A stretch of DNA of 64,000 bases from Caldimonas tepidiphila (lineage in GTDB: Bacteria; Pseudomonadota; Gammaproteobacteria; Burkholderiales; Burkholderiaceae_C), in contig NZ_QXMG01000001.1 of assembly GCF_003569765.1 (NCBI RefSeq), positions 124,001 to 188,000 on the forward strand, in the 5' to 3' direction. The position numbers were made by a program, and so were the translations under genes. The first letter of the stretch is position 1. The number at the start of each line of letters is the position of its first letter. Below, piece after piece: positions 1 to 64,000 of the stretch. The notes beneath the pieces were generated by a model. It saw nothing but the letters and a program-made list of their open reading frames with translations, was not told where the DNA came from and did not search any database.

Positions 1-1330
1 GGTTGACCGCCTTGTCGGTGCTGATCAGCACGAAGCGCTCGACGCCGGCCTCGGCCGCGGCGCTCGCGGCGTTCCAGGTGCCGAGCGTGTTGTTGCGCAG
101 CGCCGCCCAGGCATTGTCCTGCTCCATCAGCGGCACGTGCTTGTAGGCCGCGGCGTGGAAGACGACCTGCGGCCGCTGGCGCGCGAAGGTCAGGCGCAGG
201 TGCTCGCGGTCCTTCACGTCGCCGATCAGGCGCACCAGCGGGATGTGCGGGAAGCGCTCGGACAGCTCCTGCTCGATGCGGTAGAGCGCGAACTCGCCCA
301 GTTCATACAGGACGATCCTCAGCGGCCCGTAGCGCGCCACCTGGCGGCACAGCTCGGAGCCGATGCTGCCGCCGGCGCCGGTGATCAGCACCACCTTGCC
401 CGACAGGCATTCGGAGATGCCGCCCTCGTCGAGCTGCACCGGCTCGCGCCCGAGCAGGTCCTCGGGCTCGATGTCGCGCACGCGCGGGCTCACCGAGCCC
501 TGCTGCAGCTCGGCCGCGCCCGGCACCGTCAGCACCGGCAGGCCGGTGGCGCCCGCGAGCTCGAACAGGCGGCGGCGCCGCGGCAGCGGCGCCGACGGGA
601 TCGCGACGATCAGGTGCGTGATGCCCTGCACCTCGACGTGGCGCGCGAGCGTGTCGATCGCCCCGAGCACCGGCACGCCGCCGATGCGCGCGCCCAGCTT
701 GGCCGGGTCGTCGTCGAGCAGGCCGACCACCTGCCAGCCCTCGTGCTGGATGCCGGCGAGCAGCCGCCGCGCCGCGTCGCCGGCGCCGAGCACCAGCGCG
801 CGCCGCGCCTCGGCGGCACTGCCGCTGAGCCGGCTGCGCATCTGCTCGTAGAGCATGCGGTAGGCCATGCGCACCAGCACCAGCCCCATCAGCGTGATGA
901 CCGGGTGCAGCGCCAGCACCGCGCGCGGCACCTTCACGAGCTGCGCCATCAGCACCGCGACCGCGCCGAGCAGGCCGGCGACCGCGCAGCCGATCGCCAG
1001 GCGCTTGACCTCGCCGAAGCCCGAGAAGCGCCACATGCCGCGCGGCACGCCGAGCAGCGCGAACACCGCCAGGTAGAGCGCGACCAGCCCGAGCAGCACC
1101 CAGGGGTCGTACCAGGCTCTCGCATTGAGCCAGCGATCGAAGCCGAGGCGGAACAGGTAGGTGACGTTCCAGCACGCGGCGATGACGAGCGCATCGATCG
1201 CGAGCGACAGCGGCTGGCGCTGCGGGCGGATGCGGGTCAGGAAGGCATCGAGCCGCTGCCACAGCTGCCGGGAGGGGGCCTCCGCATCGGCGGCCGCCGG
1301 TGCGGGAGGAGTTTTTCGCTTGTCGCTCAT
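1..1330 (-). CDS. CapD/WbpM-type polysaccharide biosynthesis protein (nucleotide-sugar epimerase/dehydratase), 3' end missing
   Basis: About 443 codons are visible and the frame runs off the left edge, so the C-terminus is missing; the family is usually 600-650 residues. After a polar N-terminus come four hydrophobic segments (about residues 40-160), then a first nucleotide-binding-like domain (GAGDAAR, about 178-184) and an SDR Rossmann domain with TGAGGSIGSE near residue 312 and AAAYKHVPLME near 400. Family members (WbpM, PglF, CapD) are membrane-anchored and act on UDP-GlcNAc-type sugars as 4,6-dehydratase or epimerase. It is the last visible gene of the glycan operon, 22 bp after the sugar transferase. 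The start is the ATG at 1330 (MSDKRKTPP). Exact reaction unknown. Confidence 0.9.
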   Translation of the reverse strand, partial: MSDKRKTPPAPAAADAEAPSRQLWQRLDAFLTRIRPQRQPLSLAIDALVIAACWNVTYLFRLGFDRWLNARAWYDPWVLLGLVALYLAVFALLGVPRGMWRFSGFGEVKRLAIGCAVAGLLGAVAVLMAQLVKVPRAVLALHPVITLMGLVLVRMAYRMLYEQMRSRLSGSAAEARRALVLGAGDAARRLLAGIQHEGWQVVGLLDDDPAKLGARIGGVPVLGAIDTLARHVEVQGITHLIVAIPSAPLPRRRRLFELAGATGLPVLTVPGAAELQQGSVSPRVRDIEPEDLLGREPVQLDEGGISECLSGKVVLITGAGGSIGSELCRQVARYGPLRIVLYELGEFALYRIEQELSERFPHIPLVRLIGDVKDREHLRLTFARQRPQVVFHAAAYKHVPLMEQDNAWAALRNNTLGTWNAASAAAEAGVERFVLISTDKAVN

Positions 1331-1352
1331 CTCGGGGGAAGGGATTCGGGCA

Positions 1353-1949
1353 TCACTTCAGCAGCAGCACCCACAGCGTGCGGCCGAGCACCTGCAGGTC
1401 GGTGCACACGCCGCTGCGCTCGACGTAGGCCTGCGCGAGGCGCAGCTTGGCCGGCAGCACCTGCTCGACGTAGGCGCGCTCGGGATCGGCGGCCAGCGCG
1501 AGCAGCTCGCTCTCGCGGCGGAACTCGATCGAGGCGAGGTCGGTGATGCCGGGGCGCACCGACAGCACCTGCTCGCGCACCGCCGGCGGGTAGAGCGCGA
1601 CGTAGCGCGGCACCTCGGGGCGCGGGCCGACCAGGCTCATCGTGCCGGCGAGCACGTCGATGAGCTGCGGCAGCTCGTCGAGCTTGCTGCGGCGCAGGAA
1701 GGCGCCGACGCGGGTGATGCGCGCATCGGCGCCGACCGTGATCTGCCGCCCGGCCTCGGCCGGGTCGTGGCGCATCGTGCGGAACTTGTGGATGCGGAAA
1801 GGCACGCCGTGGCGGCCGACGCGCACCTGGCGGAAGAACACCGGGCCGGGCGAGTCGAGCCGGATCGCGAGCGCGATCAGCGCGAAGGCCGGCGCCAGCA
1901 GCAGCAGCGCGGGCGCCGCGATCAGCAGGTCGAGGAGGCGCTTGGCCAT
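1353..1949 (-). CDS. Sugar transferase (PglC/WcaJ-type phosphoglycosyl transferase)
   Basis: 198 aa, the size of the small monotopic phosphoglycosyl transferases that lack the extra membrane domain of WcaJ/WbaP. It has one N-terminal hydrophobic re-entrant helix (residues 5-28) followed by the family core: SPGPVFFRQ, HKFRTM, SKLDELPQL and SLVGPRPEVP. Such enzymes move a phospho-sugar from a nucleotide sugar to undecaprenyl phosphate on the inner membrane, the first committed step of glycan assembly. It lies 10 bp after the aminotransferase and 22 bp before the CapD-like gene, an arrangement seen where the aminotransferase and dehydratase make the sugar that this enzyme loads. The sugar itself is not deducible. 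Confidence 0.93.
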   Translation of the reverse strand: MAKRLLDLLIAAPALLLLAPAFALIALAIRLDSPGPVFFRQVRVGRHGVPFRIHKFRTMRHDPAEAGRQITVGADARITRVGAFLRRSKLDELPQLIDVLAGTMSLVGPRPEVPRYVALYPPAVREQVLSVRPGITDLASIEFRRESELLALAADPERAYVEQVLPAKLRLAQAYVERSGVCTDLQVLGRTLWVLLLK

Positions 1950-1959
1950 GGCCGCCGCA

Positions 1960-3141
1960 TCACTCCCCGCCGGCGAGCGCGGCGCGCAGCACGGCGGCGA
2001 CGCGGTCCACGTCGGCCTCCGACATGCGCGTGTACAGCGGCAGGCTCAGCATGCGCTCGAAGGCGTGCTGGCTGTGCGGGAACTGCTCCGGGCTCAGTCG
2101 ATAGCGCTCGCGCCAGTAGGGATGCAGGTGCAGCGGGATGTAGTGCACGCTGCAGCCGATGCCGGCCTCGAAGAGGCGCTCGATCAGCCGGTCGCGCCCG
2201 ATCGGCGCGGCGTCGGCGAGCCGCACCACGTAGAGGTGCCAGGCGTGCAGCTCGCCCGCGGCGGGTTGCGGCGGCAGGACCAGCGGCAGGCCGGCCAGCG
2301 CCGCGTCGTAGCGGGCAGCGAGTTCCGCGCGGCACGCCTGGAAGGCGTGGGCGCGCTTCAGTTGCTGCAGGCCGAGCGCGGCGGCGATGTCGGTCAGGTT
2401 GTACTTGAAGCCCGGCGCGACGATCTCGTAGTACCAGCTCGGCACCTTCGCGGTGAAGCGGTCGAAGGCGTCGCGGTTCATGCCGTGCAGGCGCATCACG
2501 CGCGCGCGCTTGGCGAGCTCGGCGTCGCGCGTCACCAGCATGCCGCCCTCGCCGGTGGTGATGGTCTTGTTCGCATAGAAGCTGAACACGGTGGCGTCGC
2601 TCGCGAGCGTGCCGACCAGCTTGCCGCCCGCGGTGGTGGGCAGCGCATGCGCCGCGTCCTCGACCACCTTCAGGCCGTGGCGGCGCGCGATGTCGAGGAT
2701 CGCCGGCATGTCGGCGGCGAGGCCCGCGTAGTGCACCGGCAGGATGCACTTCGTGCGCGGCGTGATCGCGGCCTCCACCGCGCGCGGGTCGATGCACAGC
2801 GTGGCCGGGTCGATGTCGACCAGCACCACGTCGGCGCCGAGGTAGCGCACCACCTCGGCGGTGGCGGTGAAGGTGTGCGTGGTGGTGATGACCTCGTCGC
2901 CCGGGCCGATGCCGAGCGCCTCCAGCGCCAGGTGCAGCCCGGCGGTGGCGGAGTTGACGGCGATCGCCTCGAGCGGCGCCTCGTCTGGCGCCGCCTGCAG
3001 GAACTCGGCGAAGGCCTGCTCGAAGCGCTTCGCCTTCGGGCCGGTGGTGACCCAGCCGGAGCGCAGCGTGTCCACCACCTCGGCGATCTCTTCGTCGCCG
3101 ATCTCGGGCAGGGCAAAGGGGAGGAAGTCGGGCTTGTTCAT
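1960..3141 (-). CDS. DegT/DnrJ/EryC1/StrS family nucleotide-sugar aminotransferase
   Basis: 393 aa, normal for this PLP-dependent family. The pyridoxal lysine lies in [15 protein letters not shown], and substrate and cofactor segments such as [11 protein letters not shown] and [11 protein letters not shown] are intact. These enzymes transfer an amino group to a 4-keto (or 3-keto) nucleotide sugar, usually the product of a WbpM/PglF-type dehydratase, which is present downstream in the same operon. The start is the ATG at 3141 (MNKPDFLPF), 5 bp after the methyltransferase stop; the same open frame runs much further upstream, but that part is the antisense of other operon genes. PglE/PseC-like specificity is possible but unproven. 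Confidence 0.93.
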
Positions 3142-3146
3142 GGTGT

Positions 3147-3878
3147 TCAGCGAGTGCCGGCCGGCTTCTCGATCCAGGCCAGCACATGGGTGCGCAGCAG
3201 CGGCAGCGCGTTGAGCAACGGGTAGAGCGCGGGATGCAGCGCGCAGGCGCGGCGCGCCAGCGGCGGCGCGAGCGTCAGCCGGCGCGCAGTGAGCCGGCCC
3301 TGCGGGAACAACGCGCGGATGCGCGCCAGCGGCACGCCGCGCACGTCCGGGTTGCGCGGATTGTCGTAGACGAAGTCGTACCACAGCACCGCGCCGCCCG
3401 GCCGCAGCCAGCGCCACATCGCGTCGGCGAGTCGCGTCTGGAATGCGTCGTCGAGCAGCGACGAGAACACGGTGGACTGGTAGACGAGGTCGAGGCTCGC
3501 GGGCGCGACGGGCGCGACGCAGGCGTCGCCCTCGACCACGGCGAGCGACGCGGGCAGCACGCGCCGCGCCTGCGCCGCGCGCTCGGGCAGCAGCTCGATG
3601 CCGGCGAGCCGCTCGGGCGCGAAGCCCATGCGCAGCAACTCGAGCAGGTTGCCGCCGGTGCCGCAGCCGACCTCGAGCAGGTCCAGCCGCTGCGGCTCGC
3701 GCAGCCCACGCGCGCGCAGCAGCGCCGCGATCGCGCGCTGGCGCTCCTGCGCCGGCAGCAGCGCGGCGGGGTTGAGCAGCTGGTAGCGCCAGTCCTGCGC
3801 GGCGCGGCGCGCGTAGCGCTCCTGCACCGCCTGCGGCTCGGTGGCCGGCGCCCCCTCGTCGCGCGCGTCGCGGCTCAT
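3147..3878 (-). CDS. Class I SAM-dependent methyltransferase
   Basis: 243 aa. SAM motif I is clear ([11 protein letters not shown], residues 68-78), followed by an acidic motif II (GIELLPE) and motif post-I (VVEGDA); the region [12 protein letters not shown] may contribute to the substrate pocket. The start ATG at 3878 overlaps the stop of the upstream glycosyltransferase by 4 bp (ATGA), indicating translational coupling. In this context it probably methylates a sugar or the glycan terminus, which can act as a chain-length cap in some O-antigens; that role is inference. No membrane segment is evident. Confidence 0.85.
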
Positions 3879-4894
3879 CGCGTGAGCCTCGCGAAGCGGC
3901 CACGCCCGGCGCGCGTGCCGCGCAGCACGTCGGCCCAGCCGAGCAGCGAGCCGATGCCGTAGCCGAAGTGGTAGGCGGCGATCACCGCGGGCAGCCGCGG
4001 CAGCAGCTTCCACTCGCTGCCGGCCGCGACCGCGAGCGAGGCGGCGAGCACGGCCGCCGCGTAGACGCCGGCGAGTCCCAGCGCCGGCCAGGCCGGTGCG
4101 CCGAGCAGCGCCGCCAGCAGCAGCAGCGCCAGCACGAGCACGAAGGCGCCCGGCACCAGGTGGCGCAGCGCCGCCGGCTGGCCGTGCTTGCGCATCACGA
4201 AGGGCTTCCAGTAGCCGTACTGCAGGTACTGACGGAACACCTGCGCGACGCGGCCGCGCGGCCGGTAGCTCGAGCGGATCGCCGCGCTCTGCCAGACGCG
4301 CCCGCCGCCGCGCGTGATGCGCAGGTTGTGCTCGTCGTCCTGGTTGCGCACCAGCGTCTCGTCGAAGCCGCCGAAGCGCTCGAGGCTCGCGCGCGGCCAG
4401 CAGCCGAGGTAGACCGTGTCGACCGGGCCCTCGTAGGCCAGGTCGCGCGAGCGCGCGCCGCCGGCGAGCCAGCGCGACTGGAAGGCGGCGGCGACGGCGC
4501 GCTGCGTCGGCGTGTCGCCCACCGCGTGCCACGGGCCGCCGACGTTGTCGGCACCGCTGCGCTCCAGCGCCGCGAGGCACTGCGCGACGTAGTCGGCGGC
4601 GTAGGTGGTGTGCACGTCCATGCGCACGATCACCTCGCCGCGCGCGGCGGCCAGCGCCCGGTTCAGGCCGCTGGAGACGATGCGGCCGGGGTTGTCGATA
4701 ATGCGCAGGCGCGCGTCGCGTGCGGCGAGCTCCTGCAGCGCCTCGCGCGTGCCGTCGTCGCTGAGGCCGTCGGCGACCAGCACCTCCAGCGCCCAGCCCG
4801 GCGGCAGCGCCTGCGCGGCGGCCGAGGCGCAGAAGGCGCCGATGTGCGCCCGCTCGTTGCGGCAGGGCACGATCACGGAGACGAGGCGCGTCAT
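3875..4894 (-). CDS. Glycosyltransferase family 2, membrane-anchored
   Basis: 339 aa. A GT-A domain begins at the N-terminus ([10 protein letters not shown], residues 6-15) with ADGLSDDG (41-48) and a metal-binding MDVH at 92-95, then EDG-like QDDEHNLRI. The C-terminal third holds two or three hydrophobic helices (about residues 245-320), typical of inverting GT2 enzymes that act on lipid-linked substrates at the inner membrane. The start ATG at 4894 shares ATGA with the end of the upstream GT4 gene, and its own end does the same with the methyltransferase. Donor and acceptor are unknown. Confidence 0.9.
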
Positions 4895-6012
4895 CGCACG
4901 GCCTCCGGTGCGGCGGCGACCGTCCCGGCGGGCAGCCGCAGCAGCTCGCGGTAGAGCGCGTCCATGCGGTCCATCTGCACGCGGCGCGCCGCGCCGGGCT
5001 CGACGCGCGCGCGGTTGTGCAGGCCCATGCGGCGCGCGCGCGCCGGGTCGGCCGAGAGCGCGACGAGCGCCTGCGCGAGCCCTTCCGCGTCGCGCGGCGG
5101 CAGCAGGAAGCCGCCCTGCCCCTCGTCCACCCACTGCCGGTTGGCGGGCAGGTCCGACACCAGCACCGGCAGCCCGGCGGCCATCGACTCGAGCAGCGAG
5201 ACCGAGGTGGCGTCGCTGTGCGGGATCGAGACGCTGACCGATGCGGCGTTGACGAGCTGCGCCATGCGGTCCTCGTCGACCTTGCCGTGCAGGCGCACGA
5301 CGTCGGCCAGGCCGAGCGCCGCGACCTGCGCGCGCAGCGCCGCCTCGAGCGGGCCGCCGCCGAGCAGGTGCAGCTCCAGCGGCAGCCCCGGCGCGCGCTT
5401 GCGCAGCCGCGCGACGGCGGCGACGATCACGTCGATGTTGTAGTTGTCGTCCCAGGCGCGCAGGCTGACGATGCGGAACACGCCGTCCGGCGGCGCCTCG
5501 CCCGCGCGGGGCCGGAACTTCTCGGTGTCCGCGCCCCAGTAGATCTGCTCGAGCCGCGCGCGGGGACGGTAGCCCGCGATCTCGTCGAGCATGTCGCGGC
5601 TGTCGGCGGTGACGAGCGCGGCGCGGCGCAGTGTCCAGCCGGTCAGCAGCCGCACCAGCCGGCTGCGGCGCGGCGACACGAGGATGTCCGAGCCCCAGCC
5701 GGTCAGCACCAGCGGCTTTTTCAGCCCGCAGGCGGCGGCCCAGAAGCCGTAGGAGGTGATGTAGTGGCCGTGCACCAGGTCCGGGCGGAACGCGCGCGCC
5801 AGCGCCCTCACGCGCGGCACCGCGGCGAACCAGCCGAGCCGGCCGTCGGGCGTGCCGAGCGCGAGCACCTCGGCGCCCTCGATCGGCGCGTGCAGGCGCG
5901 ACACGACCGTGCAGCGCCAGCCGCGCGCGAGCATCGCGCGCACCCAGCGCTGCGTGTGCACGCTCTGCGCGTCGGCGAAGAACAGCAGCTGCCTTGCTTT
6001 CGTGTCGCTCAT
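4891..6012 (-). CDS. Glycosyltransferase family 4 (GT-B fold)
   Basis: 373 aa, retaining GT-B type. The N-terminal half holds the acceptor domain (HGHYITSYGFW, TGWGSDIL); the C-terminal half has the nucleotide-sugar domain with RIVSLRAWDDNYNID, the HLLGGG turn and the donor-phosphate segment SDATSVSLLESMAAGLPVLV that includes the family glutamate. The start ATG at 6012 overlaps the acyltransferase stop by 4 bp. The frame stays open far upstream over lysS, but only this segment has protein-family character. It probably adds one sugar to the repeat unit; specificity is not readable. Confidence 0.92.
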   Translation of the reverse strand: MSDTKARQLLFFADAQSVHTQRWVRAMLARGWRCTVVSRLHAPIEGAEVLALGTPDGRLGWFAAVPRVRALARAFRPDLVHGHYITSYGFWAAACGLKKPLVLTGWGSDILVSPRRSRLVRLLTGWTLRRAALVTADSRDMLDEIAGYRPRARLEQIYWGADTEKFRPRAGEAPPDGVFRIVSLRAWDDNYNIDVIVAAVARLRKRAPGLPLELHLLGGGPLEAALRAQVAALGLADVVRLHGKVDEDRMAQLVNAASVSVSIPHSDATSVSLLESMAAGLPVLVSDLPANRQWVDEGQGGFLLPPRDAEGLAQALVALSADPARARRMGLHNRARVEPGAARRVQMDRMDALYRELLRLPAGTVAAAPEAVR

Positions 6013-6593
6013 GCGTCGGCCTCCGGGGCCTGCCAGCCGGTGCCGCAGTAGTCGGCGCGGCGCTCGGGGTGCGCGTCGAGCACGGCGCGGTCGATCGCGC
6101 GCACGTCGCCGATCACGCGCGCCGGCTGGCCGCCGATCACGCTGTAGTCGGGGAAGTCGCCGTCGACATAGCTGTGCGCGCGCACCAGCACGCCGCGGCC
6201 GAGCCGGCTGCCGGGCGCGATCAGCGAGTGCGGGCCGATGAAGCAGTAGGGGCCGATGCGCGTCGCCTGCTGCCGGTAGCCGGCCGGCTGCGGGTCGCCC
6301 CAGTAGCGGCGGCCCATCAGCCGCACCGCCTGGTGGCTCGAATGCGACAGCACCGAGACGTAGTTGGTGATCTGCGTGCCCTCGCCGATCTCGAGGCCGC
6401 CCGAGGCGTCGATGAAGTTGAAGTGGCCGATGAAGACATGGTCGTCGATGTCGAGGCGCTCGGCGCTCTGCAGCTCGCTGGCGGTGCTCACGCGCGTGTG
6501 CCGAAGCCAGCGGCCGTCGTGGCGCAGGAAGCCGTACACCATGCGCGGGCGCAGCGCGCGCCGCAGCAGCGAGAGCAGCAGGTACTTGAGCAT
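6009..6593 (-). CDS. Left-handed beta-helix (hexapeptide repeat) acyltransferase
   Basis: 194 aa. An N-terminal basic/hydrophobic stretch (MLKYLLLSLLRRALRP) is followed by imperfect hexapeptide repeats such as IDDHVFIGHF, LEIGEGTQI, RIGPYCFIGPHSLIAPGS and RLGRGVLVRAHSYV, ending in VIGGQPARVIG, a classic C-terminal repeat signature. These trimeric enzymes transfer acetyl or another acyl group from acyl-CoA to a sugar. It is second in the operon, 45 bp after the flippase gene, and probably O- or N-acetylates the glycan; a maltose-O-acetyltransferase-like subgroup is the best guess. Confidence 0.88.
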   Translation of the reverse strand: MLKYLLLSLLRRALRPRMVYGFLRHDGRWLRHTRVSTASELQSAERLDIDDHVFIGHFNFIDASGGLEIGEGTQITNYVSVLSHSSHQAVRLMGRRYWGDPQPAGYRQQATRIGPYCFIGPHSLIAPGSRLGRGVLVRAHSYVDGDFPDYSVIGGQPARVIGDVRAIDRAVLDAHPERRADYCGTGWQAPEADA

Positions 6594-6638
6594 CGGGACG
6601 GTGGGGACGGCAGGAGGGAGTGCGGCGCGGCTCGCAGT

Positions 6639-7952
6639 CTACCGGGGCTGCGGCCGGGCGCCGCGGCGGCGCAGCCGCGCGAGCGGCGCCGCGAGGTCCC
6701 GCCCGAGCTGCGCGAGGTCGGGGCGCAGCACCGCGCGCCACGTCAGCCCGGCATGGCGGCGGAACAGCGCCAGCCCCCAGCCGATCGCCAGCAGGTAGGA
6801 CGCGCTCGTCGCCAGCGCCGCGCCCGCCGCGCCGAGCCGCGGCACCAGCAGCGCGCAGACCGCGACGTTGATCGCGAGCGAGGTCGCCGCCACCGCCGCC
6901 GACAGCTGCGGCCGGCCCAGGAAGTTGGTGTACCAGGCCGACAGCGTCGACGCGCTCGCGTAGGCCCACACCCCGGGCAGCAGCAGCAGCATCAGGAAGG
7001 GCGCCGGCGCGTAGGCCGGGCCGAGCAGCGCCGGCAGCAGCCACCAGGCCGCGGCGAGCAGCAGCGGCGACGCGAGCAGCAGCAGCGCGAGGTTCAGGTG
7101 CATCACGCGCAGCGTCAGCGCCGCGGCCTGCGCGGGCTCCGGCGCGCCGATGCGCGCATAGGCCGCGGCGCTGAGCGACGAGGACAGGAACCACAGCAGC
7201 TCGGCCGCCGTCACCGCGACCGAGTAGACGCCGGCGGGCGCCAGGCCCGCGACGCGCTCGACGATGAAGAGATCGACCCGGTAGTTCAGCCAGCTCAGCA
7301 CGTTGGTCAGCCCGACCACGCTGCAGAAGCCGGCGTGGGTGCGCCAGGCACCCCAGTCCGGGCGCGCCAGGCCCTGCCCGCGCAGCGCGGCGAGCGCCAT
7401 CGCGGCGCCGACCAGCGCCCGCGCGCCGAGCCACAGCGCCAGCACCTGCGGCAGGCCGGGCGGGCGGCCGGCGAGCTGCAGCGCGCCGATCGCCAGCAGC
7501 GCCAGCAGCGGCGGCAGCACGCCGATCACGCTGATCGGCCCCATGCGGCCGAGCCCGAGGTACAGCCCCGACACGGTCGGCGACAGCAGCAGCAGCGGCG
7601 CCGCGGCGGCCAGCAGCGGCACGAAGGCGTAGGCCGGCGCGTCCAAGCGGCTGCCGGCCCAGGCGAACAGCCCGGCCGCGACGGAGCCGGCGGCCAGCGC
7701 CAGCACGAGCGCCCCGCCGAGCCAGGCCGGCGCCTGCTCGCGATGGTGCGAGATCTGCCGCGCCACGACCAGGCCGAAGCCCGAGAAGAGCGCGACGAAC
7801 ACCGCCTCGGTCGCCATCAGCAGCGAGAACTGGCCCTGCGCCTCCGGGCCCCGGCGCGCGACGACGACGACCAGCCCCATGCCGAGCGCGACCGCGAGCA
7901 GCCGGGCGGCGAGGTGGACCAGCGCACCGCGCGAGATGGAAGGGGTGGACAT
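6639..7952 (-). CDS. Oligosaccharide flippase (Wzx/MATE-like, MOP superfamily)
   Basis: 437 aa with about 12 hydrophobic segments and few charges, matching the MOP exporter superfamily. The C-terminal end is basic (RLRRRGARPQPR). It would flip undecaprenyl-linked repeat units across the inner membrane. The start is the ATG at 7952 (MSTPSISRGALVHLAARLLA); upstream in-frame residues are low-complexity and overlap the lysS promoter area. It is the first gene of the minus-strand glycan operon. No polymerase (Wzy) or ligase was seen in the window, so they may lie beyond the left edge or elsewhere. Confidence 0.88.
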   Translation of the reverse strand: MSTPSISRGALVHLAARLLAVALGMGLVVVVARRGPEAQGQFSLLMATEAVFVALFSGFGLVVARQISHHREQAPAWLGGALVLALAAGSVAAGLFAWAGSRLDAPAYAFVPLLAAAAPLLLLSPTVSGLYLGLGRMGPISVIGVLPPLLALLAIGALQLAGRPPGLPQVLALWLGARALVGAAMALAALRGQGLARPDWGAWRTHAGFCSVVGLTNVLSWLNYRVDLFIVERVAGLAPAGVYSVAVTAAELLWFLSSSLSAAAYARIGAPEPAQAAALTLRVMHLNLALLLLASPLLLAAAWWLLPALLGPAYAPAPFLMLLLLPGVWAYASASTLSAWYTNFLGRPQLSAAVAATSLAINVAVCALLVPRLGAAGAALATSASYLLAIGWGLALFRRHAGLTWRAVLRPDLAQLGRDLAAPLARLRRRGARPQPR

Positions 7953-8094
7953 CGGAGGGGGAGCGAAGGTGCGCGAAGCGCGGCACGGGACGCGGAACCC
8001 CGGACGCCGGGTCGGGGCTGCGCGGGGCCGGGGCGGCCGATGATAGCGCCCGCCCGGTAAAATCGCGGGTTTTTCCTCGCCAGAGCCCGCCACC

Positions 8095-9633
8095 ATGACC
8101 GACCGCGCGACGCCTGCTGCCGCCCACGCCGAGCCGCAAGCCCAAGACACCAACCAGCTCATCGCCGAGCGCCGCGAGAAACTGGCCGCGCTGCGCGAGT
8201 CGTCGCGCGCGCAGGGCGGCGTGCCCTTCCCGAACGACTTCAAGCCGCGCCACCACGCCGCCGAGCTGCAGCGGCTCTACGGCGAGCGCACGAACGACGA
8301 GCTCGAGGCCCTGGGCGCCCGCGTCAGCGTCGCCGGGCGCATGATGCTCAAGCGCGTGATGGGCAAGGCCAGCTTCTGCTCGCTGCAGGACGCCACCGGC
8401 CGCATCCAGCTCTTCATCACGGTCGACGAGGTGGGCGCCGAGCTGCACGCCGCCTTCAAGCACTGGGACCTCGGCGACATCCTCGGCTGCGAGGGCGTGC
8501 TGTTCAAGACGCGCACCGGCGAGCTGTCGATCCGCGTCACGACGCTGCGCCTGCTGACCAAGAGCCTGCGCCCGCTGCCGGACAAGTTCCACGGCATGAG
8601 CGACCAGGAGCAGAAGTACCGCCAGCGCTACGTGGACCTGATCACCGACGAGCACGCCCGCGCGCGCTTCACCGCGCGCAGCAAGGCGGTGTCGTCGATC
8701 CGCAGCTTCATGGTGGACAACGGCTTCCTCGAGGTCGAGACGCCGATGCTGCACCCGATCCCGGGCGGCGCGAACGCCAAGCCCTTCGTGACGCACCACA
8801 ACGCGCTCGACCAGGAGATGTTCCTGCGCATCGCGCCGGAGCTGTACCTGAAGCGGCTGATCGTCGGCGGTTTCGAGCGCGTGTTCGAGATCAACCGCAA
8901 CTTCCGCAACGAAGGGATCTCGGTGCGTCACAACCCCGAGTTCACCATGATGGAGTTCTACGCGGCGTACTGGAATTATCAGGACCTGATGGACTTCACC
9001 GAGCAGATCATCCGCCACGCCGCGCGCGCCGCGACCGGCACGGCCCTGCTCAGCTACGGCGGCAAGCCGGTCGATCTCGAGAAGCCCTTCGAGCGCCTGT
9101 CGATCCGCGACGCGCTGCTCAAGCACGCCGACGTCACCGAGGCGCAGATCGGCGACGCCGCCTACCTGCACGAGGCGCTGAAGAAGCTCGGCAAGGAGCC
9201 GCCGGCGCACTGGGGCCTGTCGCAGCTGCAGTTCGCGCTGTTCGAGGAGACGGTGGAGGAGAAGCTCTGGGAGCCGACCTTCATCATGGACCATCCCGTG
9301 GAGGTCTCGCCGCTGGCGCGCGCGTCCGACGGCGACCCGACCAAGACCGAGCGCTTCGAGCTCTACATCACGGGCCGGGAGTTCGGCAACGGCTTCTCCG
9401 AGCTCAACGACGCCGAGGACCAGGCGGCGCGTTTCCAGTCGCAGGTCGCCAACAAGGACGCCGGCGACGAGGAGGCGATGTACTTCGACGCCGACTTCAT
9501 CCGCGCGCTCGAGTACGGCATGCCCCCGACCGGCGGCTGCGGCATCGGCATCGACCGGCTGATGATGCTGCTGACCGACAGCCCGAGCATCCGCGACGTG
9601 ATCCTCTTCCCGGCGCTGCGCCGCGAAGCGTAG
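8095..9633 (+). CDS. lysS: Lysyl-tRNA synthetase, class II
   Basis: 512 aa, the expected length. An N-terminal OB-fold anticodon-binding domain (about residues 65-165, [18 protein letters not shown]) precedes the class II catalytic core. Motif 2 is present as [20 protein letters not shown] and motif 3 as [15 protein letters not shown] near the C-terminus. It charges tRNA-Lys in the cytoplasm. The start ATG at 8095 follows a possible -10 box TAAAAT (8057-8062); no good -35 is visible. It reads divergently from the glycan operon and is probably co-transcribed with the flavoprotein gene 19 bp downstream. Confidence 0.98.
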
Positions 9634-9652
9634 AACCGCAGAGGAACCTGCC

Positions 9653-10252
9653 ATGCCGCCCCGCCCCGCCGCCACCGACCGCGCCCCGCGCCTGCAGACC
9701 CTGCCGGAGATCGAGCGGGCCTTGTGGCGGGAGCTGGAGCGCGCGGTGCACGACCGCGAGCATGCCTGGCGCACGCCGGTGCTCGCCACCGGCGGCTGCG
9801 ACGAGGTCGACGCGCGCATCGTCGTGCTGCGCGAGGCCTACCCCGAGCACCGCGAGCTGCTGATCTACACCGACGCGCGCTCGCCGAAGATGGCGCAGAT
9901 CCAGGCCCGGCCGCAGGGCGTGATGGTGATGTGGCACCCGGGCCTCGGCTGGCAGCTGCGCTGCCGCGTGCGCATCGAGCCCGAGGTCTCGGGGCTGGCG
10001 GTGTCCTCGCGCTGGGCGCAGCTGCAGCTCACGCCTGCGGCGCAGGACTACCTGTCGCCGCTGCCGCCGGGCGCCGCGCTCGACGAGGCGCCGTCGCAGC
10101 CGCCCGCCGCCCCGTCGCGCGAGCTGCCGCCACGGCACCACTTCGCGATCCTGAGCGCCCAGGTCGAGGCGATCGACTGGCTCGAGCTGCACCCCGAGGG
10201 CCCGCGCCGCGCGGCCTTCGACGCGCAGGGCGCGCGCTGGCTGCAGCCCTGA
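9653..10252 (+). CDS. Pyridoxamine 5'-phosphate oxidase-like FMN-binding protein
   Basis: 199 aa. The split-barrel flavin-binding fold is recognisable from VDARIVVLREAYPEHRELLIYTDARSPKMAQI, which resembles the phosphate/FMN-binding strands of PNPOx-type proteins (Alr4036-like subgroup), and from MVMWHPGLGWQLRCRVRIE. The C-terminal HFAILSAQVEAIDWLELHPEGPRRAAF is typical of this subgroup. It lies 19 bp after lysS, so it may share its transcript. Its substrate is unknown; a true PdxH role is not supported because the family C-terminal pyridoxal-site signature is not seen. Confidence 0.85.
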   Translation: MPPRPAATDRAPRLQTLPEIERALWRELERAVHDREHAWRTPVLATGGCDEVDARIVVLREAYPEHRELLIYTDARSPKMAQIQARPQGVMVMWHPGLGWQLRCRVRIEPEVSGLAVSSRWAQLQLTPAAQDYLSPLPPGAALDEAPSQPPAAPSRELPPRHHFAILSAQVEAIDWLELHPEGPRRAAFDAQGARWLQP

Positions 10253-10637
10253 CGCCCGCGGCCGCCGGCCCCGCTCGGGCAGCCCGCAACGCCGCCTGAG
10301 CCCGGCGGACCTTTCCCCGGCCGCCCGGCCCCGCCCTCCCGCGCCCCGCGGCCCCGACCGCTGCGCCCTTCCCGCCCGCCCCCCCGCGGCGCTGCGGCCG
10401 CTTCACGCGCCCCGGGACATGCGCCGCCAGCGAGCCCGGGCGGCCGCGACCGGCATTCCCGCTCGATCGCGCTCCCCCGCGGCATCTCCGCGCGCGTGCA
10501 TCGATATCCCACCCGCCCCGGTAGTCACCCTGATTGCGCCGCACGCGTAACGGAGCAGGCCAGTGGGCTTCCGCCGCTGGACCGCCCCTCGTCGCCGGCC
10601 CTTCTGGTCTACCTCCTCAACGCAACGAATGAGCTCA
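10253..10637. other. Non-coding interval upstream of ugd
   Basis: This 385-bp interval is strongly C-rich on the plus strand in its first two thirds and holds no reading frame with protein-family character. It should contain the ugd promoter; no convincing -35/-10 pair was found by eye. The last 100 bases are less GC-rich, which fits a promoter there. Confidence 0.5.
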
Positions 10638-11807
10638 ATGAAGATTGCGGTCGCCGGCACGGGTTACGTGGGACTGTCGAATGCGGTGCTGCTGGCGCAG
10701 CACAACCAGGTCGTCGCGCTGGACATCGATCCGGCCAAGGTGGATCTCCTGAACGACCGCTGTTCGCCGATCGTCGACGCGGAGATCGAGGACTACCTCG
10801 CGAACAAGCCCCTGGACCTGCGCGCCACGCTCGACAAGCGGGCCGCCTACGAGGGGGCCCGCTTCGTCATCATCGCGACGCCCACCGACTACGACCCGCA
10901 GACGAACTACTTCAACACGCGCTCGGTGGAATCGGTGATCCGCGACGTGATGGCCGTCAACCCGGCGGCCGTGATGGTGATCAAGTCCACCGTGCCCGTC
11001 GGCTTCACCGAGCGCATCAAGCGCGAACTCGGCTGCGACAACATCGTCTTCTCGCCGGAGTTCCTCCGCGAGGGCAAGGCGCTGCACGACAACCTGTTCC
11101 CCTCGCGCATCGTGGTCGGCGAGCGTTCCGAGCGGGCCCGGGAGTTCGCCGAACTGCTGTGCCGCGGCGCCTCGAGGCAGGACATCCCGGTGCTGCTGAC
11201 CCACAGCACCGAGGCCGAGGCGATCAAGCTGTTCGCCAACACCTATCTCGCGATGCGCGTCGCCTACTTCAACGAGCTCGACACCTACGCCGCGGTGCAC
11301 GGGCTCGACCCGCGCCAGATCATCGAAGGGGTGGGGCTCGACCCGCGCATCGGGCGCCACTACAACAACCCGTCCTTCGGCTACGGCGGCTACTGCCTGC
11401 CCAAGGACACGAAGCAGCTGCTGGCCAACTACCGGGACGTGCCGCAGAACCTGGTGCGCGCGATCGTGGAGGCCAACTCGACCCGCAAGGACTTCGTTGC
11501 GGAAGAGATCCTGCGGCGCGGACCGCGCGTCGTCGGCGTCTACCGGCTCATCATGAAGGCCGGCTCCGACAACTTCCGCGCCTCGTCCATCCAGGGCGTG
11601 ATGAAGCGCATCAAGGCCAAGGGCATCGAGATCGTCGTCTACGAGCCGGTGCTGCGCGAGCGGGAGTTCTTCCACTCGGAGGTGATGCAGGACCTCGCGG
11701 CCTTCAAGCAGCGCGCGGACGTGATCGTCGCGAACCGGATGACCGAGGAGCTGCAGGACGTGGCCGACAAGGTCTACACCCGCGACCTGTTCGGCAACGA
11801 CGCCTGA
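10638..11807 (+). CDS. ugd: UDP-glucose 6-dehydrogenase (short Ugd type)
   Basis: 389 aa, matching the short E. coli-like Ugd rather than the longer 430-470 aa form. The NAD-binding glycine motif is at the N-terminus (AGTGYVGL), the catalytic cysteine lies in [18 protein letters not shown], and the family lysine in [21 protein letters not shown]. It oxidises UDP-glucose to UDP-glucuronate for capsule, LPS or exopolysaccharide. The start could also be the ATG at 10629 (MSSMK), three codons earlier; neither has a strong Shine-Dalgarno. It is monocistronic and lies 2.7 kb from the start of the glycan operon, reading the other way, so a link to it is plausible but not shown. Confidence 0.95.
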
Positions 11808-11857
11808 CGCTGCGGGCGGCTCCCTTGCAAGGGCGGGGGGGCCCGCCCCTGCCGCGC

Positions 11858-12646
11858 TCAGCGGTGCCTGAACTCCGCCTTGCGCTTGTTCAGGAAGGCA
11901 TCGGTGCCCTCCTTCTGGTCCTCGGTGCCGAACATGAAATGGAACATGCGGCGCTCGAACAGCATGCCTTCGGACAGCGGCGACTCGTAGGCGCGGTTGA
12001 CGCATTCCTTGGCCGCCAGGATCGCGACCAGCGACTGGCCGCAGATCGCGTCGGCCGCGGCGAAGGCCTCGTCGAGCAGCTTCTCCGCCGGCACCACGCG
12101 CGACACGAGGCCCGCGCGCTCGGCCTCGGCGGCGTCCATCGTGCGTGCGGTCAGCACCATGTCCATCGCCTTCGATTTGCCGACGGCGCGCGGCAGGCGC
12201 TGCGTGCCGCCGGCGCCGGGGATCAGGCCGAGCTTGATCTCGGGCTGGCCGAACTTCGCGGTGTCGGCGGCGATGACGAAGTCGCACATCATCGCCACCT
12301 CGCAGCCGCCACCGAGCGCGACGCCCGCCACCGCGCCGATCACCGGCTTGCGCACCGACTTCATCGTCTCCCAGTTGCGGGTGATGAACTCGCCGCGGAA
12401 GGCGTCGACGTGGCTGAGTTTCGCCATCTCGGAGATGTCGGCGCCGGCGGCGAAGGCTTTCTCGTTGCCGGTCAGCACGATGCAGCCGATCGAATCGTCG
12501 GCGTCGAAGGCCTTCAGCGCCGCGCCCAGCTCGTCCATCAGCTGGCCGTTGAGCGCGTTGTACTGCTTGGGCCGGTTCAGCCGGATCACGCCGACCTTCA
12601 GCGCCGCCTCGCCGCGCACTTCCGTGAGGATGGTTTCGTAGTTCAT
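11858..12646 (-). CDS. Enoyl-CoA hydratase (crotonase family)
   Basis: 262 aa. Both catalytic glutamates of true hydratases are present: in [15 protein letters not shown] and in [20 protein letters not shown]. The oxyanion-hole segment [10 protein letters not shown] is also intact. It hydrates trans-2-enoyl-CoA in beta-oxidation or phenylacetate-type pathways. The start ATG at 12646 has a good ribosome site (GAAGGAGAC, 6-14 bases upstream). It stands alone between ugd (convergent) and the M61 peptidase gene, so the pathway cannot be fixed from context. Confidence 0.95.
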
Positions 12647-12731
12647 CTCCGTCTCCTTCTCGATGGGAATGCGCTGCACTATAAGGCGCGCGGGCGGCCC
12701 GCGCCCGCCGGCCGGGAGGCCGGCTTCCCTT

Positions 12732-14462
12732 TCAGGGACGCAGCCAGGCGGCGCGCAGCGCCAGCGCATCGCCCGCCGCTTGCGCCGCCGGCTTCAGCGC
12801 CACCGCGCCCTCCGCGTCCGCCAGCGGCGCGCCGTCGAGCCGCAGTACGCGCTGGTCGCGCGACACGAGCCACTGCAGCGGCATGCCCGCCGGCACGTAG
12901 AACGGGATCTCGTCGAGCTTGCGCAGCCGCCAGTCGTTGACCGCGAGCAGCTCGTCGCCGGCGGCGAGCCCCGCCTGCTCGGCGGCGCTGCCGCGCAGCA
13001 CCGACTTGAGCTTCACGCCGAGCGCCTCGGTGGCGCGCACGCCGAGGCGCTGCGCGACGGTGGCGGGCTCGGCCTGCCACTCCACCGCCAGCGCCGCGAG
13101 CAGCTCCCGGATCGGCAGCTCGGCGGTGCCGTGCACCCAGGCGGCGAACTCGGCCGCGTAGGAGCGCCCGCCGACATGCTCGAAGGCCGCGGCGATGTCG
13201 GCCTCGGAGACCGGGCCGCCCTGCGAGCGCTTCCACAGCACGTGCATCACCGCGTCGAGCGTGCCGCGGCCCTCGCGGCGCAGCGTCAGGTCGAAGGCCA
13301 GCGCGACGAGCGAGCCCTTGGCGTAGTAGCTCACCGTGCTGTTGGCGGTGTTCTCGTCCTGGCGGTAGTAGCGGATCCAGGCGTCGAAGCTCGCCTGCGC
13401 GACGCTCTGCACCAGCCGCCCCGGCATCGCCAGCGTGTTGTTGACGCCCTTGGCGAGCTGCTTCAGGTAGCGCGCCTCGTCGATCAGGCCGGCGCGCACG
13501 AGGAACAGGTCGTCGTAGTAGGACGTGAAGCCCTCGAAGAACCACAGCAGCCCGGTGTAGTTCTCCTGGGCGTAGTCGTAGCGCGCGAACTCGGCCGGGC
13601 GCAGGCGCTTGACGTTCCAGGTGTGGAAGTACTCGTGGCTGATCAGCCCGAGCAGCGTCAGGTAGCCCTCGCCGAGCGAGGCCTCGCCCTGGCGCGGCAG
13701 CTCGCGCCGCGCGCAGATCAGCGCGGTGCTGGCGCGATGCTCGAGGCCGCCGTAGCCGTCGTCGACCGCGTTGAGCAGGAAGACGTAGCGGCCGAAGTGC
13801 GGCGCGCGCTCGCCGTGCCAGAAGCGGATCTGCGCCTCGCAAATCTTCTGCGTGTCGCGCAGCAGCCGCTCGCCGTCGAAGTTCGGCGGCGCGCCGGCGA
13901 CGACGAACTCGTGCGGCACGCCGCAGGCGGTGAACGCGCCGCGCCAGAAGCGGCCGAGCTCGACCGGGTGGTCGACCAGCTCGTCGTAGTCGGCGGCGCG
14001 GTAGCGGCCGGCACCGTCGGCGTCGACGTCCGTCGCCGGCAGCGCGGTGGCCACCTGCCAGCCCGGCGGCAGGCCGCCGATCTCGAGCTCGTGCGGCTCG
14101 TGCTCGCGGCCCTCGGCGCGCAGGAACACGCCCGTGCCGTTGAAGAAGCCGCGCCCGGCGTCGAGGAAGGCGGCGCGCACCGAGGTGTCGAAGGCGTAGA
14201 CCTCCCAGGCGAGCTCCAGCGGCTCGGCGCCGGCGCACTCGGCCACCCAGCTCGCCTTGTCGAGCTGGCGCAGCGGCACCTCGCGGCCGCCCTGCGTCGC
14301 CGTGAGGCGCTGCAGGTGGCGCGCGAACTCGCGCACCAGGTAGCTGCCGGGGATCCACACCGGCAGCGACAGGCGCTGCTGCGCGGCGGGCTGGGACAGG
14401 GACAGCCGCACGCGGAACAGGTGCGCGTGCGTGTCGAGCGGTTCGATGCGGTAGAGGATCAT
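12732..14462 (-). CDS. M61 family metallopeptidase with C-terminal PDZ domain
   Basis: 576 aa. The zinc motif is HEYFH (about residues 272-276) inside [17 protein letters not shown], the signature of the M61 glycyl-aminopeptidase family, with a downstream glutamate in [16 protein letters not shown] domain follows near residues 475-530 ([24 protein letters not shown]). No signal peptide is evident, so it is probably cytoplasmic. The start is the ATG at 14462 (MILYRIEP), 5 bp after the DUF3429 stop, so the two genes are likely co-transcribed. The physiological substrate is unknown. Confidence 0.93.
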
Positions 14463-14467
14463 CGGTT

Positions 14468-14947
14468 TCAGACTCCGGCGGCGCCGAGGAAGCAGCACAG
14501 GCTGGCGATGGCGGTGAGGCGGAAGCGCAGCGTCAGCCAGCGCCCCATGCCCTGCTCCGGGTAGAGCTTGCGGTCCACCAGGTAGCAGGCGACGAGGGCC
14601 GCGCCGAGCACGACCAGTCCCGCGTAGGGCGGCATCACGATGCCGACCCAGCCCAGCAGCGAGGGCACGACGCCCCATGCGAAGGGCAGCGGCGAGGGCA
14701 CCGGCTGCCGGAAGGCCAGGCCCCAGTGGATGCCGCCGAGGAAGGAGACGATCAGCCCGGCATAGGCTGACAGCCCGAGCGCGGCGTAGTACTGGGACTC
14801 CGGGTCCTGGCTGGTGAGCCACACCAGCGCCGCGCCCAGCACGAAGGGGATCAGCCCGGCATGGCCGAGCTTGAGCGCGACGGGGTTCAGGGGGGGCGGG
14901 GAGTCCGGGGGACTCAGGACGGGGTCGCGGGGGGCTTCGCTGCGCAT
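14468..14947 (-). CDS. DUF3429 domain membrane protein
   Basis: 159 aa with about five hydrophobic segments after a proline-rich cytoplasmic N-terminus. The signature GGIHWGLAF sits in the middle and the C-terminal segment ends FRLTAIASLCCFLGAAGV, both typical of the DUF3429 family of inner-membrane proteins of unknown function. It is 5 bp upstream of the M61 peptidase gene in the same direction. The start ATG at 14947 (MRSEAPRD) was chosen because upstream sequence is low-complexity. No function is claimed. Confidence 0.85.
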   Translation of the reverse strand: MRSEAPRDPVLSPPDSPPPLNPVALKLGHAGLIPFVLGAALVWLTSQDPESQYYAALGLSAYAGLIVSFLGGIHWGLAFRQPVPSPLPFAWGVVPSLLGWVGIVMPPYAGLVVLGAALVACYLVDRKLYPEQGMGRWLTLRFRLTAIASLCCFLGAAGV

Positions 14948-15057
14948 CGGGCGATTGTCGCCGCAGGGGCGCGTGCGCGTGCTGCGATCGGGCGGCGGCC
15001 CTCCCCGCCGGACCGGCATGCGCGGCCCCGCCGCAGCAGGGCGGCGGGCCGGCAGCC

Positions 15058-15777
15058 TCACTTGCGCGGCGAGGCCGCCGCGGCGAGCTGCTGCTCGATC
15101 TGCTCGGTGTTGAGCGCGCCGGGCACGCGCGTGCCGTCCTGGAACACGATCGCCGGCGTGCCGGTGACACGGTGCTTGCGGCCGAGCGCGGTGTTGCGCT
15201 CCAGCGGCGTCTCGCACTTGGCCGCGGCCTCGGGCGGCAGCTTGCCCTCGAGCATCCAGTCCTGCCAGGCCTTCGTGCGGTCCTTGGCGCACCAGATGTC
15301 GCGCGACTTGGTGGTCGAGTCCGGCGACAGGATCGGGTAGAGGAAGGTGTAGACCGTGACGTCCTTGACCGCCTGCAGGTCGCGCTCGAAGCGCTTGCAG
15401 TAGCCGCAGTTCGGGTCGGCGAAGACCGCGATCTTGCGCGTGCCCTTGCCGTTCTTCCAGACGATCGCGTCCTTCAGCGGCAGCGACGCGAAGTCGATCG
15501 CGGTGAGCTTGTTGATGCGCTCCTCGGTCAGGTTGCGCTGCGTGCGCGTGTCGAGCACCTGGCCCTGGATCAGGTGGTTGCCCTCGGCGTCGCTGTAGAG
15601 CACGTCGGTGCCGAAGCGCACCTCGTAGAGCCCCTCGATCGGCGTCTTGCGCACCTCGTCGATCTTCGGCAGGTTCGGCATGCGCTCGGCCAGGTTCTTG
15701 CGCAGCACGGCCTCCTGGGCGAGGGCGGGAAGCACGGCGCAGGCCAGCAGCGCGGCGGCCAGGGTCTTGGTCAGCAT
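15058..15777 (-). CDS. dsbC: Thiol:disulfide interchange protein DsbC
   Basis: 239 aa with a cleavable signal peptide ending ALA-QEA near residue 20. An N-terminal dimerisation domain (about 21-85) is followed by a thioredoxin fold carrying the active-site CGYC at residues 124-127 and the cis-proline loop TGTPAIVF. DsbC isomerises wrong disulfides in periplasmic proteins and is kept reduced by DsbD. It lies 12 bp downstream of the UbiH-like gene in the same direction and is probably co-transcribed. The start ATG at 15777 has AAGGAT upstream. Confidence 0.95.
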   Translation of the reverse strand: MLTKTLAAALLACAVLPALAQEAVLRKNLAERMPNLPKIDEVRKTPIEGLYEVRFGTDVLYSDAEGNHLIQGQVLDTRTQRNLTEERINKLTAIDFASLPLKDAIVWKNGKGTRKIAVFADPNCGYCKRFERDLQAVKDVTVYTFLYPILSPDSTTKSRDIWCAKDRTKAWQDWMLEGKLPPEAAAKCETPLERNTALGRKHRVTGTPAIVFQDGTRVPGALNTEQIEQQLAAAASPRK

Positions 15778-15789
15778 CGAAGATCCTTG

Positions 15790-16899
15790 TCAGGTGTCGA
15801 GCGCCTGCCGGGTCAGCCAGCGCTTGATGGGGGTGAGCCGATTGACCAGACCCAGCCCGCGGTTGCGAAGTTCCCGCAGCGGCGCGTCGGGTGCCGCGAA
15901 CAGGTGCAGCAGGCCGTCGGTGACGCTGCCCATCGCCCAGGTGGGCAACGCTCGCTCGCGCTCGTAGCGGCGCAGCAGCCGCTCGTCGCCGAGGCGGCGC
16001 CAGCCCTCGCGCGTGGCCAGCACGCGCGACAGGCACTCCACGTCGGCGAGGCCCAGGTTCAGGCCCTGCCCGGCGAGCGGATGCACGACATGCGCGGCGT
16101 CGCCGAGCAGCACCCAGCCCGGCCCGCACCAGCGGTCGGCACGCGCGATCGCGAGCGGCCAGGTGCCGCGCGGCGCGCTCAGCCGCAGCCGGCCGGCCGC
16201 GCCGCCGGTGGCCTCGGTCAGCGCATCGGCGAAGGCCGCGTCGTCGAGCGCCATCAGCGCGTCGACGCGCGACTCCGGCACCGACCAGACGAGGCCGTAG
16301 GAATGTCCCGGCTGCGGCCGGTCGAAGGGCAGCAGCGCCAGCACGTCGGGCGAGCGGAACCACTGCCGCGCCACGCCCTGGTGCGGCGCGTCGGCCACCA
16401 GCCTGGCACCGATCGCGGTGTGGCCATAGGGGCGGCGGTCCCACTGCACGCCGAGCGCCTCGCGCGTCCTCGAGGCCTTGCCCTCGCACAGCGCCAGCAG
16501 CTCGGCCGAAACCTCGCCCTCGACCAGCGTGACGTGCGGCTGGAAGCGCACCGCGTGGTCGAGCACCTCCTCGAGCACGCCGGCGTCGACGATCCAGGTC
16601 AGCTCGCGCACGCCCTGCTCCCAGGCCGAGAACTCGAGCGGGCCGCCGCCGGGCACGTCGCCCTCGATGCGCATGTCGTAGACCGGCGTCGCGGCATGCG
16701 CGGGCAGCGCGTCCCAGACCTTGACGGACTGCAGCAGCGCCACCGCGCGGGCGCTCAGGGCATAGGTGCGGAGGTCCTGCGTCGCCGCGGCCGACGCCGG
16801 CGCCGACAGCGCGACCGAGAAACCGCTGCGCGCCAGCGACAGCGCGAGCGTCTTGCCGACGATGCCGCTGCCTCGGATGGCCACCTGGAAATGTTTCAT
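15790..16899 (-). CDS. FAD-dependent UbiH/UbiF-type hydroxylase
   Basis: 369 aa. The FAD-binding glycine motif is at the N-terminus (GSGIVGKTLALSLARSG) and the second flavin motif GWVLLGDAAHVVHPLAGQGLNLGL lies in the C-terminal half, both characteristic of the ubiquinone-ring hydroxylases. It probably hydroxylates a ubiquinone precursor; which ring position cannot be told from sequence alone. The start ATG at 16899 was chosen because it begins the beta-alpha-beta fold directly (MKHFQVAIRG). dsbC follows after 12 bp and the MOSC gene diverges. Confidence 0.9.
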   Translation of the reverse strand: MKHFQVAIRGSGIVGKTLALSLARSGFSVALSAPASAAATQDLRTYALSARAVALLQSVKVWDALPAHAATPVYDMRIEGDVPGGGPLEFSAWEQGVRELTWIVDAGVLEEVLDHAVRFQPHVTLVEGEVSAELLALCEGKASRTREALGVQWDRRPYGHTAIGARLVADAPHQGVARQWFRSPDVLALLPFDRPQPGHSYGLVWSVPESRVDALMALDDAAFADALTEATGGAAGRLRLSAPRGTWPLAIARADRWCGPGWVLLGDAAHVVHPLAGQGLNLGLADVECLSRVLATREGWRRLGDERLLRRYERERALPTWAMGSVTDGLLHLFAAPDAPLRELRNRGLGLVNRLTPIKRWLTRQALDT

Positions 16900-16990
16900 C
16901 GCGGGTGATTGTAGGAGCGGCGGCACAATCCGCGCGGCCGGCGTGCTCGCGCGCCCGGCCCCGACCGATCCCACTGAAGGAGACGTTCCG

Positions 16991-17860
16991 ATGATGGACA
17001 CCGAGCTGGCCCTGCGCGTCGCCGCGCTGCACCTCTATCCCGTCAAGTCCTGCGCCGGGCTGTCGCCCGACGAGGTGCGGGTGGCCGAGACCGGCTGGGA
17101 GTTCGACCGGCAGTGGATGCTGGTCGATGCCGAAGGCCGCTTCGTCACGCAGCGCGAGCTGCCGCGCATGGCGCTGGTGCGCCCGGCGCTGCTCGGCGGC
17201 GAGCTGTGGCTGCAGGCGCCGGGCATGCCGGCCCTCTACGTCTCGCTGCGGGCGCCGGGCACGCCCACGCAGGCGAGCGTCTGGGACGACCGCGTGCGCG
17301 CGGCGGACCTGGGCGAGCCGGCGGCGCGCTGGTTCAGCGAGCTGCTCGGGCGGCCGCTGCGGCTCGTGCGCTTCGAGCCGGGGCAGCGCCGGCTGAGCCC
17401 CGCGAAGTGGACCGGCGCGCTCGAGGCGCCCAACGCCTTCAGCGACGGCTTCCCGGTGCTGGTGATCTCGAGGGCCTCGCTCGACGGGCTGAATGAAAGA
17501 CTGCGCGAGCGAGGCCAAGCCCCCGTGGAGATGGCGCGCTTCCGCCCCAACCTCGTGATCGACGGGCTCGACGGCGCGCTCGACGCGCACGCCGAGGACC
17601 ACCTCGACGAGATCGCCTTCGACACGGCCGAGGGCCCGGTGCGGCTGAAGCTCGTGAAGCCCTGCCCGCGCTGCCCGATCCCGAACATCGACCCGCAGAG
17701 CGCCGAGCCCGGCCACGAGCCGCTCGACACGCTCGCCGGCTACCGCGCGGACGCGCGCGTCAAGGGCGCGATCACCTTCGGCATGAACGCGGTGATCGTC
17801 GAGGGGCTCGGGCGCACGCTGCGCGTCGGCGACACCGGGCGCGCCGACTACCACTTCTGA
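16991..17860 (+). CDS. MOSC domain protein (YcbX/mARC-like)
   Basis: 289 aa. An N-terminal MOSC_N beta-barrel domain ([16 protein letters not shown], about residues 12-27) is followed by the MOSC domain with the conserved [10 protein letters not shown] and the cysteine segment [12 protein letters not shown] near residue 225, which in mARC/YcbX supplies the molybdenum ligand. The family reduces N-hydroxylated compounds using a molybdenum cofactor. YcbX carries an extra C-terminal ferredoxin domain that is absent here, so a separate electron donor would be needed. The start ATG at 16991 has AAGGAGACG (16977-16985) upstream. Confidence 0.9.
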
Positions 17861-17925
17861 GCGGCGGGGCTCGCCGCCCCACCTACAATTCCGGGCTTCC
17901 CCAAAGCATTCACCGAAAGCCCGCC

Positions 17926-19020
17926 ATGAGCCTCAAATGCGGCATCGTGGGCCTGCCCAACGTCGGCAAGTCCACCCTCTTCAACGCGCTGACCAAGGCC
18001 GGCATCGCGGCCGAGAACTACCCCTTCTGCACCATCGAGCCCAACGTCGGCATCGTGGAGTTGCCCGACCCGCGCCTGCAGGCGCTGGCCGAGATCGTCA
18101 AGCCCGAGCGGATCGTGCCGGCGATCGTCGAGTTCGTCGACATCGCGGGGCTGGTGGCCGGCGCCTCCAAGGGCGAGGGCTTGGGCAACCAGTTCCTCTC
18201 GCACATCCGCGAGACCGACGCGATCGTCAACGTGGTGCGCTGCTTCGAGGACGACAACGTGATCCACGTCGCGGGCAAGGTCGATCCGATCTCCGACATC
18301 GAGGTGATCCAGACCGAGCTGTGCCTGGCCGACCTCGGCACGGTCGAGAAGAGCCTGCACCGCTACGTGAAGGCCGCGCGCTCGGGCAACGACAAGGAGG
18401 CCGCCGCGCTGGTGAAGGTGCTGGAGAAGTGCCAGGCCGCGCTGGACCAGGGCCGCCCGGTGCGCACGATCGACTTCAGCAAGGAGGAGCTGGCGATCCT
18501 CAAGCCGCTGTGCCTGATCACCGCCAAGCCCGCGATGTTCGTGGGCAACGTCGCCGAGGACGGCTTCGAGAACAACCCCTACCTCGAGCGGCTGCGCGAG
18601 TACGCCGCGGGGCAGAACGCGCCGGTGGTGGCGATCTGCGCCAAGACCGAGGCGGAGCTGGCCGAGATGAGCGACGAGGACCGCACGATGTTCCTCGCCG
18701 AGATGGGCCAGGACGAGCCGGGCTTGAACCGCCTGATCCGCGCCGGCTTCAAGCTGCTGGGCCTGCAGACCTACTTCACCGCGGGCGTGAAGGAAGTGCG
18801 CGCCTGGACGGTGCCGATCGGCGCGACCGCTCCGCAGGCCGCGGGCGTGATCCACACCGACTTCGAGCGCGGCTTCATCCGCGCGCAGACCATCGGCTTC
18901 GACGACTACATCGCCTACAAGGGCGAGCAGGGCGCGAAGGACGCGGGCAAGATGCGCGCCGAAGGCAAGGACTACGTCGTCAAGGACGGCGACGTGATGA
19001 ACTTCCTGTTCAACGTCTGA
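17926..19020 (+). CDS. ychF: Redox-regulated ribosome-associated ATPase YchF
   Basis: 364 aa, the standard length. The P-loop is GLPNVGKST (residues 8-16) in an OBG-family G domain whose G4 motif favours ATP, followed by a coiled alpha-helical insertion and a C-terminal TGS domain ([30 protein letters not shown]). YchF binds ATP, the 70S ribosome and stress-response partners. A TACAAT -10-like box lies at 17884-17889, 37 bases before the start. It is monocistronic. Confidence 0.98.
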
Positions 19021-19160
19021 GCAGCAAGGTCTGACCCGGCCCCCGGGCTCCATCACGCGGCCCCGTCCCGTTCCGGAGCCCCGGCCCCCCGCCCTTCCTC
19101 TGCGAACACCCGGTCTCCCGGCCGCTCCGCCTTCAGCCGGCCGCGAGACCGCGGCAGGCC

Positions 19161-19613
19161 TCAGTCGCGCAGTTCGCAGCCCTCGATGCAGCACACCTCG
19201 GCGCCGTCCTGGAACAGCACTTTCAGGGTTTCGCCGGAGCGGGCCGAGACCAGCACCCCTTCGTCGCAAGGGGTGAACTCGAGCTGCGCCATGTCCTCCT
19301 GCCTCCAGGCCCGGCCGGCGGCGCAGTTCCACCAGTCGCGCAGGATCGCCTCCTGCGCGAGCTCGACCTGCAGCTTCCATCGCTGCCGCTCGTCGGGACG
19401 CCGACTGCCTGCGGGCGCCGGCTTGTCGGCCTCGGCCCGGAAGCGCTCGATCTCCTGGCTCAAGGCGAACAGATAGCCGGCCGGCGGCTGGAGCCCCTGC
19501 CCGGCGAGCTCCCGGACCCGGTCGAGACAGTGCTCGAGCGTTGCCCGGGACGCGCCGCGCAGCTCGTAGAGCGGCGGCAGGACGGGAGGGGAACTGGACG
19601 TGTTGCGGCTCAT
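19161..19613 (-). CDS. Hypothetical protein, 150 aa
   Basis: 150 aa, mostly helical in the first two thirds (LEHCLDRVRELAGQGLQP, LFALSQEIERFRAEADKP) and then a beta-rich C-terminal part (LEFTPCDEGVLVSARSGETLKVLFQDGAEVCCIEGCELRD) with four cysteines. No signal peptide or membrane helix is present. The start is the ATG at 19613 (MSRNTSSSP); the frame stays open further upstream but without protein-like composition. I do not recognise a family. It is flanked by ychF (convergent) and phzF (divergent) and stands alone. Confidence 0.65.
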   Translation of the reverse strand: MSRNTSSSPPVLPPLYELRGASRATLEHCLDRVRELAGQGLQPPAGYLFALSQEIERFRAEADKPAPAGSRRPDERQRWKLQVELAQEAILRDWWNCAAGRAWRQEDMAQLEFTPCDEGVLVSARSGETLKVLFQDGAEVCCIEGCELRD

Positions 19614-19927
19614 GATCGGACTCGGTTGCCGTCGGTCGGGAAACGGCGCGGTGGCCGGAGACGGCCGCCCCCGCGGGCGAACCGCCGAGCGGCGTGCATC
19701 GTTCGTGCATCTCTTGTGCCGTCGGCGGGACGCCTCGCGACGGCGGTTGCGCGCTTGCGCGACGCACCGGAAGGCGAGTGTGAAGCACATCGCCATCCCG
19801 CCCCGGCCTTGGGGTCAAGCGCCGCCCGGCAGGCGGCCGCGCCCCGGCCTCCCTGGCCGATTGCGGCAGGCGACCCGGGGAACGGAGAATGCGCCTTCCG
19901 CCCTCGCGCACCCCGCCACCTCTGCCC
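19614..19927. other. Non-coding interval between divergent genes
   Basis: 314 bp between the 150-aa hypothetical gene and the PhzF gene. It must hold promoters for both directions, but I found no clear -35/-10 pair, repeat or RNA gene in it. Confidence 0.5.
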
Positions 19928-20800
19928 ATGCCCCTGAAACAACGCCCCTTCAAGCAAGTCGACGTGTTCACCTCCGTGCCCTACCGCGGCAACCCGCTGG
20001 CCGTGGTGCTGGACGGCAGCGGCCTCTCCACCGAGGAGATGCAGCACTTCACGAACTGGACCAACCTGTCGGAGGCGACCTTCCTGCTGCCGCCGACGCA
20101 GCCGGGCGCCGACTACCGGGTGCGCATCTTCTGCCCGGGGCGCGAGTTGCCCTTCGCCGGCCACCCCACGCTCGGCAGCTGCCACGCCTGGCTCGAGGCC
20201 GGCGGCCGGCCGCAGGGCGAGCACGTGGTGCAGGAGTGCGGCGCCGGGCTGGTGCGCATCCGTCGCGACGGCGAGCGCCTCGCGTTCGCGGCGCCGCCGC
20301 TGCGCCGCAGCGGCCCGCTGCCGGAGGAGGACGTGGCGCTGATCGCCCGCGGCCTCGGCGTGCCGCGGGAGGACATCGTGCGCCACGCCTGGTGCGACAA
20401 CGGTCCCGGCTGGCGCGGCGTGATGCTGAAGTCGGCCGCGCAGGTGCTGTCGCTGCGGCCCGATGCGGCCGTCCTCGCGGGCCTGGACATCGGCGTCGTC
20501 GGGCCGCGCGGCAAGATCGGCGCGATCGGCCCGCGCGAGGCGGACGACGGCTGCGCCTTCGAGGTGCGGGCCTTCTTCCCCGGCAACAACGGCATGGCCG
20601 AGGACCCGGTCACCGGCAGCCTGAACGCGGCGCTCGCGCAGTGGCTGATCGGGGAAGGCCTCGCGCCCGAGCGCTACGTCGCGAGCCAGGGCACGGCGCT
20701 TGGGCGGGCCGGGAGGGTGAACGTGGAGCGCGACGCGCACGGGAACGTGTGGATCGGCGGCGAGTCGGTCACCTGCGTGGACGGGACGGTGCGGCTCTGA
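19928..20800 (+). CDS. PhzF family isomerase/epimerase-like protein
   Basis: 290 aa, the two-lobed PhzF/DapF-like fold. Visible family landmarks are FTSVPYRGNPLAVVLDG at the N-terminus, the catalytic glutamate in LSEATFLLPP, GHPTLGSCHAW, and the second-lobe signature AEDPVTGSLNAAL. PhzF itself isomerises a phenazine precursor, but most chromosomal homologues like this one have no phenazine genes nearby and no known substrate. The start ATG at 19928 (MPLKQRPFKQVDVFT) was preferred over one at 19889 because the family begins there. A strong terminator follows. Confidence 0.9.
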   Translation: MPLKQRPFKQVDVFTSVPYRGNPLAVVLDGSGLSTEEMQHFTNWTNLSEATFLLPPTQPGADYRVRIFCPGRELPFAGHPTLGSCHAWLEAGGRPQGEHVVQECGAGLVRIRRDGERLAFAAPPLRRSGPLPEEDVALIARGLGVPREDIVRHAWCDNGPGWRGVMLKSAAQVLSLRPDAAVLAGLDIGVVGPRGKIGAIGPREADDGCAFEVRAFFPGNNGMAEDPVTGSLNAALAQWLIGEGLAPERYVASQGTALGRAGRVNVERDAHGNVWIGGESVTCVDGTVRL

Positions 20801-20825
20801 GCCGCGCGGCAGGGCCGCGACGAAA

Positions 20826-20862
20826 AAGGCCGCCGGGCGCGACGCCCGGCGGCCTTCTCCTT
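20826..20862 (+). terminator. Rho-independent terminator after the PhzF gene
   Basis: A perfect 14-bp inverted repeat (arms 20826-20839 and 20843-20856, 3-base loop) with GC-rich core, preceded by an A-run (20823-20827) and followed by a short T/C-rich tail. The A-run and tail make it usable in both directions, so it may also end the TRAP operon transcript coming from the other strand. Confidence 0.85.
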
Positions 20863-20885
20863 TCAGGGGCGGGGCCCGGCCCGCT

Positions 20886-22211
20886 TCAGGGGAACAGCCA
20901 CCACACCAGCCCGAGGCTGATCCCGGGGAAGGCCAGCACGAGCGCGGTGCGCACGAAGTCCCAGGCCAGGAAGGGCAGCACGCCCTTGTAGGTCTCGACC
21001 ATCGGCACGTCCTTGCAGGTGCTGTTGACGACGTAGACGTTCAGGCCCACGGGCGGCGCGATCAGGCCGACGCCCATCACCATCAGCGTCAGGATGCCGA
21101 ACCAGATCGCCTTGGACTCGGGCGCCATGCCCCACAGGTCCAGGCCCATGATCGCGGGGAACAGCACCGGCACCGTGAGCATGATCATCGACAGCTCGTC
21201 CATCACGCAGCCGAGCACGACGTAGAGCAGCAGGATCGTGCCGATGATCGCCAGCGGCGGGATCTCGAGGTTCGAGACCCAGTCGGCCAGCGCGGTCGGC
21301 ATCTGCGTGAGCGCGAGCGACGAGTTGATCATGTCGGCGCCGAGGAAGATCATGAACACCATCGCCGAGGTCTCGGCGGTGCCGAGGAAGGAGTTCATGA
21401 TCGCCTTGCCACCCATCTCGCGGCGCGCCAAGGCCGCGATGAAGGTGCCGAGGGCGCCGACCGCCGCGCCTTCCGTCGGCGTGAACAGGCCCTGGTAGAT
21501 GCCGCCGAAGACCAGCACGAAGATCGTCGCGATCGGCCACACCCGGGCGAGCGCCTTCCAGCGCTGGTTCCAGGGCATCGGCTCCATCGGCTCGGCGAGC
21601 TCGGGTCGGGCGCGCACGTACAGCGCGATCACGGCGAGGTAGCCGAGGGCCGCGAGCAGGCCCGGGATCATCGCCGCGGCGAAGAGCTTGGCGATGTTCT
21701 GCTCGGTCAGGATCGCGTAGACCACGAGCGGCACCGAGGGCGGGATCAGGATGCCGAGCGTGCCGCCGGTGGCGAGCACGCCGGTGGACAGCCGGCCGTG
21801 GTAGCCGTGGGACTTCATCTCGGGATAGGCCACCTGCGCGATCGTCGCGGAGGTCGCCACCGACGAGCCGCACACCGCGCCGAACGCGGCGGCGGCGAGG
21901 ATCGCCGCCATGGCCAGGCCGCCGCGGATGTGGCCGATGAAGGCCGCCGCGGCACGGAACAGGTCGCGCGAGAGTCCGCCCTGCGTGGCGAACTGGCCCA
22001 TCAGCAGGAACAGCGGGATCACTGACAGGTCGTAGACCGTCAGGCGCGCGACCGCCGAGCCCTTGAGCATGTTGAACAGCGCGGCGTCGCTCGTCATCGC
22101 CCAGTAGCCGATGGCGCCGGGGATGAACATCGCCGCGGCGATCGGGATGCGCACGACCATCAAGGCCAGCATCCCGCCGAACATCAGCAGGCCGATCGTG
22201 GTGCCGCTCAT
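20886..22211 (-). CDS. dctM: TRAP transporter large permease (DctM family)
   Basis: 441 aa with about 12 hydrophobic helices, the length of DctM/SiaM large subunits. Family landmarks include GAVCGSSVATSATI and YPEMKSHGYHGRLSTGVLATGGTLGILIPPSVPLVVY, the region that binds the periplasmic protein and substrate. With DctQ it forms the sodium-driven inner-membrane channel. It overlaps the DctQ stop by 4 bp (ATGA), so the two are translationally coupled. It is the last gene of the three-gene TRAP operon and ends near the 20826-20862 terminator. Confidence 0.96.
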   Translation of the reverse strand: MSGTTIGLLMFGGMLALMVVRIPIAAAMFIPGAIGYWAMTSDAALFNMLKGSAVARLTVYDLSVIPLFLLMGQFATQGGLSRDLFRAAAAFIGHIRGGLAMAAILAAAAFGAVCGSSVATSATIAQVAYPEMKSHGYHGRLSTGVLATGGTLGILIPPSVPLVVYAILTEQNIAKLFAAAMIPGLLAALGYLAVIALYVRARPELAEPMEPMPWNQRWKALARVWPIATIFVLVFGGIYQGLFTPTEGAAVGALGTFIAALARREMGGKAIMNSFLGTAETSAMVFMIFLGADMINSSLALTQMPTALADWVSNLEIPPLAIIGTILLLYVVLGCVMDELSMIMLTVPVLFPAIMGLDLWGMAPESKAIWFGILTLMVMGVGLIAPPVGLNVYVVNSTCKDVPMVETYKGVLPFLAWDFVRTALVLAFPGISLGLVWWLFP

Positions 22212-22705
22212 GCCTTCACCTCGCTGCCTTGTTCTTCATGGTTCTCGAGCCGCAGCAGGCCCTGCGCGAGCGCGATCAGCAGCGTCAGCGCGAGTCCCGG
22301 CGCCAGCACCGCGTAGGTGATCCACATCGGCAGCCCGAGGATCATCGTCGTCTCCGCCGCCTCATGCACCGAGACCGCGCCCACCGCGGTGCGCCAAGCG
22401 AGCAGCGCCATCATCGAGGCGAGCAGCAGCGAGCCGAGCGAGTCGAGCCGGCGCTGCGTGCCCTCGGAGGCCCGGGCGGTGAAGAAGTCGACGATGATGT
22501 TGCCGCCGCGCAGCTGGCACCAGGGCAGGCACAGCGAGATGCACAGCGCGATGCCGAACTGCGTCAGCTCGATGTCGCCGGGCACCGGCGTCATGAACAG
22601 CGCGCGGCCGACGATGCTGGCGACGGTCATCAGCGCCACCGCGCCGCCGATCAGGCAGCCGGCGAGCGCGAACCAGCGCGCCAGGAAGCGGAAGAAGGGG
22701 AACAT
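22208..22705 (-). CDS. dctQ: TRAP transporter small permease (DctQ family)
   Basis: 165 aa with four hydrophobic helices, the typical DctQ layout, including the family segment GIALCISLCLPWCQLRGGNIIVDFF. It partners DctM in the membrane. The start ATG at 22705 (MFPFFRFLARW) is favoured by the ribosome site GGGAG just upstream; a longer frame begins 45 bases earlier without one. The gene follows dctP by 133 bp that contain a hairpin, and overlaps dctM by 4 bp. Confidence 0.92.
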   Translation of the reverse strand: MFPFFRFLARWFALAGCLIGGAVALMTVASIVGRALFMTPVPGDIELTQFGIALCISLCLPWCQLRGGNIIVDFFTARASEGTQRRLDSLGSLLLASMMALLAWRTAVGAVSVHEAAETTMILGLPMWITYAVLAPGLALTLLIALAQGLLRLENHEEQGSEVKA

Positions 22706-22750
22706 CGGATCTCCCAGGCGTGCACCGACGGCGGCACGCCACGAAAACAA

Positions 22751-22779
22751 CCGCCCCGCGACGCTGGGCCAGGGGGCGG
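22751..22779 (-). terminator. Possible attenuator hairpin between dctP and dctQ
   Basis: A 7-bp GC stem (22751-22757 with 22773-22779) is followed, on the minus strand, by TTGTTTT. This would reduce read-through from dctP into dctQM, a common way to make the binding protein in excess of the permease. The loop is long (15 bases), so the call is tentative. Confidence 0.4.
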
Positions 22780-22838
22780 AGAGGATCGTCCGCGACGGGC
22801 CCCGCTCGGGGAGCGGAGCCGGCCCGGATCTCAGGTCG

Positions 22839-23876
22839 TCACTTGCCGGTGCCGTGCTTCACGAGCAGGTCGCGGGCTTCCTGCAGCATCTGCTTGCCGG
22901 GCTGACCGAGCTTGTCCATGTTGGCCACGTACTCGTCGTACAGGCCGGCCGAGGCCTTCTTCCAGCGATCGATCTCGGTGTCCGGCAGCGTGTGGAAGGT
23001 GTTGCCGCGCCCCTCGGCCGCCTTGCGCCCCGTTTCCTGGCTCTCGTCCCAGGCCCGGCCGGCCATCGCCGACAGGCTCGCGCCGCTGTTGCGGTCGATC
23101 ACCGCCTTCAGATCCGCGGGCAGGCTGTTGTACTTGGCCGGGTTCATCGCCATCACGAACACCGAGGTGTAGAGCGCCTGGCTGCCCTCGGGCGTCAGCG
23201 TGTGGTGCTTGACCATCTCGTGCAGCTTCAGCGCCGGGAACACCTCCCAGGGCAGCAGGAAGCCGTCGATCACGCCCTTGCTCACCGCCTCGGGCACCGC
23301 CGGCAGCGGCATCGCCACGGGCGTGGCGCCGAGCGAGGCCAGCAGCTTGTTGGTCATGCGCGTCGGCGCGCGGAATTTCATGCCGCGCAGGTCCTCCATC
23401 GTCTTGACCTGCTTGGCGCGCGTGTGCAGGTAGCCCTCGTCGTGCACCGAGAAGAACAGCGGCTTCACGCTCGCGAATTCCTTCTGGCCGTACTTGGTGT
23501 AGAAGTCCCAGGCCGCCTTGGCGCCGGCCTCGGCGGAGCTCGTCATGAAGGGCAGCTCGAACACCTCCATGACGGGGAAGCGCCCGGCGGTGTAGCCCGG
23601 CAGCGTGATCGTGAGGTCAACCACGCCGTCCTTGACCTGGTCGATCAGCTGCGCCGGCGTGCCGCCGAGCTGCATCGACGGGAACAGCTGGCACTTCATG
23701 CGGTTGTTGGACTCCGCGGCGATCTTCGCGCACCAGGGCTCGATGACCTTCTGCGGCACCATCGCGTTCGGCGTCCAGATGTGGTGGAACTTCAGCGTCA
23801 CTTCCTGGGCGCCTGCCGAGGCGGCGGCGGCCGCGAGAACCGTGGCCGTCAGGGCCAGCTTGAGGGTTTTCTTCAC
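22839..23876 (-). CDS. dctP: TRAP transporter substrate-binding protein (DctP family)
   Basis: 345 aa with a signal peptide (KKTLKLALTATVLAAAAASAGAQE). The DctP/SiaP fold is shown by GGTPAQLIDQVKDGVVDLT, the substrate-carboxylate arginine in MKFRAPTRM, and VSKGVIDGFLLPWEVFPALKLHEMV. These proteins bind an organic acid in the periplasm. The start is a GTG at 23876, set by AGGAGAC (23881-23887 on the minus strand) 4 bases before it; an ATG much further upstream lacks such a site and would spoil the signal peptide. First gene of the TRAP operon and divergent from the IclR regulator. The ligand is unknown. Confidence 0.94.
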   Translation of the reverse strand: MKKTLKLALTATVLAAAAASAGAQEVTLKFHHIWTPNAMVPQKVIEPWCAKIAAESNNRMKCQLFPSMQLGGTPAQLIDQVKDGVVDLTITLPGYTAGRFPVMEVFELPFMTSSAEAGAKAAWDFYTKYGQKEFASVKPLFFSVHDEGYLHTRAKQVKTMEDLRGMKFRAPTRMTNKLLASLGATPVAMPLPAVPEAVSKGVIDGFLLPWEVFPALKLHEMVKHHTLTPEGSQALYTSVFVMAMNPAKYNSLPADLKAVIDRNSGASLSAMAGRAWDESQETGRKAAEGRGNTFHTLPDTEIDRWKKASAGLYDEYVANMDKLGQPGKQMLQEARDLLVKHGTGK

Positions 23877-23983
23877 GAAAGTCTCCTGATTCGGGGGAGC
23901 CGTGGTCTGCTCTTGCATCGCACGGGAAGGGCTCGCAAAGCCTGGGGAGGATCGATTGACGTCCATTTCCCCTTGAGCCAGAT

Positions 23984-24038
23984 TAAACTAACCGGAAGCC
24001 ATTCGGCTTTGCTGAACGTGGGCTTGATGTTAGTTAAC
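23984..24038. promoter_or_regulatory. Candidate operator pair between dctP and the IclR gene
   Basis: TTAAACTAAC (23983/23984-23992) and GTTAGTTAAC (24029-24038) face each other as near-perfect inverted copies 36 bases apart, in an AT-rich pocket of an otherwise GC-rich intergenic region. IclR regulators commonly bind palindromes between divergent genes. The assignment to this regulator is inference. Confidence 0.4.
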
Positions 24039-24048
24039 ACATTCAACT

Positions 24049-24945
24049 ATGTCTAATGCTAGCCGCCTAGGGATTTCCATTAGTCCCGAGGACGAGTCCC
24101 GTTCGGAAGAGGCCCGCGGCGAGCGGAACAGACGCGGCATCCAGAGCGTGGAAGTGGGCGGACTGCTGCTGCGCGCGCTCGCCCATGTCGGGCGGCCGAT
24201 GCCGCTGAAGGACTTGGCGCGCGAGGCCGGCATGTCGCCGCCGAAGGCGCATCCCTACCTGGTGAGCTTCTGCAAGCTCGGGCTGATCGAGCAGGATGCG
24301 ACGAGCGGGCATTACGGCCTGGGCCCGCTCGCGCTGCAGCTCGGGCTCATCAGCCTGCAGCAGCACGACCCGGTGCGCGTAGCCACGCCACTGATGACGC
24401 AGCTGTGCCGCGACACCGGGCACACGGTGGCGATCGCGCTGTGGGGCACGCACGGGCCGACCATCGTGCGCACCGAGGAGGCGATCACGCCGGTGCACGT
24501 GAACATGCGCCACGGCACGGTGATGTCGATCGTCGACACCGCCTCCGGCCAGTTGCTGGCGGCCTACAAGCCGCCCGAGCAGGTGAAGGCGCTGTTCGAC
24601 GGCGAACTGGCCCGGGAGCGCGCCAACCCCTGGAGGGACGCGCCGATGGCCCTGGGCTCCACCGTCAAGCTGCCGCCGCTGCCGGAATGGGAGGCGTTCC
24701 AGCAGCAGCTCGCCCGCGTGCGCACGCAGGGGGTGAGCATCGCGATCGACCGGCTGGTGCCGGGCATCTGCGCGATGTCGGTGCCCGTGTTCGACTACAG
24801 CGGCTCGGTCGTGCTGGCACTGACCGTGATCGGCCCCTCGGGCATCTTCGACACCCGTGCCGACGGGGTCCTGGCACAGGTGCTCAAGGCCTGCGCACGC
24901 CAGATTTCCCAGCGGCTCGGCGCCCTGGCCGCCCGTTGCGCCTGA
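24049..24945 (+). CDS. IclR family transcriptional regulator
   Basis: 298 aa. A charged 30-residue leader precedes a winged helix-turn-helix (SVEVGGLLLRALAHVGRPMPLKDLAREAGMSPPKAHPYL, about residues 33-71) and the C-terminal IclR effector domain (about 110-290) with ALWGTHGPTIVR and GICAMSVPVFDYSGSVVLALTVIGP. It is transcribed away from dctP, so local control of the TRAP operon in response to its substrate is the likely role. Possible operators lie between the two starts. Confidence 0.92.
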   Translation: MSNASRLGISISPEDESRSEEARGERNRRGIQSVEVGGLLLRALAHVGRPMPLKDLAREAGMSPPKAHPYLVSFCKLGLIEQDATSGHYGLGPLALQLGLISLQQHDPVRVATPLMTQLCRDTGHTVAIALWGTHGPTIVRTEEAITPVHVNMRHGTVMSIVDTASGQLLAAYKPPEQVKALFDGELARERANPWRDAPMALGSTVKLPPLPEWEAFQQQLARVRTQGVSIAIDRLVPGICAMSVPVFDYSGSVVLALTVIGPSGIFDTRADGVLAQVLKACARQISQRLGALAARCA

Positions 24946-25019
24946 GCGCCGCCTCCAGCGGCCGGCCGCCCTGGCGGCGGGAAACACAATCCGGCCGCCG
25001 GCACGTTTCGAAAGGCGAA

Positions 25020-25037
25020 GGGAAAGGGACATTTCCC
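25020..25037. promoter_or_regulatory. Inverted repeat upstream of the first orphan binding protein gene
   Basis: GGGAAA (25020-25025) and TTTCCC (25032-25037) form a perfect 6-bp inverted repeat with a 6-base centre. It lies about 180 bases before the start and could be an operator or part of a leader structure. No regulator is assigned. Confidence 0.25.
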
Positions 25038-25215
25038 TGCCCGCCACGCCCTTATCGACATGTGGAAAAACGGAAACTCCTCACACCGGAAAGCAGGGGA
25101 AAACCCTGATATGGGGGACCCTGAGTTTGTCGCTTCGAGGATATTTACGGCCAGTAACATCCATTAGCATCCTCCGTGCCCGCGTCTCGACGGGTCCACG
25201 AGAAAGGAACTGCAA

Positions 25216-26406
25216 ATGGCTGGCACGCGTCGCCCCTCTTCCTGCCCGGCCGACAGGGAGCCCACCACTTCCGCCCCCCGGCGCGATTTCCTGAAAGCCT
25301 CCGCCACGCTCGGCCTCGGCCTCGCCGCCCCCGCGGTCTGGGCCCAGAGCGGCTCCACCATCCGGCTGGGGCAGACCACCTGCCTGAGCGGCCCGCTCTC
25401 GGAACTTGGCCAAGCGAACATGGAAGGTGCGAGGGCCTGTTTCGCGGCGATCAATGCCCGCGGTGGCATCAACGGAGCACAGATCGAACTCGTCACGAAG
25501 GACGATGCCTACGAGGCGCCGAAGGCGGTGGAGAACGTGCAGGGCTTCCTGGCGGACCCCTCCATCCTCGCGCTGTTCAACTGTTTCGGCACGCCCATCG
25601 TCGAGGCCTGCCTGCCGATGCTGCGCTCGTCCGGCATCCCCTTCTTCACGCCGTACACCGGGGCCTTGCTGGCGCGCCCCAAGGACATGCGAAACATTTT
25701 CAATGTCCGCGCAAGCTATCCCGAGGAGGCGGAGCAATTGGTTCAGCACCTGACGACGATCGGCATCCGGCGGATCGCGGTCATCTACCAGAACAATGCC
25801 TTCGGCAGGGAGGTGTTCGCCGGCGCCGAAGCCGCGCTGGCCAAGCGCAAGCTGAGCACCGTGGCCTCCGCCACCGTCGAGAGTTCGGGCGACGATGCGG
25901 ACGCGGCAGCGCGCAAGGTCGTCACCGTGGAACCCGAGGCCATCCTGCTCGGCCTCGCCGGCAGGCCGACGCTGCTGACCGTCAGGAGCATCAGGGCATT
26001 GCGACGCGGCGTGCCGCTGTACGCGCTGTCGGTCATGGGTGCCTCGTCGACGCTCAACGCGTTGGGCGACGAGGGCGTGGGAATGACCGTATCGCAGATC
26101 GTGCCGCAGCCGACCAATCCCACCATCCTGATCGCGCGCGAGTTCATGGAAGCCTGGCGTGCGTCCGGCACTGCTCTGCCGCCCTCGCACACGGCGCTCG
26201 AGGGCTACATCAACGCCAAGGTGTTCGCGGAGGCGCTGCGGCGGGCGGGACGGCAGCCGACGCGTGCGGCGCTGATCGACAGCGTCTGGAGCCTCAAGCA
26301 ACTCGACCTCGGCGGGTTCACGGTGAGCTTCAACGAGCCGGGCAGCAGCGCAAGTCGCTTCATCGAGTTGACGATGCTCGCACGCGGCGGCAAGCTCGTG
26401 CGCTGA
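25216..26406 (+). CDS. ABC transporter periplasmic binding protein (LivK-like), Tat-exported
   Basis: 396 aa. The leader carries a twin-arginine motif (PRRDFLKAS, about residues 22-30) and a hydrophobic stretch ending AVWAQ, so export by Tat is likely. The mature part is a type I binding fold of the branched-chain amino acid group (IRLGQTTCLSGPLSELGQ, FGTPIVEACLPML, YPEEAEQLV, YQNNAFGREVF). It is a close paralog of the next gene along its whole length. No permease or ATPase is encoded nearby, so it either serves a transporter elsewhere or acts as a ligand sensor. It begins 270 bp after the IclR gene. Ligand unknown. Confidence 0.9.
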   Translation: MAGTRRPSSCPADREPTTSAPRRDFLKASATLGLGLAAPAVWAQSGSTIRLGQTTCLSGPLSELGQANMEGARACFAAINARGGINGAQIELVTKDDAYEAPKAVENVQGFLADPSILALFNCFGTPIVEACLPMLRSSGIPFFTPYTGALLARPKDMRNIFNVRASYPEEAEQLVQHLTTIGIRRIAVIYQNNAFGREVFAGAEAALAKRKLSTVASATVESSGDDADAAARKVVTVEPEAILLGLAGRPTLLTVRSIRALRRGVPLYALSVMGASSTLNALGDEGVGMTVSQIVPQPTNPTILIAREFMEAWRASGTALPPSHTALEGYINAKVFAEALRRAGRQPTRAALIDSVWSLKQLDLGGFTVSFNEPGSSASRFIELTMLARGGKLVR

Positions 26407-26711
26407 ACCTGTCCCTGCGGACCGGACACGGCCCGCCTGGCGTCCGGTCGCGCACTCGCCCGCCGGGCCCGGCCTCCCCGCCTTGCGGGACGCCGGGCCC
26501 TTCCTCCGGCGCGCCTCCCCCCCGCCACGTCCCCCGATGCCTTCCCCGCCCCAGGCGAAGCCGCGCGTTTGACCCACATTAACCACGCTGCAAGAGGGGC
26601 TACGGGAGGACCCTTGGATTGTCGCCCAGGCGACAAATGGTCGATTTAACGTTTTGTAGCATTCCTTTTGCCCCCGCGGTCGCGGGCCACTAGAAATCGA
26701 GGAGCTGCATC
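26407..26711. other. Non-coding interval between the two binding-protein genes
   Basis: 305 bp. The first two thirds is C-rich with no frame of interest; the last 110 bases are AT-richer and hold the 18-bp palindrome at 26619-26636, which suggests the second gene has its own promoter. No clear terminator was seen after the first gene. Confidence 0.5.
26619..26636. promoter_or_regulatory. Perfect palindrome upstream of the second binding-protein gene
   Basis: TTGTCGCC-CA-GGCGACAA is an 8-bp perfect inverted repeat with a 2-base centre, 76 bases before the start. The half-site TTGTCGC, preceded by the same GGACCCT-like sequence, also occurs upstream of the first paralog (25117-25133). It looks like a regulator site shared by the pair, though only one half is kept in front of the first gene. 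Confidence 0.5.
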
Positions 26712-27899
26712 ATGAAGGCCCAGCATTGCCCCCCCCTTTCCGTCTCGCCGGAACCGGAGTTCCCGTCGGGCGAGAGACGCCGTTTCCTCCAGGTCTCGGC
26801 CGCCGTGGGGCTCGGCCTCGCAGCGGGGAGCGGGTGGGCCCAGGCACGCGACACCCTTCGTCTCGGCCAGTCGACCGCGCTGACCGGCCCCCAGAGCGAG
26901 CTCGGCCTCGCGAACCACGAGGGCGCCAAGGCCTGCTTCGCCGCGCTCAATGCCAAGGGCGGCATCAACGGCATGAAGATCGAGCTCGTCGCACGCGACG
27001 ACGGCTACGACGCCAGGCGGGCGGCGGCGAATGTCGAGGCCTTCATCGCCGACCCGGGCATCTTCGCGCTCATCAACTGCTTCGGCACGCCGATGGTCGA
27101 GGCCAGCCTGCCGCTGGTGCGTGCCTCGGGCATCCCCTATTTCGCCCCCTTCACCGGCGCGATGCTGGCACGGCCCAAGGACATGCGCAACGTCTTCAAC
27201 GTGCGCGCCAGCTATCCGGAGGAGGCGGAGCAACTCGTGGCGCATCTCACGCTCGGCATGCGCCGCATCGCGGTGCTCTACCAGCGCAACTCCTTCGGCA
27301 TGGAGGTGTTCGAGGGCGTCAAGGACTCGCTGGCCAAGCGCAAGCTCTCGCCCGTATCCTTCGCCACGATCGAGAACGACGGCTCCGATGCCGACTCCTC
27401 CACCCGCAAGGTGCTGAGCGACGACCCGGAAGCCGTGGTGCTGGCGCTCGCGGGCAAGCCGGTGGCACCGGCGATCCGGACGCTGCGGGCGGCCAAGCCC
27501 GGGCTACCCCTCTACGCGCTGTCCGTGATGGGTTCGGCGGCGACGGTGACCGCGCTCGGCGACGACGCGACGGGGCTGACGGTGTCGCAGATCGTGCCGA
27601 TGCCCACCAATCCGGTCCGTCCGGTGGTCCATGACTTCCTCCAGGACTGGCGCGCCCTCGGCACCGCGCTGCCCCCCTCGCATGTCGCGCTGGAGGGCTA
27701 CATCAACGCGCGCGTGTTCATCGAGGCGCTGAAGCTCACCGGCCGCAACCTGACCCGCACCGCCTTCATCGACAGCGTCTGGAACATGAAGAAGGTGGAT
27801 CTCGGCGGCTTCGAGATCAATTTCAGCGAGCCGGGACGCGGCGCGAGCCGTTTCGTGGAGCTCACGATGGTGGCGCGAGGCGGCAAGTTCATCCGCTAG
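26712..27899 (+). CDS. ABC transporter periplasmic binding protein (LivK-like), Tat-exported paralog
   Basis: 395 aa, colinear with and clearly paralogous to the preceding gene (shared blocks include FAALNAKGGINGM, PKDMRN, NVRASYPEEAEQLV, LPPSHVALEGYINA and SRFVELTMVARGGK). The leader has GERRRFLQVS and ends GWAQ, again a twin-arginine type. The start ATG at 26712 has GAGGAGC upstream at 26700. It has its own 305-bp upstream region with a palindrome. No transport partners are adjacent. The pair looks like a tandem duplication whose members may bind different ligands. Confidence 0.9.
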   Translation: MKAQHCPPLSVSPEPEFPSGERRRFLQVSAAVGLGLAAGSGWAQARDTLRLGQSTALTGPQSELGLANHEGAKACFAALNAKGGINGMKIELVARDDGYDARRAAANVEAFIADPGIFALINCFGTPMVEASLPLVRASGIPYFAPFTGAMLARPKDMRNVFNVRASYPEEAEQLVAHLTLGMRRIAVLYQRNSFGMEVFEGVKDSLAKRKLSPVSFATIENDGSDADSSTRKVLSDDPEAVVLALAGKPVAPAIRTLRAAKPGLPLYALSVMGSAATVTALGDDATGLTVSQIVPMPTNPVRPVVHDFLQDWRALGTALPPSHVALEGYINARVFIEALKLTGRNLTRTAFIDSVWNMKKVDLGGFEINFSEPGRGASRFVELTMVARGGKFIR

Positions 27900-28073
27900 A
27901 AGATCTCCAGCGCAGGGCAGGCGCGGCGGGCGGCACTGCGGCCCGGCTGCCCGCCGCCCGCTCCCGATTCGTCGCGACGCGGCTCACGCCCACCCTTCAA
28001 GGCGCGCCGTTTGCCTGTTCCAGGGAATCCCGGCATCCCCAGTCCGGGGCTTTCTTGCGAAAGGAGGCGCACG

Positions 28074-28580
28074 ATGAAAAGCCGCGTCCAGCTGCTGGGC
28101 CACCCGGTCCACCAGATGCTCATCGCTTTCCCGCTCGGGCTGCTCGCCACGGCGGTGATCTTCGACATCATCCACCTGATCGGCGGCAGCGCCGAGATGG
28201 CCGGCGTCGCCTACTGGCTCGTGCTGGCCGGCCTGATCGGGGCCGCGGTGGCCTCGCCCTTCGGCACGCTCGACTGGATGCACATTCCCCGGGGCACGCG
28301 TGCCAAGCGCATCGGCGCGCTGCACGGGATCGGCAATCTGGTGATGACGCTGCTCTTCCTCGGCAGCTGGCTGCTGCGCCCCGAGCCTCCCGGCACACCG
28401 GGGATGCTCGCCCTCGTGCTGTCCTTCGCCGGCGCGGCGCTGTCGCTGGTGACGGCCTGGCTCGGCGGCGAACTGGTCGACCGGCTCGGCGTGGGCGTGT
28501 ACGAGGACGCGAACCTCGACGCGCCGAACTCGCTCGACCGCGAGCCGCTCGCCAGCGTGCAACTGAGCCGCCACCGCTGA
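28074..28580 (+). CDS. DUF2231 domain membrane protein
   Basis: 168 aa with four hydrophobic segments. The family signature GHPVHQMLIAFPLGLLATAVIFDI is at the N-terminus, followed by IPRGTRAKRIGALHGIGN and a soluble charged tail. DUF2231 proteins are inner-membrane proteins of unknown function, often with conserved histidines that suggest heme or metal binding. The start ATG at 28074 is set by AAGGAGG at 28061-28067. It lies alone between the binding-protein pair and rpoH. Confidence 0.9.
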   Translation: MKSRVQLLGHPVHQMLIAFPLGLLATAVIFDIIHLIGGSAEMAGVAYWLVLAGLIGAAVASPFGTLDWMHIPRGTRAKRIGALHGIGNLVMTLLFLGSWLLRPEPPGTPGMLALVLSFAGAALSLVTAWLGGELVDRLGVGVYEDANLDAPNSLDREPLASVQLSRHR

Positions 28581-28678
28581 GCGCCCGCGGAAGGCGCCGG
28601 CCCCGGGAGCGGGGCGGACCTGCCGGGTCCGGGCCGCAACGATCGGCCCCGGCAGAGCCGTTCCATCTCCGGCCGGCT

Positions 28679-28705
28679 TTAGCACTCCGGCGACCCGAGT
28701 GCTAA
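28679..28705. promoter_or_regulatory. CIRCE element (HrcA operator) upstream of rpoH
   Basis: TTAGCACTC, nine bases, GAGTGCTAA: an exact match to the CIRCE consensus, 33 bases before the rpoH start. CIRCE is bound by the repressor HrcA, which depends on GroEL and releases on heat shock. No hrcA gene is in the window. Confidence 0.93.
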
Positions 28706-28738
28706 CATGAACGGAACGAAAGGAGCGTACGCCGGTCT

Positions 28739-29680
28739 ATGACTACCATGAACACTGCGAACACTTCTACTGGAGCCCTGACCCTGCGTGACCCCTGGGC
28801 CCTGGTGCCCTCGCTCGGCAACCTGGACGCCTACATCAGCGCGGTCAACCGCATCCCGCTGCTCAGCGCCGACGAGGAGGTTTCGCTGGCGCGCCGGTGG
28901 CGCAAGGAGAACGACCTCGCGGCGGCCGGCCGCCTGGTGCTGTCGCACCTGCGACTGGTGGTGTCAGTGTCGCGACAGTACCTGGGTTACGGCCTGCCGC
29001 AGGGCGACCTGATTCAGGAGGGCAACGTCGGCCTGATGAAGGCCGTCAAGCGCTTCGACCCCGAGCAGGGCGTGCGGCTGGTGAGCTATGCGCTGCACTG
29101 GATCAAGGCCGAGATCCACGAGTACATCCTGCGCAACTGGCGCATGGTGAAGGTCGCGACGACCAAGGCGCAGCGCAAGCTCTTCTTCAACCTGCGCTCG
29201 ATGAAGCAGAACCTGAAGGAGGAGGCGCCCGACGCGGACGCGCACCGCTCGACGCTCACCGACCACGAGATCGACGTGGTGGCGGACCACCTGAAGGTCA
29301 AGCGCGAGGACGTCATCGAGATGGAGACGCGCCTGTCGGGCGGCGACGTGGCGCTGGAGCCGACGCCGGACGACGGCGGCGAGGAGAGCTACGCGCCGAT
29401 CGCCTACCTGGCCGACGAGTCGCACGAGCCGACGCGGGTCATCGAGTCGCAGCGCCGCGACCTGCTGACGAGCCACGGCATCGGCGAGGCGCTCGACAGC
29501 CTCGACCCGCGCAGCCGCCGCATCGTCGAGGAGCGCTGGCTGAAGGTCAACGACGACGGCAGCGGCGGCATGACGCTGCACGAGCTGGCGGCCGAGTACG
29601 GCGTGAGTGCCGAGCGCATCCGCCAGATCGAGGTCGCGGCGATGAAGAAGATGCGCAAGGCGCTGGCGGAATACGCCTGA
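28739..29680 (+). CDS. rpoH: RNA polymerase heat-shock sigma factor (sigma-32)
   Basis: 313 aa, slightly longer than E. coli RpoH (284). Region 2 contains LRLVVSVSRQYLGYGLPQGDLIQEGNVGLMKAVKRFDPEQGVRLVSYALHWIKAEIHEYI, where the alternate RpoH-type -10 recognition lies; the RpoH box follows region 2.4 (QRKLFFNLRSMKQ), and region 4 ends with a helix-turn-helix (TLHELAAEYGVSAERIRQIEVAAMKKM). A short insert after the RpoH box (GGDVALEPTPDDGGEES) is acidic. It directs transcription of heat-shock genes. The ribosome site AAAGGAG lies about 13 bases before the ATG at 28739, longer than usual. A CIRCE element overlies its upstream region; a terminator follows. Confidence 0.97.
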   Translation: MTTMNTANTSTGALTLRDPWALVPSLGNLDAYISAVNRIPLLSADEEVSLARRWRKENDLAAAGRLVLSHLRLVVSVSRQYLGYGLPQGDLIQEGNVGLMKAVKRFDPEQGVRLVSYALHWIKAEIHEYILRNWRMVKVATTKAQRKLFFNLRSMKQNLKEEAPDADAHRSTLTDHEIDVVADHLKVKREDVIEMETRLSGGDVALEPTPDDGGEESYAPIAYLADESHEPTRVIESQRRDLLTSHGIGEALDSLDPRSRRIVEERWLKVNDDGSGGMTLHELAAEYGVSAERIRQIEVAAMKKMRKALAEYA

Positions 29681-29707
29681 AGCTGCACGCGCATCGCTCG
29701 TGAAAAC

Positions 29708-29736
29708 GAAACGGCCCCTTCGGGGCCGTTTCTCTT
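29708..29736 (+). terminator. Rho-independent terminator after rpoH
   Basis: Perfect 11-bp stem (29708-29718 with 29722-29732) with a 3-base TTC loop, followed by TCTCTTT. It sits between convergent rpoH and the SCO gene and can serve both strands, since A-rich bases also precede it. Confidence 0.88.
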
Positions 29737-29764
29737 TGGTGCGGGCGCCTCTGGGCCCTGCGGC

Positions 29765-30367
29765 TCAGGCGCTGAGCAGCTGGCGCAGGTCGGCCGCGAG
29801 CGCCTGCGGGCCCATGTTGTGGCGGCCGTACAGGCGCAGCCGGCCGCTGGTGTCGTAGACGTAGATCCCGGCGGTGTGGTCCATCGTGTAGCTGCCCTCG
29901 CTCTTGCCGGGCACCTTCTTGTAGTAGACCTTGAAGTCCTTCGCCACCGCCGCGGTCTGCTCCGGCGTGCCGCGCAGCGCGAGGAAGGACGGGTCGAAGT
30001 TCGTCATGTAGGCCTTCAGCAACTCGGGCGTGTCGCGCTCCGGGTCGACCGTGACGAAGAGGCCCTGCACCCGCTCGCCGTCGGGGCCGAGCGCCTGCTT
30101 GGCCTGCGCGAGCTCGGCCATCGCCGACGGGCAGACGTCCGGGCACTGCGTGAAGCCGAAGAACACGACGACGACCTTGCCGCGGAAGTCGGCGAGCGAG
30201 CGCTCCTGGCCGTTGTGGTCGGTCAGGCGCAGGTCCTGCGCGTAGGACGCGCCGGTCAGGTCGATGCTGTTGAAGCTGCCGGAGGAGGCGCCGGGCGCGG
30301 CACCACGGTCGCAGGCGGCGAGCGCCGCGCTGGCGCCGAGTGCCAGCAGGAGCATGCGTCGTTTCAT
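29765..30367 (-). CDS. SCO family copper chaperone for cytochrome oxidase
   Basis: 200 aa lipoprotein: the lipobox is LAAC with the cysteine at residue 19. The thioredoxin-like core has the copper motif C75-P-D-V-C79 (FTQCPDVCPSAM) and the third ligand His164 (MDHTAGIYVYD). SCO proteins deliver copper to the CuA site of subunit II or reduce its cysteines. It is the last gene of the assembly operon SURF1-SCO-like-ctaA-ctaB-SCO, 5 bp after ctaB. Confidence 0.95.
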   Translation of the reverse strand: MKRRMLLLALGASAALAACDRGAAPGASSGSFNSIDLTGASYAQDLRLTDHNGQERSLADFRGKVVVVFFGFTQCPDVCPSAMAELAQAKQALGPDGERVQGLFVTVDPERDTPELLKAYMTNFDPSFLALRGTPEQTAAVAKDFKVYYKKVPGKSEGSYTMDHTAGIYVYDTSGRLRLYGRHNMGPQALAADLRQLLSA

Positions 30368-30372
30368 CGTGT

Positions 30373-31296
30373 TCAGAGCACCCAGGCGTAGAGGTAGTGG
30401 TCGATCAGCAGCGCGGCGAACAGCAGCGACAGGTGGAGGATCGAGAAGCGGAAGGTCTCGCGGGCGAGCTCGTCCGAGTAGTTGCGCCACAGCCGCCAGC
30501 CGTAGGCGATGAACCAGCCGCCCAGGCCCAGCGCCGCCGCGAGGTAGAGCCAGCCGCTCATGCCGTAGATGAAGGGCAGCAGCGTGATCGCCAGCAGCAT
30601 CAGCGTGTAGAGGAACACGTGCAGCCGCGTCAGCTCCGCGCCGTGCGTGATCGGCAGCATCGGCAGGCCCGACTTGCGGTAGTCCTCGGCGCGGTAGAGC
30701 GCCAGCGCCCAGAAGTGCGGCGGCGTCCACAGGAAGATGATGAGGAAGAGCATCAGCGCCTCGGGGCCGACCTCGCCGCGCACCGCGGCCCAGCCGAGTA
30801 CCGGGGGCATCGCGCCGGAGGCGCCGCCGATGACGATGTTCTGCGGCGTCAGCGGCTTGAGCACGACGGTGTAGATCACCGCGTAGCCCACGAAGGTGCC
30901 GAAGGTCAGCCACATCGTCAGCGGGTTCACCCACTCGTGCAGCAGCCACATGCCGGCGCCGCCGAGCAGCATCGAGAAGGTGAGCGTCTGCACGTTGCTC
31001 AGCTCGCCCTTGGCGGTCGGGCGCCACGCGGTGCGGCGCATCTTCGCATCGATGCGCTGCTCCACCAGGCAGTTGAAGGCCGCTGCGGCGCTCGCCACCA
31101 GCCAGATGCCGGCGGTGCCGGCGAGCGCCGGCTGCCAGTCGGGCAGGCCGGGCACGGCCAGCAGCATGCCGATCACCGCGCAGAAGACGATCAGCTGCAC
31201 GACGCGCGGCTTGGTCAGCGCGTAGAACTGCGCCACGCGCGAGGGCGCAGGGGCGGCGAGAGGGGGGGAGGAACTGGTGCTGGCTGCCATGATCAT
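30373..31296 (-). CDS. ctaB: Protoheme IX farnesyltransferase (heme O synthase)
   Basis: 307 aa, UbiA-type prenyltransferase with about nine membrane helices. The first aspartate-rich region is [19 protein letters not shown] and the second is [16 protein letters not shown]. It farnesylates protoheme to heme O, the precursor of heme A. The start ATG at 31296 shares ATGA with the ctaA stop; an in-frame ATG six bases later is an alternative. Other symbols in use are cyoE and cox10. Confidence 0.96.
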
Positions 31297-32471
31297 CGTC
31301 CGGGGTGCGACCCGGCCAGGCTGCGGGATGGAAGGGGGGTGCCCGCGGGGCGGGCGTCGGGCGCGAGGGCGGGCGCGACGCGGCTGCGGCCGATCAGCGT
31401 GCTCAGCAGGACCACCAGCGCGGCAGCGCCGCCGGTGTGCGCGACCGCCGCGACCAGCGGCCAGCCGAGCACGACGTTGCTGACGCCGCTGGCGAGCTGC
31501 CACAGCAGCAGGCCGGCGAGGCCGAGCCCGAAGCGGCGCAGCGCCGGCTCGGTGCGGCCGCGAGCGAGCAGGCGCCAGGCGAGCAGTCCGCCCGCGGCGA
31601 ACACCACGAGCGCGCCGGCGCGGTGCACGAGGTGGATCGCGGTCAGCGCCGCGAAGGGCAGGTAGTCGCCCTGGCCGTCGTGGCCGAGCTCGCGGCGCAG
31701 CGTGAAACCGCGCGCGAAGTCGGCCTCGGGCCACCAGCTGCCGTGGCAGGTGGGGAAGTCCGGGCAGGCGAGCACCGCGTAATTGGTGCTGACCCAGCCG
31801 CCGAGCGCGATCTGCAGCCACAGCAGCGCGAACACGGCCCAGACGCCCCGGCGAAGGCCGCGCCCGAGCACGAGCCGCCGCGCGCGGTAGCCCTCGCGCT
31901 GCAGCGCGAGCAGCGCGAGCAGCCCGATGCCGCCGAGCAGGTGCGCGGTGACGATCGCCGGATAGAGCTTCATCGTCACAGTGAGCGCGCCGAACGCGCC
32001 CTGCAGGCACACCCACAGCAGCGTCGCGCTCGCCCACCAGGGCGACAGCGAGAGCCGCCGGCGCTCGAGCCAGCTCGCCACGGCCATCACCGTGATCAGC
32101 ACGCCGACGCCGGTGGCGAGGTAGCGGTGCGTCATCTCGATCCAGGCCTTGGTGTGCGTGACCGGTCCGCTCGGCAGCGCGCTCTGCGCGGCGCCGATCT
32201 GCTCGCGGGCGCCCCAGGGGCTCGCGCTGCCGTAGCAGCCGGGCCAGTCGGGGCATCCCAGGCCCGAGTCGGTCAGGCGCGTGAAGGCGCCGAACAGCAC
32301 CAGGTCGAAGGTCAGGAACAGCGTCAGCGCGGTGAGCACCTGCAGGCGCTGCACCGGCGAGGCGCCGCGATGGCGCAGCGCGATCCAGGCCAGCGGCCCG
32401 GCCGCGAGCACGAGGCCGAGCAGGGCCATGCGCGCGAGCGGCGCAAGGTCGTACAGGGCGGGTTCGGCCAT
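31293..32471 (-). CDS. ctaA: Heme A synthase (COX15/CtaA family)
   Basis: 392 aa with about eight membrane helices. The family histidines are visible in [15 protein letters not shown] (first heme pair region), and in [14 protein letters not shown] and [13 protein letters not shown]. The motif [10 protein letters not shown] near residue 68 is the conserved cysteine loop. It oxidises the C8 methyl of heme O to make heme A for the oxidase. It overlaps ctaB by 4 bp and follows the SCO-like gene by 16 bp. Confidence 0.96.
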
Positions 32472-32487
32472 CGCGAGAGTCTTCCTT

Positions 32488-33192
32488 TCAGTGTCCGGCC
32501 GTGTCCCAGCTGCGGGAGGCGGTCATCAGCCGGGTCAGGTCCCGCTTGATGCGGGAAGGGTCGGGCTGCGCCGGAAAGCGCATCATCCATTGGCCCATCG
32601 GGTCGACGAGGTAGAAATGGTTTTCGAGCGCCTGCCCGGCGGCGGGCTCCAGCCAGGCGGCGAGTTCGGCGCGCGGCACGCGCAGCACCCGGGCGTCGCC
32701 GATCGAGCGCAGCACCTCGGGCCGCACCGCCGCATCGTCCGGGACCAGCCACAGCTTGTCGAGCCGCGCCCGGTCCTTGCCGAGCGTCTCGCGCAGCTGC
32801 CGCTGCAGGTAGAGCTGCGTCTCGCACAGCCGGTCGCAGTCGCCTCCCGCCACCACCACCAACTGCCACTGCTGCCGCAGCGCCGCGGTCGGCACGCGCC
32901 CGCCCTGCAAGTCGCGCAGCAGCAGGCCCGGGGGCAGCTCGCGCGTCGGCAGGATCAGCTCGCCATAGTTCGTGCGGCCCTGCGGGCGGAGCACGTAGTA
33001 GGTGAAATAGGAGGCGATGACCGGCGCCGCGCACACGAGCAGCACCAGCAGGAGCTTGAGCCGGCCGTGACGGATGCGGCGCGCGTCCTCGAGCGAAGGC
33101 TGAGGCAACGAGTGTATCGTGAAGCTCAGCGCCTCGCTGGCGAGCCCGGAATCACCTGCGGAGCCGGGGGCGGATGAGTTGGAACCAGACAT
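32488..33192 (-). CDS. SCO-like membrane-anchored protein, probable oxidase assembly factor
   Basis: 234 aa. A cytoplasmic N-terminus is followed by one membrane helix (about residues 45-68) and a periplasmic domain. C119-D-R-L-C123 and His192 (ENHFYLVDPMG) are placed as the copper triad of SCO proteins (C-x3-C...H), so I read this as a distant SCO relative rather than plain hypothetical. It lies inside the oxidase assembly operon, between SURF1 and ctaA, overlapping the SURF1 end by 41 bp. Copper delivery or thiol reduction during CuA assembly is the likely role; this is inference. Confidence 0.8.
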   Translation of the reverse strand: MSGSNSSAPGSAGDSGLASEALSFTIHSLPQPSLEDARRIRHGRLKLLLVLLVCAAPVIASYFTYYVLRPQGRTNYGELILPTRELPPGLLLRDLQGGRVPTAALRQQWQLVVVAGGDCDRLCETQLYLQRQLRETLGKDRARLDKLWLVPDDAAVRPEVLRSIGDARVLRVPRAELAAWLEPAAGQALENHFYLVDPMGQWMMRFPAQPDPSRIKRDLTRLMTASRSWDTAGH

Positions 33193-33901
33193 ACAGACCT
33201 GCCATCAGTGCACCAAGGCCGAACCACTGGAAGGCGTAGCCGTAGTGCTTGTGAACATCCACCGCCGGGCGCGGCCATTGCCGCAGCAGGCCGTCGCCGG
33301 CCCCGCCTGCCGCCGCGTCCTGCTCCTGCACGAAGGTCAGCGGCCACAAGGGAACGCCGATCTCCTGCGCGAACGCGTCGGTCTCCAGATTCTGTCGGAT
33401 CGCGCCGGAGCCAGAGCGCGCGAACTCGAAGAGCTTCGACGGCGGCGGGGCAATGCGGCCGCGCAGCTCGACCTCGCCGCCGGCCTGCGGCAGCGCCGGC
33501 ACCCGGGTGCGGTCCAGCGGGTCGCGCGGCGCCCAGCCGCGCTGCACCAGCACTGCGTCGCGCCGGCCGGCGAGCTGCAGCGGCGTCACCGCGTAGAAGC
33601 CGGGCCGCCCGTTCATCTGGCGGTTGTCGAGGAAGACGGTGTGCCGCTCGAGCCAGCGCCCCCGCACGACGGCGCTGCGGTGATGCAGCGCGGGGTCGGC
33701 GGCCTGCTGCGGCGACATCGCCTCGAGCCGCAGCGGCGCGAGGCCGCCGCGGCTGTCGATGGCGGCCTGCAAGGCCTCCTTCTGCGCGGCGCGGTCGAGC
33801 TGCCAGCGACCGAGCGAGCCGGTGAGCGCGACACCGAGCACGGTGGCCGCGAGCAGCAGCACGCGGTGCCATCCCGGCGCAGGGGCCATCGCCTCAGCCA
33901 T
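33152..33901 (-). CDS. SURF1 family cytochrome oxidase assembly protein
   Basis: 249 aa with the family's hairpin topology: one N-terminal helix (about residues 12-30) and one C-terminal helix (HYGYAFQWFGLGALMAGLYVWF, about 220-242) flanking a periplasmic domain. The signatures LGRWQLDRA and VQRGWAPRD are intact. SURF1 helps insert heme a3 into subunit I. It heads the second oxidase operon and reads away from the small DUF2909 gene. Confidence 0.93.
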   Translation of the reverse strand: MAEAMAPAPGWHRVLLLAATVLGVALTGSLGRWQLDRAAQKEALQAAIDSRGGLAPLRLEAMSPQQAADPALHHRSAVVRGRWLERHTVFLDNRQMNGRPGFYAVTPLQLAGRRDAVLVQRGWAPRDPLDRTRVPALPQAGGEVELRGRIAPPPSKLFEFARSGSGAIRQNLETDAFAQEIGVPLWPLTFVQEQDAAAGGAGDGLLRQWPRPAVDVHKHYGYAFQWFGLGALMAGLYVWFQLIRPRLRR

Positions 33902-33939
33902 GTTGGAGCGGCCCGGGAGCGCGCCGGATAATCCTGGCG

Positions 33940-34161
33940 ATGAAGATCATCATCGCGCTGGCCTTTCTGGCGATCATCGGCAGCCTCGGCTCGGCGCTGG
34001 TGTACATGATGCGGGAGGGCCGCGACGGCAGGCCGCGCACGAACCGGATGGTGCGGGCGCTGGCGCTGCGGGTGGGCTTCTCGATCCTGCTCTTCGTCTT
34101 CATCCTCGTCAGCTACAAGCTCGGCTGGATCCAGCCCACCGGGCTGCCGGTGGTGCGCTGA
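33940..34161 (+). CDS. Twin-transmembrane protein (DUF2909)
   Basis: 73 aa with two hydrophobic helices (residues 2-23 and 45-63) joined by a basic loop (REGRDGRPRTNRMVRALALR). This is the DUF2909 twin-transmembrane family regularly found beside oxidase genes. It is on the plus strand between two minus-strand oxidase operons, so it needs its own promoter in the 38 bp before it or in the SURF1 start region. Function unknown; an oxidase assembly or accessory-subunit role is a guess. Confidence 0.85.
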   Translation: MKIIIALAFLAIIGSLGSALVYMMREGRDGRPRTNRMVRALALRVGFSILLFVFILVSYKLGWIQPTGLPVVR

Positions 34162-34192
34162 GGAAGAACGCACCGACCGGCCCCGGCCTTCC

Positions 34193-35077
34193 TCAGAGCC
34201 AGTACACCGCGACGTAGAGTCCGAGCCAGACCACGTCGACGAAGTGCCAGTACCAAGCGGCGCCCTCGAAGCCGAAGTGGCGTTCCGGCGTGAAGTGGCC
34301 CTTCATCAGCCGCAGCGTGATGAACAGCAGCATCAGCATGCCGACGAACACGTGGAAGCCGTGGAAGCCGGTCAGCAGGTAGAAGGTCGAGCCGTAGATG
34401 CCGGACGACAGCTTCAGGTTCAGGTCGTTCCAGGCATGCGCGTACTCATAGGCCTGGAAGCCGAGGAAGACGATGCCGAGCAGCACCGTCAGCCACATGA
34501 AGGCGATGCAGCGCGCGCGGTGCCCCAGGCGCAGCGCATGGTGGGCGATTGTCAGCGTCACGCCCGAGGTCAGCAGCAGCGCGGTGTTGATGGTCGGGAT
34601 CGGCCACGGACCGATCGTCTCGAAGGGCTCGACGATGCCCGCCGGCGAGGCGGTCATGCCCGGCGCCTGGCTCGGCCACACGGCCTTGAAGTCCGGCCAC
34701 AGGATCTGGTGGTCGAGGCTCGCGAAGGTCGGCAGCGTGAAGGTGCGCGCCCAGAACAGCGCGCCGAAGAAGGCGGCGAAGAACATCACCTCAGAGAAGA
34801 TGAACCAGGCCATGCTCCAGCGGTAGGAGACGTCGATGCGGTCGCCGTAGAGCCCGCCCTCGCTCTCGCGCACCGAGTCGGCGAACCACTGGTAGAGCAC
34901 CACCGCCCACCACAGCAGGCCGAAGGCGAGCGAGTACGCGCCCCAGCCGTGGCCGTTGATCCACTGCCCCGCGCCCAGCATCACGAAGAACAGGCCGATC
35001 GCGGCCATGATCGGATGCCGGGACGGCCCGGGCACGAAGTAATAGGGCGCATGCCCGTGATGTGTCGCTGCCGACAT
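34193..35077 (-). CDS. ctaE: Cytochrome c oxidase subunit III
   Basis: 294 aa with seven hydrophobic helices. Family landmarks are GLYGDRIDVSYRWSMAWFIFSEVMFFAAFFGALFWAR (lipid/oxygen-path helix), LTIAHHAL, and the C-terminal YWHFVDVVWLGLYVAVYWL. The subunit stabilises the catalytic core and proton uptake. The start ATG at 35077 (MSAATHHGH) has the strong site GAAGGAGAC; in-frame codons before it are not needed. Last gene of the structural operon. Confidence 0.97.
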   Translation of the reverse strand: MSAATHHGHAPYYFVPGPSRHPIMAAIGLFFVMLGAGQWINGHGWGAYSLAFGLLWWAVVLYQWFADSVRESEGGLYGDRIDVSYRWSMAWFIFSEVMFFAAFFGALFWARTFTLPTFASLDHQILWPDFKAVWPSQAPGMTASPAGIVEPFETIGPWPIPTINTALLLTSGVTLTIAHHALRLGHRARCIAFMWLTVLLGIVFLGFQAYEYAHAWNDLNLKLSSGIYGSTFYLLTGFHGFHVFVGMLMLLFITLRLMKGHFTPERHFGFEGAAWYWHFVDVVWLGLYVAVYWL

Positions 35078-35097
35078 GTTGTCTCCTTCGAAACCTT

Positions 35098-35361
35098 TCA
35101 GGCCGCGGCCACGCCGCTGCCGACCACCCACCGCACCAGCAGCACCAGCGCCAGCACGAACAGCAGCGCAGCCACGATGCCCGCGATCACCACGTGCACC
35201 GGGTTGAGCTGGCTGACATCCCTTTCGTAATCCGAGCCCTTCCTCACGCCGAAGAAGGACCAGGCGACCGCGCGCAGGCTGCGCCAGAACGAGCCCCTGC
35301 GCCGCACCGCCTGCCGCAGCTCCCCGCTGCCGGGGCGCCGCTCGTGCGGGTCATCGCTCAT
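35098..35361 (-). CDS. DUF2970 domain protein
   Basis: 87 aa: a polar N-terminal half with the family core SFWRSLRAVAWSFFGVRKGSDYERDVSQLNPVHVVIAGI, then one C-terminal membrane helix (about residues 58-78). DUF2970 proteins sit almost always between ctaG and ctaE and are thought to be small oxidase accessories. The start ATG at 35361 shares ATGA with the ctaG stop. Function not established. Confidence 0.9.
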   Translation of the reverse strand: MSDDPHERRPGSGELRQAVRRRGSFWRSLRAVAWSFFGVRKGSDYERDVSQLNPVHVVIAGIVAALLFVLALVLLVRWVVGSGVAAA

Positions 35362-35957
35362 CCCCGCCCCCCGGCGCCGCCTGCCGCACCGCCCTTGGGC
35401 GCCGGCGGCACCTTGCCCCCCACCTCGAAGAAGGTGTAGGACAGCGTGATCGTGGTGACGTCCTTCGGCAGCTTCGGATCGATCACGAACACCACCGGCC
35501 ACTGGCGCGACTCGCCCGGCTGCAGCGTGTACTCGTTGAAGCAGAAGCACTCGAGCTTGTTGAAGTGCGCGGTGGCCTGCTTGGGCGCGTAGCTCGGGAT
35601 CGCCTGCGCGGCCATCGGCCGGTCCTGCACGTTGCGGAACTCGTACATCACGGTGGCCATCTCGCCCGGGTGCACCTCGATCGAGCGCACCGCCGGCTTG
35701 AAGTCCCAGGGGCCGCGCGCGTTGGCGTCGAACTCGACGACGATCCGGCGCGAGGTGTCGACCTGCGTGTTGCCCGCCCGCCCCGTCGGCATGCCCGGCA
35801 CCTGGCGCTCGGCGAGCGACAGCACGTTGATGCCGAGCGCGTCGCAGATCGCCTCGTACATCGGCACCAGCGCGTAGCCGAAGCCGAACATCATCGCGGC
35901 CACGACCAGCAGCTTGCCGAACATGCGGCGGTTGCGGGTGTCGGGAGTGCGGGCCAT
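35358..35957 (-). CDS. ctaG: Cytochrome c oxidase assembly protein CtaG/Cox11
   Basis: 199 aa with one N-terminal membrane anchor (about residues 13-31) and a periplasmic immunoglobulin-like domain. The copper-binding CFCF motif is at residues 137-140 in NKLECFCFNEYTLQPGE. Cox11 delivers copper to the CuB site of subunit I. It follows the 38-aa gene by 34 bp and overlaps the DUF2970 start by 4 bp. Confidence 0.97.
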   Translation of the reverse strand: MARTPDTRNRRMFGKLLVVAAMMFGFGYALVPMYEAICDALGINVLSLAERQVPGMPTGRAGNTQVDTSRRIVVEFDANARGPWDFKPAVRSIEVHPGEMATVMYEFRNVQDRPMAAQAIPSYAPKQATAHFNKLECFCFNEYTLQPGESRQWPVVFVIDPKLPKDVTTITLSYTFFEVGGKVPPAPKGGAAGGAGGRG

Positions 35958-35991
35958 GGCCTCGATCCTGCGCTCGTCGCGGCGTCCGTGC

Positions 35992-36108
35992 TCAGCCGCC
36001 GAAGAACACCATGCGCACGATGAAGCCGACGAAGAACACCAGGGCCACCGACGCGAGGATCAGCGCCAGCCTCAGGTTCTGCCGCTTCCTGCGCTCTTGG
36101 TCGTTCAT
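35992..36108 (-). CDS. Cytochrome oxidase small assembly protein, 38 aa
   Basis: A 38-codon gene: polar basic start (MNDQERRKRQNLRLA) and one membrane helix (LILASVALVFFVGFIVRMVFF). It lies 24 bp after ctaD and 34 bp before ctaG in the same direction, with GGAG about nine bases before the ATG at 36108. Short single-helix proteins with this N-terminus and place are a recognised betaproteobacterial family annotated as small oxidase assembly proteins. It is easily missed by gene callers. Confidence 0.85.
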   Translation of the reverse strand: MNDQERRKRQNLRLALILASVALVFFVGFIVRMVFFGG

Positions 36109-36132
36109 CGCTCGCACTCCGTGTCCTCCCGT

Positions 36133-37761
36133 TCAGCCCACCACGCGCGTCGCGCTCGCGTCGAGCTTCGGGGGATTCTCGTAGGTGTGGAAGGGCGCGG
36201 GGGATGCCACCTCCCACTCCAGGCCCTCGGCCCCCTCCCACGGACGCTGCGGCGCGCGCTCGCCCTTGCCGCGCATCATCGGCAGCACGATCGCGACGAA
36301 GAAGTAGACCTGCATCAGCCCGAAGCCGAAGGCGCCCACCGAGGCGATCGTGTTGAAGTCGGTGAACTGCATCGGGTAGTCGGCATAGCGGCGCGGCATG
36401 CCCGCGAGGCCGAGGAAGTGCATCGGGAAGAAGGTGATGTTGAAGAAGATCAGCGACAGCCAGAAGTGGATCCGGCCGCGCGCCTCGGAGTACATCACGC
36501 CGGTCCACTTCGGCGCCCAGTAGTAGAAGCCGGCGTAGAGCGCGTAGAGCGAGCCGGCCACGAGCACGTAGTGGAAGTGCGCGACGACGTAGTAGGTGTC
36601 CTGCAGCTGGATGTCGATCGGCGCCACCGACAGGATCACGCCGGTGAGGCCGCCGATCGTGAAGACGAAGATGAAGCCGACCGCGAACAGCATCGGCGTC
36701 TCGAAGGTCATCGCGCCGCGCCACATCGTGGCGATCCAGTTGAACACCTTCACGCCGGTGGGGATCGCGATCAGCATCGTCGCGTACATGAAGAACAGCT
36801 GCCCCGTCACCGGCATGCCGGTGGTGAACATGTGGTGCGCCCAGACGATGAAGGACAGGATCGCGATCGACGAGGTCGCGTAGACCATCGAGGTGTAGCC
36901 GAACAGGCGCTTCCTCGCGAAGGCCGGCACGATCTGGCTGATGATGCCGAAGGCCGGCAGGATCATGATGTAGACCTCGGGGTGTCCGAAGAACCAGAAG
37001 ATGTGCTGGTACATGATCGGATCGCCCCCGCCCGCGGGGTTGAAGAAGCTGGTGCCGAAGTGGCGGTCGGTCAGCGTCATCGTGATGGCGCCGGCGAGCA
37101 CCGGCATCACCGCGATCAGCAGGTAGGCGGTGATCAGCCAGGTCCACGCGAACATCGGCATCTTCATCAGCGTCATGCCCGGCGCGCGCATGTTCAGGAT
37201 CGTGACGATGATGTTGATCGAGCCCATGATCGACGAGGCGCCGAGCAGGTGCATCGAGAAGATCGCCACGTCCATCGACGGGCCCATCTGCAGCGTCAGC
37301 GGCGCGTACAGCGTCCAGCCGGCGGCGGGCGCCCCGCCCGGCATGAAGAAGGAGGCCACCAGCAGGATCGCCGCGGGGATCATCAGCCAGAAGCTGAAGT
37401 TGTTCATGCGCGCGAAGGCCATGTCGGAGGCGCCGATCTGCAGCGGCAGCATCCAGTTCGCGAAGCCGACGAAGGCCGGCATGATCGCGCCGAACACCAT
37501 GATCAGCCCGTGCATCGTGGTGAGCTGGTTGAACAGCTCCGGGTTCACCACCTGCAAGCCCGGCTGGAACAGCTCGGCGCGGATCAGCAGCGCGAGCACG
37601 CCGCCGACCATGAACATCGTGAAGGAGAACAGCAGGTAGAGCGTGCCGATGTCCTTGTGGTTGGTGGCGAAGACCCAGCGTCGCCAGCCCTCGGGATGGT
37701 CGTGCGAATGGTCGTGGGCGTGCCCCGCGGCCGTGCCGTGGGGATCGAGAACAACGCTCAT
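36133..37761 (-). CDS. ctaD: Cytochrome c oxidase subunit I (aa3 type)
   Basis: 542 aa with 12 expected helices. The CuB/heme segments are intact: [14 protein letters not shown] (CuB histidine and cross-linked tyrosine), [10 protein letters not shown] (two CuB histidines) and [11 protein letters not shown] (heme a and a3 ligands). It reduces oxygen to water with proton pumping. The start ATG at 37761 is backed by AGGAGGAG. It lies 72 bp after ctaC in the structural operon. Confidence 0.98.
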
Positions 37762-37833
37762 GAACGGCTCCTCCTCATTCCTGCCGCAGCCACGTCCCTC
37801 GCCGCTGCGGCGCCATCTTCTTGCCGGGCGTTT

Positions 37834-39006
37834 TTACTTGCGCGCCGCGGCGATGTCGGCCGGCTGCACCAGCTGGCCGGTCTTGTTGGTCCAGGCATTC
37901 TTCGTGTAGGTCACCACCGCGGCGATCTCGGTGTCGCTGAGCTGCTTCCAAGGCGGCATCGCGCCGTTGGCCGCGCCATGGAGCACGATCGCGATCTGCT
38001 TGGCCGAATCGGCATCCTGCACCAGCGCCGAGCCGTCGAGCGCCTTGATCGGGCCGGCCCCCTTGCCGTCGGGGCGGTGGCAGGCGGCGCAGTTGGCGGC
38101 GTAGACCTTCTCGCCGCGCGCGACCAGATCGTCGAGCGTCCAGACCTTGGTCGGGTCGTCCGCCTTGGCCGCCATCAGTTTCTGCTGCTGCGCCACCCAC
38201 GCCGTGTAGTCCTCCTGCGAGAGCACCTTGACGTGGATCGGCATGTAGGCGTGCTCCTTGCCGCACAGCTCGTAGCACTGGCCGTAGTAGTCGCCCACCT
38301 GCTCGGCGCGGAACCAGGTGTCGCGCACGAAGCCGGGGATCGCGTCCTGCTTGACGCCGAAGGCCGGAACCCCCCACGCGTGGATCACGTCGTTGGCGGT
38401 CGTGACGATGCGGATCTTCTTGTTGACCGGCACCACCACCGGGTTGTCGACGCGCAGCAGGTAGTCGTCCGCATCAGGCTTGCCCGAGTCGGACATCAGG
38501 CGTTGCGAGACGTCGAGCGTGGACAGGAAGGACAGGCCCTCGCCCTCGCCCTTCAGGTAGTCGTAGCCCCACTTCCACTGGTAGCCGGTGGCCTTGATCG
38601 TGAGGTCGGCGTTGGTGGTGTCCTTCATCGCCACCACCGCGCGCGTGGCCGGCAGCGCCATGCCGATGACGATCAGGAAGGGGATGATGGTCCAGATGAT
38701 CTCGACCGTGGTGCTCTCGTGGAAGTTGGCCGGCTTGGCGCCGAGCGACTTTCGGTGCTTGAGGATCGAATAGAACATGACCCCGAACACGCCGAGGAAG
38801 ATCAGCGTGCACAGCACCAGCATCATGTTGTGCAGAAACTGCTGCTCCAGCGCGATGCGCGTGACCGGCGGCGCCATGTCGACCTGCCGCACCGCGGGCC
38901 CGCCCGGCAGGTCGTTGACCGCCCAGGCGGCGGTGCTCGCGAGCGCGGCGGCTGCCGCGAGGCCGGCCTGCCCGACCCGGTACGAAAGAACTTGCATCGT
39001 GTTCAT
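37834..39006 (-). CDS. ctaC: Cytochrome c oxidase subunit II with fused C-terminal cytochrome c
   Basis: 390 aa, longer than a plain subunit II because a cytochrome c domain is fused at the C-terminus: CAACH near residue 305 and the axial methionine in GAMPPWKQL. Before it come a signal peptide, two membrane helices and the CuA domain with IHAWGVPAFGVK and QCYELCGKEHAYM, which hold the CuA ligands. It is a caa3-like electron entry subunit. The start is the ATG at 39006 (MNTMQVLSY), with another ATG three codons on as an alternative. Confidence 0.97.
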   Translation of the reverse strand: MNTMQVLSYRVGQAGLAAAAALASTAAWAVNDLPGGPAVRQVDMAPPVTRIALEQQFLHNMMLVLCTLIFLGVFGVMFYSILKHRKSLGAKPANFHESTTVEIIWTIIPFLIVIGMALPATRAVVAMKDTTNADLTIKATGYQWKWGYDYLKGEGEGLSFLSTLDVSQRLMSDSGKPDADDYLLRVDNPVVVPVNKKIRIVTTANDVIHAWGVPAFGVKQDAIPGFVRDTWFRAEQVGDYYGQCYELCGKEHAYMPIHVKVLSQEDYTAWVAQQQKLMAAKADDPTKVWTLDDLVARGEKVYAANCAACHRPDGKGAGPIKALDGSALVQDADSAKQIAIVLHGAANGAMPPWKQLSDTEIAAVVTYTKNAWTNKTGQLVQPADIAAARK

Positions 39007-39016
39007 CGTGGCCACT

Positions 39017-39580
39017 TCAGTCCAAGAAGCGATCCGCGACTGATTCGGCGGGCGCAGGGGCCGCGCCCCCCGCCTGCCGCAGCGCGGCCCGCAGTTCAAC
39101 GACCAGACGGCGCCGCAGCGCCGGCCGCAGGTGCCGGCCCACTGCAACGCAGCGGCCTTCGCCCGACAGCTCGACCAGCGAACGCTCGTCCCGTCCAGGA
39201 TCCACCCTCACCCACGCCGCCGCGAACTCCACCCGTTCCGTGTGGTTCGCGACGGTCCACTCCACCGTCAGCCTGCCCCGCGCGATCGCGATGAGCTCGC
39301 GATCGCAGGCATGCCGCGCATACACCACCAGCGCCGCACCCAGCGCCAGCACCTCGGCCCAGGCGAAGGGCATCACCAGCCGCGCCCCCTGCAGCCAGAA
39401 GAAGGACGCGATCGCGAGCGACACCACGCTCAGGCCCAGGTAGACGCACAGCAACTGGCGCGGCGCGATAGAGCAGTTGCGCTTGAGCAGCCACTGCGCC
39501 GACCACTCGTCTCCCGCCCCCTCGAACCGGCCCAGGCTTTCCGGGCCGGACTGCGTCCCCGGCTTGGCGTTTGCCTGCAT
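39017..39580 (-). CDS. DUF2244 domain membrane protein
   Basis: 187 aa. The family core WLLKRNCSIAPRQLLCVYLGLSVVSLAIASFFWLQGARLV includes the first of two adjacent helices (about residues 40-85), followed by a cytoplasmic domain with WTVANHTERVEF and a basic C-terminus. DUF2244 genes often precede ctaC in betaproteobacteria, as here with a 10-bp gap. It is the first gene of the oxidase operon. The start ATG at 39580 (MQANAKPG) is preferred; one nine codons earlier is possible. Confidence 0.85.
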   Translation of the reverse strand: MQANAKPGTQSGPESLGRFEGAGDEWSAQWLLKRNCSIAPRQLLCVYLGLSVVSLAIASFFWLQGARLVMPFAWAEVLALGAALVVYARHACDRELIAIARGRLTVEWTVANHTERVEFAAAWVRVDPGRDERSLVELSGEGRCVAVGRHLRPALRRRLVVELRAALRQAGGAAPAPAESVADRFLD

Positions 39581-39659
39581 GCTGCGACTCTTCCGGCCCC
39601 CTCGCAACAGGACCCGTCCTGTGCCTGGGCACCCGACAAGCCCCCCGCAAAGTGGAATG

Positions 39660-39689
39660 AGTCTAGCCTAGCTCAAATTGAAACGGCAA
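39660..39689 (-). promoter_or_regulatory. Candidate promoter of the cytochrome oxidase operon
   Basis: On the minus strand TTGCCG (39684-39689) and TAGACT (39660-39665) are separated by 18 bases, 80 bases before the DUF2244 start, in the only AT-rich patch of the region. It fits a sigma-70 promoter for the DUF2244-ctaC-ctaD-ctaE operon. Confidence 0.45.
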
Positions 39690-39708
39690 CAAAGTTTGCG
39701 CCATGTCA

Positions 39709-39728
39709 AATGGACGGCAATGTCCATT
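39709..39728. promoter_or_regulatory. Inverted repeat upstream of the oxidase promoter
   Basis: AATGGAC and GTCCATT form a perfect 7-bp inverted repeat with a 6-base centre. It lies about 20 bases upstream of the candidate -35, a position suited to an activator. No regulator can be named. Confidence 0.35.
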
Positions 39729-39748
39729 CGAACAACTCGGTGAAAACC

Positions 39749-40657
39749 CTAGCGGACCGGCTTGTCGCGGTCCTGCAGCATGCCGCGCATGTCGCCGAGC
39801 GAGACCCTCGTTTCGGGGGTGACGCGGATGCGGGGGGCGGCCTTGAAGGCATGGCCGTAGACGATCTCGAAGCTCATGCGCGGCGCCTCGGCGAGCGCGG
39901 CCTCGAGCCGGGCTCGCCAGCGCGGCGTGCGCAGGCCCGGCCGGCGTCCCGGATGCGCATTGACGCCGAGCGTGCGCAGCTCGGCCAGCAGGCGCGGCGC
40001 GCTGTCCCAGCTCAGCGTGATCGTCTCCATGTCCATCACCGGATCGGCGAAGCCGGCGTGCACCATCATGTCGCCGATGTCGTGCATGTCGATGAAGGCC
40101 GGCGTCGCGGCGCCCCAGCCTCGCGCGGCATAGAGCGCGCGCAGCTCGCGCAGCGTGTCGGGCCCGAAGCAGGAGAACATCACGAAACCGTCGACGGCGA
40201 GCAGCCGCTGCCACTGCTCGAGCTGCGCCGGCGGATCGGGCGACCAGTGCAGCATCATGTTGGCCCACAGCAGGTCGGCGCTGCCCTCGGCGGGCTGCGC
40301 CTGCGGCCCGAACACCGGCAGCGCCGCGCGCTTCCAGCGCGCCGGCGACCACCAGGGCCGCTGCGGCCCCCGTGCGCTGTGCCGCGCCAGCTCGGGCGTC
40401 GGCTCCCAGGCGCTGAAGCGCGCCTGCGGGTACTGCTGCTGCAGCAGCTCGCGCGCGCCGCCGAGCACGCTCCACCAGTCGAGCACCCGCGCGGGCTGGC
40501 TGCGGATCATCGGCAGCTTCTCGGCCATGCGGCGGCCGACCTCGGCATGCAGCCAGGGCGTGGGCTGCACCTTGCGGCCCGCCCGGCGCAGCCAGCCCTC
40601 CACGGCGGCGGTGTCGAGTTCTCGGGAGGCTTCGGTGCTGGAGGTGGCGTCGGACAT
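39749..40657 (-). CDS. BioC-like SAM methyltransferase with atypical motif I
   Basis: 302 aa. The order of segments matches BioC-type methyltransferases: ARVLDWWSVLGGARELL where motif I belongs (residues 57-73), DLLWANMMLHWSPDPPAQLEQWQRLLAVDGFVMFSCFGPDTLRELR for motifs II-III, and the BioC-like tail DIGDMMVHAGFADPVMDMETIT. BioC methylates malonyl-ACP in biotin synthesis. Motif I lacks the usual acidic-glycine pattern, so activity or substrate may differ. It is head to head with comF, only 24 bp apart, with no other biotin gene in the window. Confidence 0.8.
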   Translation of the reverse strand: MSDATSSTEASRELDTAAVEGWLRRAGRKVQPTPWLHAEVGRRMAEKLPMIRSQPARVLDWWSVLGGARELLQQQYPQARFSAWEPTPELARHSARGPQRPWWSPARWKRAALPVFGPQAQPAEGSADLLWANMMLHWSPDPPAQLEQWQRLLAVDGFVMFSCFGPDTLRELRALYAARGWGAATPAFIDMHDIGDMMVHAGFADPVMDMETITLSWDSAPRLLAELRTLGVNAHPGRRPGLRTPRWRARLEAALAEAPRMSFEIVYGHAFKAAPRIRVTPETRVSLGDMRGMLQDRDKPVR

Positions 40658-40681
40658 GCGGCGCAGTATATTGAGCCCATC

Positions 40682-41422
40682 ATGTTCCGCCGGCCGCACG
40701 CTGCCACAGCCCTGAACGCCGTGCGCCCGGTGCTGCGCCGCATCGGCGACGCGCTGCCGGGCCAGTGCGCGGTGTGCCGGGCCTGGCAGCGCGGCCGCAT
40801 CTGCACCGCCTGCGCCGCGGCCTTCGGTGCGCCGCGGCCGCGCTGCCGGCGCTGCGCCGTCGGCGTGCCGGCGGGCGTCGCACTGTGCGGCGCCTGCCTG
40901 CGCGAGCCGCCCGCCTTCGACGCCGCCTTCGCCGCGTTCGACTACGCCTATCCCTGGGACGGGCTCGTGGCGGCACTGAAGTTCCGCGATGCGCTCGACC
41001 TCGCGGCGCCGCTGGCGCAGCAACTGGCGGCGGCGCTGCCGCCCGACGCCCCGCCCGCGGTCCTGGTCGTGCCGGTGCCGCTGTCGCAGCGGCGGCTCGC
41101 CGGGCGCGGCTACAACCAGGCCTGGGAGCTGGCGCGGCGCGTCGCCGGGTGGCGCGGCGTGCAGGGGCAGGCGCGGCTGCTGCTGCGGCTGCGCGACACC
41201 GCGCACCAGCTGGAGCTGCGCCCCGACGAACGCGCGGCCAACGTGCGCGGCGCCTTCGCGGTGGAGCCGGGCCTGCAGCCGCGGCTCGCCGGCCGCCATG
41301 TCGCGCTGGTCGACGACGTGATGACGACCGGCGCGACGGTGGCCGAGATCGCCCGCGTGCTGCGCCGCGGCGGCGCGGCGAGCGTGCAGGTCTGGGTGGT
41401 GGCGCGCACCCCGCCCGGCTGA
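40682..41422 (+). CDS. comF: ComF family phosphoribosyltransferase-like protein
   Basis: 246 aa. An N-terminal zinc finger (CAVCRAWQRGRICTAC and CRRCAVG...CGAC, about residues 30-80) precedes a PRTase fold with the PRPP-loop VALVDDVMTTGATV near residue 205. ComF proteins support DNA uptake in competent bacteria, though many chromosomal copies are retained without known competence. The start ATG at 40682 lies 24 bp from the divergent methyltransferase start. trmL follows after 47 bp. Confidence 0.9.
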   Translation: MFRRPHAATALNAVRPVLRRIGDALPGQCAVCRAWQRGRICTACAAAFGAPRPRCRRCAVGVPAGVALCGACLREPPAFDAAFAAFDYAYPWDGLVAALKFRDALDLAAPLAQQLAAALPPDAPPAVLVVPVPLSQRRLAGRGYNQAWELARRVAGWRGVQGQARLLLRLRDTAHQLELRPDERAANVRGAFAVEPGLQPRLAGRHVALVDDVMTTGATVAEIARVLRRGGAASVQVWVVARTPPG

Positions 41423-41469
41423 GGCGGCGCGCCGATAATCGCGCCCGCCCTCTTCCCCCCTGCACCGCC

Positions 41470-41940
41470 ATGTTCCGCATCGTCCTCGTCGAACCCGAAA
41501 TCCCGCCCAACACCGGCAACGTGATCCGCCTGGCGGCCAACACCGGCTGCGAGCTGCACCTGATCGAGCCGCTCGGCTTCTCGATGGACGACAAGCACAT
41601 GCGCCGCGCCGGGCTCGACTACCACGAGTACGCCGACGTGAAGCGCCACGCGAGCTGGGAGGCCTTCATCGATGCCCAGGCGCCGGACGCCGCGCGGCTG
41701 TTCGCCTTCACGACGCACGGCAGCCGGCCGTTCTCGGAGGTGGCGTGGCAGCCGGGCGACTGGATGGTGTTCGGCGCCGAGTCGCGCGGCCTCGCGCCGC
41801 AGTTGCGCGAGCGCTTCGCGCCGGCGCAGCGCGTGCGCCTGCCGATGCGCCCCGGCCAGCGCAGCCTGAACCTGTCGAATGCGGTCGCGGTGACGGTGTT
41901 CGAGGCCTGGCGGCAGAACGGCTACGCTGGCGGCGGCTGA
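41470..41940 (+). CDS. trmL: tRNA (cytidine/uridine-34 2'-O)-methyltransferase
   Basis: 156 aa SPOUT-class enzyme. The N-terminus FRIVLVEPEIPPNTGNVIRLAANTGCELHLIEPLGF, the middle FGAESRGLA and the C-terminal knot RSLNLSNAVAVTVFEAWRQ are all conserved TrmL features. It methylates the wobble ribose of tRNA-Leu isoacceptors. Start at the ATG 41470 (MFRIVLVE). Likely in an operon with comF. Confidence 0.96.
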   Translation: MFRIVLVEPEIPPNTGNVIRLAANTGCELHLIEPLGFSMDDKHMRRAGLDYHEYADVKRHASWEAFIDAQAPDAARLFAFTTHGSRPFSEVAWQPGDWMVFGAESRGLAPQLRERFAPAQRVRLPMRPGQRSLNLSNAVAVTVFEAWRQNGYAGGG

Positions 41941-42097
41941 CACGAACCCTGTCTGCCCAGCACAGTCCCTGCCCAAAGCGCTCGAAGTGAAGCGCTTGGC
42001 GGCGCATCACCGGCTCCTTCCCGCGATCGAATCGTCCGCATACTTGGCAAAGGCCCTCGGTCTCAGGCCCCCTTTGCGGCCCCACTCCTCCATTGCC

Positions 42098-42874
42098 ATG
42101 AATCCCCAGCTCCCGACGCTTCTCGTCCTCAACCCGAACACCTCCGCCTCGATCACCGCGCTTCTGCTGGAGCATGCGCGACGGGAGGCGGGCGAGCGGG
42201 CCCGCCTGGAAGGCTGCACTGCGCGGCTTGGTGCCCCCTACATCGCCTCCGAAGCCGCCTGCGCGATCGCTGCCCACTCGGCGCTCGATGCCTGGGCCGA
42301 GTGGCGTGCCGCCCACCCCGCACCGCAAGGCCTGCTGATCGGCTGCTTCGGCGACCCGGGCCTGTTCGCCTTGCGCGAAGTGTGCGACTGCCCGGTGACG
42401 GGCTTGGCCGAAGCGGCCTTCCGGGAGGCGCAGCGCACGTCGGACAACGGGCGGTTCGCCGTCGTCACCGGCGGCGCGGCGTGGGGCCCGATGCTGGACC
42501 GCTTGGCTCGAGGCTTGGGTCTGGATGATGCGCTGGCGGGCATCCACACCGTGGCCCCGAGCGGTGCCGCCCTGGCTGCGGACCCGCAATCGGCCCTGCC
42601 ACTGCTTGCGCAGGCTTGCCGGGATGCGGCGCGGACCACCGGGGCCGGTTCGGTGATCCTGGGAGGCGCCGGGCTGGCCGGCATGGCGGCGCGCATCCGG
42701 GACCAGGTCCCGGTTCCGATCGTGGACAGCGTCGAGGCGGGCGTGCGGGCCGCCCTGGTCGCATCACGAAGCACACCCGGCCTCGTTGCAGGCATGCACG
42801 CGAAGAGTGAACTGCACCCCGGCGACTGGTCAGGCCTCGGACCGGCCCTGGCCCGCTGCCTCAGCGGTTCGTGA
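42098..42874 (+). CDS. Asp/Glu/hydantoin racemase family protein lacking the second active-site cysteine
   Basis: 258 aa. The family start LLVLNPNTSASIT is followed by the first catalytic cysteine region LIGCFGDPGLF (Cys83). The second cysteine expected in a V-x-L-G-C-A-G-like turn is Gly190 here (VILGGAGLAGMAA). Two-cysteine enzymes epimerise hydantoins or amino acids; with one cysteine the reaction may differ. The start ATG at 42098 (MNPQLPTLL) fits the family. It heads a group with an ABC importer, amidase and carbamoylase, suggesting a role on the imported compound. Confidence 0.85.
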   Translation: MNPQLPTLLVLNPNTSASITALLLEHARREAGERARLEGCTARLGAPYIASEAACAIAAHSALDAWAEWRAAHPAPQGLLIGCFGDPGLFALREVCDCPVTGLAEAAFREAQRTSDNGRFAVVTGGAAWGPMLDRLARGLGLDDALAGIHTVAPSGAALAADPQSALPLLAQACRDAARTTGAGSVILGGAGLAGMAARIRDQVPVPIVDSVEAGVRAALVASRSTPGLVAGMHAKSELHPGDWSGLGPALARCLSGS

Positions 42875-43021
42875 GGAAAGACGGCGCCCTACCAAGGGGC
42901 GTCCGAGGTGAGGGGCGGCGCGTGCATGGCGACCAGGCCCGCCCGCAGCCCTGAGGATCTCCGCCTTACGCCCGGCACCGAGCCGCGGGCACTGCCAGGT
43001 CCGGCCGCATGGATTCGGTGC

Positions 43022-43032
43022 ATTGCATACAA
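43022..43032. promoter_or_regulatory. Candidate GntR-type operator, copy 1
   Basis: ATTGCATACAA, identical to the copy at 43188-43198, 166 bases apart. The sequence resembles half-symmetric TTG-T/C-ATACAA boxes bound by FCD-type GntR regulators such as the one encoded at 51748-52461. Assignment to that regulator is inference. Confidence 0.45.
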
Positions 43033-43187
43033 CTTTGGTGCATGCCCGGGCCCTCCATGGTGTGCACCCGACTCGAACACCCCCTCGATCCCCGCCTTTC
43101 CCCCTGCGTTTTTCCTCGACTCTCCTGGGGGAAGGCCTGCATCCACGCCCGCAAATCACCTCCAGAGCGGCGGGCACTGGCATATCA

Positions 43188-43198
43188 ATTGCATACAA
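43188..43198. promoter_or_regulatory. Candidate GntR-type operator, copy 2
   Basis: Exact second copy of ATTGCATACAA, 120 bases before the start of the binding-protein gene and set in a locally AT-rich patch. Two copies 166 bp apart could allow looping by a dimeric regulator. Confidence 0.45.
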
Positions 43199-43317
43199 AC
43201 CGCCCCGTGCATGACGAGAGCCATGCCGAGTCGCCCGAGGCGCCGCGGGGCACGCGAGCCGGGGCTTGTCCTCACCGGCGGGCTGCAGTGCCCGGCCTTG
43301 ATTTGCCAGGAGTCGAG

Positions 43318-44994
43318 ATGAAACGATACGAGCGGATGGCTCGCACATTCCCCCGGGCCCTCGGGGGCGCCTTGGTCGCCGGCGCCCTGTGCACGGTCGC
43401 AGCCACGCCCGCCCTGGCGCAGGAGAAGGTCCTGCGCATCGGCATGACCGCCGCCGACATCCCGCGCACGCTCGGCCAGCCCGACCAGGGCTTCGAGGGC
43501 AACCGCTTCACCGGCATCCCGATGTACGACGCGCTCACGCACTGGGACCTCTCCAAGGCCGATGCACCGAGCGTGGTGGTGCCGGGCCTGGCGCTGTCCT
43601 GGGCGGTGGACGCCAAGGACAAGACCAAGTGGGTGTTCAAGCTGCGCCCGGGCGTGAAGTTCCATGACGGCTCCGAGTTCGACGCCGACGCGGTGGTCTG
43701 GAACGTCCGCAAGGTGCTCGACAAGGACGCACCGCACTTCGACGCGAGCCAGGTCGGCGTGACCGCCTCGCGCATGCCCACGCTGCGCAGCGCCCGCAAG
43801 ATCGACAAGCTCACTGTCGAGCTCGTCACCTCCGAGCCTGACTCCTTCCTGCCGCTGAACCTGACCAACCTGTTCATGGCCTCGCCGGCGCACTGGGAGG
43901 CCAAGCTCAAGGCGGTGCCGGCCGGCGTCACCGACCCGGCCGAGCGCGCCAAGCAGGCCTGGGCCGCCTTCGCGGCCGACGCCTCGGGCAGCGGCCCGTT
44001 CAGGATGGCCCGCTTCGTGCCGCGCGAGCGGCTGGAGCTCGTCGCCAACAAGGCCTACTGGGATCCGAAGCGCACGCCGAAGATCGACCGCGTCGTGATG
44101 CTGCCGATGCCCGAGGCCAATGCCCGCACCGCGGCGCTGCTGTCCGGCCAGGTGGACTGGATCGAGGCGCCGGCACCCGACGCGATGCCGCAGATCACCC
44201 AGCGCGGCTTCAGGATCCACAGCAACGCGCAGCCGCACGTCTGGCCCTGGCAGTTCTCCTTCGCCGAGAACTCGCCCTGGCGCGACAAGCGCGTGCGCCA
44301 CGCCGCCAACCTGTGCGTGGACCGCGAGGGCCTCAAGCAGATGCTCGGCGGCATGATGGCGGTCCCCAAGGGCACGGTGCCGCCCGGCCATCCCTGGTGG
44401 GGCAACCCGAAGTTCGACATCCGCTACGACGTGGCCGCCGCGCGCAAGCTGATGGCCGAGGCCGGCTACTCCGCCGCCAAGCCGATGAAGGCCAAGGTGC
44501 AGATCTCGGCCTCGGGCTCGGGCCAGATGCAGCCGCTGCCGATGAACGAGTTCGTGCAGCAGTCGCTCAAGCAGTGCCACATCGACATCGAGTTCGACGT
44601 GCTGGAGTGGAACACGCTGTTCACGAACTGGCGCCGCGGTGCCAAGGATGCGAGCGCCAACGGCTCGCACGCGATCAACGTGAGCTACGGCGCGATGGAC
44701 CCGTTCTTCGCGATGGTGCGCTTCACCAGCACCAAGACCTTCCCGCCGGTGTCGAACAACTGGGGCTACTTCGGCAACGACGAGTTCGACAAGCTGATCG
44801 CCGACGCGCGCAACACCTTCGAGGACAAGGCGCGCGACGCGGCGCTGGCCCGGCTGCACGCCCGCATCGTCGAGGAGGCGCCCTTCCTGTGGGTGGCTCA
44901 CGACGTGGGACCGCGCGCGATGAGCGCCAAGGTCAAGAACGTGGTGCAGCCGCGCAGCTGGTTCATCGACATCGCCCCGATGACGATGGACTGA
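43318..44994 (+). CDS. ABC transporter periplasmic binding protein (SBP family 5, peptide/nickel type)
   Basis: 558 aa with a signal peptide ending TPALAQ. The family 5 fold is shown by KWVFKLRPGVKFHDGSEFDADAVVWNVRKVLDKD and SGPFRMARFVPRERLELVANKAYWDPKRTPKIDRVVM. Members bind peptides, nickel, heme precursors or other modified amino acids. The start ATG at 43318 has CCAGGAG upstream. It begins the five-gene importer operon whose permeases and ATPases follow directly. Ligand unknown; the downstream amidase and carbamoylase hint at an amide or ureide. Confidence 0.94.
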   Translation: MKRYERMARTFPRALGGALVAGALCTVAATPALAQEKVLRIGMTAADIPRTLGQPDQGFEGNRFTGIPMYDALTHWDLSKADAPSVVVPGLALSWAVDAKDKTKWVFKLRPGVKFHDGSEFDADAVVWNVRKVLDKDAPHFDASQVGVTASRMPTLRSARKIDKLTVELVTSEPDSFLPLNLTNLFMASPAHWEAKLKAVPAGVTDPAERAKQAWAAFAADASGSGPFRMARFVPRERLELVANKAYWDPKRTPKIDRVVMLPMPEANARTAALLSGQVDWIEAPAPDAMPQITQRGFRIHSNAQPHVWPWQFSFAENSPWRDKRVRHAANLCVDREGLKQMLGGMMAVPKGTVPPGHPWWGNPKFDIRYDVAAARKLMAEAGYSAAKPMKAKVQISASGSGQMQPLPMNEFVQQSLKQCHIDIEFDVLEWNTLFTNWRRGAKDASANGSHAINVSYGAMDPFFAMVRFTSTKTFPPVSNNWGYFGNDEFDKLIADARNTFEDKARDAALARLHARIVEEAPFLWVAHDVGPRAMSAKVKNVVQPRSWFIDIAPMTMD

Positions 44995-45091
44995 CCTCCT
45001 CGGGGGGCCGGGCCGCGTGCACCGCGACAGCCCGGCCCCGCGAGCCGGGCCGCCCCCCGCGGCGGCCGCTTCACTTCGGGGATGCACCCGC

Positions 45092-46045
45092 ATGCTGATC
45101 TTCCTCCTGCGCCGGCTGCTCTACACGCTGCCGATCATGTTCGGCGTCGCGCTCGTGTGCTTCGCGCTCGTGCACCTCGCGCCGGGCGACCCGCTGGTCT
45201 CCATCCTGCCGCCGGACGCCTCGGCGGAGCTGCAGGCGCAGCTCCTGCAGCTCTACGGCTTCGACCGCTCCTACCCCGAGCAATTCCTCCACTGGGTCTG
45301 GCGCGCCCTGCAGGGCGACCTCGGCACCTCGATCGCCAGCGGCCGCCCCGTCGCCGCCGAGGTGGGCAACGCGGTGATCAACACGCTGCGCCTGGCGGTG
45401 CTGGCCACGCTCATCGGCTTCGTCTTCGGCAGCCTGTTCGGCTTCGTCGCCGGCTACTTCCAGAACTCCTGGATCGACAAGGCCGCGTCGCTGACCTCGG
45501 TGCTCGGCGTGAGCGTGCCGCACTACTGGCTCGGCATGGTGCTCGTGATCGTCTTCTCCAGCCAGCTGATGTGGCTGCCGCCCGGCGGCGCCGGCCCCGG
45601 CGGCTCGAGCGACTGGGCCTGGGACGCGGAGCACCTCAGGCACATGCTGCTGCCCGCGATCACGATGAGCGTGATCCCGATGGGCATCATCGCCCGCACG
45701 GTGCGCGCGCTGGTGGCCGAGATCCTGACGCAGGAGTTCGTCGTCGGCCTGCGCGCCAAGGGCCTCACCGACTTCGGCGTGTTCCGCCACGTGGTCAAGA
45801 ACGCCGCGCCCACGGCGCTGGCAGTGATGGGGCTGCAGCTCGGTTACCTGCTGGGCGGCTCGATCCTGATCGAGACCGTCTTCTCCTGGCCCGGCACCGG
45901 CTTCCTGCTGAACTCGGCGATCTTCCAGCGCGACCTGCCGCTGCTGCAGGGAACGATCCTGGTGCTGGCGGTGTTCTTCGTGCTGCTGAACCTGGTGGTG
46001 GACGTGATCCAGACCCTGCTGGACCCGCGCATCACGCGCGCCTGA
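45092..46045 (+). CDS. ABC transporter permease (DppB family)
   Basis: 317 aa with six membrane helices and the DppB N-terminus LLRRLLYTLPIMFGVALVCFALVHLAPGDP. The EAA-like loop that contacts the ATPase is ILTQEFVVGLRAKGLTDFGVF. It is the first permease half of the importer. The start ATG at 45092 (MLIFLLRR) fits the family. It follows the binding protein by 97 bp and precedes the second permease by 13 bp. Confidence 0.95.
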   Translation: MLIFLLRRLLYTLPIMFGVALVCFALVHLAPGDPLVSILPPDASAELQAQLLQLYGFDRSYPEQFLHWVWRALQGDLGTSIASGRPVAAEVGNAVINTLRLAVLATLIGFVFGSLFGFVAGYFQNSWIDKAASLTSVLGVSVPHYWLGMVLVIVFSSQLMWLPPGGAGPGGSSDWAWDAEHLRHMLLPAITMSVIPMGIIARTVRALVAEILTQEFVVGLRAKGLTDFGVFRHVVKNAAPTALAVMGLQLGYLLGGSILIETVFSWPGTGFLLNSAIFQRDLPLLQGTILVLAVFFVLLNLVVDVIQTLLDPRITRA

Positions 46046-46058
46046 AAGGAAAACCGAG

Positions 46059-46952
46059 ATGTTGAACGTGGCAGTCAATCCCGCCAAGGTGCCGGCGCTG
46101 CGCTTCGAGCGCTCGCCCGGCTACTGGCAGACGGTCGCGCGGCGCCTGCTGCGCGACCCGGTGGCGGTCAGCGCGGCCCTGGTGGTGCTGGGCCTGCTGG
46201 TGCTGGCGGTGTTCGGGCCCTCGCTGGTGCCGGGCGACCCCTACCAGTCCTCGATGCTCAAGCGGCTCAAGCCGATCGGCTTCGAGGGCCATCTGCTCGG
46301 CACCGACGAGCTCGGGCGCGACATGCTCTCGCGCCTGATGGTGGGCGCGCGCCTGTCGCTCTTCATGGGCATCACGCCGGTGGTGTGCGCCTTCGTGATC
46401 GGCTCGGTGATCGGCATCGTCGCCGGCTACGCGGGCGGCGCCACCAACACCGTGATCATGCGCACGGTGGACGTGTTCTACGCCTTCCCCTCGGTGCTGC
46501 TGGCGATCGCGCTGTCGGGCGCCCTGGGCGCGGGCATCACCAACTCGCTGATCTCGCTGACCATCGTCTTCATCCCGCCGATCGCGCGGGTGGCCGAGAG
46601 CGTGACCACCCAGATCCGCGGCCGCGACTTCGTCGATGCGGCCCGCGCCTCGGGGGCGAGCGCCTTCACTATCGTGCGGGTGCACGTGCTGGGCAATGTG
46701 CTCGGCCCGATCTTCGTCTACGCGACGAGCCTGATCGCAGTGTCGATGATCCTCGCCTCGGGCCTGAGCTTCCTGGGCCTCGGGGTCAAGCCGCCCGAGC
46801 CGGAATGGGGCCTGATGCTCAACACCCTGCGCACCGCGATCTACGTGCAGCCCTGGGTGGCGGCCCTGCCGGGGGCGATGATCTTCGTCACCTCGGTCGC
46901 CTTCAACCTGCTGTCCGACGGCCTGCGCTCGGCCATGGAAATCCGGAGCTGA
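46059..46952 (+). CDS. ABC transporter permease (DppC family)
   Basis: 297 aa. The DppC family features GFEGHLLGTDELGRDMLSRLMVGARLSL, the helix-rich core and the EAA loop QIRGRDFVDAARASGASAFTIV are complete. It pairs with the DppB-type permease. AAAGGAA precedes the ATG at 46059. The ATPase gene begins 1 base after its stop. Confidence 0.95.
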   Translation: MLNVAVNPAKVPALRFERSPGYWQTVARRLLRDPVAVSAALVVLGLLVLAVFGPSLVPGDPYQSSMLKRLKPIGFEGHLLGTDELGRDMLSRLMVGARLSLFMGITPVVCAFVIGSVIGIVAGYAGGATNTVIMRTVDVFYAFPSVLLAIALSGALGAGITNSLISLTIVFIPPIARVAESVTTQIRGRDFVDAARASGASAFTIVRVHVLGNVLGPIFVYATSLIAVSMILASGLSFLGLGVKPPEPEWGLMLNTLRTAIYVQPWVAALPGAMIFVTSVAFNLLSDGLRSAMEIRS

Positions 46953-46953
46953 C

Positions 46954-48036
46954 ATGCGACTCCCCTCCCCCCCTCCTGGCGCACCGCACGACGAGAACGA
47001 CGACGTCGGCGGCCCGGCCCAGCCCCTGCTGGCGATCCGCGGCCTGGCCAAGCACTTCCCGCTCAAGAAGGACATGTTCGGCCGCGGCGGCGGCGTGGTG
47101 CGCGCGGTCGATGGCGTGAGCTTCGACGTGCTCAAGGGCGAGACGCTCGGCGTCGTGGGCGAGTCGGGCTGCGGCAAGTCCACCACCGCGCGGCTGCTGA
47201 TGCAGCTCACCCCACCCGACCGAGGCGAGATCGTCTTCGACGGGCGCACGGTCGGCGGCCGGGAGCTCAGCCTCAAGGGCTTCCGGCGCCAGGCGCAGAT
47301 GGTGTTCCAGGACAGCTACGCCTCGCTCAACCCGCGGCTGACGATCGAGGACTCGGTCGCCTTCGCGCCGCAGGTGCACGGCATGCCCCGCGCCGAGGCG
47401 GTGGAGCGCGCGCGCGACCTGCTCGCCCGCGTGGGCCTGGAGCCCCGGCGCTTCGCCGAGCGCTACCCGCACGAGCTCTCGGGCGGGCAGCGCCAGCGCG
47501 TCAACATCGCCCGGGCGCTGGCGCTGCACCCGCGCCTGATCGTGCTGGACGAGGCGGTCTCGGCGCTGGACAAGTCGGTCGAGGCGCAGGTGCTGAACCT
47601 GCTGCTCGACCTGAAGGAGGAGTTCGGCCTGACCTACGTCTTCATCAGCCACGATCTCCACGTCGTGCGCCACATGTCCGACCGGGTGATGGTGATGTAC
47701 CTCGGCCAGGTGGTCGAGATCGGCGACAGCGAGTCGCTCTTCGAGTCGCCGCGCCACCCCTACACCCGCGCGCTGCTGTCCTCGGTGCCCTCGATGGACC
47801 CGGACCGCCGCACCGAGGCGCCGCCGCTGGCGGGCGACCCGCCCAACCCGATCGACCCGCCGCCGGGCTGCCGCTTCCACACGCGCTGCCCGCATGCGCA
47901 GGCCGTGTGCTCGCAGCGCGTGCCCGTGCTGCAGCCCGGCGCGCACGCCGTGGCCTGCCTGATGCACGAGCCGGGCAGCGGCCACTCCGCGGCCCCCGCC
48001 GCAGCCCCCGTCCCCAGCGAGAAGGAAGCCGCATGA
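46954..48036 (+). CDS. ABC transporter ATP-binding protein (DppF/OppF-like)
   Basis: 360 aa. Walker A GESGCGKSTTARLL, signature LSGGQRQRVNIARAL, Walker B LIVLDEAVSALD and the switch histidine in FISHDLHVV are all intact. The C-terminal oligopeptide-type extension holds GCRFHTRCPHAQAVC, the usual cysteine cluster of this group. It powers the importer as half of an ATPase heterodimer. Its end overlaps the next ATPase gene by 4 bp. The order (F-type before D-type) is reversed from E. coli dpp. Confidence 0.96.
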   Translation: MRLPSPPPGAPHDENDDVGGPAQPLLAIRGLAKHFPLKKDMFGRGGGVVRAVDGVSFDVLKGETLGVVGESGCGKSTTARLLMQLTPPDRGEIVFDGRTVGGRELSLKGFRRQAQMVFQDSYASLNPRLTIEDSVAFAPQVHGMPRAEAVERARDLLARVGLEPRRFAERYPHELSGGQRQRVNIARALALHPRLIVLDEAVSALDKSVEAQVLNLLLDLKEEFGLTYVFISHDLHVVRHMSDRVMVMYLGQVVEIGDSESLFESPRHPYTRALLSSVPSMDPDRRTEAPPLAGDPPNPIDPPPGCRFHTRCPHAQAVCSQRVPVLQPGAHAVACLMHEPGSGHSAAPAAAPVPSEKEAA

Positions 48037-49052
48037 ACACCCCGCACACGAACCCGGCAGACGGCGAGGAGCCCTTCGTCGACATCCGCGATCTGACCGT
48101 CACCTTCACCGGCGGGCGCAAGCCGGTGCAGGCCGTCAGCGGCGTGAACCTGCAGGTGCGCCGCGGCGAGGTGGTCGCGCTGATCGGCGAGTCGGGCTCG
48201 GGCAAGAGCGTCACGCTGCGCTCGCTGCTGCGGCTGCACCCGGCCCGCCGCACCGCGATGGGCGGCGCGGTGCGGGTCGGCGGGCGCGACGTACTGGCGA
48301 TGTCGGCCTCCGAGCTGGCGGACTACCGCGGCCGCGTCACCTCGATGATCTTCCAGGAGCCGCTGCTCGCGCTCGACCCGGTCTATCCGGTCGGCGCGCA
48401 GATCGTCGAGTCGATCCGCCGGCACGAGGCCGTCCCGCAGGCCGAGGCCCGCTCGCGCGCGCTGGAGCTGTTCGAGCGGGTGCGCATCCCCAGCCCCGAG
48501 CGCCGGCTGCAGGCCTACCCGCACGAGATGTCGGGCGGCATGCGCCAGCGCGCGATGATCGCGCTCGCGCTGGCCTGCCGGCCGCAATTGCTGCTGGCCG
48601 ATGAGCCCACCACCGCGCTCGACGCGACGGTGCAGATCCAGATCCTGCTGCTGCTGCGCGAGCTGCAGCGCGACCTCGGCCTGTCGGTGGTCTTCGTCAC
48701 GCACGACATCGGCGCCGCCGTCGAGATGGCCGACCGCATCGCGGTGATGTATGCCGGGCGCATCGTCGAGGAGGGCCCGGCGCGCACCCTGATCCGCGAA
48801 CCGCGCCACCCCTACACCCGCGCGCTGCTCGGCAGCCGCGCCCACGACGCCCTCGCCAAGGGCAGCCGGCTGCCGACCATCGCCGGCTCGCCGCCCGACC
48901 TGAGCGCCCTGCCCCCGGGCTGCGCCTTCGCCGAGCGCTGCGCCTTCGCCAACGAGGGCTGCCGCAGCCTGCAGCCGCGGCTCGAGGCGCTCTCGCCCGG
49001 GCACCGCGTCAGCTGCCTGCGATTGAACGAGTCCCTGGCCGCCGCCGCCTGA
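48033..49052 (+). CDS. ABC transporter ATP-binding protein (DppD/OppD-like)
   Basis: 339 aa. Walker A GESGSGKSVTLRSLL, signature MSGGMRQRAMIALAL, Walker B LLLADEPTTALD and switch histidine VTHDIGAAVE are present, with the C-terminal cysteine cluster CAFAERCAFANEGCRSL. It forms the importer's ATPase pair with the preceding gene. The start ATG at 48033 overlaps that gene's stop and follows AAGGAAG. The amidase starts 25 bp after its stop. Confidence 0.96.
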   Translation: MNTPHTNPADGEEPFVDIRDLTVTFTGGRKPVQAVSGVNLQVRRGEVVALIGESGSGKSVTLRSLLRLHPARRTAMGGAVRVGGRDVLAMSASELADYRGRVTSMIFQEPLLALDPVYPVGAQIVESIRRHEAVPQAEARSRALELFERVRIPSPERRLQAYPHEMSGGMRQRAMIALALACRPQLLLADEPTTALDATVQIQILLLLRELQRDLGLSVVFVTHDIGAAVEMADRIAVMYAGRIVEEGPARTLIREPRHPYTRALLGSRAHDALAKGSRLPTIAGSPPDLSALPPGCAFAERCAFANEGCRSLQPRLEALSPGHRVSCLRLNESLAAAA

Positions 49053-49077
49053 CCCCTGTTGCCCCCAGGACCGTCCC

Positions 49078-50268
49078 ATGCCCCTGATCCACGACACGGC
49101 GCGCGCCTTCATGCCCTTCCCCGACGCCCCGGTGCCCCATGCGGCCACCGGCCCGCTGTCGGGCCTCGCCTTCGGCGTGAAGGACCTGTTCGACGTCGCC
49201 GGCTACCCGACCAGCGCCGGCCAGCCCCTCATGCTGGCGATGTCGGGCATCAAGACCCGCACCGCGCCGAGCGTGCAACGCCTGCTCGACGCCGGGGCGC
49301 GCTTCGTCGGCAAGACCGTCACCGACGAGCTCGCCTTCTCGATGAACGGCAACAACGCCCACTTCGGCGTGCCGGTCAACGGCGCCGCGCCGGAGCGCAT
49401 CGCCGGCGGCTCTTCCTCGGGCTCCGCCGCCGCGGTGTCCGGCGGGCTGTGCGACTTCGCGCTCGGCACCGACACCGGCGGCTCGGTGCGCGCGCCGGCC
49501 AGCCACTGCGGGCTGCTGGGGCTGCGCCCGACCCACGGCCGGGTGAGCCTCGAAGGCGCGCACGACCTCGCGCCCAGTCTCGACACCTGCGGCTGGTTCG
49601 CGCGCGACGTGGCGACCTTCGCCCGCGTGGCGAACGTGCTGCTCGGGGAGGACGCCGCGCCGCTGCCCGAGCGCGTGCGCCTGCTCGCACCGGCCGACGT
49701 CTGGGGCCTGCTTGCGCCGCCGGTGCGGGAGGCCCTGGCCGGGCCGCGCGAGCGCGTCGAGGCGGTGCTGGGCCGCGCGGCCCCGACCGAGGTGGTGCTG
49801 GAGAGCTTCGACGCGATGTACTGGAGCTTTCGCCACATCCAGGGCCGCGAGGCCTGGGAAGTGGACGGCGGGTTCATCGAGCGCCTGCAGCCGCCGCTCG
49901 GCCCGGGCGTGGCGCAGCGCTTCGCCTGGTCGCGGGGCGTCGGCGACGCGCAGGTGGCCTCGGCCCGGGCCTTCCGCGAAGCCTTCCGGAAACGGCTCGC
50001 CGCGATCCTCGGCACCGACGGCGTGCTGCTGATGCCGACGATGCCCGACATCGCCCCGCGGCTCGACGAGGACGAGGCGTCGCTCGAGGACTACCGCAAC
50101 GGCTCGATCCGCCTGCTGTGCATCGCCGGCCTGAGCGGCTTGCCGCAGCTCTCGCTGCCGCTGGCCTCGCGCCTGGGGGCGCCGCTCGGGCTGTCCCTGC
50201 TCGGCCCCGCCGGCAGCGACCGCAGCCTGGTGCGGCTGGCCGGGCGCCTCGCCGCCGCCGGCCGCTGA
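49078..50268 (+). CDS. Amidase (amidase-signature family)
   Basis: 396 aa, a short member of the family. The catalytic triad is visible: Lys in FGVKDLFDVAG (near residue 38), and the cis-Ser and nucleophile serines in AGGSSSGSAAAV and GTDTGGSVRAPA. No signal peptide is seen, so it acts in the cytoplasm on an imported compound. It is co-directional with, and 25 bp downstream of, the ABC importer, so it is probably part of the same transcript. Amide substrate not identifiable; AtzF- or GatA-like annotations would be over-precise. Confidence 0.92.
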   Translation: MPLIHDTARAFMPFPDAPVPHAATGPLSGLAFGVKDLFDVAGYPTSAGQPLMLAMSGIKTRTAPSVQRLLDAGARFVGKTVTDELAFSMNGNNAHFGVPVNGAAPERIAGGSSSGSAAAVSGGLCDFALGTDTGGSVRAPASHCGLLGLRPTHGRVSLEGAHDLAPSLDTCGWFARDVATFARVANVLLGEDAAPLPERVRLLAPADVWGLLAPPVREALAGPRERVEAVLGRAAPTEVVLESFDAMYWSFRHIQGREAWEVDGGFIERLQPPLGPGVAQRFAWSRGVGDAQVASARAFREAFRKRLAAILGTDGVLLMPTMPDIAPRLDEDEASLEDYRNGSIRLLCIAGLSGLPQLSLPLASRLGAPLGLSLLGPAGSDRSLVRLAGRLAAAGR

Positions 50269-50353
50269 ACCGGGGCCGGATCGCGTGGACGGCTGCCTGC
50301 ACCGCCCCGCGACGACGCGGCCGCCCCTCGCGGGAGCGCCGCGCCGCCGTCCC

Positions 50354-51637
50354 TCAGTCCGCCACGCCGGCCTGCGCGAGCATCGCGTGCAGCAGCACGG
50401 TGGCCCCGGCGGCCAGGTCCGCGGGCCGCGCGTCCTCGAGCTCGTTGTGCGAGATCCCGTCCTTGCAGGGCACGAATATCATGGCCGTCGGCGCCGTGCG
50501 CGCCACGTAGACCGCGTCATGCCCCGCACCGCTCACCACATCCATCCGGGTCAGACCCGCGTCCTCCGCCCCCTGGCGGACGAGCCCCACCAGCCTCTCG
50601 TCGAAGGCCTGCGGGGGAAAGCAGACCACCTGCTCCACCTCGATGGACACCTCCGGGCACGACAGCGCCCGCACCGCCTCGCGCAGCGCCGCATCCATGC
50701 GGGCCAGGCCCGCCTCGTCCGCGTGGCGCAGGTCCACCGTGAAACGCACCCGGCCCGGGATCACGTTGCGCGAGCTCGGGAACACGTCCACGCAGCCCAC
50801 CGTGCCGCGGCCGTGGGGCTGCTCGGCCAGCGCGATCTCGCGCACCTTCTGCATCAGCGCGGCAGCCGGCAGCAGCGCGTCGCGGCGCAGCCCCATCGGC
50901 GTGGGGCCGGCATGCGCCTCCATGCCGCGCACGGTCACGTCGTACCAGCGCTGGCCCAGCGCGGCGGTGACCACGCCGATCGTCACGCCCGCGTCCTCCA
51001 GCACCGGGCCCTGCTCGATGTGGGCCTCGAAGTAGGCACCGAAGCGGGGCGCGCCATCGGCCACCGCGGCGGGCGCCGCACCGTCGTGGCCGAGCTCGCG
51101 CAGGGCCTGCCGGACCGTGACGCCGCCCGCGTCGGCGGCCGCCAGCGCATGCTCCAGCGGGAAGGCGCCGGCATGGACGCCCGAGCCCATCATCACCGGC
51201 ACGAAGCGCGAGCCCTCCTCGTTGGTCCACACCGCCACCTCCAGCGGCGCGCGGGTGCGGATGCCGGCGTCGTCGAGCGCCTGCAGCACCTCCAGGCCGG
51301 CGAGGACACCGTAGTTGCCATCGAACCTGCCGCCGGTGGGCTGGGTGTCGATGTGGCTGCCGGTGCCCACTGCGGGCAGGCTCTCGTCCGTGCCCGGGCG
51401 GCGCGCGAAGATGTTGCCGATCGCGTCGATGCGCACCGTGCAGCCGAGCTCGCGGGCCCAGCGGATGAAGAGTTCGCGGGCCTGGCCGTCGAGCCCGGTC
51501 AGGGCAAGGCGGCAGACGCCGCCCTTGTCGGTGGCGCCGATGCGGGCGAGCGCCATCAGCCGCGCCCAGAGGCGATCGGCGTCGATGCGGGGCGCGCGCA
51601 GGGGTTCGCGCAGGGAGTCGGGGGCTGCAAGTGTCAT
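50354..51637 (-). CDS. M20-family Zn-dependent hydrolase (N-carbamoyl-L-amino acid hydrolase / allantoate amidohydrolase type)
   Basis: 427 aa. Metal ligands are visible in GSHIDTQPTGGRFDGNYGVLAGLE, in WTNEEGSRF and in the family glutamate loop FEAHIEQGPVLED, with a dimerisation-domain insert and the final histidine in SGAGHDAVYVAR and GISHNELED. Members hydrolyse N-carbamoyl amino acids, ureidoglycolate or allantoate. It converges with the amidase gene and diverges from the GntR gene, sharing a 110-bp upstream region. The start ATG at 51637 (MTLAAPDSL) fits the family. Exact substrate unclear. Confidence 0.92.
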   Translation of the reverse strand: MTLAAPDSLREPLRAPRIDADRLWARLMALARIGATDKGGVCRLALTGLDGQARELFIRWARELGCTVRIDAIGNIFARRPGTDESLPAVGTGSHIDTQPTGGRFDGNYGVLAGLEVLQALDDAGIRTRAPLEVAVWTNEEGSRFVPVMMGSGVHAGAFPLEHALAAADAGGVTVRQALRELGHDGAAPAAVADGAPRFGAYFEAHIEQGPVLEDAGVTIGVVTAALGQRWYDVTVRGMEAHAGPTPMGLRRDALLPAAALMQKVREIALAEQPHGRGTVGCVDVFPSSRNVIPGRVRFTVDLRHADEAGLARMDAALREAVRALSCPEVSIEVEQVVCFPPQAFDERLVGLVRQGAEDAGLTRMDVVSGAGHDAVYVARTAPTAMIFVPCKDGISHNELEDARPADLAAGATVLLHAMLAQAGVAD

Positions 51638-51747
51638 CGCGTTGGGGGGTGGGACTCGCCACGCGCGCCCACCCGGGTGATCCGAGTGAAGGAAGGCGCT
51701 GCGGCACGCAAGCGGTGTGCCAGTCGGCGGCCGCAAGGAAAGGGAAG

Positions 51748-52461
51748 ATGAGCACGCGAAACAGGGAAGCGCCCGTGGAGGAGGGGGCCCAGACCGCCAC
51801 GGACCGGGTCTACGCCGGCATCTACCGGGCGGTGCTGGAGCGCCGGCTCGTGCCGGGAGAGTGGCTGCGCGAGGAGGAGCTGGCGGGGATCTTCGGCGTG
51901 TCGCGCACCGTGGTGCGCCAGGCCCTGAACCGCCTCGCCCAGAACCAGATCGTCGAGCTGCTGCACAACCGCGGGGCCCGCGTGCCCCAGCCCCGCTTCG
52001 AGGAGGCCAAGCACGTCTTCGAGGCGCGCCAGGTGGTGGAGTGCCAGATCGCGCGCCAGCTCGCCGGCCGGCTCGACGCGGCCCAGCTCGAGCAGCTGCG
52101 CTCGCTGGCCGAGGCGGAGGCGGCGGCCGAGGCGCGCGGCGACCGGGTCGCCACGGCCTGCCTGTCGGGGGAGTTCCACCGCGAGCTCGCCTGCATGCAT
52201 GGCAACCCCGTCTTCCTGCGCCTGCTCGACACCCTGCTGCCCACCACCTCGATGCTGATGGCGATGAAGGAGGACGACACTTCCGTGTGCCGGGCCCACC
52301 GCCACACGGACCTGATCCGGGCCCTGGCCGACACCCCGGCCGCGGCCGCGGCCGAGATGCGCCGACACCTCGCGGAGCTCGAGCGCTCGCTCACCACCGC
52401 CCGCAGCCAGCCGCGGCCGCTGCGCGATGCGTTTGCCGCGTACCGCGAGGCCGGGGACTGA
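51748..52461 (+). CDS. GntR family transcriptional regulator (FCD subfamily)
   Basis: 237 aa. An N-terminal winged helix-turn-helix (LREEELAGIFGVSRTVVRQALNRLAQNQIVELLHNRGARV, about residues 39-78) is followed by an all-helical FCD effector domain with metal-type residues in FHRELACMHGNP and CRAHRHTDLIRAL. The start ATG at 51748 has AAAGGGAAG upstream. Its place beside the hydrolase, amidase and importer suggests it controls them, responding to the imported compound or a breakdown product. Confidence 0.92.
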   Translation: MSTRNREAPVEEGAQTATDRVYAGIYRAVLERRLVPGEWLREEELAGIFGVSRTVVRQALNRLAQNQIVELLHNRGARVPQPRFEEAKHVFEARQVVECQIARQLAGRLDAAQLEQLRSLAEAEAAAEARGDRVATACLSGEFHRELACMHGNPVFLRLLDTLLPTTSMLMAMKEDDTSVCRAHRHTDLIRALADTPAAAAAEMRRHLAELERSLTTARSQPRPLRDAFAAYREAGD

Positions 52462-52586
52462 CGAGCGCGCTTGCTGCGCTCGCACAAGCGGGCTGCAAGG
52501 CGACGCCGGAACAATCGCTGCACGAGGCGGGGGTGGCGGGGCCGTAAGCCCCCTTCCCGGCCTGCCCCGAGCCAAGGATCCCCCGC

Positions 52587-54413
52587 ATGCCCGCCGCCTT
52601 CAACTTCTCGGCCTCGCCCTTCGACTGCCTCGACGCCGCCGAGCGCCAGCTCGTGCGCGACCATGTCGACATCGCCGAGTTCCGCGAGGGCGAGACGGTG
52701 CTCGGCGAGGGCATGGCGCCCGCGCACCTGTACGTGCTGATCGAGGGCCACGTGAGGCAGTTCGAGGGCGAGGAGCCGCTGGCGATCTACGGCCCCGACG
52801 ACTGCTTCGACGGCCGCGCGCTGATGGCCGGGCGCGTCAGCGGCCGCTTCGTCGCCGCCGACGAGGTGCGGGCTCACCGGCTCGACAAGGACGCGGTGAC
52901 GCGGCTGATCTGCGGCAACGCGACCTTCGGCGCGCTGCTGTTCGCCGACCTGTCGGGCAAGCTCGGCGCGATCTCCGGGTGGCAGGGCCAGCACGAGATG
53001 CAGTCGCTGACGATGGCGCGCGTCGGGCAGGCGGTGGTGCGGCCGGCGCATTTCGTCGACGCGTCCACCGACATCGTCTCGGTCGTGAAGCTCTTCCAGG
53101 CGCAGCGCACCACCCACGTGCTGGTGCGCGACACGCGCAGCGAGCCGCCGCGGCTGGGCATCTTCACCACCACCGGGCTGCAGCGCGCCATCCTCGGCGG
53201 CACGCCGCTGTCGCAGCTGCCGGTGGGCGAGCTCGCGAACTACGCGCTGGTCACGGTGCGCCCGGGCGACCACCTGTTCGACGCGCTCGCGCTGATGATC
53301 CGGCACAAGATCCACCGCGTCGTCGTCGCCGAAGGCGGGCACATCCACGGCATCCTCGAGCAGCTCGACCTGCTGAGCTTCCTGTCGAACCACTCCTACC
53401 TGATCACGCGGCAGATCCTCGAGGCGCGCGACCTCGCGGAGATCGGTCAGGCGGCGCGGCAGATCACGCGGCTGATCGGCATCCTGCACCGCGGCGGCAC
53501 CCGGGTCGGGCTGATCGCGCAGCTGGTGCAGGAGCTCAACGCGAAGCTGTTCGAGCGCACCTGGGAGCTGATCGCGCCGCCCGAGCTGCTCGCCAACAGC
53601 TGCCTGTTCGTGATGGGCAGCGAGGGCCGCGGCGAGCAGCTGCTGAAGACCGACCAGGACAACGCCCTGGTGCTGCGCGACGGCTGGCAGCCGCCGGCGG
53701 ACCTGGCCGCGATCTGCGAGCGCTTCTCGCAGGCGCTGATCGACTTCGGCTACCCGGAATGCCCCGGAGGCATCATGGTGCGCAACCCGGTGTGGCGCCT
53801 TGCCGCGACGGAGTTCGCGCAGCAGGTGCGCCGCTGGCTGCTGGTGCCGGACGCGCAGAGCCTGATGCGGCTCGCGATCTTCCTCGACGCGCAGCCGGTG
53901 AGCGGCGACACCGCGCTGCTCGAGCACGTGCGCGGGCAGCTGCTGCAGCTCGCGGTCGACAACGACGCGGTGCTCGCGCGCTTCGCGTCGGCAGTGCAGA
54001 TGTTCCCCGAGGGCGGGCACTGGTGGAGCCGGCTGTTCTCGATCGGCGGGCAGCCCCCCGAGCAGCTCGACCTGAAGAAGGCCGGGCTCTTCCCGATCGT
54101 GCACGGCGTGCGCAGCCTCGCCTTCGAGCAGCGGGTCGCGGCCACCGGCACCGCCGCGCGCATCGAGGCGCTGGTGGCGGCCGGCCGGCTGCCGGCCGAG
54201 CTCGGCACCGACCTGCTCGACAGCCTGCACTTCTTCATGGAGCTGCGCCTGCGCATCGGCCTCGACGCGCTGGAGACGGGCCGCAGCGCAGGCAGCGGGA
54301 TCGACCTGCACCAGCTCGGCAGCCTCGAGCGCGACCTGCTGAAGGACACGCTCGGCGTCGTCAAGCGCTTCAAGGCGCTGCTGCAGCGGCACTTCCGCCT
54401 CGACGCGCTGTGA
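52587..54413 (+). CDS. cNMP-binding/CBS/DUF294 putative nucleotidyltransferase
   Basis: 608 aa with three parts: an N-terminal cyclic-nucleotide-binding-like domain (about residues 15-115), a pair of CBS domains (about 150-270, with THVLVRDTR and HKIHRVVVAEGGHIHGIL), and a GlnD-like nucleotidyltransferase domain with GSEGRGEQLLKTDQDNALV near residue 345 followed by the DUF294 C-terminal helical domain. The layout suggests a nucleotide-sensing signalling protein. In many proteobacteria such genes sit beside the acetate permease actP, as here (convergent). Function unproven. Confidence 0.9.
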   Translation: MPAAFNFSASPFDCLDAAERQLVRDHVDIAEFREGETVLGEGMAPAHLYVLIEGHVRQFEGEEPLAIYGPDDCFDGRALMAGRVSGRFVAADEVRAHRLDKDAVTRLICGNATFGALLFADLSGKLGAISGWQGQHEMQSLTMARVGQAVVRPAHFVDASTDIVSVVKLFQAQRTTHVLVRDTRSEPPRLGIFTTTGLQRAILGGTPLSQLPVGELANYALVTVRPGDHLFDALALMIRHKIHRVVVAEGGHIHGILEQLDLLSFLSNHSYLITRQILEARDLAEIGQAARQITRLIGILHRGGTRVGLIAQLVQELNAKLFERTWELIAPPELLANSCLFVMGSEGRGEQLLKTDQDNALVLRDGWQPPADLAAICERFSQALIDFGYPECPGGIMVRNPVWRLAATEFAQQVRRWLLVPDAQSLMRLAIFLDAQPVSGDTALLEHVRGQLLQLAVDNDAVLARFASAVQMFPEGGHWWSRLFSIGGQPPEQLDLKKAGLFPIVHGVRSLAFEQRVAATGTAARIEALVAAGRLPAELGTDLLDSLHFFMELRLRIGLDALETGRSAGSGIDLHQLGSLERDLLKDTLGVVKRFKALLQRHFRLDAL

Positions 54414-54456
54414 GCGCCGGCGCGCCGCGCGGGCTGCCGCATCCGCCGCGGACGTG

Positions 54457-54482
54457 AAAAAACCGGGCCGAGGCCCGGTTTC
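54457..54482. terminator. Bidirectional terminator between DUF294 gene and actP
   Basis: A perfect 10-bp inverted repeat (54460-54469 with 54472-54481) with AAAAAA before it and TTT after it. Placed between convergent genes, it can end transcripts from both sides. Confidence 0.8.
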
Positions 54483-54532
54483 CGGTGAAGGTGCGGGACG
54501 CCGGCCCCTGGCGGGGCCGGGCCTGCCGGGGA

Positions 54533-56260
54533 TCAGTGCGCCGAGGCGGCCGCCGCACCCAGGCCGGTCTCCGAACGTACCTGCTGCGCGGCGAAGGCGG
54601 CACGCTCCTCGGCGGCCTGCTTGCTGCGGTCGAGGATCGAGAACAGCCAGATGCCGACGAAGCCGATCGTCATCGAGAACAGCGCCGGCGAGCTGTACGG
54701 GAACCAGGCCGAGCCCTTCGGGTTGCCGAGCGTGGCCTCCCACACCGACGGCGACACGACGGTGAGCGCCACCGACGAGGCCAGGCCGAGGAAGCCGCCG
54801 ATCACCGCGCCCCTGGTCGTGCAGTCCTTCCAGAGCACCGACATGAACAGCACCGGGAAGTTGGCCGACGCCGCGATCGCGAAGGCCAGCGACACCATGA
54901 AGGCGATGTTCTGCTTCTCGAACGCGATGCCCAGCGCCACGGCGATGAGGCCGAGCGCGAGGGTGGTGATGCGCGAGACCTGCAGCTCCTTCTTGCTGTC
55001 GGCCTTGCCCTTCTTGAACACCGTGGCGTAGAGGTCGTGCGACACCGCCGAGGCGCCCGACAGCGTCAGGCCGGCCACCACCGCGAGGATGGTCGCGAAG
55101 GCCACCGCCGAGATGAAGCCGTAGAACACGTTGCCGCCGACCGACTTGGCCACCAGCACCGCCGCCATGTTGCTCGCACCCGCGCCGCCGAGGATCACGC
55201 CCTTGGCGGTGTCCGCGTACTCGGGGTTGGTCAGCACCAGCGTGATCGCGCCGAAGCCGATGATGAAGATCAGCAGGTAGAAGTAGCCGATCCAGGTGGT
55301 GGCCCAGAACACCGACTTGCGGGCTTCCTTCGCGTCAGGGACGGTGAAGAAGCGCATCAGGATGTGCGGCAGGCCCGCCGTGCCGAACATCAGCGCCATG
55401 CCGAAGGAGATCGCGGAGATCGGGTCCTTGATGAAGCCGCCCGGGCCCATGATCGACAGGCCGGACTGCGCCGCTTCCTCGGGGCTCTTGCCGGCGTTGG
55501 TCGCGATGGCGGTCTTGACCTGCACCGCCTTCGAGAACAGGGCCTCGAAGCTGAAGCCGAACTGCGCCATCACCATGAAGGCCATGAAGGTCACGCCGGA
55601 CAGCAGCAGCACCGCCTTGATGATCTGCACCCAGGTGGTGGCCGTCATGCCGCCGAAGAGCACGTAGGTCATCATCAGCACGCCCACGATCACCACCGCG
55701 ACCCAGTACTCCAGGCCGAACAGCAGCTTGATGAGCTGGCCCGCGCCGACCATCTGCGCGATCAGGTAGAAGGCGACCACGACCAGCGTGCCCGAGGCCG
55801 CGAAGGCGCGGATCGGGGCCTGCTTGAAGCGGTAGCCGGCCACGTCGGCGAAGGTGAACTTGCCGAGGTTGCGCAGGCGCTCGGCCATCAGGAAGGTGAT
55901 GACGGGCCAGCCGACCAGGAAGCCGGTGGCGAAGATCAGGCCGTCGTAGCCGCTGGCCATCACGGCCGCGGAGATGCCCAGGAACGAGGCGGCCGACATG
56001 TAGTCGCCGGCGATCGCGAGACCGTTCTGGAAGCCGGTGATGCCGCCGCCGCCGGTGTAGAAGTCGGCCGCGGACTGCGTCTTCTGCGCGGACCACTTCG
56101 TGATCCACAGGGTGCCGGCCACGAAGACGCCGAACATGATGATGGCCGTCCAGTTGGTGGCCTGCTTCTGGACCTGGCCCATGTCGGCTCCGGCGGCGAG
56201 CGCCGTGCCGGCGAGCGCGGCGGCCAGCAGGCCGGCCAGGATGCGGGAGAGCTGCTTCAC
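54533..56260 (-). CDS. actP: Cation/acetate symporter ActP
   Basis: 575 aa sodium:solute symporter with a signal-like N-terminal helix and about 13 membrane segments; the first motif [31 protein letters not shown] matches ActP. It takes up acetate and similar small acids. The start is a GTG at 56260, supported by AGGAGG ten bases before it and by a 4-bp overlap (GTGA) with the DUF485 stop; no ATG fits better. Expected with the upstream DUF485 gene as a conserved pair. Confidence 0.95.
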
Positions 56261-56565
56261 TTGGCATCCTCCTTGAGGATCTGGGCCGTCAGCGCGTCGA
56301 ACTCCTTGTTCGCGCGGCTGACGTAGATGCCGGTGATCGCGATCGTGAACACGATCACGCCAAGCCCCAGGGGGATGCCCAGGCTCGTGACGCCGCTGCC
56401 CAGCGGCTGCGCCAGGAAAGGCTTGTTGAACGCGATCAGCGAGATGTAGCCGTAGTACACCAGCAGCATCAGGGCCGACAGCAGCCAGCCGAACGCATTG
56501 CGCTTTCGCTTCAGTTCGAGGTATTTGGGATTGGCCTGGATCCGGGCCACGACAGGGTCGCTCAT
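56257..56565 (-). CDS. DUF485 membrane protein (YjcH-like)
   Basis: 102 aa with two membrane helices (about residues 22-45 and 60-82) and the family start [34 protein letters not shown]. It always precedes actP, as here, and is thought to assist or modulate the symporter. The start ATG at 56565 has AAAGGAGGC upstream. No function beyond the pairing is known. Confidence 0.92.
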
Positions 56566-56773
56566 GCATGCCTCCTTTTCGCATTCGCCTCAATCCGAAT
56601 CTCCACCGATCCGGTTATGCGACTCACTCTAGGAGCCCGTTCTGACCGTGAACTGACCGGGAATTACCCTTATCTGCCTTCAACCTGGGGTTTTCCCGAG
56701 GTTTACCGCGAATTCGCGGGTTTTCACCTAGGAACTTTTTTGACACCTGCCGGCGGCGGCGCTGACGCCGGTC

Positions 56774-57328
56774 TCAGCGGCCGCCCGACTTTTTCGGCTT
56801 GAGCTCGACCAGCTGCAACGCGACGGTCTCCTCGGAATGCCCGAACCAGACCTGTCCGTCCTGCACCGTGCACTGCAGCCGCATCGTGCGCTCGGCAAGC
56901 GCCGCCAGCGCCTGCGAGGCCTCGGCGTCCAGGTGGAGCACGCGCAGCTTGGGCAGGCGCTCGAGCGCCGCGCGGTTCTGCGCCCACCACAGCTCGGCGG
57001 TGCGGCCGTAGGTGAGCAGCACCACCTCGTCGGCGCGGCTGCAGGCCTTCTTCAGCAGCTTCTCGTCGGGCTGGCCGACGTCGATCCACTGCTCGATGTG
57101 CCCGGTCAGGTCGCGGCGCCACAGGTCGGGCTCGTCGCTGTCGGTCATGCCCTGGCCGAACTGCAGCGCCTCGTCGGCATGCAGCGCGAAGGCCAGCAGC
57201 CGCACCATCAGGCGCTCGTCGGTCTCGGAGGGGTGGCGCGCCAGGGTCAGCGCGTGGTCCGCGTAGTAGCCGCGGTCCATGTCGGCGATCTGCAGATCGG
57301 CCTTGTAAACGGTGGATTTCAATGCCAT
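56774..57328 (-). CDS. yaeQ: YaeQ family protein
   Basis: 184 aa. The YaeQ signature ALKSTVYKADLQIADMDRGYYADHALTLARHPSETDERLMVRLLAFAL starts right at the N-terminus; the C-terminal part with LQCTVQDGQVWF is also typical. YaeQ has a nuclease-like fold and is linked to suppression of RfaH defects in E. coli, but its role is unclear. The start ATG at 57328 was chosen over an in-frame ATG eight codons earlier because the family begins there. Confidence 0.93.
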   Translation of the reverse strand: MALKSTVYKADLQIADMDRGYYADHALTLARHPSETDERLMVRLLAFALHADEALQFGQGMTDSDEPDLWRRDLTGHIEQWIDVGQPDEKLLKKACSRADEVVLLTYGRTAELWWAQNRAALERLPKLRVLHLDAEASQALAALAERTMRLQCTVQDGQVWFGHSEETVALQLVELKPKKSGGR

Positions 57329-57446
57329 GGGCGGAAGTGTGTCATGGCCCATGCTTCACCCCGCTGACGCCGGCGGCCGCAAGGGCTTGCGCGCCGGGTA
57401 CCATCGGGGCGAACATTTCATCGAAGCACACACCGAAAGGACCGCA

Positions 57447-57647
57447 TTGGCCACGCCGAACTACTCCTATGAAAAGCGACAACGCGAACTCGCCAAGAAG
57501 CGCAAGAAGGAAGAAAAGCTGAAGAAGCGCGCTGAGCCGCGCGGTGACGCTCCGGCCGAGGACTCGAACGACACGGCCGCGCAGCCCGGCCCGGGCAGCG
57601 ACACCGCTCCGCCGGGAAGCGATTCCACCCCGCCGGCCGCGCCCTGA
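57447..57647 (+). CDS. Small lysine-rich hypothetical protein with TTG start
   Basis: 66 aa if translation starts at the TTG 57447, supported by GAAAGGA ending six bases before it. The N-terminus (ATPNYSYEKRQRELAKKRKKEEKLKKR) is strongly basic and helix-forming, the C-terminal half acidic and proline-rich. The start pattern NYSYEKRQRELAKK recurs in uncharacterised betaproteobacterial small proteins that I recognise only by this feature. RNA or nucleoid association is a guess. It sits between yaeQ (divergent) and the exporter gene (convergent). Confidence 0.65.
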   Translation: MATPNYSYEKRQRELAKKRKKEEKLKKRAEPRGDAPAEDSNDTAAQPGPGSDTAPPGSDSTPPAAP

Positions 57648-57726
57648 GAACCTGAGGGCGTTTTCCGGGGTCGTATCGCCACGCCCCGGCATGCCCGCCT
57701 GGGCGAGCGACGCTGCCGGCCTCGGC

Positions 57727-59592
57727 TCAGGGCTGCACGGCTGCCGGCAGCGCGTCGTCGGCCGCCGGACTCGCGCCGCTCTGATCCGCGCCGCTTTGCT
57801 GCAGCGCCCACATGTCGGCGTAGCGGCCGCGCCGCGCCAGCAGCTCGGTATGCGTGCCGCGCTCGATGATGCGGCCCGCCTCCATCACCAGGATCTCGTG
57901 CGCATCGACCACGGTCGAGAGCCGGTGCGCGATCACGAGCGCCGTCTTGTTGCGCGCCGCCGACTGCAGCTCGGACTGGATGGCGCGCTCGTTGGCCGAG
58001 TCCAGCGCCGAGGTCGCCTCGTCGAAGATCAGGATCGGCGGGTTCTTCAAGAGCGTCCTCGCGATCGCGACGCGCTGCTTCTCGCCGCCCGAGAGCTTCA
58101 GGCCCCGTTCGCCGACCGGCGTCGCGTAGCCCTGGGGCGTGCCGGCGATGAAGTCGTGGATGCGTGCGGCCCGCGCTGCCGCCTCGATCTCGTCCTGCGT
58201 CGCGCCGGGGCGGCCGTAGGCGATGTTGTAGGCCACCGTGTCGTTGAACAGCACCGTGTCCTGCGGCACGATGCCGAGCGACTGGCGCAGGCTCGTCTGC
58301 GTCACCTCGCGGATGTCCTGGCCGTCGATCGTGATGCGGCCGCCCTGCACGTCGTAGAAGCGGTAGAGCAGCCGCGCGAGCGTGCTCTTGCCCGAGCCCG
58401 AGGGGCCCACCACCGCCACCGTCCTGCCCGCCGGCACCTCGAAACTGATGTCGTGCAGGATGGTGCGGCGCGGGTCGTAGCCGAAGCGCACGTTCTCGAA
58501 CCTCACCGCGCCCTGCGTCACCGCGAGCGTCGGCGCCCCGGGCGCGTCGGCCACCTCGCGCTCGCGCTCGAGCAGCGTGAACATCTTGTCGAGGTCGGCG
58601 AGGCTCTGCTTGATCTCGCGGTAGATCACGCCGAGGAAGTTCAGCGGGATGTAGAGCTGGATCATGAAGGCGTTGATCATCACCAGGTCGCCGAGCGTCA
58701 TGCGGCCGGCCACCACGCCCTCGGTCGCGCGCCACAGCATCGCCACCAGCGCCGCGGCGATCACGAACTGCTGCCCGGCGTTGAGCAGCGACAGCGTGCG
58801 CTGCGACTTGAGCGACGCCTGCCTCAGCCGCTCCAGGCTCTCGTCGTAGCGCCGCGCCTCGAAGTCCTCGTTGTTGAAGTACTTGACGGTCTCGTAGTTC
58901 AGCAGCGAATCGACCGCGCGCGTGTGCGCGTGCGAGTCCATCTCGTTCATCAGGCGGCGGAACTGCGTGCGCCACTCGGTCACCGTGATCGTGAACGCGA
59001 CGTAGAAGACCAGCGCCGCGAGCGTGATCCAGGCGAAGGCCGCGTCGAACTTCACCGCCAGCAGCGTCAGCACCATGCCGACCTCGATGACGGTGGGCAC
59101 GATGCTGTAGAGCGAGTAGGAGATCAGCGAGTGCACGGCGCGCGTGCCGCGCTCGATGTCGCGCGTCATGCCCCCGGTCTGGCGCTCGAGGTGGAAGCGC
59201 AGGCTTAAAGCGTGCAGGTGGCGGAAGGTCTGCAGCGAGATGCTGCGCGCGGTGCCCTCGGTGGCCTTGGCGAAGACGAGCTCGCGCAGCTCGGTGAAGA
59301 GCGACGTGGAGAAGCGCAGCCCCGCATAGGCGAGCAGCAGCCCGACCGGCACCACCAGCAGCGCGCGCGCATCGCCCGGCTTGATCGAAAGGCTGTCCAC
59401 CAGCTCCTTGAGCAGCAGCGGCACGCCGACGTTGGCGACCTTGGCCGTGACCAGGAAGGCGAGCGCGATGCCCACGCGCCAGCGGTACTGCCACAGGTAG
59501 GGCAGCAGCTTGCGCAGCGTGGACCAGTCGGAACGGCGCTGGGAGGGATTGGCTGCCGTCGATTCGGGCAGCGCCATGGAGGCGCGACGCAT
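57727..59592 (-). CDS. ABC exporter ATP-binding/permease protein (ATM1/HMT type)
   Basis: 621 aa, a half-transporter: an N-terminal six-helix membrane domain (about residues 35-330, including RDIERGTRAVHSLISY, a feature shared with mitochondrial ATM1 and ABCB6) and a C-terminal ATPase with Walker A GPSGSGKSTLARLL, signature LSGGEKQRVAIA and Walker B ILIFDEATSALD. Bacterial ATM1-like exporters move glutathione- or thiol-linked compounds and support metal tolerance. It acts as a homodimer in the inner membrane. It diverges from the thioesterase gene, 54 bp apart. Confidence 0.94.
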   Translation of the reverse strand: MRRASMALPESTAANPSQRRSDWSTLRKLLPYLWQYRWRVGIALAFLVTAKVANVGVPLLLKELVDSLSIKPGDARALLVVPVGLLLAYAGLRFSTSLFTELRELVFAKATEGTARSISLQTFRHLHALSLRFHLERQTGGMTRDIERGTRAVHSLISYSLYSIVPTVIEVGMVLTLLAVKFDAAFAWITLAALVFYVAFTITVTEWRTQFRRLMNEMDSHAHTRAVDSLLNYETVKYFNNEDFEARRYDESLERLRQASLKSQRTLSLLNAGQQFVIAAALVAMLWRATEGVVAGRMTLGDLVMINAFMIQLYIPLNFLGVIYREIKQSLADLDKMFTLLEREREVADAPGAPTLAVTQGAVRFENVRFGYDPRRTILHDISFEVPAGRTVAVVGPSGSGKSTLARLLYRFYDVQGGRITIDGQDIREVTQTSLRQSLGIVPQDTVLFNDTVAYNIAYGRPGATQDEIEAAARAARIHDFIAGTPQGYATPVGERGLKLSGGEKQRVAIARTLLKNPPILIFDEATSALDSANERAIQSELQSAARNKTALVIAHRLSTVVDAHEILVMEAGRIIERGTHTELLARRGRYADMWALQQSGADQSGASPAADDALPAAVQP

Positions 59593-59646
59593 GGTAGGGG
59601 AATCCGCTGTAGTCTTGGGTCTGACCGATCTTCAGGAGCGCGCCGC

Positions 59647-60060
59647 ATGGCCCATCAAGACCCCGCCGCACCGCAATCCGCCAGTTTGCCCGAGGGCAAG
59701 GACCTGGTGATGCGCGTGATTCCGATGCCCGCAGACGCCAATGCCAACGGCGACATCTTCGGCGGCTGGATCATGGCGCAGGTAGACCTCGCCGGCTCGG
59801 TGCTGCCCGCGCGCATTGCCAAGGGGCGCATCACCACAGTGGCGGTCAACCAGTTCGTCTTCAAGCAGGCGGTCTCGGTCGGCGACCTGCTGTCCTTCTA
59901 CGCCACCGTCGAGCGCATCGGCCGCACCTCGGTCACGGTGCACGTGGAGGTCTATGCCGAGCGCAACCCGGCCGACCTGCAGGTGGTGAAGGTCACCGAG
60001 GCCAACGTCACCTACGTCGCGATCGACGCCGAGGGCAAGCCGCGCCTGCTGCCCACCTGA
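59647..60060 (+). CDS. Acyl-CoA thioesterase (YciA-like hotdog fold)
   Basis: 137 aa, single hotdog domain. The YciA-type core is MPADANANGDIFGGWIMAQVDLAGSV (catalytic asparagine/aspartate helix) and NQFVFKQAVSVGDLLSFYATVERIGRTSVTVHVEVYAER. It hydrolyses short- to medium-chain acyl-CoA and may return CoA during beta-oxidation, which fits the neighbouring fatty acid genes. The start ATG at 59647 has CAGGAGC upstream. Confidence 0.93.
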   Translation: MAHQDPAAPQSASLPEGKDLVMRVIPMPADANANGDIFGGWIMAQVDLAGSVLPARIAKGRITTVAVNQFVFKQAVSVGDLLSFYATVERIGRTSVTVHVEVYAERNPADLQVVKVTEANVTYVAIDAEGKPRLLPT

Positions 60061-60095
60061 GCGGCGGGCCGGCCGCAGGCGCGGCGCGCGGTGCC

Positions 60096-60860
60096 TCAGT
60101 GGAACTTCGAGAAGTCCGGCTTGCGCTTGTCGAAGAAGGCCTGGAAGGCCTCGCGCGCCTCGGGGCTGCGCAGGCGCTGCACGAAGACATCGCCCTCGGC
60201 CGCCATCGCCTCCTGCACCAGCTGCGCCTGGCCGCGGCGCAGCAACTGCTTCGACTCGCGCACCGCGGTGGCCGGCAGCGCGTTGAAGCGCTCGGCCATG
60301 CGGCGCGCCTGCGCCACCACCTCGCCCGCGGGCAGGATGGCGTTGACCAGGCGCATCTCCAGCGCGTCCTCGGCGCCGAAGGGGTCGCCGAGCAGCAGCT
60401 TCTCGGCCGCGCGCACGTAGCCCGCGCGCAGCGGCAGCAGCACGCTCGAGGCGAACTCGGGCACCAGGCCCAGACCCGTGAAGGGCATCGCGAAGCGCGC
60501 CTCGTCGCTGGTGTAGACGAGGTCGCAGTGCAGCAGCATCGTGGTGCCGATGCCGATCGCCGCGCCCGTGACCGCGGCGACCACCGGCTTCTCGCAGGTG
60601 GTGAGCGCCTGCATGAACTGGTAGACGGGGAAGTCCGGGCCGCGCGGCGGGCTCTGCAGGAAATCCTCGAGGTCGTTGCCCGACGTGAAGATGCCGGGCT
60701 GGCCGGTGATCAGCACCGCGCGCACGGCCGCGTCGGCGTTGGCGCCCTTGAGCGCATCGGCCATCGCCTGGTACATCGCCATCGTCAGCGCGTTCTTCTT
60801 CTCGGGCCGCGCGATCTCGATCGTCAGCACGCCGTCGAGCACGGCGGTCTTGATGCTCAT
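60096..60860 (-). CDS. Crotonase-family protein, probable enoyl-CoA isomerase
   Basis: 254 aa crotonase fold. Both glutamates of enoyl-CoA hydratases are replaced: the first site reads AAIGIGTTML and the second AMPFTGLGL. Instead a glutamate follows in GLVPEFASSVLLP, the place where delta3-delta2-enoyl-CoA isomerases of the ECI2 type keep their base. An isomerase that prepares unsaturated acyl chains for beta-oxidation is therefore more likely than a hydratase. The start ATG at 60860 has AAGGAGACA. It follows the thiolase across a hairpin. Confidence 0.85.
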   Translation of the reverse strand: MSIKTAVLDGVLTIEIARPEKKNALTMAMYQAMADALKGANADAAVRAVLITGQPGIFTSGNDLEDFLQSPPRGPDFPVYQFMQALTTCEKPVVAAVTGAAIGIGTTMLLHCDLVYTSDEARFAMPFTGLGLVPEFASSVLLPLRAGYVRAAEKLLLGDPFGAEDALEMRLVNAILPAGEVVAQARRMAERFNALPATAVRESKQLLRRGQAQLVQEAMAAEGDVFVQRLRSPEAREAFQAFFDKRKPDFSKFH

Positions 60861-60906
60861 GGTGTCTCCTTGATGGGGAATGGTTGTCGGTGTCAGGCGC
60901 CGCATG

Positions 60907-60929
60907 AAAAAGGGCCGCTCGCGCGGCCC
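60907..60929 (-). terminator. Terminator hairpin between thiolase and crotonase genes
   Basis: A 7-bp GC stem (60912-60918 with 60923-60929) with a 4-base loop, followed on the minus strand by TTTTT (60907-60911). It would end or reduce the thiolase transcript before the crotonase gene. Confidence 0.7.
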
Positions 60930-60945
60930 CTGCAGGACGAACGCG

Positions 60946-62145
60946 TCAGACGCGCTCGAAGATGCCGGCCGCGCCCTGGCCGGTGCCGACGCACATGGTC
61001 ATCATGCCGTAGCGCAGATTGTGGCGGCGCATCGCGTGGATCAGCGTCGCCGAGCGGATCGCGCCGGAGGCGCCGAGCGGGTGGCCGCGAGCGATCGCGC
61101 CGCCGACCGGGTTGACCTTGCTCGGGTCCAGTCCCAGCGTGTTGAGCACCGCGATCGACTGGGCCGCGAAGGCCTCGTTGAGCTCGATCCAGTCGAGGTC
61201 CTGCTGGTTCAGCCCGGCGTAGCGCAGCGCCGCGGGAATGGCCTCGATCGGCCCGATCCCCATGATCTCGGGCGGCACGCCCTTGCTCGCGAAGCTCACG
61301 AAGCGCGCCAGCGGCGTCAGGCCGAACTGCCGGATCGCGCGCTCGCTGGCGAGGATCAGGCAGCCCGCGCCGTCGCTGGTCTGCGAGCTGTTGCCGGCGG
61401 TGACGCTGCCCTTGGCAGCGAACACCGGCTTGAGCTTCGCGAGGCCCTCGATCGAGGTGTCGGCGCGCGGGCCCTCGTCGACGCGGACGACGCGCCGGGT
61501 CTCGGTGACCGAGCCGTCGGCGAGGTTCGGGAAGCGCTCGACCACCTCGACCGGCGTGATCTCGTCGTCGTACTCGCCCGACGCGATCGCGCGCAGCGCC
61601 TTCTGGTGCGACTGGAAGGCGAACTCGTCCTGCGCCTCGCGCGAGACCTTCCACTGCTGCGCCACCTTCTCGGCGGTCAGGCCCATGCCGTAGGCGATGC
61701 CGACGTTCTCGTCGCCCGCGAAGATCCGCGGGTTGAACGAGGGCTTGTTGCCGGTCATGGGCACGAGGCTCATCGACTCGGCGCCGCCGGCGATCATCAC
61801 GTCGGCCTCGCCGACGCGGATGCGGTCCGCGGCCATCTGCACCGCGGACAGGCCCGAGGCGCAGAAGCGGTTGACGGTGATGCCGCCGACCGTGTTGGGC
61901 AGGCCGGCGAGCAGCGCGGCGATGCGCGCGACGTTCAGGCCCTGCTCGGCCTCGGGCATCGCGCAGCCGACGATCGCGTCCTCGATCGCCTTGGGGTCGA
62001 GCGTCGGCACCTGCGCGAGCGCGCCGTGGATCGCGGCGACGAGCAGGTCGTCGGGCCGCATGTTGCGGAAGGCACCGCGGCCGGACTTGCCGATCGGGGT
62101 GCGGGTGGCGGCGACGACGTAGGCGTCCTGGATCTGCTTGCTCAT
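60946..62145 (-). CDS. Acetyl-CoA C-acyltransferase (thiolase, FadA-like)
   Basis: 399 aa. The nucleophilic cysteine is in NRFCASGLSAVQMA (near residue 94), with NEAFAAQSIAV, GGAIARGHPLGASGAI and the C-terminal CVGTGQGAAGIFE carrying the other catalytic residues. It cleaves 3-ketoacyl-CoA in fatty acid degradation. The gene lies 20 bp after the FadB-type gene, a normal fadBA-like pair. The start ATG at 62145 (MSKQIQDAYV) follows AGACACAC. Confidence 0.96.
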   Translation of the reverse strand: MSKQIQDAYVVAATRTPIGKSGRGAFRNMRPDDLLVAAIHGALAQVPTLDPKAIEDAIVGCAMPEAEQGLNVARIAALLAGLPNTVGGITVNRFCASGLSAVQMAADRIRVGEADVMIAGGAESMSLVPMTGNKPSFNPRIFAGDENVGIAYGMGLTAEKVAQQWKVSREAQDEFAFQSHQKALRAIASGEYDDEITPVEVVERFPNLADGSVTETRRVVRVDEGPRADTSIEGLAKLKPVFAAKGSVTAGNSSQTSDGAGCLILASERAIRQFGLTPLARFVSFASKGVPPEIMGIGPIEAIPAALRYAGLNQQDLDWIELNEAFAAQSIAVLNTLGLDPSKVNPVGGAIARGHPLGASGAIRSATLIHAMRRHNLRYGMMTMCVGTGQGAAGIFERV

Positions 62146-62165
62146 CTGTGTGTCTCCGTCGCTGA

Positions 62166-64000
62166 TCAGTTGCGCACCGGCTTGCCGGTCTGCAGGAAGC
62201 CCATCACGCGCTCCTGGGTCTTGGGGTGCTCGAGCAGCGCGCAGAAGTGCCTGCGCTCGAGCGCCATCAGGTAGTCCTCGGTGACCATCGAACCCGGCTC
62301 GACCTCGCCGCCGCAGACCACGTCGGCGATGCAGCTCGCGATGTGGTAGTCGTGGGCGCTGATGAAGCCGCCGTCGCGCATGTTGACGAGCTGCCCCATG
62401 ATCGTCGCCTTGCCCGAGCGGCCAGCGACCGGGAAGGGGCGGCGGTGCGGCGCGCGCCAGCCGCTGGCGAACAGCGCCTTGGCCTGCGCGATCGCGACGA
62501 ACAGCAGCTCGTCCTTGTTCGGCACGATCACGTCGTCCTCGAGCAGGTAGCCGATCTTGCGCGCCTCGACGGCGCTGGTCGCGACGCGCGCGGTGGCCGC
62601 GCTCGTGAAGCCGTCCTTCACGAAGGTCAGGAGGTCCGCCGCGGCGTTGCCGGCCGAGGCCATCTCGGCCGCGCGCCGCGCGATGTAGGTCAGGCCGCCG
62701 CCGCCCGGGATCAGGCCGATGCCGACCTCGACCAGGCCGACGTAGCTCTCCATCGCCGCGACGCGGCGGCTGCAGTGCACCGCCATCTCGCAGCCGCCGC
62801 CGAGTGCCATGCCGCGCAGCGCCGCGACGGTGGGCACGTTGGCGTAGCGCAGCCGCAGCACCAGGTCCTGCAGCTTCTTCTCCTCGGGCTCGATCGCCTT
62901 GGCGCCGCCGGCCATGAAGGCGGGCAGCATCGACTGCAGGTCCGCGCCGGCCGAGAAGGGTTCGTTGGGCGACCAGATCACGACGCCCTGGAATCGCTCC
63001 TCGGCGAGGTCGATCGCGCGGTTCAGGCCCGCGACCACGCCCGGGCCGATCACGTGCATCTTGGTCTTGATCGTGGCGATCACGACCTCGTCGTCGAGCG
63101 TCCACAGGCGGATCGACTCGTCCTCGTGCAGCGTGGTGCCGGCGGTGGCCGCATCGGCGCCCTCCGAGCCGATGACGGTCTCGGGGAAATGCTGGCGGCG
63201 GTAGACGGCGAGGTCGCTGCGCGGCACGTAGCGTCCCTGCGCCGGGCTCCACGAACCTTCCGCCGTATGCACACCGCTGCGCCCGTCGAAGACCCAGTCG
63301 GGCAGCGGCGCGGTCGACAGCGCCTTGCCGGCCTCGATGTCCTCCCGCACCCACTGCGCGACCTGCTGCCAGCCGGCCTGCTGCCACAGCTCGAAGGGGC
63401 CCTGCTTCCAGCCGAAGCCCCAGCGGATCGCGAAGTCGACGTCGCGCGCCGAGTCGGCGATGGCCTCGAGGTGCACGGCGACGTAGTGGAAGGCGTCGCG
63501 CAGGATGGCCCAGACGAACTGGGCCTGCGGGTTGCTCGACTCGCGCAGCAGCTTCAGGCGCTCGGCGGGCGGCTTCTTCAGGATGCGCTCGACGATCGGG
63601 TCGGCCTTGGCGCCGGCGGGCACGTAGTCGGCCTTCGCGGGGTCGAGCCGCAGGATGTCCTTGCCGACCTTCTTGTAGAAGCCCGCGCCGCTCTTCTGGC
63701 CGAGCGCGCCCTTGTCGATCAGCGCGGCGAGCACCGGCGGCGTCGCGTAGCTCGCGTAGAAGGGGTCGTCCTGCAGGTTGTCCTGCAGCGTGCGGATCAC
63801 GTGCGCCATCGTGTCGAGGCCCACCACGTCCGCGGTGCGGAAGGTGCCGGAGCTCGCGCGCCCCATCTTCTTGCCGGTGATGTCGTCGACCACGTCGTAG
63901 CCCAGGCCGAACTTCTGCGCCTCGTGGATGGTCGCGAGCATGCCGGCGATGCCGACGCGGTTGGCGATGAAGTTGGGCGTGTCCTTCGCGCGCACCACGC
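62166..64000 (-). CDS. 3-hydroxyacyl-CoA dehydrogenase / enoyl-CoA hydratase, 5' end missing
   Basis: About 611 residues are visible; the N-terminal NAD-binding part lies beyond the right edge. The visible part begins in VRAKDTPNFIANRVG, the junction of the dehydrogenase domains, continues through the C-terminal dehydrogenase domain, and ends with a crotonase domain (about 300-500 from the first visible residue, with GMALGGGCEMAVHCSR and VEVGIGLIPGGGG). The order dehydrogenase-then-hydratase is opposite to E. coli FadB and typical of Burkholderiales proteins of about 800 aa. With the thiolase it forms a beta-oxidation pair. Confidence 0.93.
   Translation of the reverse strand, partial: VVRAKDTPNFIANRVGIAGMLATIHEAQKFGLGYDVVDDITGKKMGRASSGTFRTADVVGLDTMAHVIRTLQDNLQDDPFYASYATPPVLAALIDKGALGQKSGAGFYKKVGKDILRLDPAKADYVPAGAKADPIVERILKKPPAERLKLLRESSNPQAQFVWAILRDAFHYVAVHLEAIADSARDVDFAIRWGFGWKQGPFELWQQAGWQQVAQWVREDIEAGKALSTAPLPDWVFDGRSGVHTAEGSWSPAQGRYVPRSDLAVYRRQHFPETVIGSEGADAATAGTTLHEDESIRLWTLDDEVVIATIKTKMHVIGPGVVAGLNRAIDLAEERFQGVVIWSPNEPFSAGADLQSMLPAFMAGGAKAIEPEEKKLQDLVLRLRYANVPTVAALRGMALGGGCEMAVHCSRRVAAMESYVGLVEVGIGLIPGGGGLTYIARRAAEMASAGNAAADLLTFVKDGFTSAATARVATSAVEARKIGYLLEDDVIVPNKDELLFVAIAQAKALFASGWRAPHRRPFPVAGRSGKATIMGQLVNMRDGGFISAHDYHIASCIADVVCGGEVEPGSMVTEDYLMALERRHFCALLEHPKTQERVMGFLQTGKPVRN

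Follow-up and report, generated by a model that had tools for sequence, protein, structure and literature searches.

Accounts of bacterial heat shock usually treat the HrcA-type and the sigma-32-type circuits as running in parallel, with groESL as a shared target. The locus analysed here raises the question of whether the two are joined: an inverted repeat resembling CIRCE, the operator of HrcA, lies just before rpoH, the gene for the heat-shock sigma factor itself. A sequence-only reading of the window (the whole stretch of DNA that was analysed, 64,000 nucleotides) had claimed that this repeat matches the CIRCE consensus exactly, that it lies 33 bases before rpoH, and that it would place rpoH under HrcA.

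An exact CIRCE repeat before rpoH

The repeat reads TTAGCACTC-CGGCGACCC-GAGTGCTAA, and its arms agree at 18 of 18 positions with the CIRCE consensus TTAGCACTC-N9-GAGTGCTAA, as given in PMC545781. Exactly 33 bases separate it from the start codon, a promoter or leader placement of the kind found at heat-shock genes, and the product of that gene passes the RpoH (sigma-32) equivalog model above its curated cut-off (Table 1). Both the exact match and the distance to rpoH were thus as first claimed. This is the single CIRCE match of the window at up to three mismatches, and 100 dinucleotide-preserving shuffles of the window gave 0 matches at the same tolerance.

Table 1. Features of the rpoH locus (positions in the window)
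Feature	Position	Strand	Basis
CIRCE inverted repeat, predicted HrcA operator	28679..28705	+	exact consensus; same position before rpoH in order and class samples
Candidate -35, TTAGCA at the left end of CIRCE	28679..28684	+	4/6 to TTGACA; 18 bp upstream of -10; role predicted
TGCTAACAT, candidate extended -10	28700..28708	+	right-arm end of CIRCE plus three bases; role predicted
Predicted transcription start	28715	+	about 7 bases past -10; placed from the -10 position
AAAGGAG, probable ribosome-binding site	28719..28725	+	sequence
rpoH, heat-shock sigma factor, 313 aa	28739..29680	+	TIGR02392 393.8 bits, cut-off 323.1
Intrinsic terminator-like hairpin 3′ of rpoH	29708..29732	+	

A gene for a DUF2231 predicted membrane protein is found directly 5′ of the rpoH promoter (28011-28580, + strand). 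Further upstream are tandem periplasmic binding proteins, both Peripla_BP_6 (25216-26406 and 26712-27899, + strand), and a cluster (20886-24945) containing a DctP solute-binding protein (22839-23966, − strand). The DctP gene is adjoined by two membrane-like frames (20886-22750, − strand), a TRAP transporter by look only, and an IclR-type regulator lies near it (24049-24945, + strand).

hrcA and CIRCE in the source genome

If rpoH is an HrcA target, the repressor gene should be found elsewhere in the genome, as the sequence-only reading had noted. The whole assembly was scanned (5.47 Mb in 178 contigs, 99.69% complete), and hrcA is present at C6:49121-49777 (PF01628, E 1.5e-67), in a frame of 342 amino acids where both the HrcA C-terminal domain and the HrcA DNA-binding domain were found. 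At up to three mismatches the assembly holds two CIRCE places: the rpoH site, with none, and a second with one mismatch, at C6:32535-32561, ahead of the groES and groEL frames, on the same contig as hrcA and about 16.6 kb away from it. A reversed control pattern gave no match across the whole assembly. Since only these two places exist at this threshold, the predicted HrcA regulon of this genome consists of groESL and rpoH.

The site accompanies hrcA within the order

All nine genomes of the genus that were read carry CIRCE before rpoH (9 of 9), none with more than 1 mismatch; the eight of them other than the window's own stand outside the hrcA co-occurrence table, which takes in genomes searched for hrcA. 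Among named-record loci, it was present in 80 of 80 (the best 80 of 589 candidates) at up to two mismatches, 64 of them exact, and these 80 span Methylibium, Roseateles, Comamonas, Variovorax, Acidovorax and many metagenome assemblies.

A wider sample comprised 160 genomes from 50 families, at least 90% complete, of an order that we take to be Burkholderiales, in a class that we take to be Gammaproteobacteria in the GTDB sense, judging from the named relatives. The regions upstream of rpoH (about 420 bases) were read for 149 genes from 148 genomes in 46 families, G054 contributing two. Left out were G037, G052 and G129, which had no rpoH match, and G137, because of a contig edge; in G047, G048, G073, G091, G092, G095, G148 and G162 the upstream region was not read. 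Each of the two rpoH genes of G054 (L148, L156) has its own CIRCE and its own GGAACTT box.

An hrcA match was obtained in 144 of the 160 genomes, G091 being scored positive although its match is incomplete and interrupted by a stop. Where the genome has hrcA, CIRCE preceded rpoH in every region (141 of 141) at up to four mismatches; where hrcA is lacking it did so in 0 of 8, the best candidate having five mismatches. These counts are not independent, as the sampled genomes are related. The 141 sites divide into 59 exact ones and 50, 25, 4 and 3 with one, two, three and four mismatches, respectively. The search of relatives that the sequence-only reading had proposed came out in its favour in the genus, among the named loci and in the order. 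The eight regions represent 8 of the 16 hrcA-less genomes and belong to five families (f4, f19, f24, f34 and f44). Because sister genomes in f4, f24 and f34 retain the gene and the site together, hrcA was probably lost several times independently in the order.

Most sampled genomes have two or three CIRCE-like matches at up to three mismatches; G145, of family f15, has six.

Class and phylum samples

A class-wide sample contained hrcA in 75 of 104 genomes and an rpoH above the model cut-off in 94 of 104. Upstream regions were read for 60 of the 104 (52 of the 75 with hrcA, 8 of the 29 without). In these regions, picked mainly by descending rpoH score and not randomly, CIRCE preceded rpoH in 48 of 52 genomes with hrcA at up to three mismatches, 31 being exact, and in 0 of 8 without it. 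The hrcA-bearing genomes in which CIRCE was missing at three mismatches are G229, G191, G197 and G263; in G263 the arms are 8 bases apart, not 9, and of the two rpoH genes in G197 the one close to a contig edge was not included.

For the phylum, 30 of 60 genomes were considered, those with the best rpoH scores, and only the best rpoH where there were several. CIRCE was found at rpoH in 5 of 5 hrcA-bearing members of the class, four of them already present in the earlier samples, and in 0 of 10 hrcA-less members, of which G173 is shared with the class sample. Before the best rpoH of 15 genomes of other classes no CIRCE was found (0 of 15), though 14 carry hrcA, so that hrcA does not imply CIRCE at rpoH outside the class. 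In the phylum sample, the rule linking hrcA to CIRCE at rpoH is valid within the class and not outside.

Candidate promoter elements within the repeat

Base frequencies at the 141 order rpoH sites were compared with those at 30 groE sites (the 30 best-scoring groE loci only). The third base 3′ of CIRCE is T in 98% of the rpoH sites versus 7% of the groE sites. In the eleven bases that follow this T at the order rpoH sites, the frequency of T is 26%; in the class sample, T is the third base after CIRCE in 44 of 48 sites. The rpoH sites read TGCTA(A/G)nAT, a candidate extended -10 into which the right arm runs, and the third base of the candidate -35 is G (TTGGCA or CTGGCA) in 38% of the 141 relatives. 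Operator and repressor are the same as in HrcA control of groESL, but the anatomy differs: at the 30 groE loci CIRCE comes after a CTTGAAA...CCCTATnA-like promoter, whereas the rpoH arms themselves hold putative promoter elements.

In the window, both hexamers match the sigma-70 consensus (TTGACA for the -35) at 4 of 6 positions with a spacing of 18 bp, where about 17 bp is typical, and the candidate extended -10 fits TGn-TAnnnT. A strict sigma-70 promoter scan of 28500-29800 found nothing. Because of these 4/6 matches and the empty scan, we put the vegetative promoter of the window forward as a proposal. Since at rpoH, unlike at groESL, the right arm enters a candidate extended -10, the predicted HrcA operator probably doubles there as the promoter. 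Our main reading, to which we give a probability of roughly 85%, is that the repeat would be a working HrcA operator and simultaneously the rpoH core promoter.

A sigma-E-like promoter through the predicted operator in many relatives

A sigma-E-like box was defined as GGAACTT-N15-17-TCnnA, with at least 5 of 7 matches in the -35 and the -10 in or beside the CIRCE spacer. This pair occurred at 94 of the 141 order sites, compared to 59.4 +/- 2.9 when the left flanks were permuted (largest value 70 in 1000 permutations), and at 42 of the 80 named loci (best 80 of 589), compared to a permuted mean of 20.8 (largest 29). The class sample had it at 31 of 48 sites, versus 25.5 +/- 1.4 (largest 30). 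The permutation of flanks ignores kinship, so part of these excesses reflects shared descent. None of the 30 groE sites carried the pair. At the order sites, its -35 and -10 shift jointly, in three main registers; the class sample showed a single one. A scan with a fixed -10 position was tried and given up: its count was 90 of 141, the box in the four other f1 genomes having escaped it, and it was the sliding -10 that gave the three registers.

No sigma-E-like box was found at the operator in the window's genus (0 of 9), two of the nine members having one further upstream. The nearest named loci without the box at the operator include Methylibium sp. Root1272 and Roseateles toxinivorans. The source genome does have a gene for RpoE, above the cut-off of its model.

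Upstream of rpoH, E. coli K-12 has TGAACTT-N16-TCTGA, a promoter of the sigma-E type known as P3, a name also used in PMC3490749, and it matches the box of many relatives. E. coli K-12 differs in that no CIRCE was found within 300 bases upstream of its rpoH (closest match 7 mismatches), and E. coli was not among the control genomes that matched hrcA in a profile search.

How much would such an operator matter? In E. coli, sigma-32 is mainly controlled post-transcriptionally, for which reason a transcriptional operator might matter little. It could be that HrcA binds, but that other promoters, or sigma-32 translation and stability, set the output of rpoH, the operator fine-tuning the basal level. 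We consider this unlikely, though it is the likeliest of the alternatives. In many relatives, the sigma-E-like promoter lies across the site. Transcription of Bordetella bronchiseptica rpoH by the RpoE-like SigE, from a promoter close to consensus immediately 5′ of the gene, is reported in vitro (PMC3490749); HrcA and CIRCE have no mention in the main text of that paper. Several rpoH starts are also reported for Cupriavidus metallidurans (PMC7563307). However, a sigma-E-like promoter that crosses the operator would be blocked too, the box is absent from the site in all nine genomes of the window's genus, and the co-occurrence of the site with hrcA implies selection. The reading of the repeat as both operator and core promoter keeps our preference.

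Decay of the site where hrcA is missing

G041, which has no hrcA, retains a repeat with five mismatches, and its GGAACTT is still there; three hrcA-bearing genomes of the same family have 0 or 1 CIRCE mismatch. In family f155, two of the three hrcA-less genomes have lost the left arm and kept most of the right arm together with the candidate -10 (GCAGTGCTAGACT and GCAGTGCTACACT). Survival of the right arm is what one would expect if it had a second role, in the promoter. G290, the remaining one, has a decayed right arm as well, so that retention of this arm is not strict.

Two other genomes without hrcA have distinctive arrangements at rpoH. Before rpoH of G120 (L120) lies an altered palindrome, CAGGCACT...AGTGCCTG, whose spacer is 2 bases shorter than that of CIRCE; it may be a remnant of the operator or may serve some other factor. 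At rpoH of G219 (L328) there are two CIRCE-like arms with one mismatch each, 16 bases apart and not 9.

A role as RNA, or none

The arms of CIRCE are complementary, and in Bacillus CIRCE has effects on mRNA. The repeat might thus act mainly as RNA, with transcription starting upstream and a hairpin in the 5′ leader controlling the stability or translation of rpoH mRNA independently of HrcA. We hold this to be quite improbable, since it is the CIRCE sequence itself that is conserved, and the site vanishes with hrcA. The near-fixed T found third after CIRCE at rpoH, and not at groE, fits a promoter, and in 8 of 9 genus members the folding energy of the leader 3′ of the repeat stays within 1 sd of the shuffled mean. 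That the repeat is a chance or inherited sequence devoid of function is scarcely credible, in view of the empty shuffles, of the 14 or more arm positions, out of 18, retained in every one of the 141 hrcA-bearing regions, and of its being decayed or absent in genomes that lack hrcA.

An RNA thermometer around the rpoH ribosome-binding site was considered separately and rejected: eight of nine sequences lay within 1 sd of mononucleotide shuffles, and L007 about 1.5 sd lower. In several genus members, the ribosome-binding site is framed by GGAAC...GTTC (28713-28738; L007-L014), of which the window has only GGAAC.

Precedents

Earlier surveys may bear on this arrangement. Permina and Gelfand (2003) reportedly treated the heat-shock regulons of beta-, gamma- and epsilon-proteobacteria, a work that by its title covers CIRCE and may list rpoH; a 2007 study is said to deal with RpoH of Geobacter sulfurreducens, and the HrcA lists of RegPrecise may include rpoH. 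Geobacter sulfurreducens lies outside the class sampled here. For this species, CIRCE before rpoH was predicted as an HrcA site in 2004 (PMC545781, Table 8), so that the placement in itself is no novelty. The likeness is close: in the same source, the rpoH site is an exact-consensus CIRCE, at -51, and groESL belongs to the regulon. The differences are the lineage, the listing of rpoH in Table 8 for that species only, and the hrcA-grpE-dnaK-dnaJ operon, which also has a CIRCE there (PMC545781), whereas the only other place in the window's genome is groESL.

In the literature found with CIRCE and rpoH, including PMC9959188 and PMC10696704, only PMC545781 puts CIRCE before rpoH, as far as the accessible sections of these papers go. 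Likewise, the accessible sections of PMC3490749, PMC7563307, PMC3135505 and PMC3224663 make no mention of CIRCE at rpoH. The literature searched, which included little of the subscription literature, yielded no paper describing the arrangement in the window's order, and no paper was found in it that treats an hrcA mutant together with rpoH. The class-wide rule with its dependence on hrcA, and the anatomy in which the operator is the promoter, may be the new parts.

Proposed mechanism and its meaning

The original proposal that rpoH is under HrcA gains support from the presence of hrcA and from the sites of relatives; what is added to it here is the class-wide arrangement, the overlap with candidate promoter elements and the precedent in PMC545781. 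HrcA binding, repression by occlusion of the promoter, titration of GroEL, the response to temperature and the size of the heat effect are what we infer from the sequences compared. HrcA on the repeat would hide both the -35-like TTAGCA and the candidate extended -10 and thereby exclude the vegetative RNA polymerase. Heat or unfolded protein would lower HrcA activity, either directly or because GroEL, needed for active HrcA, is busy; modulation of HrcA by GroE is described for Bacillus subtilis and Chlamydia trachomatis (PMC9959188). With less active HrcA, groESL and rpoH would be derepressed jointly, and the new sigma-32 would switch on the wider heat-shock regulon. As the window's genus is without a sigma-E-like box at the operator, a vegetative promoter together with HrcA would be the main transcriptional control of rpoH there.

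The site is almost always kept with hrcA and gone without it in the sampled relatives of the class, and for this reason the HrcA and sigma-32 systems, the two classic ones of the heat-shock response, appear to be linked throughout a large bacterial group. A broader joint reading, on which we would lay even odds, is that HrcA control of rpoH is ancestral for the whole class (Gammaproteobacteria including the beta group), that the rpoH promoter was a composite whose HrcA operator served as vegetative promoter and had a sigma-E promoter inside it as well, that E. coli and other hrcA-less members are what remains after loss of hrcA, and that the window's lineage dropped the sigma-E input. In that case, stress signals from the cytoplasm (GroEL/HrcA) and from the envelope (sigma-E) would converge on one stretch of 60 bases.

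The order includes tractable laboratory species, which makes direct testing possible. If HrcA occupies rpoH in most hrcA-bearing members of the class, the supply of sigma-32 would be tied to the load on GroEL at the level of transcription, and the textbook circuit of E. coli would be a derived, simplified case.
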